NCBI GenBank assembly: GCA_027063785.1
Contig: JAMORC010000007.1
Span: 1 to 47,593, forward strand
Direction: 5' to 3'
Length of the DNA stretch: 47,593 bases
From: Desulfurobacteriaceae bacterium
GTDB lineage: Bacteria; Aquificota; Aquificia; Desulfurobacteriales; Desulfurobacteriaceae
Part shown: positions 1 through 47,593 of the stretch, piece by piece
Layout of the letters: each line of letters begins with the position of its first letter
Position numbering within the stretch: the first letter of the stretch is position 1
Position numbers and translations under genes: made by a program
The notes under the pieces: model-generated
What the model was told of the DNA's origin: nothing
What the model saw: the letters and a program-made list of their open reading frames with translations, nothing else
The model's database searches: none

Positions 1-736
1 AAATACTTTCAATTAACCCTCTGAACCTGTAAACGTCATCAGACTCTACAAGCTCTTTACACTTTAACCTGAGTTCTGACTTAACTCTCCTCCTGAAGCT
101 CTCCTTCACCTTTATATAAGGTAGAAATCCGGATGATAGAACAAGTCCAATAAACTCCTCGCTGTCATAAGCTTTGTCTCCCAATAGAGGTTTACCTTTC
201 AAAGCTTTCAATACAAACCCTCTACTGCTCAACCAATAAAACAACTTATTTCCGAGTTTGACCTCTGAAGCATAGCTCTCTCCGGGCAGGGCGGTAAGAA
301 CGAACCTCTTGCCGTTTCTCAAATGAACGCTCAGAATAACTGCCTTAACGTGGCTTTTGACCTCTTTTATCTCCTTGCCCCGCAGTATTTTCAAGGGATA
401 AAGCTCATCGTATTTAAATCCGGTACCGTCTATTATTAGAAACCTCACTTGACCGGAGTATTTCCTCAAAAGTCTACCGGAGATGAAATTGAGGAAGTCT
501 GTAAGGAGAACTGGTGGAAGTTGTTTTAAACGGTAGTAGTAAGTTGAGAAGTCCGGGACGTTTTCTCTTCCAAACATCTGAACAGCCAAGTATTCAAGGT
601 CTCTGAATGAAAGTCTCCAGGCCACCTGGAGGAAAAGGAGGGTAAGGATTATCTCATCCGGGTACTTCTTGGGTCTTCCCCTTTTGGTTTTGAAGGGATA
701 TAAATACTGTATTAGAGCCTGTCCTCTCCGGTGCAT
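1..736 (-). CDS. Transposase, IS5/DDE_Tnp_1-like, C-terminus off window
   Basis: Reading the minus strand gives an open frame from ATG at 736-734 to the window edge, about 245 residues with no stop. The N-terminal part carries a basic GRPKKYPDE segment followed by a helical stretch typical of IS5-type transposases. The first catalytic Asp is seen in LIIDGTGF, the second in GDKAYDS, and the Glu probably in RGLIES right at the edge. This matches the DDE triad, so the enzyme would cut and join IS ends. No frameshift or stop interrupts it, so it may be intact beyond the window. An in-frame TAA lies upstream near 813, and no better start exists. The exact IS group is uncertain. Confidence 0.75.
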   Translation of the reverse strand, partial: MHRRGQALIQYLYPFKTKRGRPKKYPDEIILTLLFLQVAWRLSFRDLEYLAVQMFGRENVPDFSTYYYRLKQLPPVLLTDFLNFISGRLLRKYSGQVRFLIIDGTGFKYDELYPLKILRGKEIKEVKSHVKAVILSVHLRNGKRFVLTALPGESYASEVKLGNKLFYWLSSRGFVLKALKGKPLLGDKAYDSEEFIGLVLSSGFLPYIKVKESFRRRVKSELRLKCKELVESDDVYRFRGLIESI

Positions 737-806
737 GTAGGTTTGAGTGAGTTTGAGTACTTGCTGGAAGTTGAGTTTCTTTCCTTTCTTACCGGAGAGG
801 ATAGGC
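716..806 (-). repeat. Inverted repeat flanking the transposase start codon
   Basis: The segment 716-733 and the reverse complement of 789-806 agree at 16 of 18 positions (AGCCTrTCCTCTCCGGTr). In transposase mRNA the two arms would pair and enclose the start codon at 736-734 and its upstream region in a 55-nt loop. Confidence 0.55.
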
Positions 807-850
807 TTTTTTTATGATGCTGGCAATTTTCAAACAGCCTCATGCGAGGG

Positions 851-927
851 GTTTACAAATCAGCCTCTTTTTTGTAAATTTCCACTTGCCTTTCGCCGCC
901 GGTGTAAACGCTATAAGGAGGTAGTTT
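851..927 (+). promoter_or_regulatory. rpsO leader with two competing hairpins
   Basis: The arm 852-859 (TTTACAAA) is perfectly complementary to 871-878 (TTTGTAAA), and its overlap 851-857 (GTTTACA) to 903-909 (TGTAAAC), just upstream of the ribosome binding site AAGGAGG at 915-921. Only one pairing can form at a time. S15 commonly represses its own translation through leader structures in other bacteria. The same bases can also be read as a weak promoter (TTTACA 852-857, 16-nt spacer, GTAAAT 874-879), in which case the first arm would not be transcribed. Confidence 0.35.
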
Positions 928-1197
928 ATGGCTATTGACAAAGACGTTGTCCAGGAGATTGTAAAGAAGTATGGTTTCCACGAGAAGGATACAGGGTCTC
1001 CTGAAGTTCAGATTGCCATTCTTACAGAGAGGATTAAGGCTCTGACCGAACATTTTAAGGAGCACAAGCACGACAACTACAACAAAAGGGCACTTCAGAG
1101 GCTTGTTGGAAGAAGGAAAAAGCTCCTTAAGTACCTCAGGGAGAAGGACTTTAACAGGTATCAGAACATTGTCCTTAAGCTCGGACTCAGGAAATAA
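928..1197 (+). CDS. rpsO: 30S ribosomal protein S15
   Basis: The 89-residue product has the usual length of S15, a primary 16S rRNA-binding protein that organises the platform of the small subunit. The family signature is clear: HEKDTGSPEVQIAILTERI near residues 18-36, then the LVGRRKKLLKYLREKD core near 58-73. The ATG has a strong AAGGAGG site seven bases upstream. It is followed by a hairpin terminator and then by pnp, the classic rpsO-pnp order. An IS element lies immediately upstream, so rpsO must be read from a promoter in the short leader or from the IS. Confidence 0.98.
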   Translation: MAIDKDVVQEIVKKYGFHEKDTGSPEVQIAILTERIKALTEHFKEHKHDNYNKRALQRLVGRRKKLLKYLREKDFNRYQNIVLKLGLRK

Positions 1198-1215
1198 GGG
1201 GGATCTCTCCCCCTT
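1196..1215 (+). terminator. Hairpin overlapping rpsO stop
   Basis: AAGGGGGA (1196-1203) pairs perfectly with TCCCCCTT (1208-1215) around a TCTC loop, followed by a pyrimidine-rich run. It overlaps the rpsO stop codon. It may be a weak terminator or an mRNA 3'-end and processing hairpin before pnp. Confidence 0.5.
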
Positions 1216-1234
1216 TCTTCCCTCCTTTCCCCCC

Positions 1235-1263
1235 TTGAGTTAACCTTATCCTTAGACTAACAT
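1235..1263 (+). promoter_or_regulatory. Candidate sigma-70 promoter for pnp
   Basis: TTGAGT (1235-1240), a 17-base spacer and TAACAT (1258-1263) lie 33 bases upstream of the pnp start and downstream of the rpsO hairpin. Confidence 0.4.
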
Positions 1264-1296
1264 TAAGTAAAAAACTGAATCAGTTTTGGAGGAATC

Positions 1297-3429
1297 ATGC
1301 CAATTTCGGAAGTTGCAATAGAGGTAGGCGGTAGACCTTTACGATTTCAAACGGGCAAGGTCGCGAAACAGGCTGACGGAGCGGTTCTTGTATCTCAGGG
1401 AGATACTATGGTCTTGGTGACGGCGGTTATGAGTGATGAGCCCAGGGAAGACGTTGACTTCTTTCCCCTCCTTGTTGAGTATAGAGAGAGAGCGTATGCC
1501 GCAGGAAAGATACCGGGCGGATTTATAAAAAGGGAGGGTAAGCCGACGGATGAAGAGGTTCTAAAAGCAAGGGTTACTGATAGATCAATAAGGCCTATCT
1601 TCCCAAAAGGCTTCAGGAATGACGTTCAGGTTGTTGCTTTTGTAATATCTGCAGACCAGGAGAATGACCCTGCAGTTCTTGCCATAAACGGTGCCTCTGC
1701 AGCGCTTCATATTTCCAGGATTCCTTTTGAAAAGCCCGTTGGAGCGGTGAGGGTTGCCAGAGTTGAAGGTAAACTCATCATAAATCCCTCCTATGAAGAG
1801 CAGCATAAGGCAGACATCAATATTGTTGTTTCCGGTACGGAAGATGCGGTTGTTATGGTTGAAGGAGGAGCTAAGGAAGTTCCCGAGGAAGAAGTTCTTG
1901 ATGCAATACTTTTTGCCCATGAAGAGATAAAGAAGATAGTTAAGGCACAAGACGAGCTGAGAAGTTTGGCAGGTAAGCCAAAGTATGAGTTTATTGCTCC
2001 TTCTCTTGATGAAGCTACCCGGGAGAAGATAGAAAAGTGGGTGTTTGAGAGGATAGAGCCTGTAATTACAATTCCCGACAAGCACGAGAGGAGGGAAAAG
2101 TTAAGGGAACTAAAAGAGCTTATGTTGATAGAGCTTAATATTCCCGAAGAAGAACACCATCTTGCAAAGGAGGCTTTTAACGAGGCCGAGAAGAAGTTTG
2201 TCAGGAAAATGGTTCTTGAGAAAGGAATCAGAATTGACGGAAGAAAACCAAACGAAATCAGACCTATTTCGATAGAAGTTGGTCTTCTTCCGAGGGCCCA
2301 CGGTTCTGCCCTCTTTACCAGGGGTCAGACTCAAGCCCTTGTTACGGCGACTCTCGGAACTCCGGAAGAGTATCAGCTTGTAGAAGGTTTGATGCCGGAA
2401 GAGCAGAAGAGGTTTATGCTTCACTATAACTTCCCGCCGTTCTGTGTCGGGGAAATTGCCCCGATGAGAGGACCGGGGAGAAGGGAGATCGGTCACGGTG
2501 CTCTGGCAGAGAGAGCGCTCGCTCCGGTAATTCCGCCGGAAGAGGAGTTCCCTTATGTAATTAGGGTTGTATCTGATATCTTAGAGTCAAACGGTTCTTC
2601 TTCGATGGCAACCGTTTGCGGCGGTTCTCTTGCCCTTATGGATGCCGGCGTTCCCGTAAAAGCTCAAGTTGCCGGTATAGCCATGGGATTAATAATGGAA
2701 GAAGACAGGTTCGTAGTTCTTTCCGATATTCTCGGTGATGAAGATCACTTGGGGGATATGGACTTTAAGGTTGCCGGTACGAGGAAGGGAGTAACGGCTA
2801 TTCAGATGGATCTTAAAGTAAAGGGAATAAGCAGGGAAGTTCTATCAAAGGCGCTTGCTCAGGCCAGGGAAGGAAGGTTGTACATTCTTGATAAGATGGA
2901 CGAGGTTATCTCCAAACCGAGGGAGGAGATTTCTCCTTATGCTCCGAGGATTGTAACAACCAAGATAGAGCCGGAAAAGACAAGGGATCTTATCGGGCCT
3001 TCCGGTAAGACCATAAAGACAATTATCGATAAGGCGGGAGTGAAGATAACCATAAAGGAAGATGGAACGGTTCTTGTTTCTGCACCGTCTGAAGAGGCGG
3101 CAGCTCAGGCTCTTAAGATGATAGAAGATGTAACAAAGGATCTTGCGGTTGGAAATACTTACCTTGGTAAGGTAACGAGAGTTGAAAACTACGGAGCTTT
3201 TGTGGAACTGGCTCCCGGTAAAATCGGTCTTGTTCACATTTCTAAGCTGCCGCCCGAGATCAGGGAGAACATTTTTGAACATATAAAAGTTTCCGACGTT
3301 ATTCCCGTTAAGATTGTTGAGTTTGATCAGATGGGAAGGCCGAAGCTCAGCAGAATTGACGTTACGCCGGAAGAGGAAAAGAAACTGCGCCAGCAGGGAG
3401 GTTTTTACTCGGAGCCGGAAAATGAGTAA
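1297..3429 (+). CDS. pnp: Polyribonucleotide nucleotidyltransferase (PNPase)
   Basis: This 710-residue protein is a full-length PNPase, the phosphorolytic 3'-to-5' exoribonuclease of mRNA decay. The order is RNase PH domain 1 (about 10-145), a linking helical domain, RNase PH domain 2 (about 310-535) with the conserved GDEDHLGDMDFKVAGT segment that includes catalytic Asp residues, a KH domain with LIGPSGKTIKTII (about 560-615), and an S1 domain (about 622-690). The ATG follows TTGGAGGA. The stop overlaps the start of dut by eight bases, so translation of dut is probably coupled. The sequence is conventional for the family. Confidence 0.98.
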   Translation: MPISEVAIEVGGRPLRFQTGKVAKQADGAVLVSQGDTMVLVTAVMSDEPREDVDFFPLLVEYRERAYAAGKIPGGFIKREGKPTDEEVLKARVTDRSIRPIFPKGFRNDVQVVAFVISADQENDPAVLAINGASAALHISRIPFEKPVGAVRVARVEGKLIINPSYEEQHKADINIVVSGTEDAVVMVEGGAKEVPEEEVLDAILFAHEEIKKIVKAQDELRSLAGKPKYEFIAPSLDEATREKIEKWVFERIEPVITIPDKHERREKLRELKELMLIELNIPEEEHHLAKEAFNEAEKKFVRKMVLEKGIRIDGRKPNEIRPISIEVGLLPRAHGSALFTRGQTQALVTATLGTPEEYQLVEGLMPEEQKRFMLHYNFPPFCVGEIAPMRGPGRREIGHGALAERALAPVIPPEEEFPYVIRVVSDILESNGSSSMATVCGGSLALMDAGVPVKAQVAGIAMGLIMEEDRFVVLSDILGDEDHLGDMDFKVAGTRKGVTAIQMDLKVKGISREVLSKALAQAREGRLYILDKMDEVISKPREEISPYAPRIVTTKIEPEKTRDLIGPSGKTIKTIIDKAGVKITIKEDGTVLVSAPSEEAAAQALKMIEDVTKDLAVGNTYLGKVTRVENYGAFVELAPGKIGLVHISKLPPEIRENIFEHIKVSDVIPVKIVEFDQMGRPKLSRIDVTPEEEKKLRQQGGFYSEPENE

Positions 3430-4276
3430 TTGGGCGGCCGGTTGGGTTTACGTAAAGGGTTTAAGGATAAGGTTTGACGACCGCTTCCTTGACGTTGCAG
3501 TGAAGTTGAAAAACTTCTTGGGCGGAGAGCTTCTGAAAGAAGGAGAGGCGTTTGTTTTATCTGTTCCCGAATATCCGGAGATTGCTGAGGTTGACCTGAG
3601 CTTTCTAAGGGGTGTCTTTGAAGCCGGCGGGATTTGGGGAAGTAGGAGCCTGTTCATTCCAAAGGTTGATAGGTTTAATCGAGAAATAAGGAAACTGCTT
3701 TCAGAATATTCCTTCGAGGAGACCGGAGACGGCTTCTTCCTACTTGGCGAGGGGGCAAATCTCTTTATCCATGCTCTCTACGATGAAGAGACAGAGGAGA
3801 GGTCGGAGTTTTTCTTTGAGAAATTCTTAAGAGTTATTACCGGAAGTGAATGGGAAAGGACATTCTTCTCCTTTTCTCTTGAAAAGGGGGCGCTTCCTCC
3901 CTTTAAAAAAAGGATTTCTGACAGCGGTTGGGATCTCCATTTAATTTCTCTTATCAAAAAGGACGGAGACTTATATTTTTTTGATACCGGAGTCAGGGTT
4001 TCTCCACCCCCCGGTTTTTACTTTGACCTTGTTCCCAGGTCTTCTATCTATAAAAGCGGATTTGTTCTGGCCAATTCCGTCGGGATAATTGATATGACTT
4101 ACCGGGGAACCATTAAAGTTCCTCTCTTAAAGGTTGATAAGTCAAAACCGGATCCCCAGCTTCCGTGGAGGGCTGTTCAACTGATACCGAGGCGGTTTTA
4201 TCCCCTCGAGGCAAGGCCTGCCGGCAGGCTTGACAGGACATTGAGGGGAGAGGGGGGATTCGGTAGTACTGGATAG
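3422..4276 (+). CDS. dut: dUTP diphosphatase with LAGLIDADG-like N-terminal domain
   Basis: The C-terminal half of this 284-residue protein contains all five trimeric dUTPase motifs: DSGWDLHL (167-174), PRSSIYKSG (205-213), GIIDMTYRGTIKV with catalytic Asp (221-233), QLIPRRF (253-259) and RGEGGFGSTG (275-284). It would hydrolyse dUTP to dUMP and keep uracil out of DNA. About 160 extra residues precede it, roughly doubling the usual length. They contain two segments, WAAGWVYVKG (4-13) and FLRGVFEAGG (61-70), each followed by a pattern like LAGLIDADG homing-endonuclease repeats (for example KLKNFLGGEL). The first acidic residue is lost and the second (Glu67) kept, so a degenerate binding fold is more likely than an active nuclease. 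ATG 3422 is chosen because GGAG lies seven bases upstream inside the pnp end. Confidence 0.85.
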   Translation: MSNWAAGWVYVKGLRIRFDDRFLDVAVKLKNFLGGELLKEGEAFVLSVPEYPEIAEVDLSFLRGVFEAGGIWGSRSLFIPKVDRFNREIRKLLSEYSFEETGDGFFLLGEGANLFIHALYDEETEERSEFFFEKFLRVITGSEWERTFFSFSLEKGALPPFKKRISDSGWDLHLISLIKKDGDLYFFDTGVRVSPPPGFYFDLVPRSSIYKSGFVLANSVGIIDMTYRGTIKVPLLKVDKSKPDPQLPWRAVQLIPRRFYPLEARPAGRLDRTLRGEGGFGSTG

Positions 4277-4285
4277 GGGGGCGGT

Positions 4286-4954
4286 TTGATTCCGATAAAG
4301 GATATAAACCCGAGCCGTTCAGCTCCGCTAGTTACGATACTTCTCATTCTTGTCTGCACTGTAGTTTTTCTCTACGAGGTTATGCTGCCTCCTCATTTAA
4401 GAGAAATTTTTATCAAGATGTTTGCGGTGATTCCTTTTGAAATAATTCACGGTGTTGACATACCTCCTCCTGATCCCTTGACCCCGTACGGGAACCTGAT
4501 TTCCTACCAATACCTCCACGGCAGTTTTATGCATATCCTCGGGAATATGCTTTTCTTGTGGGTTTTTGGAGATAACGTTGAAGATAAGATGGGCAAGTTA
4601 AGGTTTTTGATTTTCTATACTATCTGCGGAGTAGTTGCCGCCCTGTTTCAGGTTATGGTCTATCCGAACTCTCAGATTCCCCTTATCGGTGCTTCCGGTG
4701 CTATAAGTGGCGTCCTTGGTGCTTATGCAGTTCTGTTTCCGAGGGCTCAGATAATAACGCTCGTTTTTTTCTTTTTCTTCATTGATATTGTGGCCGTTCC
4801 CGCCCTCGTCTGGATAGCTGTGTGGTTTGCTTTTCAATTTACCAGTGCTCTTTTCTCTGTTAATCACCTTTCAATGGGCGGAGTTGCGTGGTTTGCTCAT
4901 CTTGGTGGCTTTGTTACCGGAGTGATTTTAGTAAACTTCTTTAGGAGAAGTTAG
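4286..4954 (+). CDS. Rhomboid-family intramembrane serine protease
   Basis: The 222-residue membrane protein has about six hydrophobic segments. The catalytic Ser lies in GASGAISG (about 135-142) and the paired His in FAHLGGFVTG near the C-terminus. HILGNMLFLWVFGDNVED (about 83-100) is the conserved membrane/L1 region. Rhomboids cleave transmembrane substrates inside the bilayer; this one's substrate is unknown. The start is TTG at 4286, ten bases after the dut stop with a G-rich site in between, so it probably belongs to the rpsO-pnp-dut transcript. Confidence 0.9.
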   Translation: MIPIKDINPSRSAPLVTILLILVCTVVFLYEVMLPPHLREIFIKMFAVIPFEIIHGVDIPPPDPLTPYGNLISYQYLHGSFMHILGNMLFLWVFGDNVEDKMGKLRFLIFYTICGVVAALFQVMVYPNSQIPLIGASGAISGVLGAYAVLFPRAQIITLVFFFFFIDIVAVPALVWIAVWFAFQFTSALFSVNHLSMGGVAWFAHLGGFVTGVILVNFFRRS

Positions 4955-5010
4955 ACTTTTAATTCTGCTGAATTTTCGGATATTTGTTTTAGCGCGGTAG
5001 AACTACGACT

Positions 5011-5352
5011 TTATTGATTTTTAGGACAGATTTCGTCAAGTTTTATGGATTTTAGTTTTTTTCTATCTATTTCTACTATTTTCCACCTATCTCCTTTTTG
5101 GAGGATGGGAGTGATTATCTCTTTTAGTTCTTCTGGAATGGTCAGCGAGTAGAGCGTCTTTACTCCGAATTTTTTTTCTTTCACAATACTAAAGTATTTG
5201 AGCTTAGAGAGATGAGCTGAAACAGTAGAAGGAGAGAGGCCGAGAACCTCCGCTATTTCGCAGGTATAGGCCGGCCTCTCCTCAAGAATCTTGAGTATCC
5301 TGTACCGAGTGGGGTCTGATATCAGCCTTATCAGCTCCAGCAATTTTTCCAT
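5011..5352 (-). CDS. ArsR-family regulator, candidate persulfide/sulfide sensor
   Basis: This 113-residue winged-helix protein has the ArsR layout: SDPTRYRILKILEERPAYTCEIAEVL, then a recognition helix SPSTVSAHLSKLK (about 40-52) and a wing ending near 70. It has just two cysteines, Cys31 before the recognition helix and Cys109 near the end. That pairing resembles BigR/SqrR-type ArsR proteins, which sense persulfides through a disulfide or polysulfide bridge, rather than the CxC arsenic-sensing motif. The neighbours are a rhodanese and a TauE/SafE exporter, which fits sulfur sensing. The ATG overlaps the rhodanese stop by one base (TAATG). Confidence 0.85.
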   Translation of the reverse strand: MEKLLELIRLISDPTRYRILKILEERPAYTCEIAEVLGLSPSTVSAHLSKLKYFSIVKEKKFGVKTLYSLTIPEELKEIITPILQKGDRWKIVEIDRKKLKSIKLDEICPKNQ

Positions 5353-5729
5353 TACAGTAGCTTCTTCTTTATAAAACCGGGCTTTAGGGTATCAACAAGC
5401 TCTGCCGGTGAACCGTTAAGGATTTTTACGTTCTCAAATCCGCAGTCTATCAGGAAAGCAAAAGCCAGAGTGGCCCTGATTTTCCCGGGACAGATCGTGC
5501 AAATGAGCTTGTCTTTAGGAAGTTCTGAAACTCTGTCTGGAAGTTCCGAGAGCGGAATGTTCAGCCCGAATGCTTCCAGTGAAACGAATCTGCTTTCTTC
5601 TTTTGTCCTCACGTCCAGGAGGATGGCTTCTCCGTTTTTCCACTTTTCCAGGAAAGTTTCAACGTCTATCTTTGGTTCTCCTGAGGCAAGGTAGTCAAGA
5701 TTCACTCCTTTCAGGAATTCCTTCAGCAT
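5352..5729 (-). CDS. Rhodanese-domain sulfurtransferase
   Basis: The 125-residue protein is a single rhodanese domain. The conserved LLDVRTKEE (about 37-45) and the active-site loop with the second Cys of ICTICPGKIRAT (about 75-86) are present, so it can probably carry a persulfide. The loop CPGKIR departs from the common CxxGxR form in sequence but keeps the Cys, Gly and Arg. It lies between an exporter and an ArsR regulator on one transcript; the likely job is to trap or pass on sulfane sulfur. Its physiological donor and acceptor cannot be read from sequence. Confidence 0.85.
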   Translation of the reverse strand: MLKEFLKGVNLDYLASGEPKIDVETFLEKWKNGEAILLDVRTKEESRFVSLEAFGLNIPLSELPDRVSELPKDKLICTICPGKIRATLAFAFLIDCGFENVKILNGSPAELVDTLKPGFIKKKLL

Positions 5730-5747
5730 TTTTCTGCTCCTCCTTAA

Positions 5748-6482
5748 CTACAGAATTTTCATAAGGAATTTTAAACCGAGTATGAAAAATAGAAATCCTA
5801 AAATTCTTTTTACATGTCCGGGCTCTAAGAAACGGTGAGTAACGAAAGCTCCGAGATATCCTGCAACAACGGCCGGAACGGCAGCTGCCAGCGTAATACC
5901 CCAATCAACTGTTCCCAGCTTCCAATAAGCGAGAAATCCGGCAAAGGAAGAAAAAGGAACTACGAAAGCAGTTGTTACGACAACCTTCTTTGGATCAAAA
6001 CCTGCAATAATAAGCATAGGAGATATTAGTCCTCCTCCGCCAACGCCTAAAAGTCCCGAAAGAAGTCCGGAAATTGCTCCTACCAAGAGAGGGTAAAACT
6101 TAAGGTCGGTTCCGTTAAACAGTTTTTTTTTGGGAATGTATACCATGAAGCCGGCGAAAAAGAGGAATAGCACAAATATCAAAGCCACAATTTTTTCCGG
6201 AACAAGATGGGAAAGGTAAGCCCCGATAGGGGCGAGAAAGACTGAAGTGATTATGATGGGTAATACAAAGGAAAAATCGACAATTCCTTTCCTGAGGTTG
6301 TGGATGGTTGCTGATACGGTTGAAACCGTATTAGTAAAAAGGCCGGTTGGTCTTGCTATTTGAAAAGGGACTCCTAGAAAAGTTAAAATGGGTATAAGGG
6401 CGACAGCCGAACCGAGGCCTCCCAGGGAAAAGATAAAGGCCGTAACAAAAGATATTGCGGCTACTTCAATGTAAGAAACCAT
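5748..6482 (-). CDS. TauE/SafE-family anion exporter
   Basis: The 244-residue protein has about eight hydrophobic segments and the duplicated TauE/SafE pattern: GGLGSAVALIPILTFLGVP in the first half and GLLGVGGGGLISPMLII in the second. Family members export sulfite, sulfoacetate or related organosulfur anions. The ATG has GGAGGAAC upstream. It is first in an operon with the rhodanese and the ArsR protein, which supports export of a sulfur oxyanion. The exact substrate is not determined. Confidence 0.87.
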   Translation of the reverse strand: MVSYIEVAAISFVTAFIFSLGGLGSAVALIPILTFLGVPFQIARPTGLFTNTVSTVSATIHNLRKGIVDFSFVLPIIITSVFLAPIGAYLSHLVPEKIVALIFVLFLFFAGFMVYIPKKKLFNGTDLKFYPLLVGAISGLLSGLLGVGGGGLISPMLIIAGFDPKKVVVTTAFVVPFSSFAGFLAYWKLGTVDWGITLAAAVPAVVAGYLGAFVTHRFLEPGHVKRILGFLFFILGLKFLMKIL

Positions 6483-6494
6483 TTGTTCCTCCGA

Positions 6495-6523
6495 TTGTTC
6501 GATAGTTGACTAAATAATATTAT
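6495..6523 (+). promoter_or_regulatory. Candidate promoter of the efflux operon
   Basis: TTGTTC (6495-6500), a 17-base spacer and TATTAT (6518-6523) precede the TolC gene. The region is the short divergent space shared with the tauE start, so an ArsR operator here could affect both directions. The placement supports the downstream TTG start at 6567. Confidence 0.45.
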
Positions 6524-6566
6524 AGTGCTTAACTTAAAAGTGCAGTATGGTTCGCGGAGGAAAGGT

Positions 6567-7838
6567 TTGAATGTAGTTTTATTTATTGTTGCTCTTTTTC
6601 TGCCTTTATCGGCTGTAGGGATAACTTTACAGGAAGCAGAAAACGCAGCTGTTAAGAATTACCCGAAGCTGAAGTCCCTTAAATACAAGGCTCTATCACT
6701 TGCCAGAAAAGCCGATTCTATACAAAGGGACAGGTTCGGAACTTTAAACATTGATTCTGTTTATCAGACTTTCAACAGAAACTATATGTTAGTTCCTCTT
6801 TCTTCTCTGCCTTCTCCTAAAAATCCTCCTCCTTTCGATAGCAGGAAGCTGCTCTATGGTTTTTCCTTTTCTGTTCCTATTTATACCGGAGGAACAATTT
6901 CTCAAAGGGTGAAAATCGAAAGGCTCAAGTCTCGAATTTACGAGTTGCTCCTGGAGGATAGTAAATGGCGTATAAAGTTTAACGTTGATTCTCTGTATCT
7001 GTCTTATCTTGCTTTGGATGTTTCCAAGGATTCTCTTCAGGCTTACAGAAAAAGTCTTGAGAAGCTCAGAGAAACGGTTAAAACGGGAGTAAAAGCCGGT
7101 AAATTTGCTCAAGTTGACCTTTTAAAAGTGGAAGCTGACCTGGCCGAGGTGGTTTCAAGAATAAGGGATTTAGAACAAAAAGAAAAAGCCCTGCTCGTAG
7201 CCCTTGAAACGCTGGTCGGGAAGAGGATAAAAAAGTTGGAACCATTTACGGTTGACTATAAGTATGTGAAATTATCTTTCGATGAACTTTACAGTAAGTT
7301 ACTGAAAAACAATAACTTCATTAAAGTGAAGGATTATTCTGTAAAGTCGGCTTCAGAGATGGAGAAACTGGCATCTTCGAAGTACGGAATAAGGTGTTTA
7401 ATAAGCGGCAGTTATTACAGAAACTACGGTTTTGACACAGGAGAGAACGAAGGGGTAGGAAGCATTTCTTTTTCTCTTCGCTATCCCATTTTTTCTTTTG
7501 GTAGGAAAAGGCTTGATAGATTGTCAGCCCGTCTTATGAAACTTTCAGCAGTATCGGATAAGGAAGAGGCAAAAAGAGTGCTTAAAAGAGAGCTTTCTGA
7601 GGCTGTATCGAAGCTTTTGTCCCTTCAGTCAAGGATAGAAGCTTTGAAGAAGAAGCTGGTTTATGAAAAGAAAGTAGAAGAAGTCGAAAAGCTTAAATAC
7701 TTAAACGGAAAGGGAGATATGGATCATCTTCTTCTTGCTAAAGCCAGGAGGTTTATGGCAGAAGCGGAGTTGAAGAGTTCGTTTTACAGGTGGGAGATAG
7801 AGAGGAGAAGGATTGAAGCTCTGGTGGAGGAGAAATGA
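6567..7838 (+). CDS. TolC-like outer membrane efflux protein
   Basis: From the TTG at 6567 the product is 423 residues and begins with a signal peptide (VVLFIVALFLPLSAVG). An earlier in-frame GTG at 6525 falls at the predicted transcription start, while CGGAGGA at 6555-6561 sits six bases before TTG 6567, so the later start is preferred. The body has two copies of the outer membrane efflux repeat rich in long helices, with paired segments near 140-230 and 340-420. It would form the outer membrane channel of the tripartite pump encoded by the next two genes, with ATGA-type overlap to the adaptor. Confidence 0.85.
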   Translation: MNVVLFIVALFLPLSAVGITLQEAENAAVKNYPKLKSLKYKALSLARKADSIQRDRFGTLNIDSVYQTFNRNYMLVPLSSLPSPKNPPPFDSRKLLYGFSFSVPIYTGGTISQRVKIERLKSRIYELLLEDSKWRIKFNVDSLYLSYLALDVSKDSLQAYRKSLEKLRETVKTGVKAGKFAQVDLLKVEADLAEVVSRIRDLEQKEKALLVALETLVGKRIKKLEPFTVDYKYVKLSFDELYSKLLKNNNFIKVKDYSVKSASEMEKLASSKYGIRCLISGSYYRNYGFDTGENEGVGSISFSLRYPIFSFGRKRLDRLSARLMKLSAVSDKEEAKRVLKRELSEAVSKLLSLQSRIEALKKKLVYEKKVEEVEKLKYLNGKGDMDHLLLAKARRFMAEAELKSSFYRWEIERRRIEALVEEK

Positions 7839-9013
7839 AAAAACGGACTTCTTTCGTGCTGTTTATTTTTATACTTGTTGCCGCTTTGGCGGTCGGGATT
7901 GTTACCTATAAAAAGAGAAAAAAAGAACTTCTATCAACTACTCCGGTAAAGACGTATCCTTTACCGGTGCAATATGCCGTTTCGAAAAGAGGTAGTATCT
8001 TTAAAGAATTTGCTTATGTTGGAAAAGTAGAGTCTTACAGTTATGCTACTATTTCGACAAAAGTTTCCGGTTTGGTAGAAAAGGTTTTCAAGCAGGAAGG
8101 AGATTCCTTCAAGAGAGGCGAAATTTTAATTAAACTGGATAGCTCAGAAATAAGAGCATCTATAAGCTCAATTCAAAAAGAGGTTGCCGCTCTTAGAGCT
8201 TCAATAGAAGGAATAGAAGAAAGGATAAAATCACTAGAGGTAATTAAAGAAAATAGTAAAAGAGAGCTGGAAAGATTAAAACTCCTGTGGAGCAAAGGCG
8301 GAGCTTCTAAAGAAGCAGTCGAAAAAGCCGAAAACGCATACCAGCAAGTAAGGAGTGAACTGTCCCTGCTGAGATCTCAGCTAAAAAGCTTGAAGTTGAA
8401 GGTGGAAGCTTTAGAAAACAAAGAAGAAGCTTTTCGTTCCAGACTGCCCTACACAGAAATAAGGGCTGTTAAGAACGGAATAGTTTCTCACCTTTACCTT
8501 CATGAAGGAGATATGGCTATGCCGGGGAAACCGGCTATGTCCGTTTTTTACCCGGAAGATGGATTTAAAATTCTCGTGAAGGTTCCACCGGAGGAAGCAG
8601 AGCAGATTCCAATAGGCGAGGAAGTTCCGGTAGGTAAAAATTCTTTTGCCGTTGTTCAAAAGGTATATCCTGCGGCAGATAGAAAAACTTCTCTGTACGT
8701 GATTGAATTGAAGGTTAATTCAAGCCGTTTCAGGCCGGAGGAAACAGTTTCTGTAATTCTGAAAAGCCGCCCCATTAAAGGAATTGTGGTGCCCTCGGAA
8801 GCTCTTTTACGTATGAAAAATGGTGTTTATGTGCTTCAAATAAGGAAGAATCGGGTTATACCGGTTAAAGTAAAAGTACTGGCAGTTTCGGGGAACAAAG
8901 CCGTAGTTGAAGGTTTACCACCGGACGTAAAAGTTGCAGTAGGAAGAGAAAGTAAACTTTTGGAAGTTTACAGGAGAAGGACTGTAATTCCCGCGGAGAT
9001 GATAAATGAATAG
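7835..9013 (+). CDS. RND efflux periplasmic adaptor (HlyD/MFP family)
   Basis: The 392-residue protein starts with a hydrophobic anchor (FVLFIFILVAALAVGIVTY, about 7-25). A biotinyl-lipoyl half is seen in KVSGLVEKVFKQEGDSFKRGEILIKLD (about 75-100), then a long coiled coil (about 105-190) and the second half-motif IRAVKNGIVSHLYLHEGDMA (about 205-225). Beta-barrel and membrane-proximal domains follow. It links the inner-membrane pump to the TolC channel. The start overlaps the TolC stop (ATGA) and the end overlaps the pump start by eight bases. Confidence 0.92.
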   Translation: MKKRTSFVLFIFILVAALAVGIVTYKKRKKELLSTTPVKTYPLPVQYAVSKRGSIFKEFAYVGKVESYSYATISTKVSGLVEKVFKQEGDSFKRGEILIKLDSSEIRASISSIQKEVAALRASIEGIEERIKSLEVIKENSKRELERLKLLWSKGGASKEAVEKAENAYQQVRSELSLLRSQLKSLKLKVEALENKEEAFRSRLPYTEIRAVKNGIVSHLYLHEGDMAMPGKPAMSVFYPEDGFKILVKVPPEEAEQIPIGEEVPVGKNSFAVVQKVYPAADRKTSLYVIELKVNSSRFRPEETVSVILKSRPIKGIVVPSEALLRMKNGVYVLQIRKNRVIPVKVKVLAVSGNKAVVEGLPPDVKVAVGRESKLLEVYRRRTVIPAEMINE

Positions 9014-12000
9014 AGCAGTTGAATGGTATGTGAAAAGACCTCATTTTATCCTTGCTTTCCTTCTTCTATTTTGCGTATTAGGAATCATAGGTTTTAAAGA
9101 GATACCGAGGAAGTTTTTCCCGGATGCCAATCGACCTCAAATAGCCGTCGTTACGGTTGAACCTGGTGCTTCTGCTGAAGACGTTGCCAGTCATATAACA
9201 AGACCTATAGAACAGAGGCTCATGACCATTGACCTTGTCAGGGAAGTCCGTTCTACCACGAAAGATGGAGTTTCCGTTGTCGTAGCAGAATTTAAATACG
9301 AAAAGGGAATTGATGCAGCTGCAACGGATGTTGCTAACGAGCTGTCAAAAGTAATTCCAAAGTTACCGAAGGATATTCTTGCTCCCCAGGTATACAAGGT
9401 AACTGACGCCACAAAACCTGTAATGATTTTAGCTGTTTCTCCAAAAAAGAACTCTCTTCTATCTATGGCTCAGGTAAGAGAACTTGCAGAAAACGAGATA
9501 AAAGACAAGTTGCTGTCTCTTCCCAACGTATCAGATGTTGAGGTTTTTGGAGGATACAAAAGAGAAGTAGAAATCCTGCCCGAATATTTGAAGATGGCCG
9601 GATTTGGCATAACGCTGAAAGATCTTATAGAGGCTTTAAAAGGAAGTAATGTTAATGCCTCTTTAGGTTTTCTTATAAATAAAAACGGAATGCTGGTTCT
9701 AAAGATAAAAGAAGAAGCAGAAAGGCTAAAAGAGCTGAAAAATATAACTGTAAAACCCGGAATAAAACTTGCTGACATAGCGCAGGTGAGATGGGGATAT
9801 CAAGAAAGACTTTCGGCTTACCACGGCAATGGGAAACCGGCTATAGGTATAAGCATACTGAGGTCTCCTAAAGGATATGAACTTCCGGCTATAGAGTCGG
9901 TCAAGAGTTTTTTGCCAGAACTTAAAAAAGAATACCCTCAACTTAATTTTGAAATAACGGATACACAGGAGTGGCTTATAAGACTTTCAAACAAGAACAT
10001 GTTGGAGTCCTTGAGAGATGCTGTGATAATGACTCTCTTTATTATTTTTCTCTTCTTGGCCAATTTCAGGATGCTGATAGTTTCTTTTTTCTCAATTCCT
10101 GTTACTTATTTAATAACGATAGGATTGATGTGGCTTTTCGGATTTAACTTTAACATCGTTACTCTTACGGCAATCATACTGGCTTTGGGAATGCTTACCG
10201 ATGATGCCGTTGTAGTTCTTGAAAATATTGAAAGGCACTATTATGAACTTAAAAAGGACAGGTTTAAGGCTGCAATTGATGGAACCAAAGAAGTAATGTT
10301 GGCTGTTCTGAGCGGAACTTACACAACAATAGTTGTTCTTTTACCCATAGTGTTTGTGGGAGGTTTTGTTCAGAAAATTTTACGTCAGCTCTCTTTAACT
10401 CTTATAATTGCTCTTGCCGTTTCCTATGTTGTGGCAATAACAATCATTCCTATTCTTTCTCCCTACATCCTTAGAGCAACTCCAGATAAGAACTTCTTTG
10501 AAAAGCGTGTTTATGACTACTTTATAGAAGGGTGTGTTTATAGAATAAGAGACTTCTATGTTCAACTTGTAGATTTTTTAACGGAAAAATTCTGGAAAAA
10601 ACTGCTGTTTGTTTTGGGAGGTTTCCTGCTTTTTGTTTTTACAGTTAAGAGCGTTATTCCGGTAATAGGAAGAGACCTTATGCCTCCTATGGATACGGGA
10701 ATAGCAATTATAAGAGCAGAAACTGATTCAAATACTTCTTTGGAAAGGACCGAAAACATTCTTTCACAAATGGAGAAGGCAATTTATGAAATTCCTGGTG
10801 TTATAAGAGTTTCTTCTGTAATCGGTTCAGAACCGGGAGTTCTGTCTTTCGGAAGCGGAAAACTACCTCAGCAGATAGAAATAAAAGTCCAGTTCGTTGA
10901 TAGATTTCACAGGAAAAAATCTATATGGGAAATCGAGGAATTGTTGAGAAATAGATTGGCCAGAATTCCGGGACTTAGATATGTTAACGTTATGGAATTT
11001 GGTGCAACACCTCTTTCTTCTATAAAAGCTACGATAGTAGAAGAAATCAGAGGTAGAGATCCGAAGATCTTAGACTCCATCGGAGAAAAGCTGGAAAAGT
11101 TGATTTACAGGGTAAAAGGACTTACTTCCGTATCAAGGAGCTGGTATGCCGATAAAGAGGAGGTAATAGTAAACATAGATGAGGAAAAGGCTCATCTTTA
11201 CGGGTTAACTCCCCTAAAAATAGCCGAATACATAGGGGGGTTCGTTAAAGGTACTGTAACTTCTTCTTTTATTATTCCCATGGAAAACGCTCTGGCCGTT
11301 AAAATAATACTTCCCCGAAGCAAAAGGGATTTTGTGGATAAACTTTCAAGAATTCCTGTACCGACGGAAAAGGGTTTTATCCCTCTTTCATACTTTGTTA
11401 CGTTTCAGAAGAGGTTTGTCCAGAGCCTCATTACTCACAGAAATTTGCTGAATACTCTTGATGTAGAGGGATACAGAGCAAAAGTTCCTACAACTTTTCT
11501 TCAATTCCAGGTTAACAAACTTGAGAGGAAGCTCCAGCTTCCTCAAGGCTATTCCATAGCTCACGAAGGGGAAATAAAACAAATGAAAGAAAGCTTTAGG
11601 AGATTATTCAAATCTCTGGCTGTGGGGATAATTCTGCTTTACTTTTCTCTTATACCGGCCTTTTCTTCCTTTGTGTATCCTGTGTCCATAATAGCTGCAA
11701 TTCCTCTGGCGCTAATAGGGGCAGCTTTCTCAATGCTGGTTTTTCATAAACCTCAATGTATGCCTTCCTTTATGGGTATGATTCTGCTTGCCGGAATAAT
11801 TGTTAAGAATTCAATTTTGCTGATTGATTTCTTTAAAATGGCAAGAGAAAGAGGACTTTCGGTAAAGAACTCCATTCTGGAAAGTGTGAAGGTAAGGACG
11901 AGACCCGTTTTGATGACTGCTTTCGGGACTTCTGTTGGTATGATCCCTATCGCCTTGGGGTGGGCTCTCGGGCTGGAGCGTCTTGCTCCTCTTGCTGTTG

Positions 12001-12098
12001 TGGCAATAGGGGGACTAATAATCGGAACGTTTATGACGCTGGTTTTTGTTCCGGTTCTTGTTTCACTATTGGAAGATATTAAAGATTCGATACTTTAA
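9006..12098 (+). CDS. RND-family efflux pump, inner membrane subunit
   Basis: At 1030 residues this is a full-length AcrB/CzcA-type RND transporter. There is one N-terminal transmembrane helix, a large periplasmic loop, a block of five to six helices (about 335-500), a second periplasmic loop and a second helix block (about 860-1025). The proton-relay pair is retained in ALGMLTDDAVVVLENIE (about 395-411). It lacks the metal-specific features that would mark a CzcA copper or silver pump, so I call it HAE-1-like, exporting drugs, lipids or other amphiphiles, without certainty. It closes a tolC-mfp-rnd operon. Confidence 0.92.
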   Translation: MNRAVEWYVKRPHFILAFLLLFCVLGIIGFKEIPRKFFPDANRPQIAVVTVEPGASAEDVASHITRPIEQRLMTIDLVREVRSTTKDGVSVVVAEFKYEKGIDAAATDVANELSKVIPKLPKDILAPQVYKVTDATKPVMILAVSPKKNSLLSMAQVRELAENEIKDKLLSLPNVSDVEVFGGYKREVEILPEYLKMAGFGITLKDLIEALKGSNVNASLGFLINKNGMLVLKIKEEAERLKELKNITVKPGIKLADIAQVRWGYQERLSAYHGNGKPAIGISILRSPKGYELPAIESVKSFLPELKKEYPQLNFEITDTQEWLIRLSNKNMLESLRDAVIMTLFIIFLFLANFRMLIVSFFSIPVTYLITIGLMWLFGFNFNIVTLTAIILALGMLTDDAVVVLENIERHYYELKKDRFKAAIDGTKEVMLAVLSGTYTTIVVLLPIVFVGGFVQKILRQLSLTLIIALAVSYVVAITIIPILSPYILRATPDKNFFEKRVYDYFIEGCVYRIRDFYVQLVDFLTEKFWKKLLFVLGGFLLFVFTVKSVIPVIGRDLMPPMDTGIAIIRAETDSNTSLERTENILSQMEKAIYEIPGVIRVSSVIGSEPGVLSFGSGKLPQQIEIKVQFVDRFHRKKSIWEIEELLRNRLARIPGLRYVNVMEFGATPLSSIKATIVEEIRGRDPKILDSIGEKLEKLIYRVKGLTSVSRSWYADKEEVIVNIDEEKAHLYGLTPLKIAEYIGGFVKGTVTSSFIIPMENALAVKIILPRSKRDFVDKLSRIPVPTEKGFIPLSYFVTFQKRFVQSLITHRNLLNTLDVEGYRAKVPTTFLQFQVNKLERKLQLPQGYSIAHEGEIKQMKESFRRLFKSLAVGIILLYFSLIPAFSSFVYPVSIIAAIPLALIGAAFSMLVFHKPQCMPSFMGMILLAGIIVKNSILLIDFFKMARERGLSVKNSILESVKVRTRPVLMTAFGTSVGMIPIALGWALGLERLAPLAVVAIGGLIIGTFMTLVFVPVLVSLLEDIKDSIL

Positions 12099-12123
12099 TG
12101 AAGAAGTTTTCAGCACAGGCTGT

Positions 12124-12879
12124 TTAAATCCTTACCCAAACTCCCCTTTCCTTTAGGTATTCTTTTAGTTCGGGGATTGATATTTCCTTAAAGTGGAAAA
12201 CGGAGGCGGCGAGGACTGCATCTGCTTTTCCTTTTACCAGACCTTCATAGAAGTGTTCCATTTTCCCGGCGCCTCCCGAAGCGATAACCGGAACGGAAAC
12301 TGCTTCAGAAACGGCTCTTGTAAGTTCAACATCGTAGCCTGATTTCGTTCCGTCCCTGTCCATCGAAGTTAAGAGTATTTCTCCGGCTCCTCTGTCAACA
12401 ACTTCTTTTGCCCACTCAACGGCATCGATTCCAGTCGGGGTCCTTCCGCCGTGGATGTAAACTTCCCAGGAGTTTCCTTTTCTCTTCGCATCTATTGCCA
12501 CGACTATGCACTGGGAACCGAAGAGTTTTGCTCCCTCTGTTATAAGTTCCGGGTTCTTGACTGCAGCGGTATTTATTGAAACCTTGTCTGCGCCGGCGTT
12601 CAGGAGGTTCCGTATGTCCTCAACGGTTCTTATTCCTCCCCCTACCGTTAGGGGCATGAATACCTCTTCCGCCGTTCTTCTTACAACGTCGATCATTATT
12701 CCCCTTTTCTCATAGCTTGCTGTTATATCGAGGAATACCAGCTCGTCGGCTCCCTGCTCATCGTAGACCTTTGCATTCTCTACAGGATCGCCTGCGTCTA
12801 TGAGGTTAACGAAATTAACTCCCTTTACAACCCTACCTTCCTTAACGTCTAAGCAGGGAATAATCCTTTTTGCAAGCAT
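12124..12879 (-). CDS. hisF: Imidazole glycerol phosphate synthase cyclase subunit
   Basis: The 251-residue (beta/alpha)8-barrel has the HisF signature at the start, [16 protein letters not shown], with catalytic Asp11, and the second catalytic Asp130 in [10 protein letters not shown]. With HisH it converts PRFAR and ammonia to imidazole glycerol phosphate and AICAR in histidine synthesis. Phosphate-binding loops TVGGGIRT and ASGGAGK are present. It lies nine bases after the EAL gene stop with AGAGGAATGAT before its ATG, so it is probably cotranscribed with that regulator. No other his gene is nearby. Confidence 0.97.
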
Positions 12880-12888
12880 ATCATTCCT

Positions 12889-14829
12889 CTAAATGACGAT
12901 TTCCGGTTTTCCAAAAAGGTAACCCTGACCATAGTCAACGTCCAAGTATTGGAGGTGTTTAAGTATTTCCTCGTTTTCTACAAATTCAGCAATCGTTTCT
13001 ATTTCCATTGCGTGGGCCATACTGTTTATACTCTTTATTACGGCGACAGCCTTTTTTCTGTTATCTGTAGAGAGGAGTTTAACGTAACTCCCGTCTATTT
13101 TAAGATATTTAATGGGGATTTTCTCGACTAAGTTTATGAGCTGGGAGAATGAAGAGTAACCAGTTCCGAAATCGTCAATCGATATGGGAATTTCAAGGTC
13201 TTTAAAGAATTCCTTTAATACGCGGAGGTCTTCTATTATTGCCTGTTCTGTGATTTCAAAACCGAATTTCAGTTTCGAACTTATGAGCACCTCGGTTATC
13301 TCTCTGATTTCCTTTACAGCTCTCGGTACTTTGAAAGTTGCCGGACTTATGTTTATAAAGATGAACTTATCGCGGAAAATATTTAAGTTTTCCTTTATTT
13401 TCTTCATTACTGCAAGATCAAGTTCGTAAATTATTCTAAGCTCATAAAGGTAATCAATTATTTTATATGCTGGGATAATTTCTCCTTTCTCGTCTCTGAT
13501 CCTGAAAAGAACCTCGTAGTGTTTAATTTCGTTGCTCTTGACTTCTCTGATTTCCTGTAGGGCAAGGTGTATCTCCCCGCTTTTAATCTTTTTGAGAAGA
13601 TCTCCAACGATGCTCTTGAATACGATGATATTCCTTGCAACCTCTGAGCTTTTAAGGTCTATGATGAGTAGTCCTTGCCTTTCTTTGCTCTTTTTTGAGG
13701 CAAAGGTAATGACATCGGCAAGCTCTTCCTTTGAAACTTTAACGTCCGGATGGAGTCTTATGAGGAAGCCGCTTATGTCTACCTTAGCTGGGAAGTTTTC
13801 GTAACGTTCTTGAAGCTCTTTTCTGAGCTTTCGGAAGACGACTTCATAGTCAAGGCTATTCTTCTCAACAACTGTACAGAGGACTCCTGTTGTGCACTTA
13901 ACTGTTCCGTAAACAGCATTTTTTGGAAGGAGTTCTCCCAGTTTTTTCTCTAAAAAGGTAAATATTTCATCCCCTATCTGATAACCAAAGGTTTTGTTTA
14001 TAAAGGAAAGGTCGGTTGGATCTATAACGAAGAGAGAAGCCTTTCCTTTTAAATCCTCAAGTATGAAAGAAACAACGTCCTTTAGGTCTATGTTTTTCCT
14101 CGTAGTATTAATGTTTCTGACGGTTGTTGATAATTTTTCCAGGAGGAAAAATATAGAAACAAGAAGTAAGTAGGCGGAAAGGAATTTACCCTGAAGCACA
14201 TATTTGCCAAATGTTGAGAGATGAAGGTGTATTAGGTTATGGATTCTCTCAACTTCTTCACAAATCTGAAGTTTTTTACAGCCTATTTTAAAGGCTATTT
14301 CATCTGTTATTTGCTTTAAAGGACACTCCTCAACGTCAAGTTTAGTATTTTCCCCGTTTATGATTTCTCTTATCCTTGAAAAGTGATACTTGAAGGCTTT
14401 CCTTACCTCTTCCTCGGGTATTGCTTTAAGGAGTTCTTCTTTCTTTTCTATGGATTCCTTTATATATGCATAAGCTATGATGTTGGGTATTTCCCTGAAT
14501 ATTTCTATAAATTCCTCAGACAACTTAAAAGGAAGTTTTTCATCGTGGATGTACCTGAGTACCTCATAAGTTATTGCGTTTATCGCATCAACGACAAAAG
14601 CAATGCTCACTTCCTTCCTGTAAAGGTTGACCCCCAGCTGAATAAGCATTTCCTTAAATTTCTCTTTCTCTTTGTAAAAGCTTTCAACTAAGGAGTTAAA
14701 CCAAAAGTTGGCATTTCTGCAGAATTCCTTTACATCTCCTATTTGGAGTATCCTTATGACCTCTTCGGGGAGCGATTCTATGTACTTTTCGCAAAACGTT
14801 GTAAATAGCCCGGTGTACTCCTTAATCAT
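12889..14829 (-). CDS. EAL-domain protein with degenerate GGDEF, probable c-di-GMP phosphodiesterase
   Basis: The 646-residue protein has three parts. The first 250 residues are helical with a Cys/His-containing stretch (EECPLKQ..., IHNLIHLHL) and one hydrophobic helix near 220; I do not recognise the family. Residues about 250-385 align with a GGDEF fold (LFVIDPTDLSFINKTFGYQIGDE), but the GGDEF loop is replaced by KCTTGVLC, so it cannot be a cyclase. Residues about 395-646 form an EAL domain with the expected catalytic residues: the Glu in YEVLFRI, FINIS, EITEQ, DDFGTGYSS, KIDGSYV, AEFVE and GQGYLFGKP. It should hydrolyse c-di-GMP. The N-terminal part may receive a signal. Confidence 0.88.
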   Translation of the reverse strand: MIKEYTGLFTTFCEKYIESLPEEVIRILQIGDVKEFCRNANFWFNSLVESFYKEKEKFKEMLIQLGVNLYRKEVSIAFVVDAINAITYEVLRYIHDEKLPFKLSEEFIEIFREIPNIIAYAYIKESIEKKEELLKAIPEEEVRKAFKYHFSRIREIINGENTKLDVEECPLKQITDEIAFKIGCKKLQICEEVERIHNLIHLHLSTFGKYVLQGKFLSAYLLLVSIFFLLEKLSTTVRNINTTRKNIDLKDVVSFILEDLKGKASLFVIDPTDLSFINKTFGYQIGDEIFTFLEKKLGELLPKNAVYGTVKCTTGVLCTVVEKNSLDYEVVFRKLRKELQERYENFPAKVDISGFLIRLHPDVKVSKEELADVITFASKKSKERQGLLIIDLKSSEVARNIIVFKSIVGDLLKKIKSGEIHLALQEIREVKSNEIKHYEVLFRIRDEKGEIIPAYKIIDYLYELRIIYELDLAVMKKIKENLNIFRDKFIFINISPATFKVPRAVKEIREITEVLISSKLKFGFEITEQAIIEDLRVLKEFFKDLEIPISIDDFGTGYSSFSQLINLVEKIPIKYLKIDGSYVKLLSTDNRKKAVAVIKSINSMAHAMEIETIAEFVENEEILKHLQYLDVDYGQGYLFGKPEIVI

Positions 14830-14894
14830 GGTTCATCCTTGATTTTAGAAGACTTTAAAGAAATGTTATCAATCTTATTTGCCGGTTGCAACGG

Positions 14895-14923
14895 TTAAGT
14901 GAGACTGTGATTTTCTGTATTAT
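14895..14923 (+). promoter_or_regulatory. Candidate promoter of the restriction-modification genes
   Basis: TTAAGT (14895-14900), a 17-base spacer and TATTAT (14918-14923) lie 29 bases before the methylase ATG. An in-frame TTG at 14926 lies next to the -10 and so is an unlikely start. Confidence 0.4.
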
Positions 14924-14952
14924 ATTTGTTAGCAAATTGCGAAGGACGTGAA

Positions 14953-15864
14953 ATGGAAAAGCTGAAACTATTTGATCTTGAGGACTTTACTCTCAGGATC
15001 CCGAGGGCTAAGAAAAGGCTTATAGCCTTTGGGTGGTACGGAGGGAAGTTTTCACACTTAAACTGGATATTACCCCTTTTACCTTATACTCCTCAGTATT
15101 GTGAGCCTTTCGGGGGATCTGCGGCTATTCTTATAAATAGGCTTCCCGTTCCTGTAGAGACCTATAATGATCTGGATGGTGAGGTAGTTAATTTCTTTAG
15201 GGTCCTCAGAGATAAAACTGAAGAGTTAATAAAAGCCATATCCTTAACACCCTTCTCACGGGAAGAATTTAGAAAAGCAATAGAAGAACCGGTTGATGAA
15301 CTATCCGACGTTGAGAGAGCAAGGAGGTTCTACATAAGGGCCAGACAGGTTAGGACGGGACTTGCACAGACGGCAACTCCGGGTAGGTGGGCGTACTGTG
15401 TTAAGGCAAAGAGTAGTAGAAGGGGAATGGCCGGAGCTGTTTCGAGGTGGCTTGGAGGGATAGAGGATTTAGAGCTTATAGCTCAAAGGCTTCTAAGAGT
15501 TCAGATTGAAAATGATAGTGCCTTTGAGGTGATAAAGAGGTATGATGATGAAGATACTCTCTTTTACTGCGATCCGCCGTACCCCCATCAGTCAAGGAAA
15601 GATAAGAATGCTTATGCTTATGAAATGACCGATGAGGAGCATATTGAGCTGGCGAGACTGCTTCATTCCGTAAAGGGGAGGGTAGCCATATCCGGTTACC
15701 ACTGTGAACTTATGGATGAACTTTACAAGGATTGGTACTGCGTTGAGGCTCCTGTAAAGCGGTGTCACAGCAGTAAGAACCTGAGGAGAGAAGTTCTTTG
15801 GCTCAACTACGATCCTCGGGAGGTGTTGGAAGGAAACTTAGACTATGGGCTTAAAGCTAGATAA
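14953..15864 (+). CDS. D12-class N6-adenine DNA methyltransferase
   Basis: The product is 303 residues from ATG 14953, chosen because AAGGA lies six bases upstream. Order of motifs fits the Dam/D12 (alpha) class: FGWYGGK near 24-30 (motif X), EPFGGSAA near 53-60 (AdoMet-binding motif I), YNDLDGEVVNFF (motif II), and the catalytic DPPYPHQ (motif IV) near 212. It should methylate adenine in a short site, often GATC-like in this class, though the target cannot be read. The following gene overlaps it by 20 bases and looks like a nuclease, so this is probably the protective half of a type II system rather than an orphan Dam. Confidence 0.9.
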   Translation: MEKLKLFDLEDFTLRIPRAKKRLIAFGWYGGKFSHLNWILPLLPYTPQYCEPFGGSAAILINRLPVPVETYNDLDGEVVNFFRVLRDKTEELIKAISLTPFSREEFRKAIEEPVDELSDVERARRFYIRARQVRTGLAQTATPGRWAYCVKAKSSRRGMAGAVSRWLGGIEDLELIAQRLLRVQIENDSAFEVIKRYDDEDTLFYCDPPYPHQSRKDKNAYAYEMTDEEHIELARLLHSVKGRVAISGYHCELMDELYKDWYCVEAPVKRCHSSKNLRREVLWLNYDPREVLEGNLDYGLKAR

Positions 15865-16981
15865 GAACCTGAAGACAAATTGTATAGAAATTTTAGAACG
15901 GCTTTATTCATATGCCGAGACTTCCAAACTTTCTTTAAATCTTTCGGAAGAAGTAGAGAGGAACTTAGATATCCTTGTTCACAGCAATGTAGGAGCGCCT
16001 GTGCGTGTTCTTATAGCCCTTCTCTTAGCAAAGTTAATTGATCCTGAAGTTAATATTCTCTATCCCGTTGCAAGAGGTGTGAAAGAAAAGGGGGCTTTTT
16101 CGGGAAGAAAGGTTGACGAAAATTGTGTGCAAGTTTTAGTAAGCCGGTATAAATTGCCGCTAATACGTACTACAGGTTTTCTGACTCCGGCTTTTAGAAC
16201 TCTTTCGCTTCCGATACCTGAGAAACTCGGAGAAGTCGTAGGTAAAAATAAGCAGGTTTACAACGCCTTTTCTTCAATAGTTCACAAGGTTCATTATGGA
16301 GAATTACGGGCATATGATGTCCTTTTGGCGTTACTACAAAGGTTAATACTCCTAAAAAGAAGGCGAGAGGAGTTACTCAGTGAAAGGCTTCAGAACCTTG
16401 AGGGGCTTGCCGTTTCGGTAGAAGATATAGTCGCAGTTCTAAAGCAGTTGCTTACACTTCCGAGGGCAAGCCGGATTCCCGTTCTTATTACGGCAGCTCT
16501 GCACAAGACGATCGAGGCTTGTCTTGGGTATAGGGTAAAACCGCTTGAAAGTCATACGGCGGCTGATAGTAAAACCGGGAATTTAGGAGATGTAGAACTA
16601 GTTTTAGATGACGGTTCTGTGGTTAAAGTTTACGAAATTAAAAGCAAAAAGGTAACAGAAGCAGATATTTACATCGCTCTTAGGAAGATATCTGCCTTAG
16701 ATGAACAAGAAAGAAAAAAATTAAAGCAGTATCTCTTCATAACAACAGAGCAGACTGAGGAGTCTGTTTTATTAGAGACCCGTAAGGTGTATAAAAAGAC
16801 AGGTATTGAGATGGCAATTCTTGACTGTATTGATTTTGTACGCTACTTCCTTCATTTGTTTTTCCCGCTTAGGGGGAAGTTTGTTGAAAACCTGACACAG
16901 TTAATTGTTGCAGAGCCGGATAGCGCGGTGAGTTATAAAATTAAAGAACATTACTTAAATTTGCTTAAAGAGGGTATGTAG
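15845..16981 (+). CDS. Probable type II restriction endonuclease (PD-(D/E)XK, SacI-like)
   Basis: The 378-residue protein is paired with the methylase and overlaps it by 20 bases. Near residues 250-275 it has GDVELVLDDGSVVKVYEIKSKK, fitting the PD-(D/E)XK pattern with Asp, then Glu-Ile-Lys. The segment GAFSGRKVDENCVQVLV followed by TGFLTPAFR (about 85-121) resembles a conserved block I associate with SacI-family enzymes; that family assignment is from memory and tentative. SacI itself pairs with a cytosine methylase, so the adenine methylase here points to a different specificity. No frameshift or stop suggests decay. Confidence 0.7.
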   Translation: MGLKLDKNLKTNCIEILERLYSYAETSKLSLNLSEEVERNLDILVHSNVGAPVRVLIALLLAKLIDPEVNILYPVARGVKEKGAFSGRKVDENCVQVLVSRYKLPLIRTTGFLTPAFRTLSLPIPEKLGEVVGKNKQVYNAFSSIVHKVHYGELRAYDVLLALLQRLILLKRRREELLSERLQNLEGLAVSVEDIVAVLKQLLTLPRASRIPVLITAALHKTIEACLGYRVKPLESHTAADSKTGNLGDVELVLDDGSVVKVYEIKSKKVTEADIYIALRKISALDEQERKKLKQYLFITTEQTEESVLLETRKVYKKTGIEMAILDCIDFVRYFLHLFFPLRGKFVENLTQLIVAEPDSAVSYKIKEHYLNLLKEGM

Positions 16982-16988
16982 ATTCTAA

Positions 16989-17007
16989 CTGGCCCCTTAG
17001 GGGCCAG
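16989..17007. terminator. Convergent hairpin between the nuclease gene and thiC
   Basis: CTGGCCCC (16989-16996) pairs perfectly with GGGGCCAG (17000-17007) around TTA. It sits eight bases after one stop and five before the other, so it may end both transcripts; U-runs are short on both sides. Confidence 0.65.
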
Positions 17008-17011
17008 AAGA

Positions 17012-18310
17012 TCACTTTTTCAAGTATTCCTCAACTCTTTTAATAGAACAGAGCTTACCGCACATTGTGCACGTTTTCTCGTCTTCCTGAGGTCTTCTCT
17101 TTTCCCTGTATTTTCTTGCGATTTCAGGGTCTATTGCAAGTTCAAACTGCCTTTCCCAATCAAGCGCTTCCCTTGCTTTCGCCATTTCGATATCCCATTC
17201 AATCGCTCCGGGGACTCCCTTAACTATGTCTGCCGCGTGACCTGCAATCCTTGCGGCAATAACTCCGACCTTAACATCTTCAACGTCCGGTAGGGCAAGG
17301 TGTTCTGCCGGAGTAAGGTAGCAGAGAAAATCGGCTCCGGCCTTTGCAGCGATCGCTCCTCCGATAGCTCCTGTAATGTGGTCGTAGCCGGGGGCGATGT
17401 CCGTTACTATGGGGCCCAGGACGTAGAAGGGGGCGTTGTGGCAGAGCCTTTTCTGGAGAAGGATATTTGCCTCAACCTGATCCAGCGGTACGTGGCCGGG
17501 TCCTTCAACCATTGCTTGAACCTCTGCTTCCCGCGCTCTATCAACAAGCTCCCCGAGGGTAATTAATTCTTCGATCTGACACCTGTCGGTTGCGTCGGCT
17601 ATGCAACCGGGCCTCATTCCGTCCCCGAGGGAAAGGGTTACATCGTACTTTTTCGCGATTTCAAGTAACCTGTCGTAGTGTTCGTAGAGGGGGTTTTCCC
17701 TTTCGTTGTAAACCATCCACTCGGCCATAAGGGCGCCGCCCCGGGAGACGATGTTCATTAGTCTTCCCTCGTTCCTGAGCCTTTCAAGAGAACTTAAGGT
17801 AACGCCGCAGTGGACTGTTATAAAGTCAACCCCGTCGCGGCAGTGCCTCTCAATGACGTTAAAGAGGTCGTCAACTGTCATTTTACCTATAAACCCGTAC
17901 TTCTCCGCCGCCTCCTTGGCTGCCTGGTAGATGGGAACAGTTCCAACCATTACGGGGGAATTCTCTACGATAGCCCTTCTCGTTTCGTCTATGTGCCTTC
18001 CGGTTGAGAGATCCATGACTGCATCTGCGCCGTACTTGACTGCAACCTTTAGCTTTTCAAGCTCAAGCTCAATGCTTTCTATGTCCCCTGAAGTTCCTAT
18101 GTTGGCGTTAACTTTTGTTTTGAGGCCTTTTCCTATTGCTCTTGGGGTAAAGTTTTCCCTTTCCCTGTGGTAGATGTTTGCGGGTATAACGATGGTTCCC
18201 TCTATTAGCCCGTTGACTATGTAATCAACGTCCCTTTTCTCGTACTCTGCGCATTGTTTTATTTCTTTCGTTATAACGCCTTTCTTTGCAAGTTCAACTA
18301 ACGTTGCCAT
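17012..18310 (-). CDS. thiC: Phosphomethylpyrimidine synthase ThiC
   Basis: The 432-residue protein is the short form of ThiC, the radical SAM enzyme that rearranges AIR to the HMP-P pyrimidine of thiamin. Recognisable segments include NANIGTSGD (about 69-77), [46 protein letters not shown] and the C-terminal cluster motif [11 protein letters not shown]. That motif has spacing CX2CX3C, one residue shorter than the CX2CX4C I recall for the long form. The ATG follows GGAGGAACT. It lies 19 bases after thi4 on the riboswitch-controlled transcript. Confidence 0.96.
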
Positions 18311-18329
18311 AGTTCCTCCGGAATTCGTT

Positions 18330-19124
18330 TTAAGCCCTCAATTTTCCTGCTATCTCCTTTGCCACCTTCTTGCCCGACATCAGCATTCCTCCGAAGACCG
18401 GGCCCATCCTGTGACTTCCGCAGGTGGCATTTGCAGCCATTCCGCTGACGTATATGCCGGGGAAAACTTCCCTGCTGTTCTTTACTGTATCCTCCTCTCC
18501 GACTGAAGCCCAAAGCGGCTTTTCTCCAACAACACAGCCTGTTTCTGTGTCAAGTCTTATTCCGGCTTTTCTCTGGAGAGTGGATACAACAGTGGCATCG
18601 TGTCCCGTCGCATCTATTACAAATTTTGAGGTAATGACCAGCGGATCGACCATGAGGTGATTTGTATCCACCGTTGTCCAGTTTATAACAAGGCCGCATA
18701 CTTTGTAGTTACCGTTTATCCTTTTCAGGACAACATCTTCGGCTGTCATTCCGTTAAAAATGGCTGCTCCTGCCTTTACGGCCTTTGATGCTATTGTGGT
18801 TACGGCTTCAACAGCGTCGGCCACGTAGTAGCCCGGGGAATATTCCTTATAGGAGATTCCGAATTCTTCGAGAATTTCCCTCCCCATCTCCTGAACAACA
18901 ATTTCATTGAAGAACATTGCTCCTGCCCACATCCCTCCGCCTATTGAGAGCTTCCTTTCGAAAAGGGCAACTTTAAACCCTTCTCTTGCCAGGTAGTAGG
19001 CGGCAACCAGTCCCGAGGGCCCTCCTCCGACGATTGCCACGTCGTTTTCAAGGTGTTTCTTCAGCTTTTCCATGAAAGAGTTGATAATTGCCTCTGAAAT
19101 CAGAACTTCGCTGAGGTTTTGCAC
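18330..19124 (-). CDS. thi4: Thiazole synthase Thi4, non-cysteine type
   Basis: The 264-residue flavoprotein-like fold has the dinucleotide-binding motif [18 protein letters not shown] (about 29-46), [13 protein letters not shown] and a C-terminal [24 protein letters not shown]. Thi4 builds the thiazole moiety of thiamin from NAD and glycine. At the position of the yeast suicide Cys205 (two residues before the Asp-Pro) this protein has Met in NHLMVDPL, neither Cys nor the His of methanogen enzymes. It cannot donate its own Cys sulfur there and should use free sulfide over many turnovers. The start is GTG at 19124 with AGGAGG six bases upstream. Confidence 0.93.
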
Positions 19125-19192
19125 GGCTTGCCTCCTGTTTAGTTTTAGAACCGGGGGGAGGAAGTAGTGGAGGGGAAGAGTGGTAAACTCCC

Positions 19193-19283
19193 GCCGCTCC
19201 CTACGCCGGCATTACCCGGATCAGGTTCCAGGGGTTCCTGCCCGTCGGGGCAGGTCTCAGGAGCCAAGCTCCACCCCCGCGGC
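19193..19283 (-). ncRNA. TPP riboswitch aptamer
   Basis: On the minus strand the conserved TPP aptamer elements appear in order: CTGAGA (pyrimidine-sensing side), then ACCTGATCCGGGTAATGCCGGCGTAGGGA (pyrophosphate side, given here only as its 20-base core ACCTGATCCGGGTAATGCCG plus continuation). The outer stem is GCCGC near 19278-19283 with GCGGC near 19193-19198. It lies about 70 bases before the thi4 GTG and should lower thi4-thiC expression when thiamin pyrophosphate is plentiful. No clear terminator hairpin with a U-run follows, so control of translation is more likely than termination. Confidence 0.93.
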
Positions 19284-19293
19284 TCTAAAATCT

Positions 19294-19322
19294 ATTTTAT
19301 GATTGCTGATAACCGTTTTCAA
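19294..19322 (-). promoter_or_regulatory. Promoter of the thi operon
   Basis: On the minus strand TTGAAA (19322-19317), a 17-base spacer and TAAAAT (19299-19294) place the start near 19287, at the 5' edge of the riboswitch. The -35 abuts the stop codon of the upstream amidohydrolase. Confidence 0.6.
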
Positions 19323-20516
19323 TTAACTGTGGCTTTTTAACCACTCTAAAGCGAGGAAGGTTTCTACGGCTACGCCAATCGGCAGAGCATCTTCGTCAAC
19401 GTCAAATTTTGAGTTATGTAAGGGGTAGATGATGCCTTTTTCTTCATTTCTTATTCCGAGTCTTATGAAAGTTCCGGGCACTTCTTGGAGATAAAAGGAG
19501 AAATCCTCTCCTCCCATTGTCGGCTTCTCAAGGAGAATAACGTTTTCATCCCCGAGCAGTTCCCTCATCTTTCCTACGGAAAAGCGGGTTGTTACTTCAT
19601 CGTTTATTAAAGGCGGTGTTCCCTCTTCAAACTCGAACTTGAAAGCACCGCCGTAAGCGGTCGTTATTCCCCAGAGGGCTTTTTCTATGAGTTTCGGTAT
19701 TCTGTCCCTGACCTCGCTGTTCAGCGTTCTTATTGTTCCTTCAAGTGTAACCTCGTCGGGTATAACGTTTTCTGCGAATCCCCCGCAGATTTTACCGATT
19801 GTCAGCACTGCAGGATCAAGGGGGTCAACGTATCTGCTTACTATGTGGTGAAGTGTGTTGACAACCTGGGCCGAAATGAGAATGGGGTCTATTCCTTGGT
19901 GTGGCCTTGAAGCGTGGGTTGATTTCCCTATGACTTTTACCCGAAATACGTCTGATGAGGCAAGGAAAGGCCCCGGCTTTGTTCCGACCTTTCCGGTTGG
20001 AAGCTCCGGGAAAACGTGAAGAGCGAATATTGCAGAAACACCTTCGAGAACTCCGTTCTCTATTAAGTGTTTTGCACCTTTGCAGTCGTGTCTTTCTTCA
20101 CAAGGCTGGAAAATTAGCCTTACCTTTCCGTGTATTTTGTCCCTCATCTGACAGAGAAGCCTTGCCGTTCCCAAGAGCATGGCTGTATGGGCGTCGTGAC
20201 CGCAGGAGTGCATAACGCCTTTTATCCTCGAGGCGTAGGGCTTACCGGTTTTCTCCTCCGTTGGCAGTGCGTCCATGTCGGCTCTGATAGCAACGGTTTT
20301 TCCCGGTTTCTCTCCCGTTATCTCTGCAACTACGGCAGTTGAGTCGGCGAAGTTTTCTACAAGTCTATCTACTCCGAACTCCTTTAACTTCTCTGCCACG
20401 AATTCCGCCGTGTTGAACTCTCTTCCTGAAAGTTCGGGATACATGTGAAGGTGCCTTCTCCACTCAACGACTTCTTCTTTTATCTCTTGTGCTTTACTGA
20501 GGATTTCCGCCTTCAC
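19323..20516 (-). CDS. M20-family metallo-amidohydrolase
   Basis: The 397-residue protein resembles hippurate and N-acyl-amino-acid hydrolases. Metal-binding residues are seen in MHSCGHDAHTAML (about 103-115), HASRPHQGID for the dimerisation-domain His, and PLHNSKFDVDE near the C-terminus. The usual QPAEEG segment reads QPCEERHDC, keeping the Glu pair but with two extra Cys. It probably removes an acyl group from an amino acid or diaminopimelate derivative; the substrate is not clear. Start GTG with AGGAGG upstream. It lies upstream of the thi promoter and divergent from pyrE. Confidence 0.85.
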   Translation of the reverse strand: MKAEILSKAQEIKEEVVEWRRHLHMYPELSGREFNTAEFVAEKLKEFGVDRLVENFADSTAVVAEITGEKPGKTVAIRADMDALPTEEKTGKPYASRIKGVMHSCGHDAHTAMLLGTARLLCQMRDKIHGKVRLIFQPCEERHDCKGAKHLIENGVLEGVSAIFALHVFPELPTGKVGTKPGPFLASSDVFRVKVIGKSTHASRPHQGIDPILISAQVVNTLHHIVSRYVDPLDPAVLTIGKICGGFAENVIPDEVTLEGTIRTLNSEVRDRIPKLIEKALWGITTAYGGAFKFEFEEGTPPLINDEVTTRFSVGKMRELLGDENVILLEKPTMGGEDFSFYLQEVPGTFIRLGIRNEEKGIIYPLHNSKFDVDEDALPIGVAVETFLALEWLKSHS

Positions 20517-20596
20517 TTTTTCCTCCTTACTTTCTCGCTTTTCTTAATTTATTTTTGAGGTTGATAAAATTACCTTATCCATTCCCGGAGGTGACA

Positions 20597-21190
20597 ATGC
20601 TCACGGAAGAAGAGATAAAAGAGATTTTCCTCAAGGCCGATGCATTCCTTGAAGGTCATTTTCTGCTCTCAAGCGGCCTTCATAGCCCCTACTACCTGCA
20701 GTGTGCAAAAGTTCTTCAATATCCCGACTATGCCGAAAAGCTGTGCAGTGAGCTGGCCGGGAGGATTGAGGATTTAGGTGTGGAGTACGACCTTGTTATA
20801 GCTCCGGCAATAGGGGGAATTATAGTTTCTTACGAAACGGCAAGGCATCTGGGTGTCAGGGGTATATTTGCCGAAAGGGTTGAGGGGGAGTTGAAGCTCC
20901 GGAGGGGGTTTGAAATAAAACCAGGAGAAAGAGCGGTAGTTGTTGAAGATGTGGTGACTACCGGAAAGTCAACGAGAGAGACGATGGAGGTGGTCAGCAG
21001 TCACGGCGGTGAGGTTGTCGCTGTCGGCAGCCTTGTTGACAGAAGCGGCGGTAAAGTGGATTTTGGCGTTCCGTTTGTTACTTTGTGGAGGCTTGAAGTT
21101 CCTGTTTACGAGCCTGAAGTGTGCCCGATTTGTAGGGAAGGAAAAATCCCCCTGGTTAAGCCGGGAAGCAGGAATATTCCCGTAAAGTAG
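20597..21190 (+). CDS. pyrE: Orotate phosphoribosyltransferase
   Basis: The 197-residue product starts at ATG 20597, where GGAGGTGA is well placed; an upstream TTG at 20555 is in frame but has no site. The phosphoribosyl-pyrophosphate motif reads AVVVEDVVTTGKSTRE (about 114-129) and the substrate loop FLLSSGLHSPYYLQ (about 19-32). It converts orotate and PRPP to OMP in pyrimidine synthesis. A Cys pair near the end (VCPICREG) may bind a metal, as in some thermophile forms. It is followed 11 bases later by a prenyl synthase, suggesting one transcript. Confidence 0.95.
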   Translation: MLTEEEIKEIFLKADAFLEGHFLLSSGLHSPYYLQCAKVLQYPDYAEKLCSELAGRIEDLGVEYDLVIAPAIGGIIVSYETARHLGVRGIFAERVEGELKLRRGFEIKPGERAVVVEDVVTTGKSTRETMEVVSSHGGEVVAVGSLVDRSGGKVDFGVPFVTLWRLEVPVYEPEVCPICREGKIPLVKPGSRNIPVK

Positions 21191-21201
21191 GTAGTGAGAT
21201 A

Positions 21202-22176
21202 ATGAGGATCTTTAAACCTTTTGAAGTTATAAAGAAAGAGCTTGAACTTGCGGAAGCATTTTCGAGAAAGCTTCTCTCTTCAAAGGTGGAGCTTGTTCTC
21301 CGGGCAGGTGGCTATATTCTCGATAGCGGCGGAAAGCGCGTGAGGCCCGGACTTACGATAATAGCCGGGAAGCTCTTTTCGGCTCCGGAGGAGCGTCTCA
21401 TTCCCGTTGCAACGGTTATGGAGTACATGCATACGGCGACCCTTCTGCACGATGATATAGTAGACGGGGCAAAGCTCAGGAGGGGAAGGCCTTCCGCAAA
21501 TGAGGTTTTCGGAAACGACGTTGCCGTGCTTGTAGGTGACTACATGTTCGCAAAAGCCATTTACGTTCTTGCGGTGTACGGGGGAGAAGAGGTTCTTAAA
21601 ATTGCCGCTAAGACGGTTCAGGACATGGCTGAGGGGGAACTTTTTCAGCTTGAAAAAATAGGAGATGTGAGGCTTACGGAAGATGAGTACTTTGACATCA
21701 TCTACAGGAAAACTGCTTCCCTCCTTGCCACCTGTTGCGAGTGCGGTGCAGTTGTCGGTGGAGCGGGGAAAGAAGAAAGGAAGGCGTTGAGGGACTACGG
21801 TACTTACATCGGCTATGCCTTTCAGTTAGTCGACGATGCTTTCGATTACGTTTCTGATACTGAAACCATAGGTAAGCCGGCGGGAAACGATATAAGGGAA
21901 GGTAAGGTAACCTATCCTCTCCTTTCGGTTCTACGAGAAGCATCTGAGGAAGAAGTTAGCTCCGTGGCTTCTGTCCTTTCCTCGCCGCAGCCGACAAAGG
22001 AACAGGTGGAATTTGTTAGGGAATTCGTATTGAGCAGGGGAGGGGATAAAAAAACTCTATCCCTTGCAAGGGAGTATGTCGATCGGGCTAAAGTTTCTCT
22101 GTCTGTGTTTGAGGATACCCCTTTCAAAAAAGCTCTTGAAGAGATTGCCGATTTTATAGTGGAAAGAACTTATTAG
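21202..22176 (+). CDS. Long-chain trans-polyprenyl diphosphate synthase
   Basis: The 324-residue protein has both aspartate-rich motifs: LLHDDIVDGAKLRRGRP (first, about 78-94) and QLVDDAFDYVSD (second, about 208-219), plus GGKRVRP near 37 and GDYMFAKA near 112. It condenses isopentenyl diphosphate into the side chain of menaquinone or a related quinone. The residue five before the first motif is small (Ala/Thr region), consistent with a long product. UbiE and UbiD elsewhere in the window would act on the same quinone pathway. The start codon has only a weak site and may be translated by coupling to pyrE. Confidence 0.92.
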   Translation: MRIFKPFEVIKKELELAEAFSRKLLSSKVELVLRAGGYILDSGGKRVRPGLTIIAGKLFSAPEERLIPVATVMEYMHTATLLHDDIVDGAKLRRGRPSANEVFGNDVAVLVGDYMFAKAIYVLAVYGGEEVLKIAAKTVQDMAEGELFQLEKIGDVRLTEDEYFDIIYRKTASLLATCCECGAVVGGAGKEERKALRDYGTYIGYAFQLVDDAFDYVSDTETIGKPAGNDIREGKVTYPLLSVLREASEEEVSSVASVLSSPQPTKEQVEFVREFVLSRGGDKKTLSLAREYVDRAKVSLSVFEDTPFKKALEEIADFIVERTY

Positions 22177-22189
22177 AGGATATAGAAGA

Positions 22190-23857
22190 ATGGTTACCTA
22201 TGACCTTTCCGAGCCTTTGGAGCTTGCCGAGGATGTATTCTGGGTGGGTTACGTTGTTCCTAACGATCCCTTTCAGTGTCACGTTTACCTCATAAGGAAC
22301 GGGGAAGAGAGCATACTCATTGATCCGGGAAGTATGATAACTTTCCCCGTTGTTCTTGAGAAAATTTTGAAACTCGTCAGCTTGAGGGATATAAAATATA
22401 TCATTTTCCACCATCAAGACCCGGATATAACGGGATGTTACTCAACGCTTGAAGAGCTGTTCCCGAATACGACAAAGCTCAGGTACGCTGTTACCCACTG
22501 GAGGACGAAGACCCTGCTAAAGCACTATAAGTGGAAAACGCCGTTCTACTTGGTTGATAAAAATGACTGGAAGCTGGAAGCCGGAGATAGGACGCTGGAG
22601 TTTGTCTTCACTCCCTATGCCCACTTTCCCGGGGCTTTCTGCACTTACGATAGGCGTTCGGGTATCCTCTTTTCAAGTGATATTTTCGGAGCTATTTCGA
22701 AAAAGTTTTACCTTTTTGCCGTTGATGAGGAAGAGTACTATCAGGGAGTGGAGCTTTTCCACAAGCATTACATGCCGAGCAGTGCGATACTTAACTATGC
22801 CCTTGACAGGATAATGGAGAAAAACCCCCGGATGATTGCTCCCCAGCACGGTAGCATAATAAAGGAAGAAATGATTCTTCCTGTTGTTAACAGGCTGAGG
22901 AAGCTCGACTGCGGGCTTTACCTTCTGGACAGGGAAAATACCGACATTTACCTGCTGAATAAGGTTGATTCCATCCTGAAGAAACTTATGAAAAGCATAA
23001 TAGCTTCCAGCGATTTCAGAGTGGTTCTCCGGAATCTATTTTCCACTTTAAAGTCGGAGATTCCGGAGCTGAGCAAGTTTTACTTGCTTACGCAGTTTTT
23101 TACGGATAAAAAGAGGTTCCTTATTGAAGTTGACAGTGAAAACGTCAATCTCAAGTTTGTCCCGGAGAGTTACGGACTTTCGGGGTTTATTTTCAGTGAA
23201 AAACTGGAAACGGAATCCCAAGAAATAGGTAACATTTACCTTTTCTCTTCAAAACCTTTAAACAGAGGTCAGCTGAAGTTCTTGGAAATTCTGTTTAACC
23301 ACGTCAAGTATCCTCTCTCTGCAAGCCTTGAGAGAGAGTTTCAGCTGGAACTTTTAAAGAGGAAAGAGAAAATACTTGAGGAAAAGGCCGTCAGGGATCC
23401 CCTTACCGGCCTATACAACAGGTACTTCCTCAAGGAGTGTTTAAAGTCCTGTGATGAACTTCCCGTATCCTTGATAATGTTTGATATAGACCACTTCAAG
23501 CGAATAAACGATACCTACGGTCATGAGATCGGTGACTGTGTTCTTAAGGAATTTGCCAAGATACTCAGGAAGAGCTTCCGCTCTTCCGACTGCGTAATTC
23601 GCTACGGCGGAGAAGAATTTCTCGTAGTCCTCAAGCACTGTGACCTGGCTCAAGCCTGTGAGAAGGCGGAAGAGGTCAGGAGGAAAGTAGAAAATACCGA
23701 GTTCTGCAAGGAGAAAGGTCTTTCCTTAAAAGTTACTGTTAGTGCCGGTGTCCGCCAGGTTTCGAGCATTGATTCCTTCAAAGAGGAAATAGACAAAGCA
23801 GACAGGAACCTCTATGCAGCGAAGAACGCGGGAAGGAACAGGGTAGTCTGCGGTTAA
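22190..23857 (+). CDS. Diiron MBL-fold (ODP/FprA-like) sensor fused to diguanylate cyclase
   Basis: The 555-residue protein joins a metallo-beta-lactamase domain (about 5-235) to a middle region (about 250-385) and a C-terminal GGDEF domain (about 395-555). The first domain has flavodiiron-type ligands: His75, Asp77 and Asp79 in HHQDPDI, His145 in AHFPGAF, Asp164 in FSSDIFGA, and His220 in APQHGS. This resembles oxygen-binding diiron proteins and FprA without the flavodoxin part. The cyclase has DPLTGLYNR, a GGEEF active site (473-477) and an RSSD inhibitory site five residues upstream, so it should make c-di-GMP with product feedback. The likely input is O2 or NO. It follows a prenyl synthase by 13 bases. 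Confidence 0.87.
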   Translation: MVTYDLSEPLELAEDVFWVGYVVPNDPFQCHVYLIRNGEESILIDPGSMITFPVVLEKILKLVSLRDIKYIIFHHQDPDITGCYSTLEELFPNTTKLRYAVTHWRTKTLLKHYKWKTPFYLVDKNDWKLEAGDRTLEFVFTPYAHFPGAFCTYDRRSGILFSSDIFGAISKKFYLFAVDEEEYYQGVELFHKHYMPSSAILNYALDRIMEKNPRMIAPQHGSIIKEEMILPVVNRLRKLDCGLYLLDRENTDIYLLNKVDSILKKLMKSIIASSDFRVVLRNLFSTLKSEIPELSKFYLLTQFFTDKKRFLIEVDSENVNLKFVPESYGLSGFIFSEKLETESQEIGNIYLFSSKPLNRGQLKFLEILFNHVKYPLSASLEREFQLELLKRKEKILEEKAVRDPLTGLYNRYFLKECLKSCDELPVSLIMFDIDHFKRINDTYGHEIGDCVLKEFAKILRKSFRSSDCVIRYGGEEFLVVLKHCDLAQACEKAEEVRRKVENTEFCKEKGLSLKVTVSAGVRQVSSIDSFKEEIDKADRNLYAAKNAGRNRVVCG

Positions 23858-24828
23858 GGCAGGACTATCTTCTTGACGAAATCCCTGTTCTCAACGTGCC
23901 ACTCTACTGTTTTCTTAAGTCCTTCCTCAAGCGGGACTTTCGGCTCCCAGTTCAGGATTTCCCTTGCCTTTTCGATATCTGCCCAGGTTGCCTTTAGGTC
24001 TGCCTTATGGAAAGGCTTATAAACAATTTCGGCTCTTTTGCCCAGGTACTTCTCTATTAAACCTATTACTTCCTTTAGCTGGTGGGGTTTGTTCCCGCCC
24101 AGGTTAATGATTTCATATCCCGTTTCTTTCTCAAAAGCCTTTACTGTTCCTTCTGCTATGTCGTCAACAAAGGTAAAGTCCCTGCTCTGAGTTCCGTCGC
24201 CGTAAACGGTTATCGGAGTTCCCTCATCTATCCACTTTATGAACCTGAATATGCACATATCCGGCCTTCCCGCCGGCCCGTATACCGTGAAGTACCTGAC
24301 TACTGTGACGTCGATGCCGTACAGGTAGTGATAGGTGTAGGCCATTACTTCTGCGCCTTTTTTGCTGGCTGCATACGGGGAAATGGGAGTGTTAACGGGC
24401 AGGCTTTCCTTAAAGGGCATATGCTGGCCTGCGTAGAGGGAAGAGGTCGATGCAAGGACAAACTTCTTTATTCCGAAATCCTTCATAATTTCCAGAAGGT
24501 TTAACGTCCCCGTGGTGTTTGTCCTTACGTAGACAAAGGGATCGACGAGGCTGTACCTTACCCCTGCCCTTGCCGCAAGGTTTATAACTCCGTCTACAGC
24601 ATTATCTTCAAAGATTACCCTGAGGGCTTCAAGGTTTTCTATGTCTACCTTATAGAACTTAAAGTTTCCCCTTTCCTTTAACTTTTTAAGCCTGTACTCC
24701 TTCAGTCTTACGTCGTAGTAGCTGTTGAGGTTATCTACTCCTATTACGGTGTAGCCTTTTTCCAGCAGTTTCTCTGCCACCTTGTAGCCTATGAACCCTG
24801 CTGCTCCCGTAAGTAGGACTCTTTTCAT
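23854..24828 (-). CDS. NAD-dependent sugar epimerase, UDP-glucuronate 4-epimerase-like
   Basis: The 324-residue short-chain dehydrogenase has VLLTGAAGFIGYKVAEKL (about 4-21) for NAD binding, VDNLNSYYD, and the catalytic SPYAASKKGAE (Tyr and Lys about 145-152). Overall it resembles UDP-glucuronate or UDP-glucose 4-epimerases used for envelope polysaccharide. Reading could begin further upstream, but ATG 24828 has AAGGAGGTGA seven bases away and begins the Rossmann strand correctly. The 3' end overlaps the stop of the facing GGDEF gene. Confidence 0.9.
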   Translation of the reverse strand: MKRVLLTGAAGFIGYKVAEKLLEKGYTVIGVDNLNSYYDVRLKEYRLKKLKERGNFKFYKVDIENLEALRVIFEDNAVDGVINLAARAGVRYSLVDPFVYVRTNTTGTLNLLEIMKDFGIKKFVLASTSSLYAGQHMPFKESLPVNTPISPYAASKKGAEVMAYTYHYLYGIDVTVVRYFTVYGPAGRPDMCIFRFIKWIDEGTPITVYGDGTQSRDFTFVDDIAEGTVKAFEKETGYEIINLGGNKPHQLKEVIGLIEKYLGKRAEIVYKPFHKADLKATWADIEKAREILNWEPKVPLEEGLKKTVEWHVENRDFVKKIVLP

Positions 24829-24889
24829 CTTCACCTCCTTCTTGGGAATGCTAATATATTCCGGTCTTCTTTGGAAGGAGGAGAGCGTA

Positions 24890-27800
24890 ATGATTAAGGA
24901 ACTCAGGCTGAAGGGCTTTAAGTCCTTTGCCGATGAGACCACGGTTCGGTTTGTCGAGGGTATAAACTGCATAGTCGGCCCCAACGGCTGTGGAAAGAGT
25001 AACATCGTTGATGCCCTGAAGTGGGTAATAGGAGATACCTCTGCAAAGGGGATGAGGGCGGGAAGCCTCAAGGATGTCGTGTTCAAGGGAGCGGAGGGGC
25101 GAAGGCCCGCCAGGAGTGCTGAGGTCTCTATTACTTTCGTTACTGATGACCTCTTTGCCGGAGCTGTTGAGACCGAAATCAGGAGAAGGATAAAGTCGAC
25201 TGGCGATAGTGAGTTTTACATAAACGGGAAAAAAGTAAGGCTCAAGGATATTCAGGAATTTTTTACCTCCGTCGGTGTAGGCCACAAGGACTACGCCTTC
25301 TTCGAACAAGGACAGATTGATAGAGTTCTGAGGATGAGGCCGAATGAGAGGCGGCTCCTCATCGATGAGGCGGCCGGGATTACGCCTTTTAAGCTGAAGA
25401 GGGAAGAAACCCTTAAACAACTTGAGGAGGCCGAGAGGAACCTTGAGAGCGTAGAAGGGGTAATCGAGGAGGTTGCCAAGAACCTGAGGAGTTTGAAGAG
25501 TCAGGCAGAGAGGGCCAAAAAATTTAAAGAGCTTAGGGAGAAGGAGAGGGAGCTGGAGCTAAAGCTCCTGGGATATCAGTTAAGGAGCGTAAGGGAGGAG
25601 AGAGAAGGTCTGGAGGCTTCCTTAAAAGTTTTGCAGGAGGATAGGCGTAGCCTTGAATCTGAAATCTCCTTCCTTCAGGTAGAGGTGGAGGAGCTTAGAA
25701 AGGAACTTGAGGAGCTGACCCGCAGTATAGAGGAGACTTCAAGAGAACTTCACGAAGTAGAGAAGAGCAAAAAGGAGGCTTCCGTAAAGAGGGAGTTCCT
25801 TACCAAAGAGATAGAGAGGTTGAAACGAGAAATTGCCGAAAAGGAATCGGAAGTCGAGGAAAAGAAGAGGAGGATTGGTTCCCTCTCTAAAGAGTTGACC
25901 CGTCTTAAAGAAGAGGAGAATAAGTTTCTCGAGGAGCTTCACCGGTGCGAGCAGGTTGAGAAAGAGAGGAAAGAGGAGCTTTCTGCAATTGAAAGGGAAC
26001 TTGAACTCCTATCCCGAGAAAAGAAAAGGCTTCAATCTCGCTACTTTACTGTTGATGCCAGTATTTCAAAGCTCAGAACCGATATGGCTAGGGAAGAGGA
26101 GCGGTTCCGCTCCCAGAAAAGCCTGATTGAGAGGATTCCGGGTGAGCTTAAGGCGCTGGAGAAGGAAAAGGATTACTACTCCGGTCAGCTTAATAGATTG
26201 AAGGAGAAAAAGGAATCCATTAAAGAGAAGCTTGGAGAGAAGGAGTCGCAGCTGTCGGCGCTGCGGAGGGAAAGGGAGGAACTTATTGCCGAGCTTGATT
26301 CCCTTCGGGAGGAAGTATCAAGAAAGAGGAAAGAGGTTTACCAGCTGGAAGCCCGGATAGAAAGCTCCAGGAGAGTTTTCTCTTCCTTGAAGCTGGATAA
26401 GCTTGAAGAAAAGATTGTAGAGAGCGCAAGGCAGGGAAAGGTTAAGGGATACCTCGGTCTGATTGTAAACCTTATAGAAGTTGAGCCAGGGTGGGAAAAG
26501 ATTGTAGAGAATTACCTGTCCCGTTTTGGAGCGGGTATAGTGGTAAGGACCTTCGAAGATGTCCTCTGGATAAGAGATAGGATAAAGGGTAACGGCCGTG
26601 TAACGCTTCTTGCTGCTTCGGTAGAGAGCCTTGAAACTCCCGAAATTGAGGGGGCAATTCCGCTTGTTAGTAAGGTGAAGCCCAGGGATTCCCGGGTTGA
26701 GAGGATGGTTTCGACCGTCTTCTACAAAGTTTACTACGCCCCCGGAAAGGCAAAAGAGCTGGCGGAGAAGTACCCCGATGCCGTGTTTATGGATGAAGAC
26801 TACGCGCTTCTGTCCGGTAAGGGATCTATTGTGGGGAAGTTCAAGGAAAGCTCTTTGCTGGAATTAGAGAGGGAACTAAAGGAACTTGAGGGGGAGCTTT
26901 CTAAAAAAACGGACGAGCTTGAAGAGGTTGTTTCAAGAGAGGCTCCCCTTAAGGAGGAGATTTCCCGTCTTGAGGAGAAAATTGATGTCTTAAGGGAGGA
27001 GCTAAATTTCCTGAAAATGGAGCTTTTTGAGGTTGAATCGAAGGAGAGGGAAGTTTCTAGAAAGATTTCAGACCTTGATGGGAGGAGGCGGGAGCTTGAG
27101 GAGAAAAAGGCGAGGGCGGAGGAAAGTGTAAGTTCTTTTGAAAGGCGGATGTCAATGTTTGCAGAGAAGCTGAATAGTTTGATGGCCGAGAAGGAGGAGC
27201 TTTCGCGGAAATTGAACGAGCTTGAGAGGAAAGAGGAGAGCTGCCGTTCAAAGGCCGAAGAGGTAAAAGATAAGCTTTCGGAAGATACTTCCAGGAAGCT
27301 GGTTGTAATGGAGAAGCTCTCCTCTTTGAGGGAGAAACTGAAAGCCAAAGAGCGTTTTTTGTCATCTCTCCGGAGGGAACTCTCTGCAACTTTAAACAGG
27401 TTGGAGAAGGAGAGAGAGGAACTTAAAAAGTCTCAGGAAGAGCTTCAAAGAGCCGCTGAACTGCTCGGCGGAGTTGACGAGGCTATAGAGGAAATAAGGG
27501 AGGAGCTTTCCGGACTTGAGGACAGGCGTTCGGAACTTACGGGGGTTTTGAGAGATAAGGAGAATGCTTTAAAGCAGAGACAGAAAGACCTGTCTGAAGT
27601 TCAGAAAAGGTTGAAGGATACAGAGCTTTCCCTTGCTCGCCTGTCAGTTCGGGAGGATGAGGTTGTAAAGAAGATACTGGATATTGATGCTTCGGTATCC
27701 GAAGCTCTCCTTCTCTCCGAAGGTGTCGAAGGGGAGGAAGAGCTTAAGAAGGAGTTAATCAACCTTAAGGAACGGATTTCCCGGATTGGAGTTGTTAACT

Positions 27801-28393
27801 TCCTTGCCATAGAAGAGTATGAAAAGGTAAAGGAGCGGTATGGTTTTATACTTGAACAGAGGGAGGATCTCGTTAAGTCTATAAAGAACCTTAAGGAAGC
27901 GATAAAGAAACTTGATCAGGAGATAGAGAAGCGCTTTACTTCTACCTTCAGGCAGGTTAACAGGAGCTTTAGGAGGGCGATTCAGACCATTTTCGGAGGG
28001 GGAACAGGTAAGCTTATACTGACTTCCGACAATATTTCGGAAGCCGGGGTAGAAATTGAGGCTAAACCGCCGGGTAAGAGGCATTCAAACATTAACCTTC
28101 TCTCCGGTGGGGAGAGGACTCTTGTAGCTCTTGCATTTCTCTATGCCCTTTATTCCGTAAAACCTGCACCCTTTGTTGTTCTTGATGAAGTTGATGCTGC
28201 CCTTGACGATGCAAACACCTTGAGATTTGCTGAGCTTATAAAGCAGATGGCTCTCGAAACTCAGGTGATAATCGTTACCCACAACAAGCTTACAATGGAA
28301 GTCGCCGATCAGATCCTCGGCGTTACGATGGAAGTTCCCGGCGTGTCCAAGGTTATAGGGGTTTCCTTTGAATCCCTTGCGGGAGTTGTGTGA
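24890..28393 (+). CDS. smc: Chromosome segregation protein SMC
   Basis: The 1167-residue protein is full length. Walker A is GPNGCGKSN (about 32-40). Long coiled coils (about 165-490 and 660-1000) flank a hinge near 500-650 (GYLGLIVNLIEVEPGW...). The ABC signature LLSGGERTLVALAFLYAL and Walker B PFVVLDEVDAALDD lie near the end. As a dimer with ScpA/ScpB it compacts and segregates the chromosome. Start ATG 24890 is chosen because GGAGGAG lies upstream and KELRLKGFKSF is the usual SMC N-terminus. It is divergent from the epimerase across 61 bases. Confidence 0.97.
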   Translation: MIKELRLKGFKSFADETTVRFVEGINCIVGPNGCGKSNIVDALKWVIGDTSAKGMRAGSLKDVVFKGAEGRRPARSAEVSITFVTDDLFAGAVETEIRRRIKSTGDSEFYINGKKVRLKDIQEFFTSVGVGHKDYAFFEQGQIDRVLRMRPNERRLLIDEAAGITPFKLKREETLKQLEEAERNLESVEGVIEEVAKNLRSLKSQAERAKKFKELREKERELELKLLGYQLRSVREEREGLEASLKVLQEDRRSLESEISFLQVEVEELRKELEELTRSIEETSRELHEVEKSKKEASVKREFLTKEIERLKREIAEKESEVEEKKRRIGSLSKELTRLKEEENKFLEELHRCEQVEKERKEELSAIERELELLSREKKRLQSRYFTVDASISKLRTDMAREEERFRSQKSLIERIPGELKALEKEKDYYSGQLNRLKEKKESIKEKLGEKESQLSALRREREELIAELDSLREEVSRKRKEVYQLEARIESSRRVFSSLKLDKLEEKIVESARQGKVKGYLGLIVNLIEVEPGWEKIVENYLSRFGAGIVVRTFEDVLWIRDRIKGNGRVTLLAASVESLETPEIEGAIPLVSKVKPRDSRVERMVSTVFYKVYYAPGKAKELAEKYPDAVFMDEDYALLSGKGSIVGKFKESSLLELERELKELEGELSKKTDELEEVVSREAPLKEEISRLEEKIDVLREELNFLKMELFEVESKEREVSRKISDLDGRRRELEEKKARAEESVSSFERRMSMFAEKLNSLMAEKEELSRKLNELERKEESCRSKAEEVKDKLSEDTSRKLVVMEKLSSLREKLKAKERFLSSLRRELSATLNRLEKEREELKKSQEELQRAAELLGGVDEAIEEIREELSGLEDRRSELTGVLRDKENALKQRQKDLSEVQKRLKDTELSLARLSVREDEVVKKILDIDASVSEALLLSEGVEGEEELKKELINLKERISRIGVVNFLAIEEYEKVKERYGFILEQREDLVKSIKNLKEAIKKLDQEIEKRFTSTFRQVNRSFRRAIQTIFGGGTGKLILTSDNISEAGVEIEAKPPGKRHSNINLLSGGERTLVALAFLYALYSVKPAPFVVLDEVDAALDDANTLRFAELIKQMALETQVIIVTHNKLTMEVADQILGVTMEVPGVSKVIGVSFESLAGVV

Positions 28394-28394
28394 A

Positions 28395-28412
28395 GGCCGG
28401 GAATTCCCGGCC
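28395..28412. terminator. Perfect palindrome between smc and the cytochrome gene
   Basis: GGCCGGGAATTCCCGGCC is an 18-base perfect palindrome one base after the smc stop and seven before the facing stop. It would form a GC-rich hairpin in both transcripts and probably ends both. Confidence 0.7.
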
Positions 28413-28418
28413 GAAAAT

Positions 28419-29651
28419 TTAGAACCTTCCGGAACCGTGGGAATGGCAGGTTGTACATGTTGCGGTTGCATTTCCATGGTTTTCGATATCTATGGGTAGC
28501 CCGAGCCCGTTTATCGGAGAGTAATCGATAATTCCGTCATGGCAGGCGGCGCATAAAGAGGACATATGGAATCTTTCCTCTCGAACCGTTCCGTTTTCGG
28601 CGGTTTCAATCGGAAGGGATGTGTAGTCGCGGAAATCGGTCGGGTTTTCGAGATCATAAGTTCTATTCTCTGCCTCAATAATTCCCGAGAACTTAAGGTC
28701 TTTAAAGTACTTTATTGACATAGGATCTATGAGGGCATACTTCGTTGATTCTGTATTGTCCACCTGCGTAATAGCTTTCCTTACAAGAAGGGTTTCTCCG
28801 ACCTTTTCGATTATGAGCTTGTCGTTATTTGATGCGTGGGGGTTGTGGCATTGACTGCATTCCAGGGCTTCGTGTTCTGTGTGGAAGAGGCTTTGCCCCG
28901 GGAGGTTTACATCTTTAAATGTTCTGTCTCCAGACTTATACTCCTGCTTTCCGTGGAAGTCGTCGTTATTCCAGTGAGTTGTAATATCTGAAGGGTTTTC
29001 AGGTGGAGTAATCTTGGTGTCTTCCCTGCCGTCGCCGTTGGTATCCGCAAGCTCCTTACCCTTTAGGGAATTCCAGTTGTTTGAGTGGCAGGTCAAACAC
29101 AGGTCGGCGGTGCTCCTCGGCCTGAAACCGCCTATCGGGGCAAGGTCGGTGTCCGTTTCAACGATTCCGTCCATATCGGGCTGCCAGTGGCAGACGGTGC
29201 AGTCAAAGTCGTCGATTTTTCCGTTGTTGTTAAAGTCGTGAAGGGAGGCTTTCCTGCCGGAGGTTCCTTTATAGTAGTGAACCTTTTCAAATTGGTCGTG
29301 GCAAACTGTGCACCTTCTGTTAACTCCGCTTACTCCGTTTGTTCCGTGGCAGGCGGAGCATACCTCTATAACATTTGACGATCCTCTTGATCCCAATGCC
29401 CGTTCTATTAAATCCTGGTATTTGTCGGGAGGAGTGTTGGGAGTTCCCATCGTATGCTTGAAATTCTGGTGACAGCCCAGGCAGTTATCCTTTCCCCAGC
29501 CGTCGGAGTGGTTGCTTTTTGTAAGGTACGTTGCACCCCTCTTTGCAAAGTCTGTACCGAAATCGGAATAGTGAGGATCGGGGTCTCCCAGACCTCCTCC
29601 GCAACCTGAGATTATCAGCAGTCCTCCGGCCAGAATCAGGAACCTTTTCAC
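28419..29651 (-). CDS. Octaheme c-type cytochrome lipoprotein
   Basis: From GTG 29651 (GGGAGG six bases upstream) the product is 410 residues and begins with a lipoprotein signal, LAGGLLIISGCGGG. A TTG 18 bases earlier is in frame but lacks a site. Eight CXXCH haem-binding motifs are visible: CLGCH, CSACH, CTVCH, CTVCH, CLTCH, CSQCH, CAACH and CTTCH. There are also two calcium-loop-like segments, DFNNNGKIDDFD directly before the fourth motif and DTNGDGRED after the fifth. It should be anchored in a membrane and carry electrons in the periplasm or at the surface. I do not recognise a catalytic family; its partner reductase is not in the window. Confidence 0.9.
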   Translation of the reverse strand: MKRFLILAGGLLIISGCGGGLGDPDPHYSDFGTDFAKRGATYLTKSNHSDGWGKDNCLGCHQNFKHTMGTPNTPPDKYQDLIERALGSRGSSNVIEVCSACHGTNGVSGVNRRCTVCHDQFEKVHYYKGTSGRKASLHDFNNNGKIDDFDCTVCHWQPDMDGIVETDTDLAPIGGFRPRSTADLCLTCHSNNWNSLKGKELADTNGDGREDTKITPPENPSDITTHWNNDDFHGKQEYKSGDRTFKDVNLPGQSLFHTEHEALECSQCHNPHASNNDKLIIEKVGETLLVRKAITQVDNTESTKYALIDPMSIKYFKDLKFSGIIEAENRTYDLENPTDFRDYTSLPIETAENGTVREERFHMSSLCAACHDGIIDYSPINGLGLPIDIENHGNATATCTTCHSHGSGRF

Positions 29652-29726
29652 TACAAGCCTCCCAACCAATCGGGCTTAGAATATTTTGCCTAAAATAAAC
29701 GATTTACAATCGTATTATATACAACT

Positions 29727-30389
29727 TCACCCTTCAAGCTCGTAAACTGCCGCCATTCCCATCATTAGGGGGCGGAACTTACCGGATTTAAATCCGAGCT
29801 TCCTTGCCAGTTCAATAAACTCCTCATAGTGCGGAAACGCAATTATAGTTTCAAACAAATGTCTTGATACATCTTCCTTCGACCTGATTTTTCCCAGGGG
29901 CAGGAGCACATACTTTAAGAAGGCTATGAAAGTACTCTTTAGCATAGGATTCCTCGGCACGGAAACTTCCAGAATCCTTGCAGTTCCTCCCTTTTTCAGG
30001 ACTCGTCTTATTTCCTTTAAACCTCCTTCTACGTTTTCAAAATGCCTGAGGCCCAGGGAGACGAGGACGGTATCGAACTCTCCGTCTCTAAAGGGGGTTT
30101 TCAGGGCATCCCCCCTTACCCAGAAGAGGTGAGGGTACTTTGTCTTTGCGACTCTTAGCATAGGAAGTGAGTAGTCAAGCCCCACGACAAGCTCGGCTTT
30201 TTCCTTGACCAGTGCCGCTACCTGTCCTGTCCCGCAGGCAAGGTCCAGGACTTTTCCCGGCTTTTCCAGTCCTTCTACCAGTTTTCTCTGCCACCGCTTT
30301 ATGATTCCCAGGGAGAGGAAGCCGGAGATGGAGTCGTACTTATCTGCAATCCTGTCGAAAATTTCAACACCGACCGGTTGTCTCTTCAC
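29727..30389 (-). CDS. ubiE: UbiE/MenG-type quinone C-methyltransferase
   Basis: The 220-residue class I methyltransferase has VLDLACGTGQVAALV (about 43-57) for AdoMet, VRGDALKTPFRDGEFDTV and GLRHFENVEGGLKEIRRVLKKGG. These match UbiE/MenG enzymes, which methylate demethylmenaquinone. It begins with GTG and a GGGAGA site. It lies upstream of the cytochrome gene on the same strand with about 75 bases between, so they may be separate units. UbiD and a polyprenyl synthase in this window fit the same quinone pathway. In a menaquinone-only organism menG would be the better name. Confidence 0.9.
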   Translation of the reverse strand: MKRQPVGVEIFDRIADKYDSISGFLSLGIIKRWQRKLVEGLEKPGKVLDLACGTGQVAALVKEKAELVVGLDYSLPMLRVAKTKYPHLFWVRGDALKTPFRDGEFDTVLVSLGLRHFENVEGGLKEIRRVLKKGGTARILEVSVPRNPMLKSTFIAFLKYVLLPLGKIRSKEDVSRHLFETIIAFPHYEEFIELARKLGFKSGKFRPLMMGMAAVYELEG

Positions 30390-30474
30390 TCTTTCTCCCG
30401 GAGTTTTCGGAATTTTAGCAACTTTGAGTTTGCAAGATTAGATTAATTTCTGTCAGGTCAATTAGGAGGGAGAG

Positions 30475-31080
30475 ATGCTGATAAGCAAGGAAAGCGGAAA
30501 ATTTTTGGTAAAGCTTGCCCGTTCGGCAGTTGAGGAGTTTGTTAAGTCAGGGTTAAAGGTGGAACCGCCCCCCGATGCTCCCCCCGAGCTTTATGAAGAA
30601 AGGGGAGTTTTCGTAACCTTGAAAAGGTTTCCTTCCGGAGAACTTCGGGGCTGCATCGGATTTCCGGAACCGGTAATGCCCCTTATCGAGGCAACGATTG
30701 AGGCTGCCATATCTGCTGCCACCAGGGATCCTCGGTTCTACCCCGTTACTCCCCAGGAGCTTCCCCACCTTACGGTAGAAGTTACTGTCTTGACGCCTCC
30801 CCAGCCCATAGAGACCGTCCCGGAAAATTTGCCCGAAGAGATAAAGGTCGGAAGGGACGGCCTGATAGTAAGGTGCGGTTACGCTTCCGGACTGCTCCTT
30901 CCTCAGGTTCCCGTGGAGTGGGGATGGGATGAAAGGGAATTCCTGTCCCAGACCTGTATAAAAGCAGGACTGCCGCCGGACTGCTGGCTTGACCCCAGGT
31001 GCAGGTTTTATAAGTTTCAGGGTCAGATCTTTACGGAAGTTGAACCTTACGGAGAGGTTGTAGAGGAAGAAATTTCATAA
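30475..31080 (+). CDS. AMMECR1-domain protein
   Basis: The 201-residue protein is a single AMMECR1 domain. The defining LRGCIGF motif lies at about 59-65, and GWDEREFLSQTCIKAGLPPDCW (about 144-165) is typical of the bacterial and archaeal form. The molecular role is unknown; in many genomes AMMECR1 sits with Memo and a radical SAM protein, neither of which is adjacent here. The ATG has GGAGGGAG upstream. The next gene starts 14 bases after the stop. Confidence 0.9.
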   Translation: MLISKESGKFLVKLARSAVEEFVKSGLKVEPPPDAPPELYEERGVFVTLKRFPSGELRGCIGFPEPVMPLIEATIEAAISAATRDPRFYPVTPQELPHLTVEVTVLTPPQPIETVPENLPEEIKVGRDGLIVRCGYASGLLLPQVPVEWGWDEREFLSQTCIKAGLPPDCWLDPRCRFYKFQGQIFTEVEPYGEVVEEEIS

Positions 31081-31093
31081 GCAGGAGGAGGTC

Positions 31094-31717
31094 TTGCAGG
31101 AGTGGATACTTGACCTTTTGATCGCTCTCCCCGGGATACTTTGGGCTATGACGGTGCACGAATTTGCCCATGCACTTGTTGCTTATAGGCTCGGAGATCC
31201 TACCCCGAGAATTACCGGGAGGTTAACGCTTAACCCGTTGGCCCATCTGGATGTATTGGGATTTATTACCCTTTTACTTGTCCACTTCGGCTGGGCAAAG
31301 CCTGTGGTGATAAATCCAAGGAACTTTAAGAAGTTAGGCCCTCGCTGGGGAGAGGTGCTTGTCGCTGTTGCAGGTCCTCTGGCTAACTTTCTGAGTGCTT
31401 TCTTTTTATTGCTTTTCCTCAAGTATTTTCCCATTACTTCTCTTCCGGCTTCGATTTCCGAACCGCTGTTTCTCATGGCGAAGTATGCCGTTTTTATAAA
31501 CGTTGCCTTTGGAGTGTTTAACCTGCTTCCCATACCTCCTTTGGACGGTTCGAAAGTTCTTGAGGCTTTTCTCCCTCCCGGTCTCTGGGAAACTTATAAA
31601 AGATTGGAGCCTTACGGTCCCATAATCCTAATCATAGTTATAGTCAGTCCGATTCTTAATTGGCTTCTGGTTCCTTTGGTTGAGGGTATGATAAGGTTGA
31701 TGTGGGTTATAACCTGA
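31094..31717 (+). CDS. Site-2 protease-like membrane metallopeptidase (M50)
   Basis: The 207-residue membrane protein has the zinc-binding HEFAHALVAYRLGDP motif (about 18-32) inside its first hydrophobic region and the second motif NLLPIPPLDGSKVL (about 138-151) with the Asp ligand. It matches the short SpoIVFB-like M50 peptidases without a PDZ domain, found widely in thermophiles. It would cut a membrane-embedded protein; the substrate is unknown. Start TTG 31094 is set by AGGAGG a few bases upstream. Confidence 0.9.
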   Translation: MQEWILDLLIALPGILWAMTVHEFAHALVAYRLGDPTPRITGRLTLNPLAHLDVLGFITLLLVHFGWAKPVVINPRNFKKLGPRWGEVLVAVAGPLANFLSAFFLLLFLKYFPITSLPASISEPLFLMAKYAVFINVAFGVFNLLPIPPLDGSKVLEAFLPPGLWETYKRLEPYGPIILIIVIVSPILNWLLVPLVEGMIRLMWVIT

Positions 31718-31730
31718 TTCAGGGGTAGTT

Positions 31731-32999
31731 GTGGTATTTAAAGAGCTGATAAAGAAGAAACGGGACGGAAATGAGCTTTCAAAGGAAGAAATAGAATTTG
31801 CCGTAAGGGGATACACTTCCGGTTCCATTCCCGATTACCAGATGGCCGCCTTTCTCATGGCGGTTTTTTTCAGGGGATTATCCTACAGGGAGACCCTCTC
31901 GCTGACCGATGCTATGCTGAAGAGCGGAAAAGAAGTTAAGGTAACTTCTCGAGGGCTTATTGTTGATAAACACAGTACCGGCGGAATAGGTGACAAGGTT
32001 TCCCTTCTTATTGCTCCTGTCCTTGCAGAACTCGGTTTTAAGGCTCCGCTCCTTGCAGGAAGGGCCCTGGGATTTACGGGAGGAACAGTTGATAAGCTGG
32101 AAAGTACCGGCATGAAGGTTGAACTTTCTCAGGATGAAATATCGGACGTTGTGGAGAAATTCGGTTTTTCCATTTCGGCTCAAACTGCTGAAATAGCTCC
32201 TGCCGACAGGAAGATTTACGCCCTTCGTGATGCTACTGCTACGGTAGAGAGTATTCCCCTTATAGTTTCCTCAATACTCAGCAAGAAACTGGCAGTTAAC
32301 ACTCATGCAATAGTTTTTGACGTTAAAGTCGGTTCCGGTGCCTTTATGAAAAGGCTCGAGGAAGCTCGGGAGCTTGCCCGAGGACTTGTTGAGGTAAGCA
32401 AGCTTTACGGAAAGAAAGCCGGGGCACTGATTACGGAGATGGGGCAGCCCTTGGGCAGGTTTGCCGGGAATTCCTTGGAAGTGCTTGAGGCCTACGAAGC
32501 CCTTGGTGGCAACGTTGAACAGGATTTGCTCCAAGTAACCTCTTCCCTTGTGGGGCTCCTCTACGAAATTACCGGGAAGGGCAGTTTCGAAAAGGGTAGA
32601 TCTGAAGCTGAGGAAGTAATAAGAAAAGGAGAAGCCCAGAAAAGATTTGTCGAGTGGATAGAATACCTGGGCGGTTCTTTAGACCTTCCGAGGGCCAGGT
32701 ACAGGTTTACCGTTGAATCTCCGATTGACGGTTACGTTGCTTCTGTTGACGGCGAAGCTCTCGGCTACCTCATCGTTGAAATGGGTGGAGGAAGGAGGGT
32801 TGCCGGTGAGGAGATTGACTATTCTGTCGGCCTTTCTTTCCTTAAAAAGGTTGGGGATAAAGTTGTAAAAGGAGAACCGATAGGGGAGGTGTACTGCAAC
32901 GACCGGAACCAAGCGTATGTTGAGAAGTTTCTGGAGGCTTACAGCTTCTCTGCTTCTCCCGTAGAAAGGCCGATTTTGATTAAAGAAAAGATAGCGTAG
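31731..32999 (+). CDS. Pyrimidine-nucleoside (thymidine) phosphorylase
   Basis: The 422-residue protein has the family signature DKHSTGGIGDKVSLLIAPVLAELG (about 79-102) and the glycine-rich AGRALGFTGGTVDKLEST. It cleaves thymidine, deoxyuridine or uridine with phosphate to free base and sugar phosphate. Whether it is DeoA or the broad Pdp type cannot be settled by eye. Start is GTG with a weak AGGGG site, 13 bases after the peptidase stop, so it is probably cotranscribed with the two genes before it. Confidence 0.92.
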   Translation: MVFKELIKKKRDGNELSKEEIEFAVRGYTSGSIPDYQMAAFLMAVFFRGLSYRETLSLTDAMLKSGKEVKVTSRGLIVDKHSTGGIGDKVSLLIAPVLAELGFKAPLLAGRALGFTGGTVDKLESTGMKVELSQDEISDVVEKFGFSISAQTAEIAPADRKIYALRDATATVESIPLIVSSILSKKLAVNTHAIVFDVKVGSGAFMKRLEEARELARGLVEVSKLYGKKAGALITEMGQPLGRFAGNSLEVLEAYEALGGNVEQDLLQVTSSLVGLLYEITGKGSFEKGRSEAEEVIRKGEAQKRFVEWIEYLGGSLDLPRARYRFTVESPIDGYVASVDGEALGYLIVEMGGGRRVAGEEIDYSVGLSFLKKVGDKVVKGEPIGEVYCNDRNQAYVEKFLEAYSFSASPVERPILIKEKIA

Positions 33000-33000
33000 G

Positions 33001-33029
33001 TTGTATTTTCTTATTTTTAATATTAAATT
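33001..33029 (+). promoter_or_regulatory. Promoter of the YlbF-like gene
   Basis: TTGTAT (33001-33006), a 17-base spacer and TAAATT (33024-33029). The -10 is the same as in the stable-RNA promoters of this window. A perfect inverted repeat TTAGTT-CTTT-AACTAA (33028-33043) covers the predicted start and could be an operator or a 5' mRNA hairpin. Confidence 0.5.
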
Positions 33030-33059
33030 AGTTCTTTAACTAAACTTTTTGGAGGCAGC

Positions 33060-33422
33060 ATGTCAGCAGAAGTTATTAAAAAGGCCTCTGAGCTTGCGCA
33101 GGCCATAGCCGAGTCTGAGGAACTTGCAAACCTCAGGGCTGCAGAGGCAAAGCTTCAGATGAACCCTGAAGCTATGAATCTCCTCAATGAGGTTCAAAGG
33201 CTCCAGCAGATGGCTCAAATGTCGGGAACTCCTGAGGCCATGCAGCAACTTGAAGAGGCCTTTAACAGGTTTGCAGAGAATCCTATTGGTAAGGAATACC
33301 TGGAGGCCAATCAGCGCTTTGGTCAAATGCTTGAGACTGTTAATGCCCTTCTTCAGGAAGCTATTGAAGGTCCAAAACAGCACGGTCACGGCTGTTCTGG
33401 TTGCTCCGGCTGCAGCATGTAG
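33060..33422 (+). CDS. YlbF/YmcA-family protein with cysteine tail
   Basis: The 120-residue helical protein matches the YlbF/YmcA (DUF964) family through SEELANLRAAEAKLQMNPEA and NPIGKEYLEANQRFGQM. In Bacillus, YlbF and YmcA form a complex with YaaT that binds iron-sulfur clusters and guides mRNA processing. Here the last 12 residues are HGHGCSGCSGCS plus Met: three Cys spaced CX2CX2C after two His, which would suit a metal or cluster. The ATG has TTGGAGGCAG upstream. It has its own promoter and a hairpin after it, so it looks monocistronic. Confidence 0.8.
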   Translation: MSAEVIKKASELAQAIAESEELANLRAAEAKLQMNPEAMNLLNEVQRLQQMAQMSGTPEAMQQLEEAFNRFAENPIGKEYLEANQRFGQMLETVNALLQEAIEGPKQHGHGCSGCSGCSM

Positions 33423-33424
33423 TC

Positions 33425-33437
33425 GGGGCGCCGCCCC
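33425..33437 (+). terminator. GC-rich hairpin after the YlbF-like gene
   Basis: GGGGC (33425-33429) pairs with GCCCC (33433-33437) around a 3-base loop, two bases after the stop. No U-run follows, so termination would be inefficient or need another factor. Confidence 0.45.
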
Positions 33438-33626
33438 CTTCGCAGGTTACTTCCAAACTAAAAGTGTCCTTTCGGGATTTAATTCAGAAAAAGCTCAGTT
33501 ATCTCTGAAACGGAACTTTCTTTCTATTCCTTTAACGGAAAAGTAACTGTCTTTGGTCGGAAATTTTATGACACGATTAGGTGGTGTAGTAAAATCAGGA
33601 CGTAGTTCGGATTGGGAGCTGCCGGG

Positions 33627-34196
33627 ATGGAGAGGGTTTTCAAGACAGCGGTAGTGTTGGTTCTGCTTTTGATAGGGGTTTGTAGCGTTTCTTACGGCAA
33701 GCCCCGAAAAGAGGATGTCGGTATTACAAACGAAATGATATACCAAAAGCTTGTTGACATAGAACGCAGGGTAGCGGAGATAGAGAAGAGGCAGGCGATA
33801 TTTGAAGAGCGCTTTAAACAGATAGATAGGCGCTTTAGGCAAATAGACAAACGGTTTGAAGAATTAAGAGAAGACATGAATAAACGTTTTGAAGATGTAA
33901 ATAAGCGTTTTGACGACATGAACAAGCGCTTTGAAGACATGAACAAGCGTTTTGACCAGCTTTATACCTTTTTGTGGATAATAACCGGCATATTTACGGC
34001 GATAATGGTGGGGGCATTTGGGTTTGCCTACTGGGACAGGAGGACGATAATAGCCGAAGCGAAGAGACAGACTCTGGAAGAACTTGAAAGGGACGTAAAG
34101 CCGGAAAAGTTAAGGAAGCTCCTGAACGTGGTGAGAGAATTTGCTAAGGAGAACGAGAAGTTCAGAGAACTGCTGAAAAGAGAGGGGCTTTTGTAG
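33627..34196 (+). CDS. Coiled-coil membrane protein, paralogue A
   Basis: I do not recognise the family. From ATG 33627 (GGGAG nine bases upstream; an in-frame TTG 15 bases earlier is less likely) the product is 189 residues. It has a signal-like N-terminus (AVVLVLLLIGVCSVSYG), a coiled coil built of heptads of the type xDMNKRF (about 35-110), one transmembrane helix (TFLWIITGIFTAIMVGAFGFAYW, about 113-135) and a charged cytoplasmic tail ending KREGLL. The next gene is a close copy with four heptads fewer. Together they could form trimeric or dimeric fibres across the envelope. Confidence 0.75.
   Translation: MERVFKTAVVLVLLLIGVCSVSYGKPRKEDVGITNEMIYQKLVDIERRVAEIEKRQAIFEERFKQIDRRFRQIDKRFEELREDMNKRFEDVNKRFDDMNKRFEDMNKRFDQLYTFLWIITGIFTAIMVGAFGFAYWDRRTIIAEAKRQTLEELERDVKPEKLRKLLNVVREFAKENEKFRELLKREGLL
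33870..33953 (+). repeat. Four tandem 21-base heptad-coding units
   Basis: Four units of the form GAAGACATGAACAAGCGTTTT lie at 33870-33890, 33891-33911, 33912-33932 and 33933-33953, with small differences. Each codes for one coiled-coil heptad. The paralogue downstream has a single unit at 34479-34499. Confidence 0.8.
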
Positions 34197-34256
34197 TGGG
34201 GTATTTCCTGAAAGGAGTATATTAAAGTCGGAAAAAAATTTGAAGGGGCGGTTGGA

Positions 34257-34742
34257 ATGAGGAATTTATTTAAAGCATTAATGGTGTTGGTGTTGGTTTT
34301 AATTGGGACATGCAGCGTTTCTTACGGCAAGTCCCGAAAAGCGGAAGTCGGCGTTACGAACGAAATGATATACCAGAAGCTTGTTGAAATGGAGAAAAGA
34401 CAGGCAATATTTGAAGAACGCTTTAAGCAGATAGATAACCGCTTTAAACAGATAGACAAGCGTTTTGAAGAGTTAAGAGAAGACATGAACAAGCGTTTTG
34501 ACCAGCTTTATACCTTTTTGTGGATAATAACCGGCATATTTACGGCGATAATGGTGGGGGCATTTGGGTTTGCCTACTGGGACAGGAGGACGATAATAGC
34601 CGAAGCGAAGAGGCAGACTCTGGAAGAACTTGAAAGGGACGTAAAGCCGGAAAAGTTAAGGAAGCTCCTGAACGTGGTGAGGGAATTTGCTAAGGAGAAC
34701 GAGAAGTTCAGAGAACTGCTGAAAAGAGAAGGACTTTTGTAG
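34257..34742 (+). CDS. Coiled-coil membrane protein, paralogue B
   Basis: This 161-residue protein has the same plan as its upstream neighbour: signal-like start (ALMVLVLVLIGTCSVSYG), shorter coiled coil, one transmembrane helix and an identical C-terminal part. It is exactly 28 residues, or four heptads, shorter: three MNKRF-type units and one IERRVAE-type unit are missing, so the coiled-coil register is kept. From 34479 on, its DNA agrees with 33933-34196 except at four silent positions. The N-terminal parts differ more. Function unknown. Confidence 0.75.
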   Translation: MRNLFKALMVLVLVLIGTCSVSYGKSRKAEVGVTNEMIYQKLVEMEKRQAIFEERFKQIDNRFKQIDKRFEELREDMNKRFDQLYTFLWIITGIFTAIMVGAFGFAYWDRRTIIAEAKRQTLEELERDVKPEKLRKLLNVVREFAKENEKFRELLKREGLL

Positions 34743-34817
34743 TGCTGTTATTAACGGAAGTAACTCTCCTTCTAAAAGAGTGGGGAGAAAGCTGCGGCTT
34801 AGAAAAGCAATTAGGTT

Positions 34818-35531
34818 TTATCCGGCCTTTCCTCTCTCATAGATGAATCTTCCGCAGTATGGACACTTTGTTTTCCCCGGTTCAAGGTTCTTCTTTAACT
34901 CCTTCAGTTCTGCAGGGGAGTAAGTCATACCGCATCCTTCACACGCTCCCGTTGATATGTCCGAAAAGACGAGGCCGTTAAACTTTTCCTTGAGCCTTTC
35001 AAACTTTTCAAGTTCTTCCGAAGGGACGGCAGATTTTATTTCTTCAACTTCTTCCTTTAGCTTCTCCTCTTTCCTGAGTAGGGAGCGGATTTCCGAATCT
35101 ATATCTGCCAGTTCCTCCTTTAGCTTTTCTATCCTTGGTTCCAGTTGTTCCTTTACTTTCAGGTAGGCCTCTTCTAACGTTTCAATCTCTGCTTCAACTC
35201 CCGCTATTTTCTGCCGTGTTTTGATTATTTCATCCTCATTTTTGGCTATCATCCGGAGGATTTGCTTGTATTCCTCCCGGTTTTTAGCGCTTTCCTTTTG
35301 TTTTTTTAATTCTTCGATTCTCAGTTCTTTGTATTTTATAAAGTCCTTAAGCTCTTTCAGTTCCTTTCTCTTCTCCTCAAGCTTCCTCCTGGCACAAGCT
35401 ATCTTCTCCCGGAGTTCATCTATGCTTTTTTCAACTTCTCTCTTTTTATTTTCAAGCTCTTTAATCTTCGTTCTTAACCTGAGAAGTTCTATCTCTTTTT
35501 TCTGTAGGTTTAACAACTTTTCATTAAGCAT
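34818..35531 (-). CDS. Coiled-coil protein with C4 zinc ribbon (DUF164-type)
   Basis: The 237-residue protein is almost entirely coiled coil (about 1-180) and ends in a zinc ribbon, with CEGCGMTY and KCPYCGRFIY giving four Cys ligands. This is the architecture of the DUF164/zf-RING_7 family, whose proteins are predicted to bind nucleic acid or regulate gene expression, without a settled role. It overlaps the Nif3-like gene by eight bases, a pairing seen in many bacteria. Confidence 0.88.
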   Translation of the reverse strand: MLNEKLLNLQKKEIELLRLRTKIKELENKKREVEKSIDELREKIACARRKLEEKRKELKELKDFIKYKELRIEELKKQKESAKNREEYKQILRMIAKNEDEIIKTRQKIAGVEAEIETLEEAYLKVKEQLEPRIEKLKEELADIDSEIRSLLRKEEKLKEEVEEIKSAVPSEELEKFERLKEKFNGLVFSDISTGACEGCGMTYSPAELKELKKNLEPGKTKCPYCGRFIYERGKAG

Positions 35532-36303
35532 CTCTCACCACCTCAAAGGGGGATTTTTCGTCCAGTGTAATAAGCTCTAATTCCGGGAAGGCTTTAGCAA
35601 GCTCTTCCTTGAGTTTTATGTAAAACAGCCTCTCTGTTCCGAAATGTCCCATGTCAAACAGGGTAAGTTCCAGGTCAACTGCTTTCATTGCATCGTGATA
35701 TTTAACGTCTCCCGTTATGTATAAGTCAACTTTGCCGGCCACTAAGTCGATGAATGATGCTCCGCTCCCGGAGCAGATGGCCACTTTCCTTACAGGTTTT
35801 TCCCCGTTAAAGTTAACCGTTCTGAAAACGTCCTTCGGTAGAACAGAGGTTAACCTTTTCAGTAGTTCTGCTTGAGTTGCTTCCATTTTAAGGGTTCCGA
35901 CGGCACCGTAGGGGGGATTCTCTACGATTGAAGATTCAATTTCTACTCCCAAGAGATCTGCTATTACTGCGGTGGGGCCGAGTGGTGAAACATCGAGGTT
36001 GGTGTGGAGGGCGTATAGGGCGATGTCGCTCCGTATTAGCCTGATGAGGAGATTTGAAGGATAAGTTGAAAACGTAAATCGCTTTACTCCTGATATTGTA
36101 AGTGGATGATGGGTTATTAACAGGTCAATTTCGGCATTCTTGGCTTCTTCAATAACGGCAATAGAAGGAGAAAGGGCGAATCCTACTTTACTTATCTCTT
36201 TTTCTTCGTCTCCGAATTGAAGACCGGAATTATCCCAGGAATCCTGGTAGTACAGCGGAACCAGAGATTCCAGAAACTCCTTAACAGCCTTTAGCTTAAC
36301 CAT
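35524..36303 (-). CDS. Nif3-like dinuclear metal protein
   Basis: The 259-residue protein matches the Nif3/YqfO family. Metal-binding residues appear in LLITHHPLTISG (about 59-70), YALHTNLDVS (about 97-106) and the C-terminal MGHFGTERLFY (about 216-226). Family members form hexameric rings with two metal ions per subunit; the reaction is unsettled, though annotated as GTP cyclohydrolase I type 2 in many genomes. The ATG follows GGAGGAGAAG. It is the first gene of a two-gene operon and is divergent from ubiD. Confidence 0.9.
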   Translation of the reverse strand: MVKLKAVKEFLESLVPLYYQDSWDNSGLQFGDEEKEISKVGFALSPSIAVIEEAKNAEIDLLITHHPLTISGVKRFTFSTYPSNLLIRLIRSDIALYALHTNLDVSPLGPTAVIADLLGVEIESSIVENPPYGAVGTLKMEATQAELLKRLTSVLPKDVFRTVNFNGEKPVRKVAICSGSGASFIDLVAGKVDLYITGDVKYHDAMKAVDLELTLFDMGHFGTERLFYIKLKEELAKAFPELELITLDEKSPFEVVRDA

Positions 36304-36321
36304 CTTCTCCTCCGGAAAGTG

Positions 36322-36333
36322 GTAGAATTCTAC
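36322..36333. promoter_or_regulatory. Palindrome between Nif3-like and ubiD genes
   Basis: GTAGAATTCTAC is a perfect 12-base palindrome in the 51-base divergent space. It contains TAGAAT on both strands, which resembles a -10 box, but no -35 sits at 17 bases on either side. It could be an operator. Confidence 0.3.
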
Positions 36334-36354
36334 AAAATTGTGTAGGGGAAAGCT

Positions 36355-37800
36355 ATGGCTTATAAAGATTTGAGGGACTTTATTGAGAAACTACGTGGAG
36401 AAGGAGAGCTGAAGGAGATTGACTATCCTGTAAGTTCCTATTTGGAGATAACTGAAATTGCCGACAGGGTTATGAAGCAGGGAGGACCTGCCCTTCTTTT
36501 TAAGAACGTAGATGGCGGTGATATCCCGGTTGCCATAAACCTGTTCGGAAGCTTCAGAAGAATGGAGCTTGCTCTTGAAGACTCTCCAGATTCGATCGGT
36601 GAGAGGGCGGCGAAGCTCTTAAAGCCGGAAAAACCGTCGGGCTTTATGGAAAAGCTAAAGAAGCTTATAGAGCTGAAAAAGATTGCCGATGTCTTTCCGA
36701 AGCTTGTTGATAAAGGAAAGGCTCCCTGTAAAGAAGTTATTATGGATGACCCTGACCTTTCGAAGTTCCCAATTCTTTTCTGCTGGCCTAAGGACGGAGG
36801 CAGATTCATAACCCTTCCTCTTGTTTTTACCAAGGATCCTGAGACGGGGGAAAGGAACTGCGGAATGTATCGGCTTCACGTTTACGACAGGAAGACAACC
36901 GGAATGCACTGGCACTGGCACAAGGTCGGCGCAAAGCACTTCTGGAAGGCAAAGAAAATGGGAATAAGGAAGTTTCCTGTTGCCGTTGCAATAGGTTCGG
37001 ATCCTGCAGTTATCTATTCTGCCACAGCTCCTCTCCCTGACGACGTTGATGAAATGGTTTTTGCAGGATTCATAAGGGGAAAAGCCGTTGAGATGGTAAA
37101 GTGTGAAACCGTTGACCTAGAGGTTCCGGCAAATGCAGAGATAGTCCTTGAAGGATATGTTGATACTGAGGAATTCAGGTTTGAAGGTCCTTTCGGTGAT
37201 CATACGGGTTATTATTCACTTCCCGATTTCTATCCTGTTTTCCACATAACCTGTATAACTCACAGAAAAAATCCGATTTACCCTGCTACGATTGTCGGTA
37301 AGCCTCCTATGGAGGACTGTTTTATAGGAAAGGCAACGGAGAGGATATTCCTGCCCCTCCTAAAAACTCAGCTTCCCGAAATTGTTGACATGAACCTGCC
37401 CATGGAAGGGGTTTTCCATAACTTTGCCTTCATATCAATTGACAAGAGGTATCCCGGTCATGCCAGAAAGGTTATCTCTGCCCTGTGGGGGCTTGGTCAG
37501 ATGAGCTTTACGAAAAACATAGTAATATTTGATAAGGACACAAATGTTCACGATATAGGTGAAGTTATATGGAGATGGGGGAACAACGTTGATCCGAAGA
37601 GGGACATAATGTTTACCGACGGTCCTGTTGATGTTCTCGACCATACTTCTCCTCTTCCTTTTTACGGAAGCAAGATGGGGGTTGATGCAACGAGGAAGTG
37701 GAAGAGTGAGGGTTTTGAAAGGGATTGGCCTCCCGACATAGAGATGGATGAGGAAGTAAAGAAGAAAATTGATCGTATATGGGAAAAGTTGGGGATTTAA
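36355..37800 (+). CDS. ubiD: UbiD-family decarboxylase
   Basis: The 481-residue protein is a full-length UbiD, a prenylated-FMN-dependent decarboxylase. Features include GGPALLFKNV (about 43-52), the HWHKVGAKHF region (about 192-201), EFRFEGPFGDHTGYYSLPDFYPVFH (about 277-301) with the catalytic Glu and Arg context, and a C-terminal GVDATRKW segment. In bacteria without ubiquinone it usually acts in menaquinone synthesis, including the futalosine route. Start ATG with AGGGGAAAG upstream. No ubiX-like partner is in the window. It is followed 15 bases later by a FIST gene. Confidence 0.93.
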   Translation: MAYKDLRDFIEKLRGEGELKEIDYPVSSYLEITEIADRVMKQGGPALLFKNVDGGDIPVAINLFGSFRRMELALEDSPDSIGERAAKLLKPEKPSGFMEKLKKLIELKKIADVFPKLVDKGKAPCKEVIMDDPDLSKFPILFCWPKDGGRFITLPLVFTKDPETGERNCGMYRLHVYDRKTTGMHWHWHKVGAKHFWKAKKMGIRKFPVAVAIGSDPAVIYSATAPLPDDVDEMVFAGFIRGKAVEMVKCETVDLEVPANAEIVLEGYVDTEEFRFEGPFGDHTGYYSLPDFYPVFHITCITHRKNPIYPATIVGKPPMEDCFIGKATERIFLPLLKTQLPEIVDMNLPMEGVFHNFAFISIDKRYPGHARKVISALWGLGQMSFTKNIVIFDKDTNVHDIGEVIWRWGNNVDPKRDIMFTDGPVDVLDHTSPLPFYGSKMGVDATRKWKSEGFERDWPPDIEMDEEVKKKIDRIWEKLGI

Positions 37801-37815
37801 TTTTCGGAGGTATAT

Positions 37816-38964
37816 TTGAAAGTTAAAGTTGCCTCTTCTAAAAATCCGATACTCAGGTTAGCGTTAGAGGAGATAGCAGATAAAATAGGTTCTGATTTTG
37901 ACTTTATCATACTGGCGGTTTCTCCGAAATACCCGTTTTCGGATGTAAGCAGGGTTGCTCCTGTCATTTTTAACGTTGACTGTTCCCAGTGTATTGCATT
38001 CTCTTCGATAGATGCTTTTTCAAATACTGAAATAGTAAGTGAGGGCGTAGTTGCTACGGTTTTTAAGTTTGAAAGAAAAGGAAAGATTAAACTTTCCTAC
38101 TTTAGTGAGCTGTCAGGTTCCGGTTTTGACAGGCAGGCAAAAGAGCTTTTCAACAAGTTATCTTTTGACTGCGACTGTGTAAACGTGATACTCGGTGACT
38201 ATTCTGACGGTAAGTTCCCTTTTGTTATTCGTTCTCTCAGCACCTTGATAGAGAAAGAGGATGTGCCTGTTGAAAGGGTATGCGGGGGGATATTCTCAAC
38301 GTTCATTGAGGGAAAGAAGAAAGAAAAAGGGTATATGTCGGTTGAAGGCAGGATTATATCCGGCGGTTTTCTTGCCTTAACCTTTGAGGGTTTTGATAGC
38401 ACTATAGGGCTTTCAACGGGAGCTTTTAAGGCCGGTCCGGTTTACTCGGTTGACAGGGCATTGGGTTATGAAATTCTCTTTCTTGACGGGAAACCGGCAG
38501 GACTCCTTCCTAAGAGGATACTCTCCGGCATAGGAGAAGAGTCGGTAGAACCGCTCTGGTACACACCTCTTGTAGTGCTTAACGGTGACGGACAGCCGGT
38601 TGCCTTAAGGACTTTTAAGTCCTTTACCGAAACTTCCATAGAAGTTTGGGCTCCTGTTGAGAGCGGGGTAAAGGTTAAGCTTTCTCTGGTTGTGGTTGAA
38701 GAGATACTTAAAGATACTGAATTCGTTGCAAGAAGAGTTAAAGAAAAAATAGGTTTTGCTGACGTTTGTTTTGACTTTTCCTGTGCTGCCAGACAGGTTA
38801 CTCTTGAAGATAAAGCTCAGGAAGAGCTAATAATTTACGGAAGGGAGATAGACGCTCCTCTCTTCGGCTTCTTTACCCACGGGGAGATAGCTCCCGACTT
38901 GTCGGGTAGAAGGTTAGAACTTCACAATCAAACTTCCGTATGTCTTGTGATGAGGGAACTATGA
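37816..38964 (+). CDS. FIST-domain sensory protein
   Basis: The 382-residue protein has the two-part FIST layout. The N-terminal half includes VCGGIFSTF and GGFLALTFEG, and the C-terminal half ends with the typical FGFFTHGEIAPDLSGRRLELHNQTSVCLV (about 350-378). FIST domains are thought to bind small ligands such as amino acids and are often linked to signalling output domains. Here the output domain is a separate protein: the GGDEF gene starts inside the FIST stop (ATGA). The start codon is TTG with CGGAGG eight bases upstream. Confidence 0.85.
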   Translation: MKVKVASSKNPILRLALEEIADKIGSDFDFIILAVSPKYPFSDVSRVAPVIFNVDCSQCIAFSSIDAFSNTEIVSEGVVATVFKFERKGKIKLSYFSELSGSGFDRQAKELFNKLSFDCDCVNVILGDYSDGKFPFVIRSLSTLIEKEDVPVERVCGGIFSTFIEGKKKEKGYMSVEGRIISGGFLALTFEGFDSTIGLSTGAFKAGPVYSVDRALGYEILFLDGKPAGLLPKRILSGIGEESVEPLWYTPLVVLNGDGQPVALRTFKSFTETSIEVWAPVESGVKVKLSLVVVEEILKDTEFVARRVKEKIGFADVCFDFSCAARQVTLEDKAQEELIIYGREIDAPLFGFFTHGEIAPDLSGRRLELHNQTSVCLVMREL

Positions 38965-39548
38965 AGGAAGACGTTAAGATAACCATTTTTTTTAACTATT
39001 TAGAAGAGTTGACAAGAAAGTATAACGAGGTATTTGAGCTGAAAGAGAAGCTTCTCAAGGAGCTTCAAGAACGGGCAATGTACGACTACCTCACCGGTCT
39101 CTATAACAGGCACGTTCTTATAGAGCTTCTTGAGAAAGAAATAGAGAGAGTGAAAAGGGAGGGAGAAGAAAGAGTTTTTGTTGTTTTCCTTGATCTTGAT
39201 AACTTCAAGAAAGTTAACGATATCTACGGTCATGAAAAGGGGGATGAAGTCTTAAAAGAAGTAGCGAAAATTCTTAGGGAAAGTTTTAGGAAATACGATA
39301 TCGTTTCAAGGTTTGGAGGGGACGAGTTTGTTGCTTTAGTTCCCACTAAGGAGGGGGATAAAGATCAGTTACTCGCACGTTTGGTTGAAATTGAAAGGCG
39401 GATTGAAGAAGCTTTTTCCGATTTTGGTATTTCCATTAGTTACGGTATTGCCGTTGCTCCGGATGAGGGTGTTAACGTTAGCGAACTTATAAATCTGTCT
39501 GACAAAAGAATGTACATGATGAAGGAAAAGAAAAAGAAGAGAAAGTGA
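38961..39548 (+). CDS. Diguanylate cyclase (stand-alone GGDEF)
   Basis: From ATG 38961, which overlaps the FIST stop, the product is 195 residues. A short helical leader (about 1-35) precedes a GGDEF domain with YDYLTGLYNRH, FLDLDNFKKVNDIYGHEKGDEVL and an intact FGGDEF site. An RKYD inhibitory site lies five residues before it. It should make c-di-GMP with product feedback. An upstream in-frame ATG at 38940 would add seven residues. With almost no sensor part of its own, it probably takes its signal from the adjacent FIST protein. The C-terminus is a run of Lys and Arg. Confidence 0.92.
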   Translation: MKEDVKITIFFNYLEELTRKYNEVFELKEKLLKELQERAMYDYLTGLYNRHVLIELLEKEIERVKREGEERVFVVFLDLDNFKKVNDIYGHEKGDEVLKEVAKILRESFRKYDIVSRFGGDEFVALVPTKEGDKDQLLARLVEIERRIEEAFSDFGISISYGIAVAPDEGVNVSELINLSDKRMYMMKEKKKKRK

Positions 39549-39553
39549 ATTAA

Positions 39554-39628
39554 TGGAGGCGGCGGGCGGAATCGAACCGCCGAATAAGGGATTTGCAGTC
39601 CCCTGCCTTACCACTTGGCTACGCCGCC
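39554..39628 (-). tRNA. tRNA-Cys (GCA)
   Basis: On the minus strand the acceptor stem GGCGGCG pairs with CGCCGCC; the anticodon loop in ACTGCAAAT gives GCA. The T-loop GGTTCGATTCC is present and CCA is encoded at 39556-39554. Confidence 0.95.
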
Positions 39629-39632
39629 TTAA

Positions 39633-39708
39633 TGGAGCGGGCGACGGGACTTGAACCCGCGACCTAAGCCTTGGCAAGGCTTCGCTCTACCAACTGAGCT
39701 ACGCCCGC
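39633..39708 (-). tRNA. tRNA-Gly (GCC), copy 1
   Basis: Acceptor GCGGGCG pairs with CGCCCGC; the anticodon loop TTGCCAA gives GCC; CCA is encoded. The 76 bases are identical to the copy at 46971-47046 on the other strand. Confidence 0.95.
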
Positions 39709-39714
39709 CCTCTA

Positions 39715-39800
39715 TGGTGCGGGAGGTGGGAGTCGAACCCACACGCCACTAGGGCACTGGATCCTAAGTCCAGCGCGTCTGCCAGTTCCGCCACTCCCGC
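39715..39800 (-). tRNA. tRNA-Leu (TAG)
   Basis: Acceptor GCGGGAG pairs with CTCCCGC; the anticodon loop CTTAGGA gives TAG; the long variable arm (TGCCCTAGTGGCGT) is typical of class II tRNA-Leu; CCA is encoded. Confidence 0.94.
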
Positions 39801-39810
39801 GGCGGTTTAG

Positions 39811-39887
39811 TGGGGTGGGAGACGGGACTTGAACCCGCGACCGCCGGGGCCACAACCCGGCGCTCCACCAACTGAGCTACTCCCACC
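39811..39887 (-). tRNA. tRNA-His (GTG)
   Basis: Acceptor GTGGGAG pairs with CTCCCAC; anticodon loop TTGTGGC gives GTG; CCA is encoded. The extra G at -1 (39887) opposite C73 (39814) is encoded, as expected for tRNA-His. Confidence 0.95.
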
Positions 39888-39897
39888 ACAAAATAAA

Positions 39898-39972
39898 TGG
39901 CTGGGGCGGCAGGATTCGAACCTGCGAATGGCGGATCCAAAGTCCGCTGCCTTACCGCTTGGCTACGCCCCA
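39898..39972 (-). tRNA. tRNA-Gln (TTG)
   Basis: Acceptor TGGGGCG pairs with CGCCCCA; the anticodon loop CTTTGGA gives TTG; CCA is encoded. It is first in the five-tRNA transcript and lies one base after the ispE stop codon. Confidence 0.95.
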
Positions 39973-39973
39973 G

Positions 39974-40813
39974 CTATATTGCAGAGAGGAATTTATACCA
40001 CCACCCTCTCCTTTTCAAGGGGGTAAGGTCAAACTCCCTACCCTCTGCTATTGCAAAAAGGGAGGAGCCGCTCCCGCTCATTAGGGTCTTTATCCCGTGT
40101 TTTGCAAGCTCTTCTTTTATTTCCAGTACTTTTTTAACGCAAGGTGATTCGGACTTTTCCAGGTCATTTTCCATTTGTTCTTCCAGTTCCCTGAACCTTC
40201 CCGATATTAGGGGCGATATTATGAGCTTCTCTGCATCCTCCACCGTTACTGACCTTTTGATATCCGGGAGTTTCTGATAAACCTCTGCCGTTGAGCACGA
40301 AAATCCCGGGTTTATAAGGAGAATCCTGAAACTTACGGGATTGTAGTGCCTGATTAGTTCTCCCTTTCCCCAGGCTACTGCCAGTCCCCCTCTGACGAAG
40401 AAAGGAACGTCACTTCCCAACCTTCCGGCCAGCTGCTGGAGTTCTTCCTCAGATAGAGGTTCTCCGTAAAGTTTGTTAAGTCCCCTCAGCGTTGCTGCTG
40501 CGTTTGAGCTTCCCCCTCCAAGTCCTGCTCCTACCGGAATTTCTTTCTTTAAGTGAACCTTTACTGTTGGATTTATTCCGGTGGTTTCCTTGAATAGTTT
40601 TGCCGCCTTAACTATGAGGTTGCTGTTACCGAGGGGTAGGCTCTCGTTGCCCTCTATCGTTAGTTCAAACCTGTTAGAGGGGGAAAAGTAGAGGTAATCA
40701 AACAGGTTTATTGTGTGAAGTACTGTAACGATATCGTGATAGCCGTCCCTTCTTTTCCCCTTAACCCACAGGGCTAAATTTACCTTAGCCGGCGATGGTA
40801 CGATTAGTTTCAT
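39974..40813 (-). CDS. ispE: 4-diphosphocytidyl-2-C-methyl-D-erythritol kinase
   Basis: The 279-residue GHMP kinase has PSPAKVNLALWVKGKRRDGYH at the N-terminus (about 5-25), the ATP loop VGAGLGGGSSNAAATLRGLN (about 90-109) and LMSGSGSSLFAI near the C-terminus. It phosphorylates CDP-ME in the MEP pathway to isoprenoids, which would feed the polyprenyl synthase. ATG 40813 is preferred because it begins the family N-terminus; an upstream in-frame start would cross the promoter. TATAAT ends eight bases before it, so the mRNA may be leaderless. Confidence 0.93.
   Translation of the reverse strand: MKLIVPSPAKVNLALWVKGKRRDGYHDIVTVLHTINLFDYLYFSPSNRFELTIEGNESLPLGNSNLIVKAAKLFKETTGINPTVKVHLKKEIPVGAGLGGGSSNAAATLRGLNKLYGEPLSEEELQQLAGRLGSDVPFFVRGGLAVAWGKGELIRHYNPVSFRILLINPGFSCSTAEVYQKLPDIKRSVTVEDAEKLIISPLISGRFRELEEQMENDLEKSESPCVKKVLEIKEELAKHGIKTLMSGSGSSLFAIAEGREFDLTPLKRRGWWYKFLSAI
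39990..40018 (-). promoter_or_regulatory. tRNA-cluster promoter inside ispE
   Basis: On the minus strand TTGAAA (40018-40013), a 17-base spacer and TAAATT (39995-39990; also readable as TATAAA with 15) would start RNA near 39983, about 11 bases before tRNA-Gln. It lies within the last codons of ispE. Confidence 0.55.
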
Positions 40814-40820
40814 AAATCCG

Positions 40821-40826
40821 ATTATA
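40821..40826 (-). promoter_or_regulatory. ispE -10 box, possible leaderless start
   Basis: A perfect TATAAT (minus strand) ends seven bases before the ispE ATG, placing the expected start at or next to the A of ATG. No good -35 is seen at 17 bases. No ribosome binding site is visible. Confidence 0.45.
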
Positions 40827-40837
40827 CAGGAGTTGGC

Positions 40838-41884
40838 TTGAAGGACGTTGTTTTCTTCCTCCATAAAGTTTATCCCAAAAAGGGTTTGGATGATATTGAC
40901 CTGCGGTCGTTTGACAGGGCTTTAAGCTTGATTAAATCGAGGTTTAAAGTTGTTCCGCTCGAAGATATCCTTTACGAAAAATCTCCCGTTAGACGCGCTG
41001 CTATCACCTTTGATGACGGTTATGTCGATAACTGGGTGTATGCCTACCCTATCCTGAAAAAGCACGGCGTGAAAGCGCACCTGTTTGTAACTACCGGAAG
41101 GATCGGTGAAGGGCAGGTCAGGAAGAACCTCGAGGATTACTGGAGGGGAAAAGTTCCCTTTTCTCGGCTTTACAGTCCTGTTTCGATGTATCAGGCTCAC
41201 AGGGATTACTTGGAAAGAGGGGGGTCGGAAGACTACCTGACCTGGGAAGAGCTTGAAATGATGAAAGATGTTTTCAGTTTCGGATCCCACGGCCATACAC
41301 ACCTTGCCCTTCCGTCTGCCGGTAAGATTACCGACTTCTTTGACGGCAGCAAGCAGCCCCACTGGACGTTTTTTGTTTACTCTGATTCTCCTTTCGTGGG
41401 TCTTCCCGTTTTTCCCACAAGGAGTGCGCTTGATGTTAAGGCCTTTAAGCCTTCCGTTAAACTTCTCGAGTTCTGCTATAGCTTCCCGAAGGTGGGTTCC
41501 TGGAAGAAAGCGTTGATGTCGGAAGTAGAGGAAAACTTTACCTCTTTGGGGAGTTTCGAGACCGACGAAGAAGCACGAAAGAGGATACTGGGAGAGCTTC
41601 AAACCTCAAAGGAACTGCTTGAAAAAAGGCTCGGCGTAAAGGTGGATACCTTCTCCTACCCCTTCGGTCACTACTCCTCTTTTTCGAGGGAGCTTGTCTC
41701 TCGGGTTTATCGGTTCGCCTTTACTGTAAAGAAGGGGTTTGTCGATTCTTCTGAGGATAAACTGCTGCTTCCAAGGGTTTCAGTGGGTAAGGACTTGTTT
41801 ACCCTTATTGGGCGGTTGTTGTTCTTTTCTACCGGTTTCGGGTTCAGGATTTATAAGCTCTTTAAGGGAGATAAAGTAGCGTGA
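40838..41884 (+). CDS. Polysaccharide deacetylase (NodB-homology)
   Basis: The 348-residue protein has the catalytic ITFDDGYVDN (about 55-64) and the metal-binding SHGHTHLALP (about 149-158), then SYPFGHYSS, in the order of CE4 deacetylases. It would remove N-acetyl groups from a cell-surface glycan or peptidoglycan-related sugar. No signal peptide is evident. Start TTG 40838 has AGGAG five bases upstream. The stop overlaps the next start (GTGA). The two following glycosyltransferases suggest a role in lipopolysaccharide or related envelope sugar assembly. Confidence 0.88.
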   Translation: MKDVVFFLHKVYPKKGLDDIDLRSFDRALSLIKSRFKVVPLEDILYEKSPVRRAAITFDDGYVDNWVYAYPILKKHGVKAHLFVTTGRIGEGQVRKNLEDYWRGKVPFSRLYSPVSMYQAHRDYLERGGSEDYLTWEELEMMKDVFSFGSHGHTHLALPSAGKITDFFDGSKQPHWTFFVYSDSPFVGLPVFPTRSALDVKAFKPSVKLLEFCYSFPKVGSWKKALMSEVEENFTSLGSFETDEEARKRILGELQTSKELLEKRLGVKVDTFSYPFGHYSSFSRELVSRVYRFAFTVKKGFVDSSEDKLLLPRVSVGKDLFTLIGRLLFFSTGFGFRIYKLFKGDKVA

Positions 41885-42636
41885 TTTCTGTTGCCCTTTT
41901 GACTTTTAACTCCGAAAGGAAGCTTAATGAGGTTTTGAAAAGCGTTGAGGGGCTTGCTGATGAGATTGTTGTGGTAGATTCGGGCTCTACCGATTCTACG
42001 CTCAGCATCTGTAAGGCTTTCGGAGCGAAGGTATTTTATAGAAAGTTTGATAACTTTGTCTCTCAAAAGAACTTCTTGCTTTCCAGGTGTTCCGGTGATT
42101 GGATTCTTTTCCTTGACGACGATGAGGTAGTCAGTCCTGAGCTTAAGGACAGTATTGTTAATGCCGTTAGTAATGCCTCCTATGACGGTTACTTCGTAAA
42201 CGTTCTGACAAACTACCTGGGCAGGTGGATAAGGCACGCCTGGTATCCCGACTGGCACTTGAGGCTGGCAAGGAAAGATAAGTGTAGGTGGGTGGGAAGC
42301 GGAGTTCACGAGTCACTAAAGGTTGACGGGAAGATCGGTTACTTAAAGGGTGATCTCCTACATTATTCTTATCCCTCGCTCTCCTGGCACTTAAAGAAGA
42401 TTGACCTATACACGACGCTTTACGCAAAGGGGGCATTTGAGAGGGGAAAAAGGTTTTCTTTGCTTAAGCTTTTAACTTCTCCTCCTGCGGCTTTCCTGAG
42501 AAGGTTTCTTTTGAAAAGAGGTTTTCTTGACGGCTTTGAAGGTTTTGTTTTAAGCGTTATGGCAGGGTACTATACCTTTCTTAAGTACTTGAAGCTCTGG
42601 GAGATTGAAAAGAGTGAAAGTTCTCGCAATCCTTGA
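41881..42636 (+). CDS. Family 2 glycosyltransferase, WaaE/KdtX-like
   Basis: The 251-residue GT-A enzyme begins ISVALLTFNSERKL and carries VVVDSGSTDSTLSIC (about 31-45) and the metal-binding FLDDDEVVSPEL (about 78-89). The later segment WYPDWHLRLARKDKCRWVG is typical of the subgroup that adds glucose or heptose to lipopolysaccharide inner core. It starts with GTG overlapping the deacetylase stop. The C-terminal 31 bases overlap the next gene. Its sugar donor is not certain. Confidence 0.88.
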   Translation: MISVALLTFNSERKLNEVLKSVEGLADEIVVVDSGSTDSTLSICKAFGAKVFYRKFDNFVSQKNFLLSRCSGDWILFLDDDEVVSPELKDSIVNAVSNASYDGYFVNVLTNYLGRWIRHAWYPDWHLRLARKDKCRWVGSGVHESLKVDGKIGYLKGDLLHYSYPSLSWHLKKIDLYTTLYAKGAFERGKRFSLLKLLTSPPAAFLRRFLLKRGFLDGFEGFVLSVMAGYYTFLKYLKLWEIEKSESSRNP

Positions 42637-43693
42637 TGAGCGGTGGGACAGTGCCCTTACCCAGCTGGGATTGACTGTGGCAAAACTCCTTCCTTGCCGT
42701 GTGGCCTGTGCCGTTCTTAAGGGTTCACCGGCGGAGAGAAAAGCAAGGGAGTTTGGTTTTGAACTCTACTATATTGAAGACCCCCGAAAGGGACTGCCTT
42801 TCCGGGCTTTCTTTTCTACACTCAGGGTGATTGCTTCCTGCAGGCCGGATGCTGTTTTGACCATTAGAGGGGATGAAATGCTTTTCTCTGCCCTCGTAAA
42901 GAATCGTTTCGGCTTTAAGCTTTTCAGGATACACGGCTCTGCTGCCGGTATAAAGAATACATTCCTGAATAGAATGCTTCATAGGAAGTTTGTAGACGGT
43001 GTTATCGTTTCCAGCAGGAGGCTTCTTAATGACGTCGTTGCCGGACTGCCCCGGCTATTTATACCGGGAATTGTTGATGTCAGAGCTTTCCGTTTCTCTC
43101 CCGGCGGAAGGGAGAGGATTAGGCGGGAGCTTGGCGTTGGTAAGTCGCGCCTGATCGGGGTTATCGGTCGCCTTGACCCGGTAAAGGGTCACTTGCTCTT
43201 TTTGAAGGCTTTTGCAGAAGTTTTGAAAAGAAGAGAAGATGTCCTTGCTCTGATACTCGGTGAGGAAAAGAACGTTACTCTCGACAGATTGAAGAGAGAG
43301 GCTTTTGGGCTTGGCATTTTGGATAAAGTTATCTTTATAACCGAAAGAAGGCCTGATATTGCTGATATTATGTCTGCCGTTGACCTTGGTGTGGTTCCGT
43401 CGGTCGGTTCTGAGGTTGTCTTGCGGGTTCCTCTTGAGTTTATGGCGTGCAGGACTCCTGTCGTTTCTACCGACGTCGGCGCTTTGCCCGAGGTTATCGC
43501 TCCTCCCTACGGTATGGCCGTTCCTCCCGATCCCAGGCGTTTGTCGAGAGCAATACTTAAATTCTTATCTACTAACCTTGATATGGCCTCAAGGGCTGCT
43601 GAGGAGGTAGTTCGTGAAAAGTATTCTGAAGAGGTTCTTGCCCCTGTTGTTAGTAGGTTTATTCTTGGGAGGTTGCAGGAGCGCAACCGGTGA
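42614..43693 (+). CDS. Family 1/4 glycosyltransferase (GT-B)
   Basis: The product is about 359 residues. The GT-B C-terminal half shows IGVIGRLDPVKGHLLFLKAF (about 178-197), then ADIMSAVDLGVVPSVGSEVVLRVPLEFMACRTPVVSTDVGALPEVI (about 250-295), with a nucleotide-sugar Glu in the expected place. The start is unclear: TTG 42605 and GTG 42614 are both in frame and neither has a clean site, since the gene begins within the preceding one. It likely extends the same envelope glycan. Its 3' end overlaps the lipoprotein gene by 80 bases. Confidence 0.85.
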   Translation: MKVLAILDERWDSALTQLGLTVAKLLPCRVACAVLKGSPAERKAREFGFELYYIEDPRKGLPFRAFFSTLRVIASCRPDAVLTIRGDEMLFSALVKNRFGFKLFRIHGSAAGIKNTFLNRMLHRKFVDGVIVSSRRLLNDVVAGLPRLFIPGIVDVRAFRFSPGGRERIRRELGVGKSRLIGVIGRLDPVKGHLLFLKAFAEVLKRREDVLALILGEEKNVTLDRLKREAFGLGILDKVIFITERRPDIADIMSAVDLGVVPSVGSEVVLRVPLEFMACRTPVVSTDVGALPEVIAPPYGMAVPPDPRRLSRAILKFLSTNLDMASRAAEEVVREKYSEEVLAPVVSRFILGRLQERNR

Positions 43694-43982
43694 CTACACG
43701 ATAACTTACCCGGCCGGCCTGCTGTCAGAGCACCCGAAGGCCTATTACGGTTGTTATGTCAGGTTAATCGGCAGGGTTACCTACGAGAGGCCTCAGGATT
43801 TGTTCCCTCCTTATCCCGGTGATCCCCTTTTGTGTGACAGTTCCGGCTGTATTTACCTTCACGACGATACGCAGGACTTGGGGAAATTCCTGGGAAAGAA
43901 GGTAAAGGTTCTCGGGTATGTTAGGGTAACTACATTTAATTTTCCTTACGTTGAAGTTCTAAAGATTATTCCTCTTGAGTAA
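43614..43982 (+). CDS. Small lipoprotein, possible OB-like fold
   Basis: The 122-residue protein begins with GTG and GGAGG lies seven bases upstream. The N-terminus is a lipoprotein signal (FLPLLLVGLFLGGC). The mature part, with YYGCYVRLIGRVTY and KKVKVLGYVRVTT and an internal Cys pair (CDSSGC), looks beta-rich and resembles OB-type domains; I do not recognise a family. The first 80 bases, which code for the whole signal peptide, lie in another frame within the glycosyltransferase end. Confidence 0.75.
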   Translation: MKSILKRFLPLLLVGLFLGGCRSATGDYTITYPAGLLSEHPKAYYGCYVRLIGRVTYERPQDLFPPYPGDPLLCDSSGCIYLHDDTQDLGKFLGKKVKVLGYVRVTTFNFPYVEVLKIIPLE

Positions 43983-44013
43983 CTTAACGACTGCAGGATT
44001 TGAGGAGATGAAG

Positions 44014-44115
44014 ATGCATGAATTTGTAAAGGTATTCATACTGATTCTCGTTATTGCTGCCGCTCTTCTCCTCCTGTTTATGGCAATCGGTTCAACCGTC
44101 AGGAAGGGGAGCTGA
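44014..44115 (+). CDS. 33-residue single-pass membrane peptide
   Basis: ATG 44014 follows GAGGAG by about six bases and reads to a TGA at 44113-44115. The peptide is mostly one hydrophobic helix (VFILILVIAAALLLLFMAIG) ending in VRKGS. An earlier ATG at 44008 is too close to the binding site. The priA start follows the stop directly. The function is unknown; the strong site and membrane helix make it more convincing than a chance frame. Confidence 0.55.
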   Translation: MHEFVKVFILILVIAAALLLLFMAIGSTVRKGS

Positions 44116-46470
44116 TTGTTCGTTAAGGTTGTCCTTGATTTGCCGGTTGATCAGTCCTTCACTTACAGAGTGGGGAATCTTGTTTCCCATTCTCCCGCCG
44201 TCGGTAAGAGAGTTATTGTTCCCTTTGGCCCTCGGGATAGGTTGACAACCGGTGTGGTCGTTAACCTTCTGGAGGAGCCTGACGTTCCGGAGGAAAAGGT
44301 CAAAGAAGTTTTCGATTTCCCCGACGATTTTCCGCTGTTTTCCGAGACCGACTTGGAGCTTCTGCGCTGGGTTTCTGAATACTACTGTTCCAGCTTCGGA
44401 GAAACTGTTTTTCGATTCCTGCCGGGAGCGTTTAGGGTTGAGGAGTCGGTTGAGGTTCGTTTGACGGGGGGAGAATTCGGCAGTCTTACGGAAAAAGAGA
44501 GAGCAGTTGTTGAACTTCTCTCGTCCTCTTCTAGGAAAAAGCTCAAAGTATCTACCCTTAGGAGGAGATCGGGATTAGGAAATTTAAACTACTTGTTAAA
44601 GAAGCTTTCAAAAAAAGGAGTAGTTGAGCTTCTTCCTTCCTTTAAGGCCGATTCCGTTCCGAGAAGTTACTACCTTGTAGAGGGAGAGGGTGATTGCAAG
44701 GGGAAAAAGTCTTTGGAGCTTATTTCTTTGGTTAGGGAAAGGGGGAGGATTCCCCTTGAGGAAGCAAGGTCTCTCGGTTTTTCCTCTCAAGTGATTAACC
44801 GCTTGCTGAATAGGGGATGCCTTAGGCTTGTTGAGGAAAAGACGACCCTGCCCGAAAGAAAACATTCCTTGAAGGACGCTCGACAAGTAAAACTGACGCC
44901 GGAACAAGTGAAAGTGCTTGAGGGGATAACCTCAAACAGCGGTATTTCTCTCCTTTACGGTGTAACAGGATCCGGGAAAATGGAAGTCTACCTTCACGCT
45001 GCAAAGAGGGTGGTAGATGCAGGCAAGGGGGTTTTAATTCTTGTTCCGGAACTACTTCTTACGCCGGAGCTTAAGGCCAGGGTTGAGGCTTACTTCGGGG
45101 AAGTTGTTACATATCACGGTAAGTTGACCGACAGGGAAAAGGCCTCAGCCTGGATAAAAGCTTTGAAAGGGGAGGGGAAAGTTTTTATAGGGACGAGAGG
45201 GGCTGTTCTCCTTCCCGTTAAGGATCTGGGCTTGATAATTGTTGATGAAGAACACGACGCCTCCTATAAGGAACAGCAGAAGTCCTACTACAATGCCAGG
45301 GATGTGGCCGTTAAGAGGGGAGAGTTTTTGAATATTCCTGTGCTTTTGGTATCGGCCACTCCTTCCGTTGATAGCTACCATATGGTTAAGGCGGGAAAAG
45401 TTAAATCCTTTAAGCTGGAAAAAAGGGTATCTCTCCTTCCCCCGCCTAAGGTTGAACTTGTTGATATGAGAAAGGAGAAAAGGGTCGGTATCTTTTCGGA
45501 GAAGCTCCTATCTGCTCTGGAGGAGACGGTTTCTTCCGGTCAGCAGGCACTTCTCTATATAAACAGGAGGGGGTTTTACTCTCAGGCTTTTTGCCCTTCG
45601 TGCGGTTTTGTGCTTAAGTGCAGGGATTGTGATGTTTCTCTGGCTTATCATAGGTCGTTGAAGCTCTTTATCTGCCACGTGTGCGGGAAACGATATAAGC
45701 CCCTTTACCGCTGTCCGAAATGCGGAACGAGGCTTGAGCTAAAGGGCTATGGAACCGAAAGGGTAGAGGAAGAGGTTAAGTCCCTTTTCCCGAAAGTCCG
45801 CGTTGTTCGCCTTGATGTGGATTCGGTAAAGGATCCTTTAGAAGGAGCGAAGGTTATTTCTCAAATAAAGAGAGGAGAGGTTGATGTAATAGTCGGCACT
45901 AATATTGCCATTAAAGGGCATAATTTCCCAAAACTTGCTCTTGTAGGTATTTTAAATGCCGATCTTCTTTCCCTTGCTCCCGACTATAAGGCTTCCGAGA
46001 GGGTATTTCAGTCGATTGTTCATGCTGTTGGTAGGGCAGGGAGGTTTAGACCGGGATTTGCAGTTGTTCAAACTTACAATCCGGAAACCCCTGCTGTAAA
46101 ATACGCTATTGGCTATCAGGTGGAATCCTTTTTAGAGGAAGAACTCCTTTTCCGGGAACTTTCCGGCTATCCTCCTTGGAAGAAAGCCGTTCTTCTTGAG
46201 TTTCTTCTTAAAGATAAAGATGCTTTAGGAATTTTGAGGGAAGCTTTTAAGAAGTTCTCGGCCTACGTTTCAAGTTATTTTAAGGTTTCGAAGCTCGTTC
46301 CTGCACCTATTTCAAAAGTTGCCGGCAATTACCGCTATCATTCCCTTCTCTTAACTTCTCCTGAAGACTTCCTTATTAAGACTTCCCTGCTGAAAAGAGC
46401 AGTTTCCAAGTTCCTCAGTATCGGTAGTTTAAGGTGTAAAATAGTCGTTGATCCGACCAGAATTCTTTAA
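44116..46470 (+). CDS. priA: Primosomal protein N' (PriA), altered Walker A
   Basis: The 784-residue protein is a full-length PriA helicase, which restarts collapsed replication forks. The N-terminal DNA-binding part, DEEH box (LIIVDEEHDASYKEQ), the eight-Cys zinc region (CPSCG, CRDCD, CHVCG, CPKCG) and the GRAGR motif are present. The Walker A reads GVTGSGKMEV: the Thr or Ser after the Lys, which helps hold Mg, is Met. The later segment GTNIAIKGHNFP also departs from the usual GTQM-AKGHDFP. ATP hydrolysis may be weak. Start is TTG directly after the small peptide stop with GGGGAG upstream. Confidence 0.93.
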   Translation: MFVKVVLDLPVDQSFTYRVGNLVSHSPAVGKRVIVPFGPRDRLTTGVVVNLLEEPDVPEEKVKEVFDFPDDFPLFSETDLELLRWVSEYYCSSFGETVFRFLPGAFRVEESVEVRLTGGEFGSLTEKERAVVELLSSSSRKKLKVSTLRRRSGLGNLNYLLKKLSKKGVVELLPSFKADSVPRSYYLVEGEGDCKGKKSLELISLVRERGRIPLEEARSLGFSSQVINRLLNRGCLRLVEEKTTLPERKHSLKDARQVKLTPEQVKVLEGITSNSGISLLYGVTGSGKMEVYLHAAKRVVDAGKGVLILVPELLLTPELKARVEAYFGEVVTYHGKLTDREKASAWIKALKGEGKVFIGTRGAVLLPVKDLGLIIVDEEHDASYKEQQKSYYNARDVAVKRGEFLNIPVLLVSATPSVDSYHMVKAGKVKSFKLEKRVSLLPPPKVELVDMRKEKRVGIFSEKLLSALEETVSSGQQALLYINRRGFYSQAFCPSCGFVLKCRDCDVSLAYHRSLKLFICHVCGKRYKPLYRCPKCGTRLELKGYGTERVEEEVKSLFPKVRVVRLDVDSVKDPLEGAKVISQIKRGEVDVIVGTNIAIKGHNFPKLALVGILNADLLSLAPDYKASERVFQSIVHAVGRAGRFRPGFAVVQTYNPETPAVKYAIGYQVESFLEEELLFRELSGYPPWKKAVLLEFLLKDKDALGILREAFKKFSAYVSSYFKVSKLVPAPISKVAGNYRYHSLLLTSPEDFLIKTSLLKRAVSKFLSIGSLRCKIVVDPTRIL

Positions 46471-46483
46471 AGAGGAGGGGAAA

Positions 46484-46930
46484 ATGAGGAAGTTTTTAAT
46501 TCCTTTTGCAGCTCTTATGCTCCTTTCGGGGTGCGCCACGATGCAAACTTCCGAGAAGCAGCCTGCTCCGAGCCAGCAAGTCGTTAAGTTGCAGCTTCTT
46601 GGGGATGCTGTTCCTGTCTATCCCGGATTTAAAGTTGTTCCTTCAAAGAGTTTTATTTACGAGTCGGGCAACATAAAAGTTGGGAGAGTAGAGTTTGTGG
46701 GAAGCGCTTCTGTAAAAGACATAGTTTCGTACTATAAAAACACTCTGCCTGAAAGGGGTTGGGAGCCAGTAGCTGTTAGGGTATACGGTAACAGCGCACA
46801 GCTTACTTACGTTACACCCGAACAGTTTCTTCAGATTTCTATTAATAAAGGTTTTTCCGAGACAAGGATTGTGATTGAGCTCGGGCCAAGGGGAGAAGTT
46901 GGCCAAGAGTTGACAATACCAAGGGAATAG
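46484..46930 (+). CDS. Lipoprotein of unknown family
   Basis: From ATG 46484 (AGAGGAGGGG upstream) the product is 148 residues. It starts with a lipoprotein signal, LIPFAALMLLSGCATM. The mature part has VPVYPGFKVVPSKSFIYESG and VKDIVSYYKNTLPERGWEP, a pattern I have seen in small bacterial lipoproteins of unknown role. An upstream in-frame ATG at 46448 lies within priA and lacks a site. It is 13 bases after priA. Confidence 0.8.
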   Translation: MRKFLIPFAALMLLSGCATMQTSEKQPAPSQQVVKLQLLGDAVPVYPGFKVVPSKSFIYESGNIKVGRVEFVGSASVKDIVSYYKNTLPERGWEPVAVRVYGNSAQLTYVTPEQFLQISINKGFSETRIVIELGPRGEVGQELTIPRE

Positions 46931-46937
46931 CTATTTT
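46910..46937 (+). promoter_or_regulatory. Candidate promoter of the solo tRNA-Gly gene
   Basis: A perfect TTGACA (46910-46915) inside the lipoprotein end is followed after 16 bases by TATTTT (46932-46937). The start would be near 46944, some 27 bases before the tRNA. Confidence 0.4.
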
Positions 46938-46970
46938 ATATAGCCACCAGTATTTGACATTTGAATAAGA

Positions 46971-47046
46971 GCGGGCGTAGCTCAGTTGGTAGAGCGAAGC
47001 CTTGCCAAGGCTTAGGTCGCGGGTTCAAGTCCCGTCGCCCGCTCCA
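46971..47046 (+). tRNA. tRNA-Gly (GCC), copy 2
   Basis: Acceptor GCGGGCG, anticodon loop TTGCCAA and encoded CCA are all present; the 76 bases equal copy 1 at 39633-39708, which is on the opposite strand. Confidence 0.96.
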
Positions 47047-47145
47047 TTAACCACTTGATCCCTGTAATCGTTCGGTTTAAATTTTTTGCTTTGCAAAAAG
47101 TGAATAAGCTTTTCACTCGGTACCCCAGCGGTACTGCCAGGCGAC

Positions 47146-47162
47146 GAGCCTCAAAGAGGCTC
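47146..47162 (+). terminator. Hairpin after tRNA-Gly
   Basis: GAGCCTC (47146-47152) pairs perfectly with GAGGCTC (47156-47162) around AAA, followed by TTCCCTT. It separates the tRNA from promoter P1. Confidence 0.5.
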
Positions 47163-47167
47163 TTCCC

Positions 47168-47195
47168 TTGACAACCGGAAAGAAGCGACTAAATT
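47168..47195 (+). promoter_or_regulatory. Tandem promoter P1
   Basis: Perfect TTGACA (47168-47173), 16-base spacer, TAAATT (47190-47195). A boxA-like GCTCTTTGAAAAC begins at 47206, near the predicted start. Confidence 0.6.
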
Positions 47196-47290
47196 ACCTA
47201 TTTGCGCTCTTTGAAAACAAAACCGAATAAGGTCACCCGCCTCTCGCCCTTGAGCCTCATGATGTTGAGGCTTTAGAGTCCATAGAAGGG

Positions 47291-47319
47291 TTGACACGAG
47301 GGTGAGAGGGGTATAAATT
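47291..47319 (+). promoter_or_regulatory. Tandem promoter P2
   Basis: Perfect TTGACA (47291-47296), 17-base spacer, TAAATT (47314-47319). The -10 context TATAAATT is the same as in the tRNA-cluster promoter. Confidence 0.6.
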
Positions 47320-47403
47320 AGAACGTTGCCTGCGCCGGAACTAATTATAAAGGCGTACGGCACCTGCAACCCCTTGAGGGGTCGGAAAAATCCCAACAAG
47401 GGG

Positions 47404-47432
47404 TTGACAGAGAGAAACGGGTGACATAAATT
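47404..47432 (+). promoter_or_regulatory. Tandem promoter P3
   Basis: Perfect TTGACA (47404-47409), 17-base spacer, TAAATT (47427-47432). Its -35 overlaps the right arm of an inverted repeat. Confidence 0.6.
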
Positions 47433-47466
47433 TAAATAGTGCCCGCGAGAGCGGGAAACTCAAAAG

Positions 47467-47478
47467 GGTCTTTGACAG
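47467..47478 (+). promoter_or_regulatory. boxA-like antitermination element
   Basis: GGTCTTTGACAG resembles boxA of rRNA leaders (TGCTCTTTAACA). It lies about 28 bases after the predicted P3 start. The embedded TTGACA has no -10 box 16-18 bases downstream, so it is better read as boxA than as a fourth promoter. Confidence 0.45.
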
Positions 47479-47593
47479 GAGAATAAGGGACACGCACCTG
47501 CGGAGAGAGTAAGCCCTTATGGGCTTTTGATTGAGGTGTTCCGCAGGTTCATAGAGCCTTGCGAGGTAGAGCCAGAAAAGCTTTTTAGCGATA

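Follow-up and report, generated by a model that had tools for sequence, protein, structure and literature searches.

We analysed a window of 47,593 nucleotides (contig JAMORC010000007.1, assembly GCA_027063785.1, from a hot-vent Desulfurobacteriaceae bacterium; the window is this whole stretch of DNA), in which one gene encodes, in order, an N-terminal ODP domain, a GAF-like middle domain, a long helix and a C-terminal GGDEF domain. The gene, its upstream neighbor and the features within it are as follows.

21202..22176, + strand: polyprenyl synthetase gene, ending 13 nt upstream of the fusion gene
22190..23857, + strand: ODP/GAF-like/GGDEF fusion gene, 555 aa (single ORF, ATG start)
22190..22915, + strand: ODP (oxygen-binding diiron, MBL-fold) sensor domain, residues 1-242 (PF19583, phmmer, Foldseek)
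22412..22426, + strand: HQDPD motif, residues 75-79, with predicted ligands H75, D77 and D79 (sequence, alignment with solved ODPs, conservation)
22622..22624, + strand: predicted ligand H145 (sequence, conservation)
22679..22681, + strand: predicted bridging-position ligand D164 (sequence, conservation)
22844..22849, + strand: Q219-H220 of motif 5 (PQHG), common to all ODPs (sequence, alignment with solved ODPs, conservation)
22937..23005, + strand: helix linking the ODP to the middle domain, residues 250-272 (AlphaFold2 models)
23015..23260, + strand: compact, fast-evolving GAF-like middle domain, residues 276-357 (AlphaFold2, Foldseek)
23264..23392, + strand: long signalling helix entering the GGDEF domain, residues 359-401 (AlphaFold2, alignment of relatives)
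23387..23842, + strand: GGDEF diguanylate cyclase domain, residues 400-551 (PF00990; PleD and DgcR alignments)
23579..23590, + strand: RSSD inhibitory (I) site, residues 464-467 (sequence, PleD/DgcR alignment)
23606..23620, + strand: GGEEF active-site motif, residues 473-477 (sequence, alignment of relatives)

An earlier note on this DNA had described a diiron-type MBL-fold sensor joined to a cyclase, and profile searches bear this out at both ends of the protein (ODP family, PF19583, E 1.4e-60; GGDEF, PF00990, E 4.4e-42). Its domain list passed over what lies between them, a GAF-like domain within residues 250-400 with flanking signalling helices. The fusion gene is likely co-transcribed with the polyprenyl synthetase gene, which also adjoins it in the closest relative (L005) and in none of the other orthologues. 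Apart from that relative, neighbors vary among orthologues, and no conserved operon partner was found. We saw no chemoreceptor (MCP) gene near the fusion gene, and a promoter and terminator scan returned a site count not above the shuffled-sequence expectation.

Cyclase and probable relay

The match to PF00990 covers all 161 of the 161 profile positions. Residues matching the PleD active site are present, with the metal-binding aspartate and the Asn, Asp, Lys and Arg residues for the substrate kept. The GGEEF and RSSD sites had been called intact, and they are, the RSSD standing five residues before the GGEEF at the spacing of a product-inhibition RxxD. D432, N440, D449, E476 and K545 are kept in 49 of 49 fused GGDEF proteins and E475 in 48, while a few relatives have lost the I-site (R in 43/49, D in 45/49). 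With its catalytic and product-inhibition residues in place, the domain is predicted to synthesize c-di-GMP from GTP.

The middle of the protein is recognizable by structure prediction; by sequence, it has no Pfam match and no meaningful sequence match in the PDB. AlphaFold2 places a weakly predicted hinge after the ODP (residues 243-251) and predicts that residues 276-357 begin with a helix and continue as a domain of five strands. A separate model of the region, built with 25 sequences, reached a pLDDT of 89.9, and Foldseek matches of this model were mainly GAF domains with probabilities of about 1.0 and marginal E-values (best 4.8e-4). The top Foldseek match of the whole-protein model was a bacteriophytochrome-regulated diguanylate cyclase. 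The GAF-like domain could carry an input of its own, but it is more likely to act as a relay and dimerization unit than as the primary sensor.

The helix that leaves this domain is exactly seven residues shorter in two separate branches of relatives (L013; L057 with L059), a one-heptad shortening that fits the expectation for a coiled-coil relay. Other lengths (35 and 36; 36 versus 37, a difference that depends on alignment gaps) are not heptad-spaced. As a general rule, a heptad-quantized linker is thus only partly seen among the relatives, and we rejected it.

An ODP-type sensor domain

Residues 28-221 match PF19583 ('ODP family beta lactamase') over its full length (profile positions 1-194 of 194), at 204.9 bits against a cut-off of 27.2. 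By phmmer, the closest solved relatives of the sensor domain are the ODPs of Thermotoga maritima (6qrq, E 1.3e-30) and Treponema denticola (6qnm, E 6.7e-25), with flavodiiron proteins far behind (E 3e-13 and weaker). The AlphaFold2 model of the whole protein (pLDDT 85) superposes on the peroxo-diiron ODP 6r9n with a TM-score of 0.83 by target length (Foldseek). Both known proteins, T. denticola ODP (TDE2498, 6qnm/6r9n) and T. maritima ODP (6qrq/6qwo), thus belong to the same family, carry the same HQDPD…H…D…PQHG set and share the fold (TM-scores by target length of 0.77-0.83).

The ligand letters proposed earlier, H75, D77, D79, H145, D164 and H220, all stand at the positions claimed. Their description as flavodiiron-type has to be revised: they form the ODP set H-x-D-x-D-(I/V)…H…D…QH rather than HxExDH. 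The local motif reads HHQDPDI here, HQDPDV in both solved ODPs and HxExDH in flavodiiron proteins, and motif 5 reads PQHG here and in the ODPs of T. maritima and T. denticola. A superfamily survey describes the metal set of T. maritima ODP as unusual, with a glutamine at motif 5 (PMC7785958), a description that Q219 of the fusion protein fits. Flavodiiron proteins such as FprA and flavorubredoxin share the MBL-fold diiron core with this ODP but, unlike the fusion protein, have HxExDH ligands and a flavodoxin/FMN domain and are enzymatic O2/NO reductases. Flavodoxin was rightly said to be missing, as the protein has no Pfam match to it; with the HxExDH motif absent as well, we ruled out a flavodiiron protein.

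The predicted ligands and Q219 are invariant in 82 of 82 fused proteins. The sensor is the most conserved part of the protein, with 87% identity to the closest relative in the ODP, 49% in the GAF-like domain, which has no invariant column among 25 sequences, and 70% in the GGDEF domain. Against every relative compared, the ODP is at least as conserved as the GGDEF domain.

Fused ODPs in other bacteria

Looking for the fusion in relatives, as the earlier note had proposed, we searched 100 related genomes and found 13 orthologous fusions at 36-71% identity, far beyond chance; one of these is truncated at a contig end. They occur in 10 of 21 genomes of the same family, in 2 of 2 of a sister family in the order, and once in a further family within the class. 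Species genomes were also scanned with the fused ODP domain as the query. The 80 best loci, a selection that favors close relatives of the query and gives no population frequencies, and in which a few loci come from genomes of the 100-genome set, comprise 50 with a GGDEF output (including one GGDEF-EAL), 19 with a histidine kinase, 4 with SpoIIE, 1 with a winged-helix-like tail, 1 stand-alone ODP and 5 cut by contig ends. By record title, these loci span about nine phyla, and many are from hydrothermal vents. The phyla include Aquificota, Campylobacterota, Acidobacteriota, Deferribacterota, Pseudomonadota, Spirochaetota and Thermodesulfobacteriota, together with Chloroflexota and Dictyoglomota from MAGs that may be misassigned. 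In viral contigs, matches were to the C-terminal part and the GGDEF domain only, and no ODP fusion was found.

Two of the less common architectures are observations in their own right. In spirochaete MAGs (L091, L092, L097 and L099; Pfam scan for L091), an ODP is joined to a SpoIIE-type phosphatase that has TPR repeats. In a Sulfurovum MAG (L109:3980-5062), an ODP with a C-terminal tail resembling a winged-helix DNA-binding domain is a candidate one-component ODP transcription factor.

Phylogenetic analysis of 98 ODP domains placed the fused ODPs in one group (support 99), distinct from the stand-alone ODPs encoded in the same bacterial family (95) and from three chemotaxis-type ODPs (99), which sit on long branches that leave the deep order unsure. 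The ODP of our fusion protein therefore belongs to another clade than the chemotaxis ODPs and has invariant residues of its own. D26, H31, S41, S48, K58, H103, T141, G167, A177, Y183 and P196 occur in 78 to 82 of 82 fused ODPs and differ in both other groups, and P142 is likewise among the fused-clade invariant positions that differ from the chemotaxis ODPs. GGDEF outputs are the most frequent on the tree, and in Campylobacterota and Spirochaetota the output has changed to histidine kinase and SpoIIE; this swapping of outputs fits a sensor role for the ODP. Organisms are mixed on the tree, indicating horizontal transfer.

Of 136 genomes of the same class, 126 have above-cut-off matches to PF19583, a profile that can also catch flavodiiron proteins. 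There are several such matches per genome, and the best of them are mostly stand-alone ORFs of about 260 aa. In the same family, stand-alone ODP genes (L018:1066-1449, L021:1080-1454, L022:2290-2676, L024 and L025) adjoin a Roadblock/LC7 gene (PF03259, E 3.7e-9 in L022), a conserved, unassigned gene of about 125 aa, or both. Such a neighbor is a possible, unreported ODP partner.

Input to the cyclase

In T. denticola, the ODP senses O2 for chemotaxis and is a protein of its own, encoded next to a soluble chemoreceptor gene, whereas the ODP studied here is part of the same polypeptide as a cyclase. ODPs 'fused with signal transduction domains' were found by Muok et al. (2019, PNAS 116:14955), as related in PMC7319448, and the protein described here, an ODP with an attached signalling domain, falls in that very class as it is characterized there. 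The novelty implied by the earlier note is accordingly reduced, as the fusion is widespread and its class, by the account in PMC7319448, is already in the literature; what stands is that our literature searches for ODP with GGDEF or flavodiiron with GGDEF, which took in Muok et al. through that same account, returned no study of an ODP cyclase and no biochemistry of any such fusion. The terms ODP, diiron and lactamase are likewise absent from a 2022 census of c-di-GMP sensory inputs (PMC8846402). From its sequence, the protein appears to be an uncharacterized but expected example of a recognized group of ODP-signalling fusions.

Other proteins offer points of comparison. DosC (DgcO), a globin-coupled cyclase whose GGDEF domain (4zve) was among the matches to the fusion protein, joins O2 input to GGDEF output, with a heme globin as the sensor. 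Vibrio cholerae Bhr-DGC, a hemerythrin-GGDEF protein, is a functional analogue in that a non-heme diiron sensor sits on a diguanylate cyclase. Its sensor has the hemerythrin four-helix fold, unrelated to MBL, and the fusion protein has no Pfam match to hemerythrin. Bhr-DGC is redox-regulated, with no O2 adduct detected, and becomes tenfold more active when diferrous (PMC9388753).

For c-di-GMP signalling, the genome has 9 GGDEF, about 5 EAL and 4 PilZ matches; it also has several CheW-domain genes. A second, stand-alone ODP (contig C21:13054-13629, L001) lies directly beside a gene for a 248-aa soluble MCP, which is how the chemotaxis ODP of Treponema is arranged. One cell thus appears to feed ODP signals to both chemotaxis and c-di-GMP. 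The genome's third PF19583 match (contig C33) is a glyoxalase-like MBL protein with HEHPDH, neither an ODP nor a flavodiiron protein, and no full flavodiiron protein was found among these matches.

The window itself carries further genes of interest. A 646-aa protein with a C-terminal EAL as its sole Pfam domain (12889-14829, - strand) is a candidate c-di-GMP phosphodiesterase. A FIST_C-domain gene (37816-38964, + strand) overlaps a short GGDEF gene (38940-39548, + strand), and with FIST/NosP proteins being candidate sensors of NO or of a ligand, the two genes could form a second sensor-cyclase pair; the NosP profile scores only 17 bits here, far below cut-off. A D12-class adenine methylase gene overlapping a SacI-like restriction endonuclease gene (14926-16981, + strand) is likely a restriction-modification pair, and a multihaem c-type cytochrome (c7/c3-like) with a lipoprotein-like N-terminus is encoded at 28419-29669 (- strand).

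We consider it probable that the fusion protein is soluble and dimeric and that an ODP-type diiron sensor gates its diguanylate cyclase. It would most likely serve as a cytoplasmic switch by which O2 (and/or Fe(II)) controls c-di-GMP synthesis. Extrapolating from chemotaxis ODPs and by analogy with Bhr-DGC, the MBL-fold domain would load two Fe(II) via H75, D77, D79, H145, D164 and H220, with Q219 nearby, and the diiron site would bind O2 as a peroxo-type adduct. The changed metal state would alter the ODP dimer, and the change would pass through the linking helix, the compact GAF-like module and the continuous signalling helix to the GGDEF pair, altering the frequency with which its two active sites come face to face. 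The c-di-GMP output, subject to product inhibition at RSSD, would then inform PilZ-type effectors of the O2 inside the cell (and of Fe(II) supply). That a gas sets c-di-GMP directly, as the earlier note suggested, may hold by the precedent of T. denticola ODP, and we lean only slightly toward O2 raising rather than lowering c-di-GMP. Because the fused ODPs are a separate clade, with many clade-invariant positions at which chemotaxis ODPs have other residues, the ligand preference of the latter may not carry over.

No sequence result separates O2, NO, Fe(II) loading or plain redox as the input. A sensor of Fe(II) or metal supply, or of general redox state, in which metal loading or the diferrous/diferric state sets the cyclase and O2 acts only as an oxidant of the site, is a somewhat unlikely reading that still deserves weight. 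Bhr-DGC, another diiron-sensor cyclase, is controlled in this way, with redox state rather than a bound ligand as the regulator (PMC9388753), and the title of Muok et al. (2019) calls T. denticola ODP an Fe(II) and oxygen sensor. Yet ODPs form a stabilized peroxo adduct, as stated in that title and in the entry title of 6r9n, and no O2 adduct was seen in Bhr-DGC.

It is improbable that the ODP is an inert, purely structural module or an O2 scavenger, with the cyclase controlled by the GAF-like domain or by expression level. GAF domains are often ligand sensors and the fusion gene is in a likely operon with a housekeeping gene, but it is the ODP and its ligands that are most conserved, whereas the GAF-like domain is compact and lacks any invariant column. 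A shade less credible still is the NO binding raised by the earlier note, by which NO at the diiron site would set cyclase activity. The fold is related to that of flavodiiron NO reductases (E about 4e-11), but the ligand set is that of ODPs (Glu to Asp, His to Ile), flavodoxin is absent, nothing in the sequence or neighborhood points to NO, and the separate FIST-GGDEF gene pair is the better NO candidate. A zinc-type metallo-hydrolase fused to the cyclase is very improbable indeed, as the general MBL profile PF00753 matches (E 2.4e-16) but the ODP profile scores 144 bits above it and HxHxDH is absent; on these grounds we rejected a zinc MBL hydrolase.

Returning to the ODP-gated cyclase, we tentatively put forward a broader possibility for the family, one we would not yet back over its negation: that the fused ODPs are a distinct, horizontally spread clade whose own invariant residues, including D26, H31, S48 and H103, confer a response to gas or iron unlike that of chemotaxis ODPs, and that in vent bacteria they are a principal direct link from O2/Fe(II) to c-di-GMP, one absent from current lists of c-di-GMP sensors. 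If O2 or iron does gate the cyclase, the covalent link between the sensor and an enzyme with a simple readout would make the protein convenient for studying how ODPs pass on their signal. The fusion would then provide a heme-free, non-hemerythrin route from oxygen to c-di-GMP, present in many hydrothermal-vent bacteria, several of them deep-branching, and could account for their choice between swimming and attachment where oxic and anoxic zones meet.
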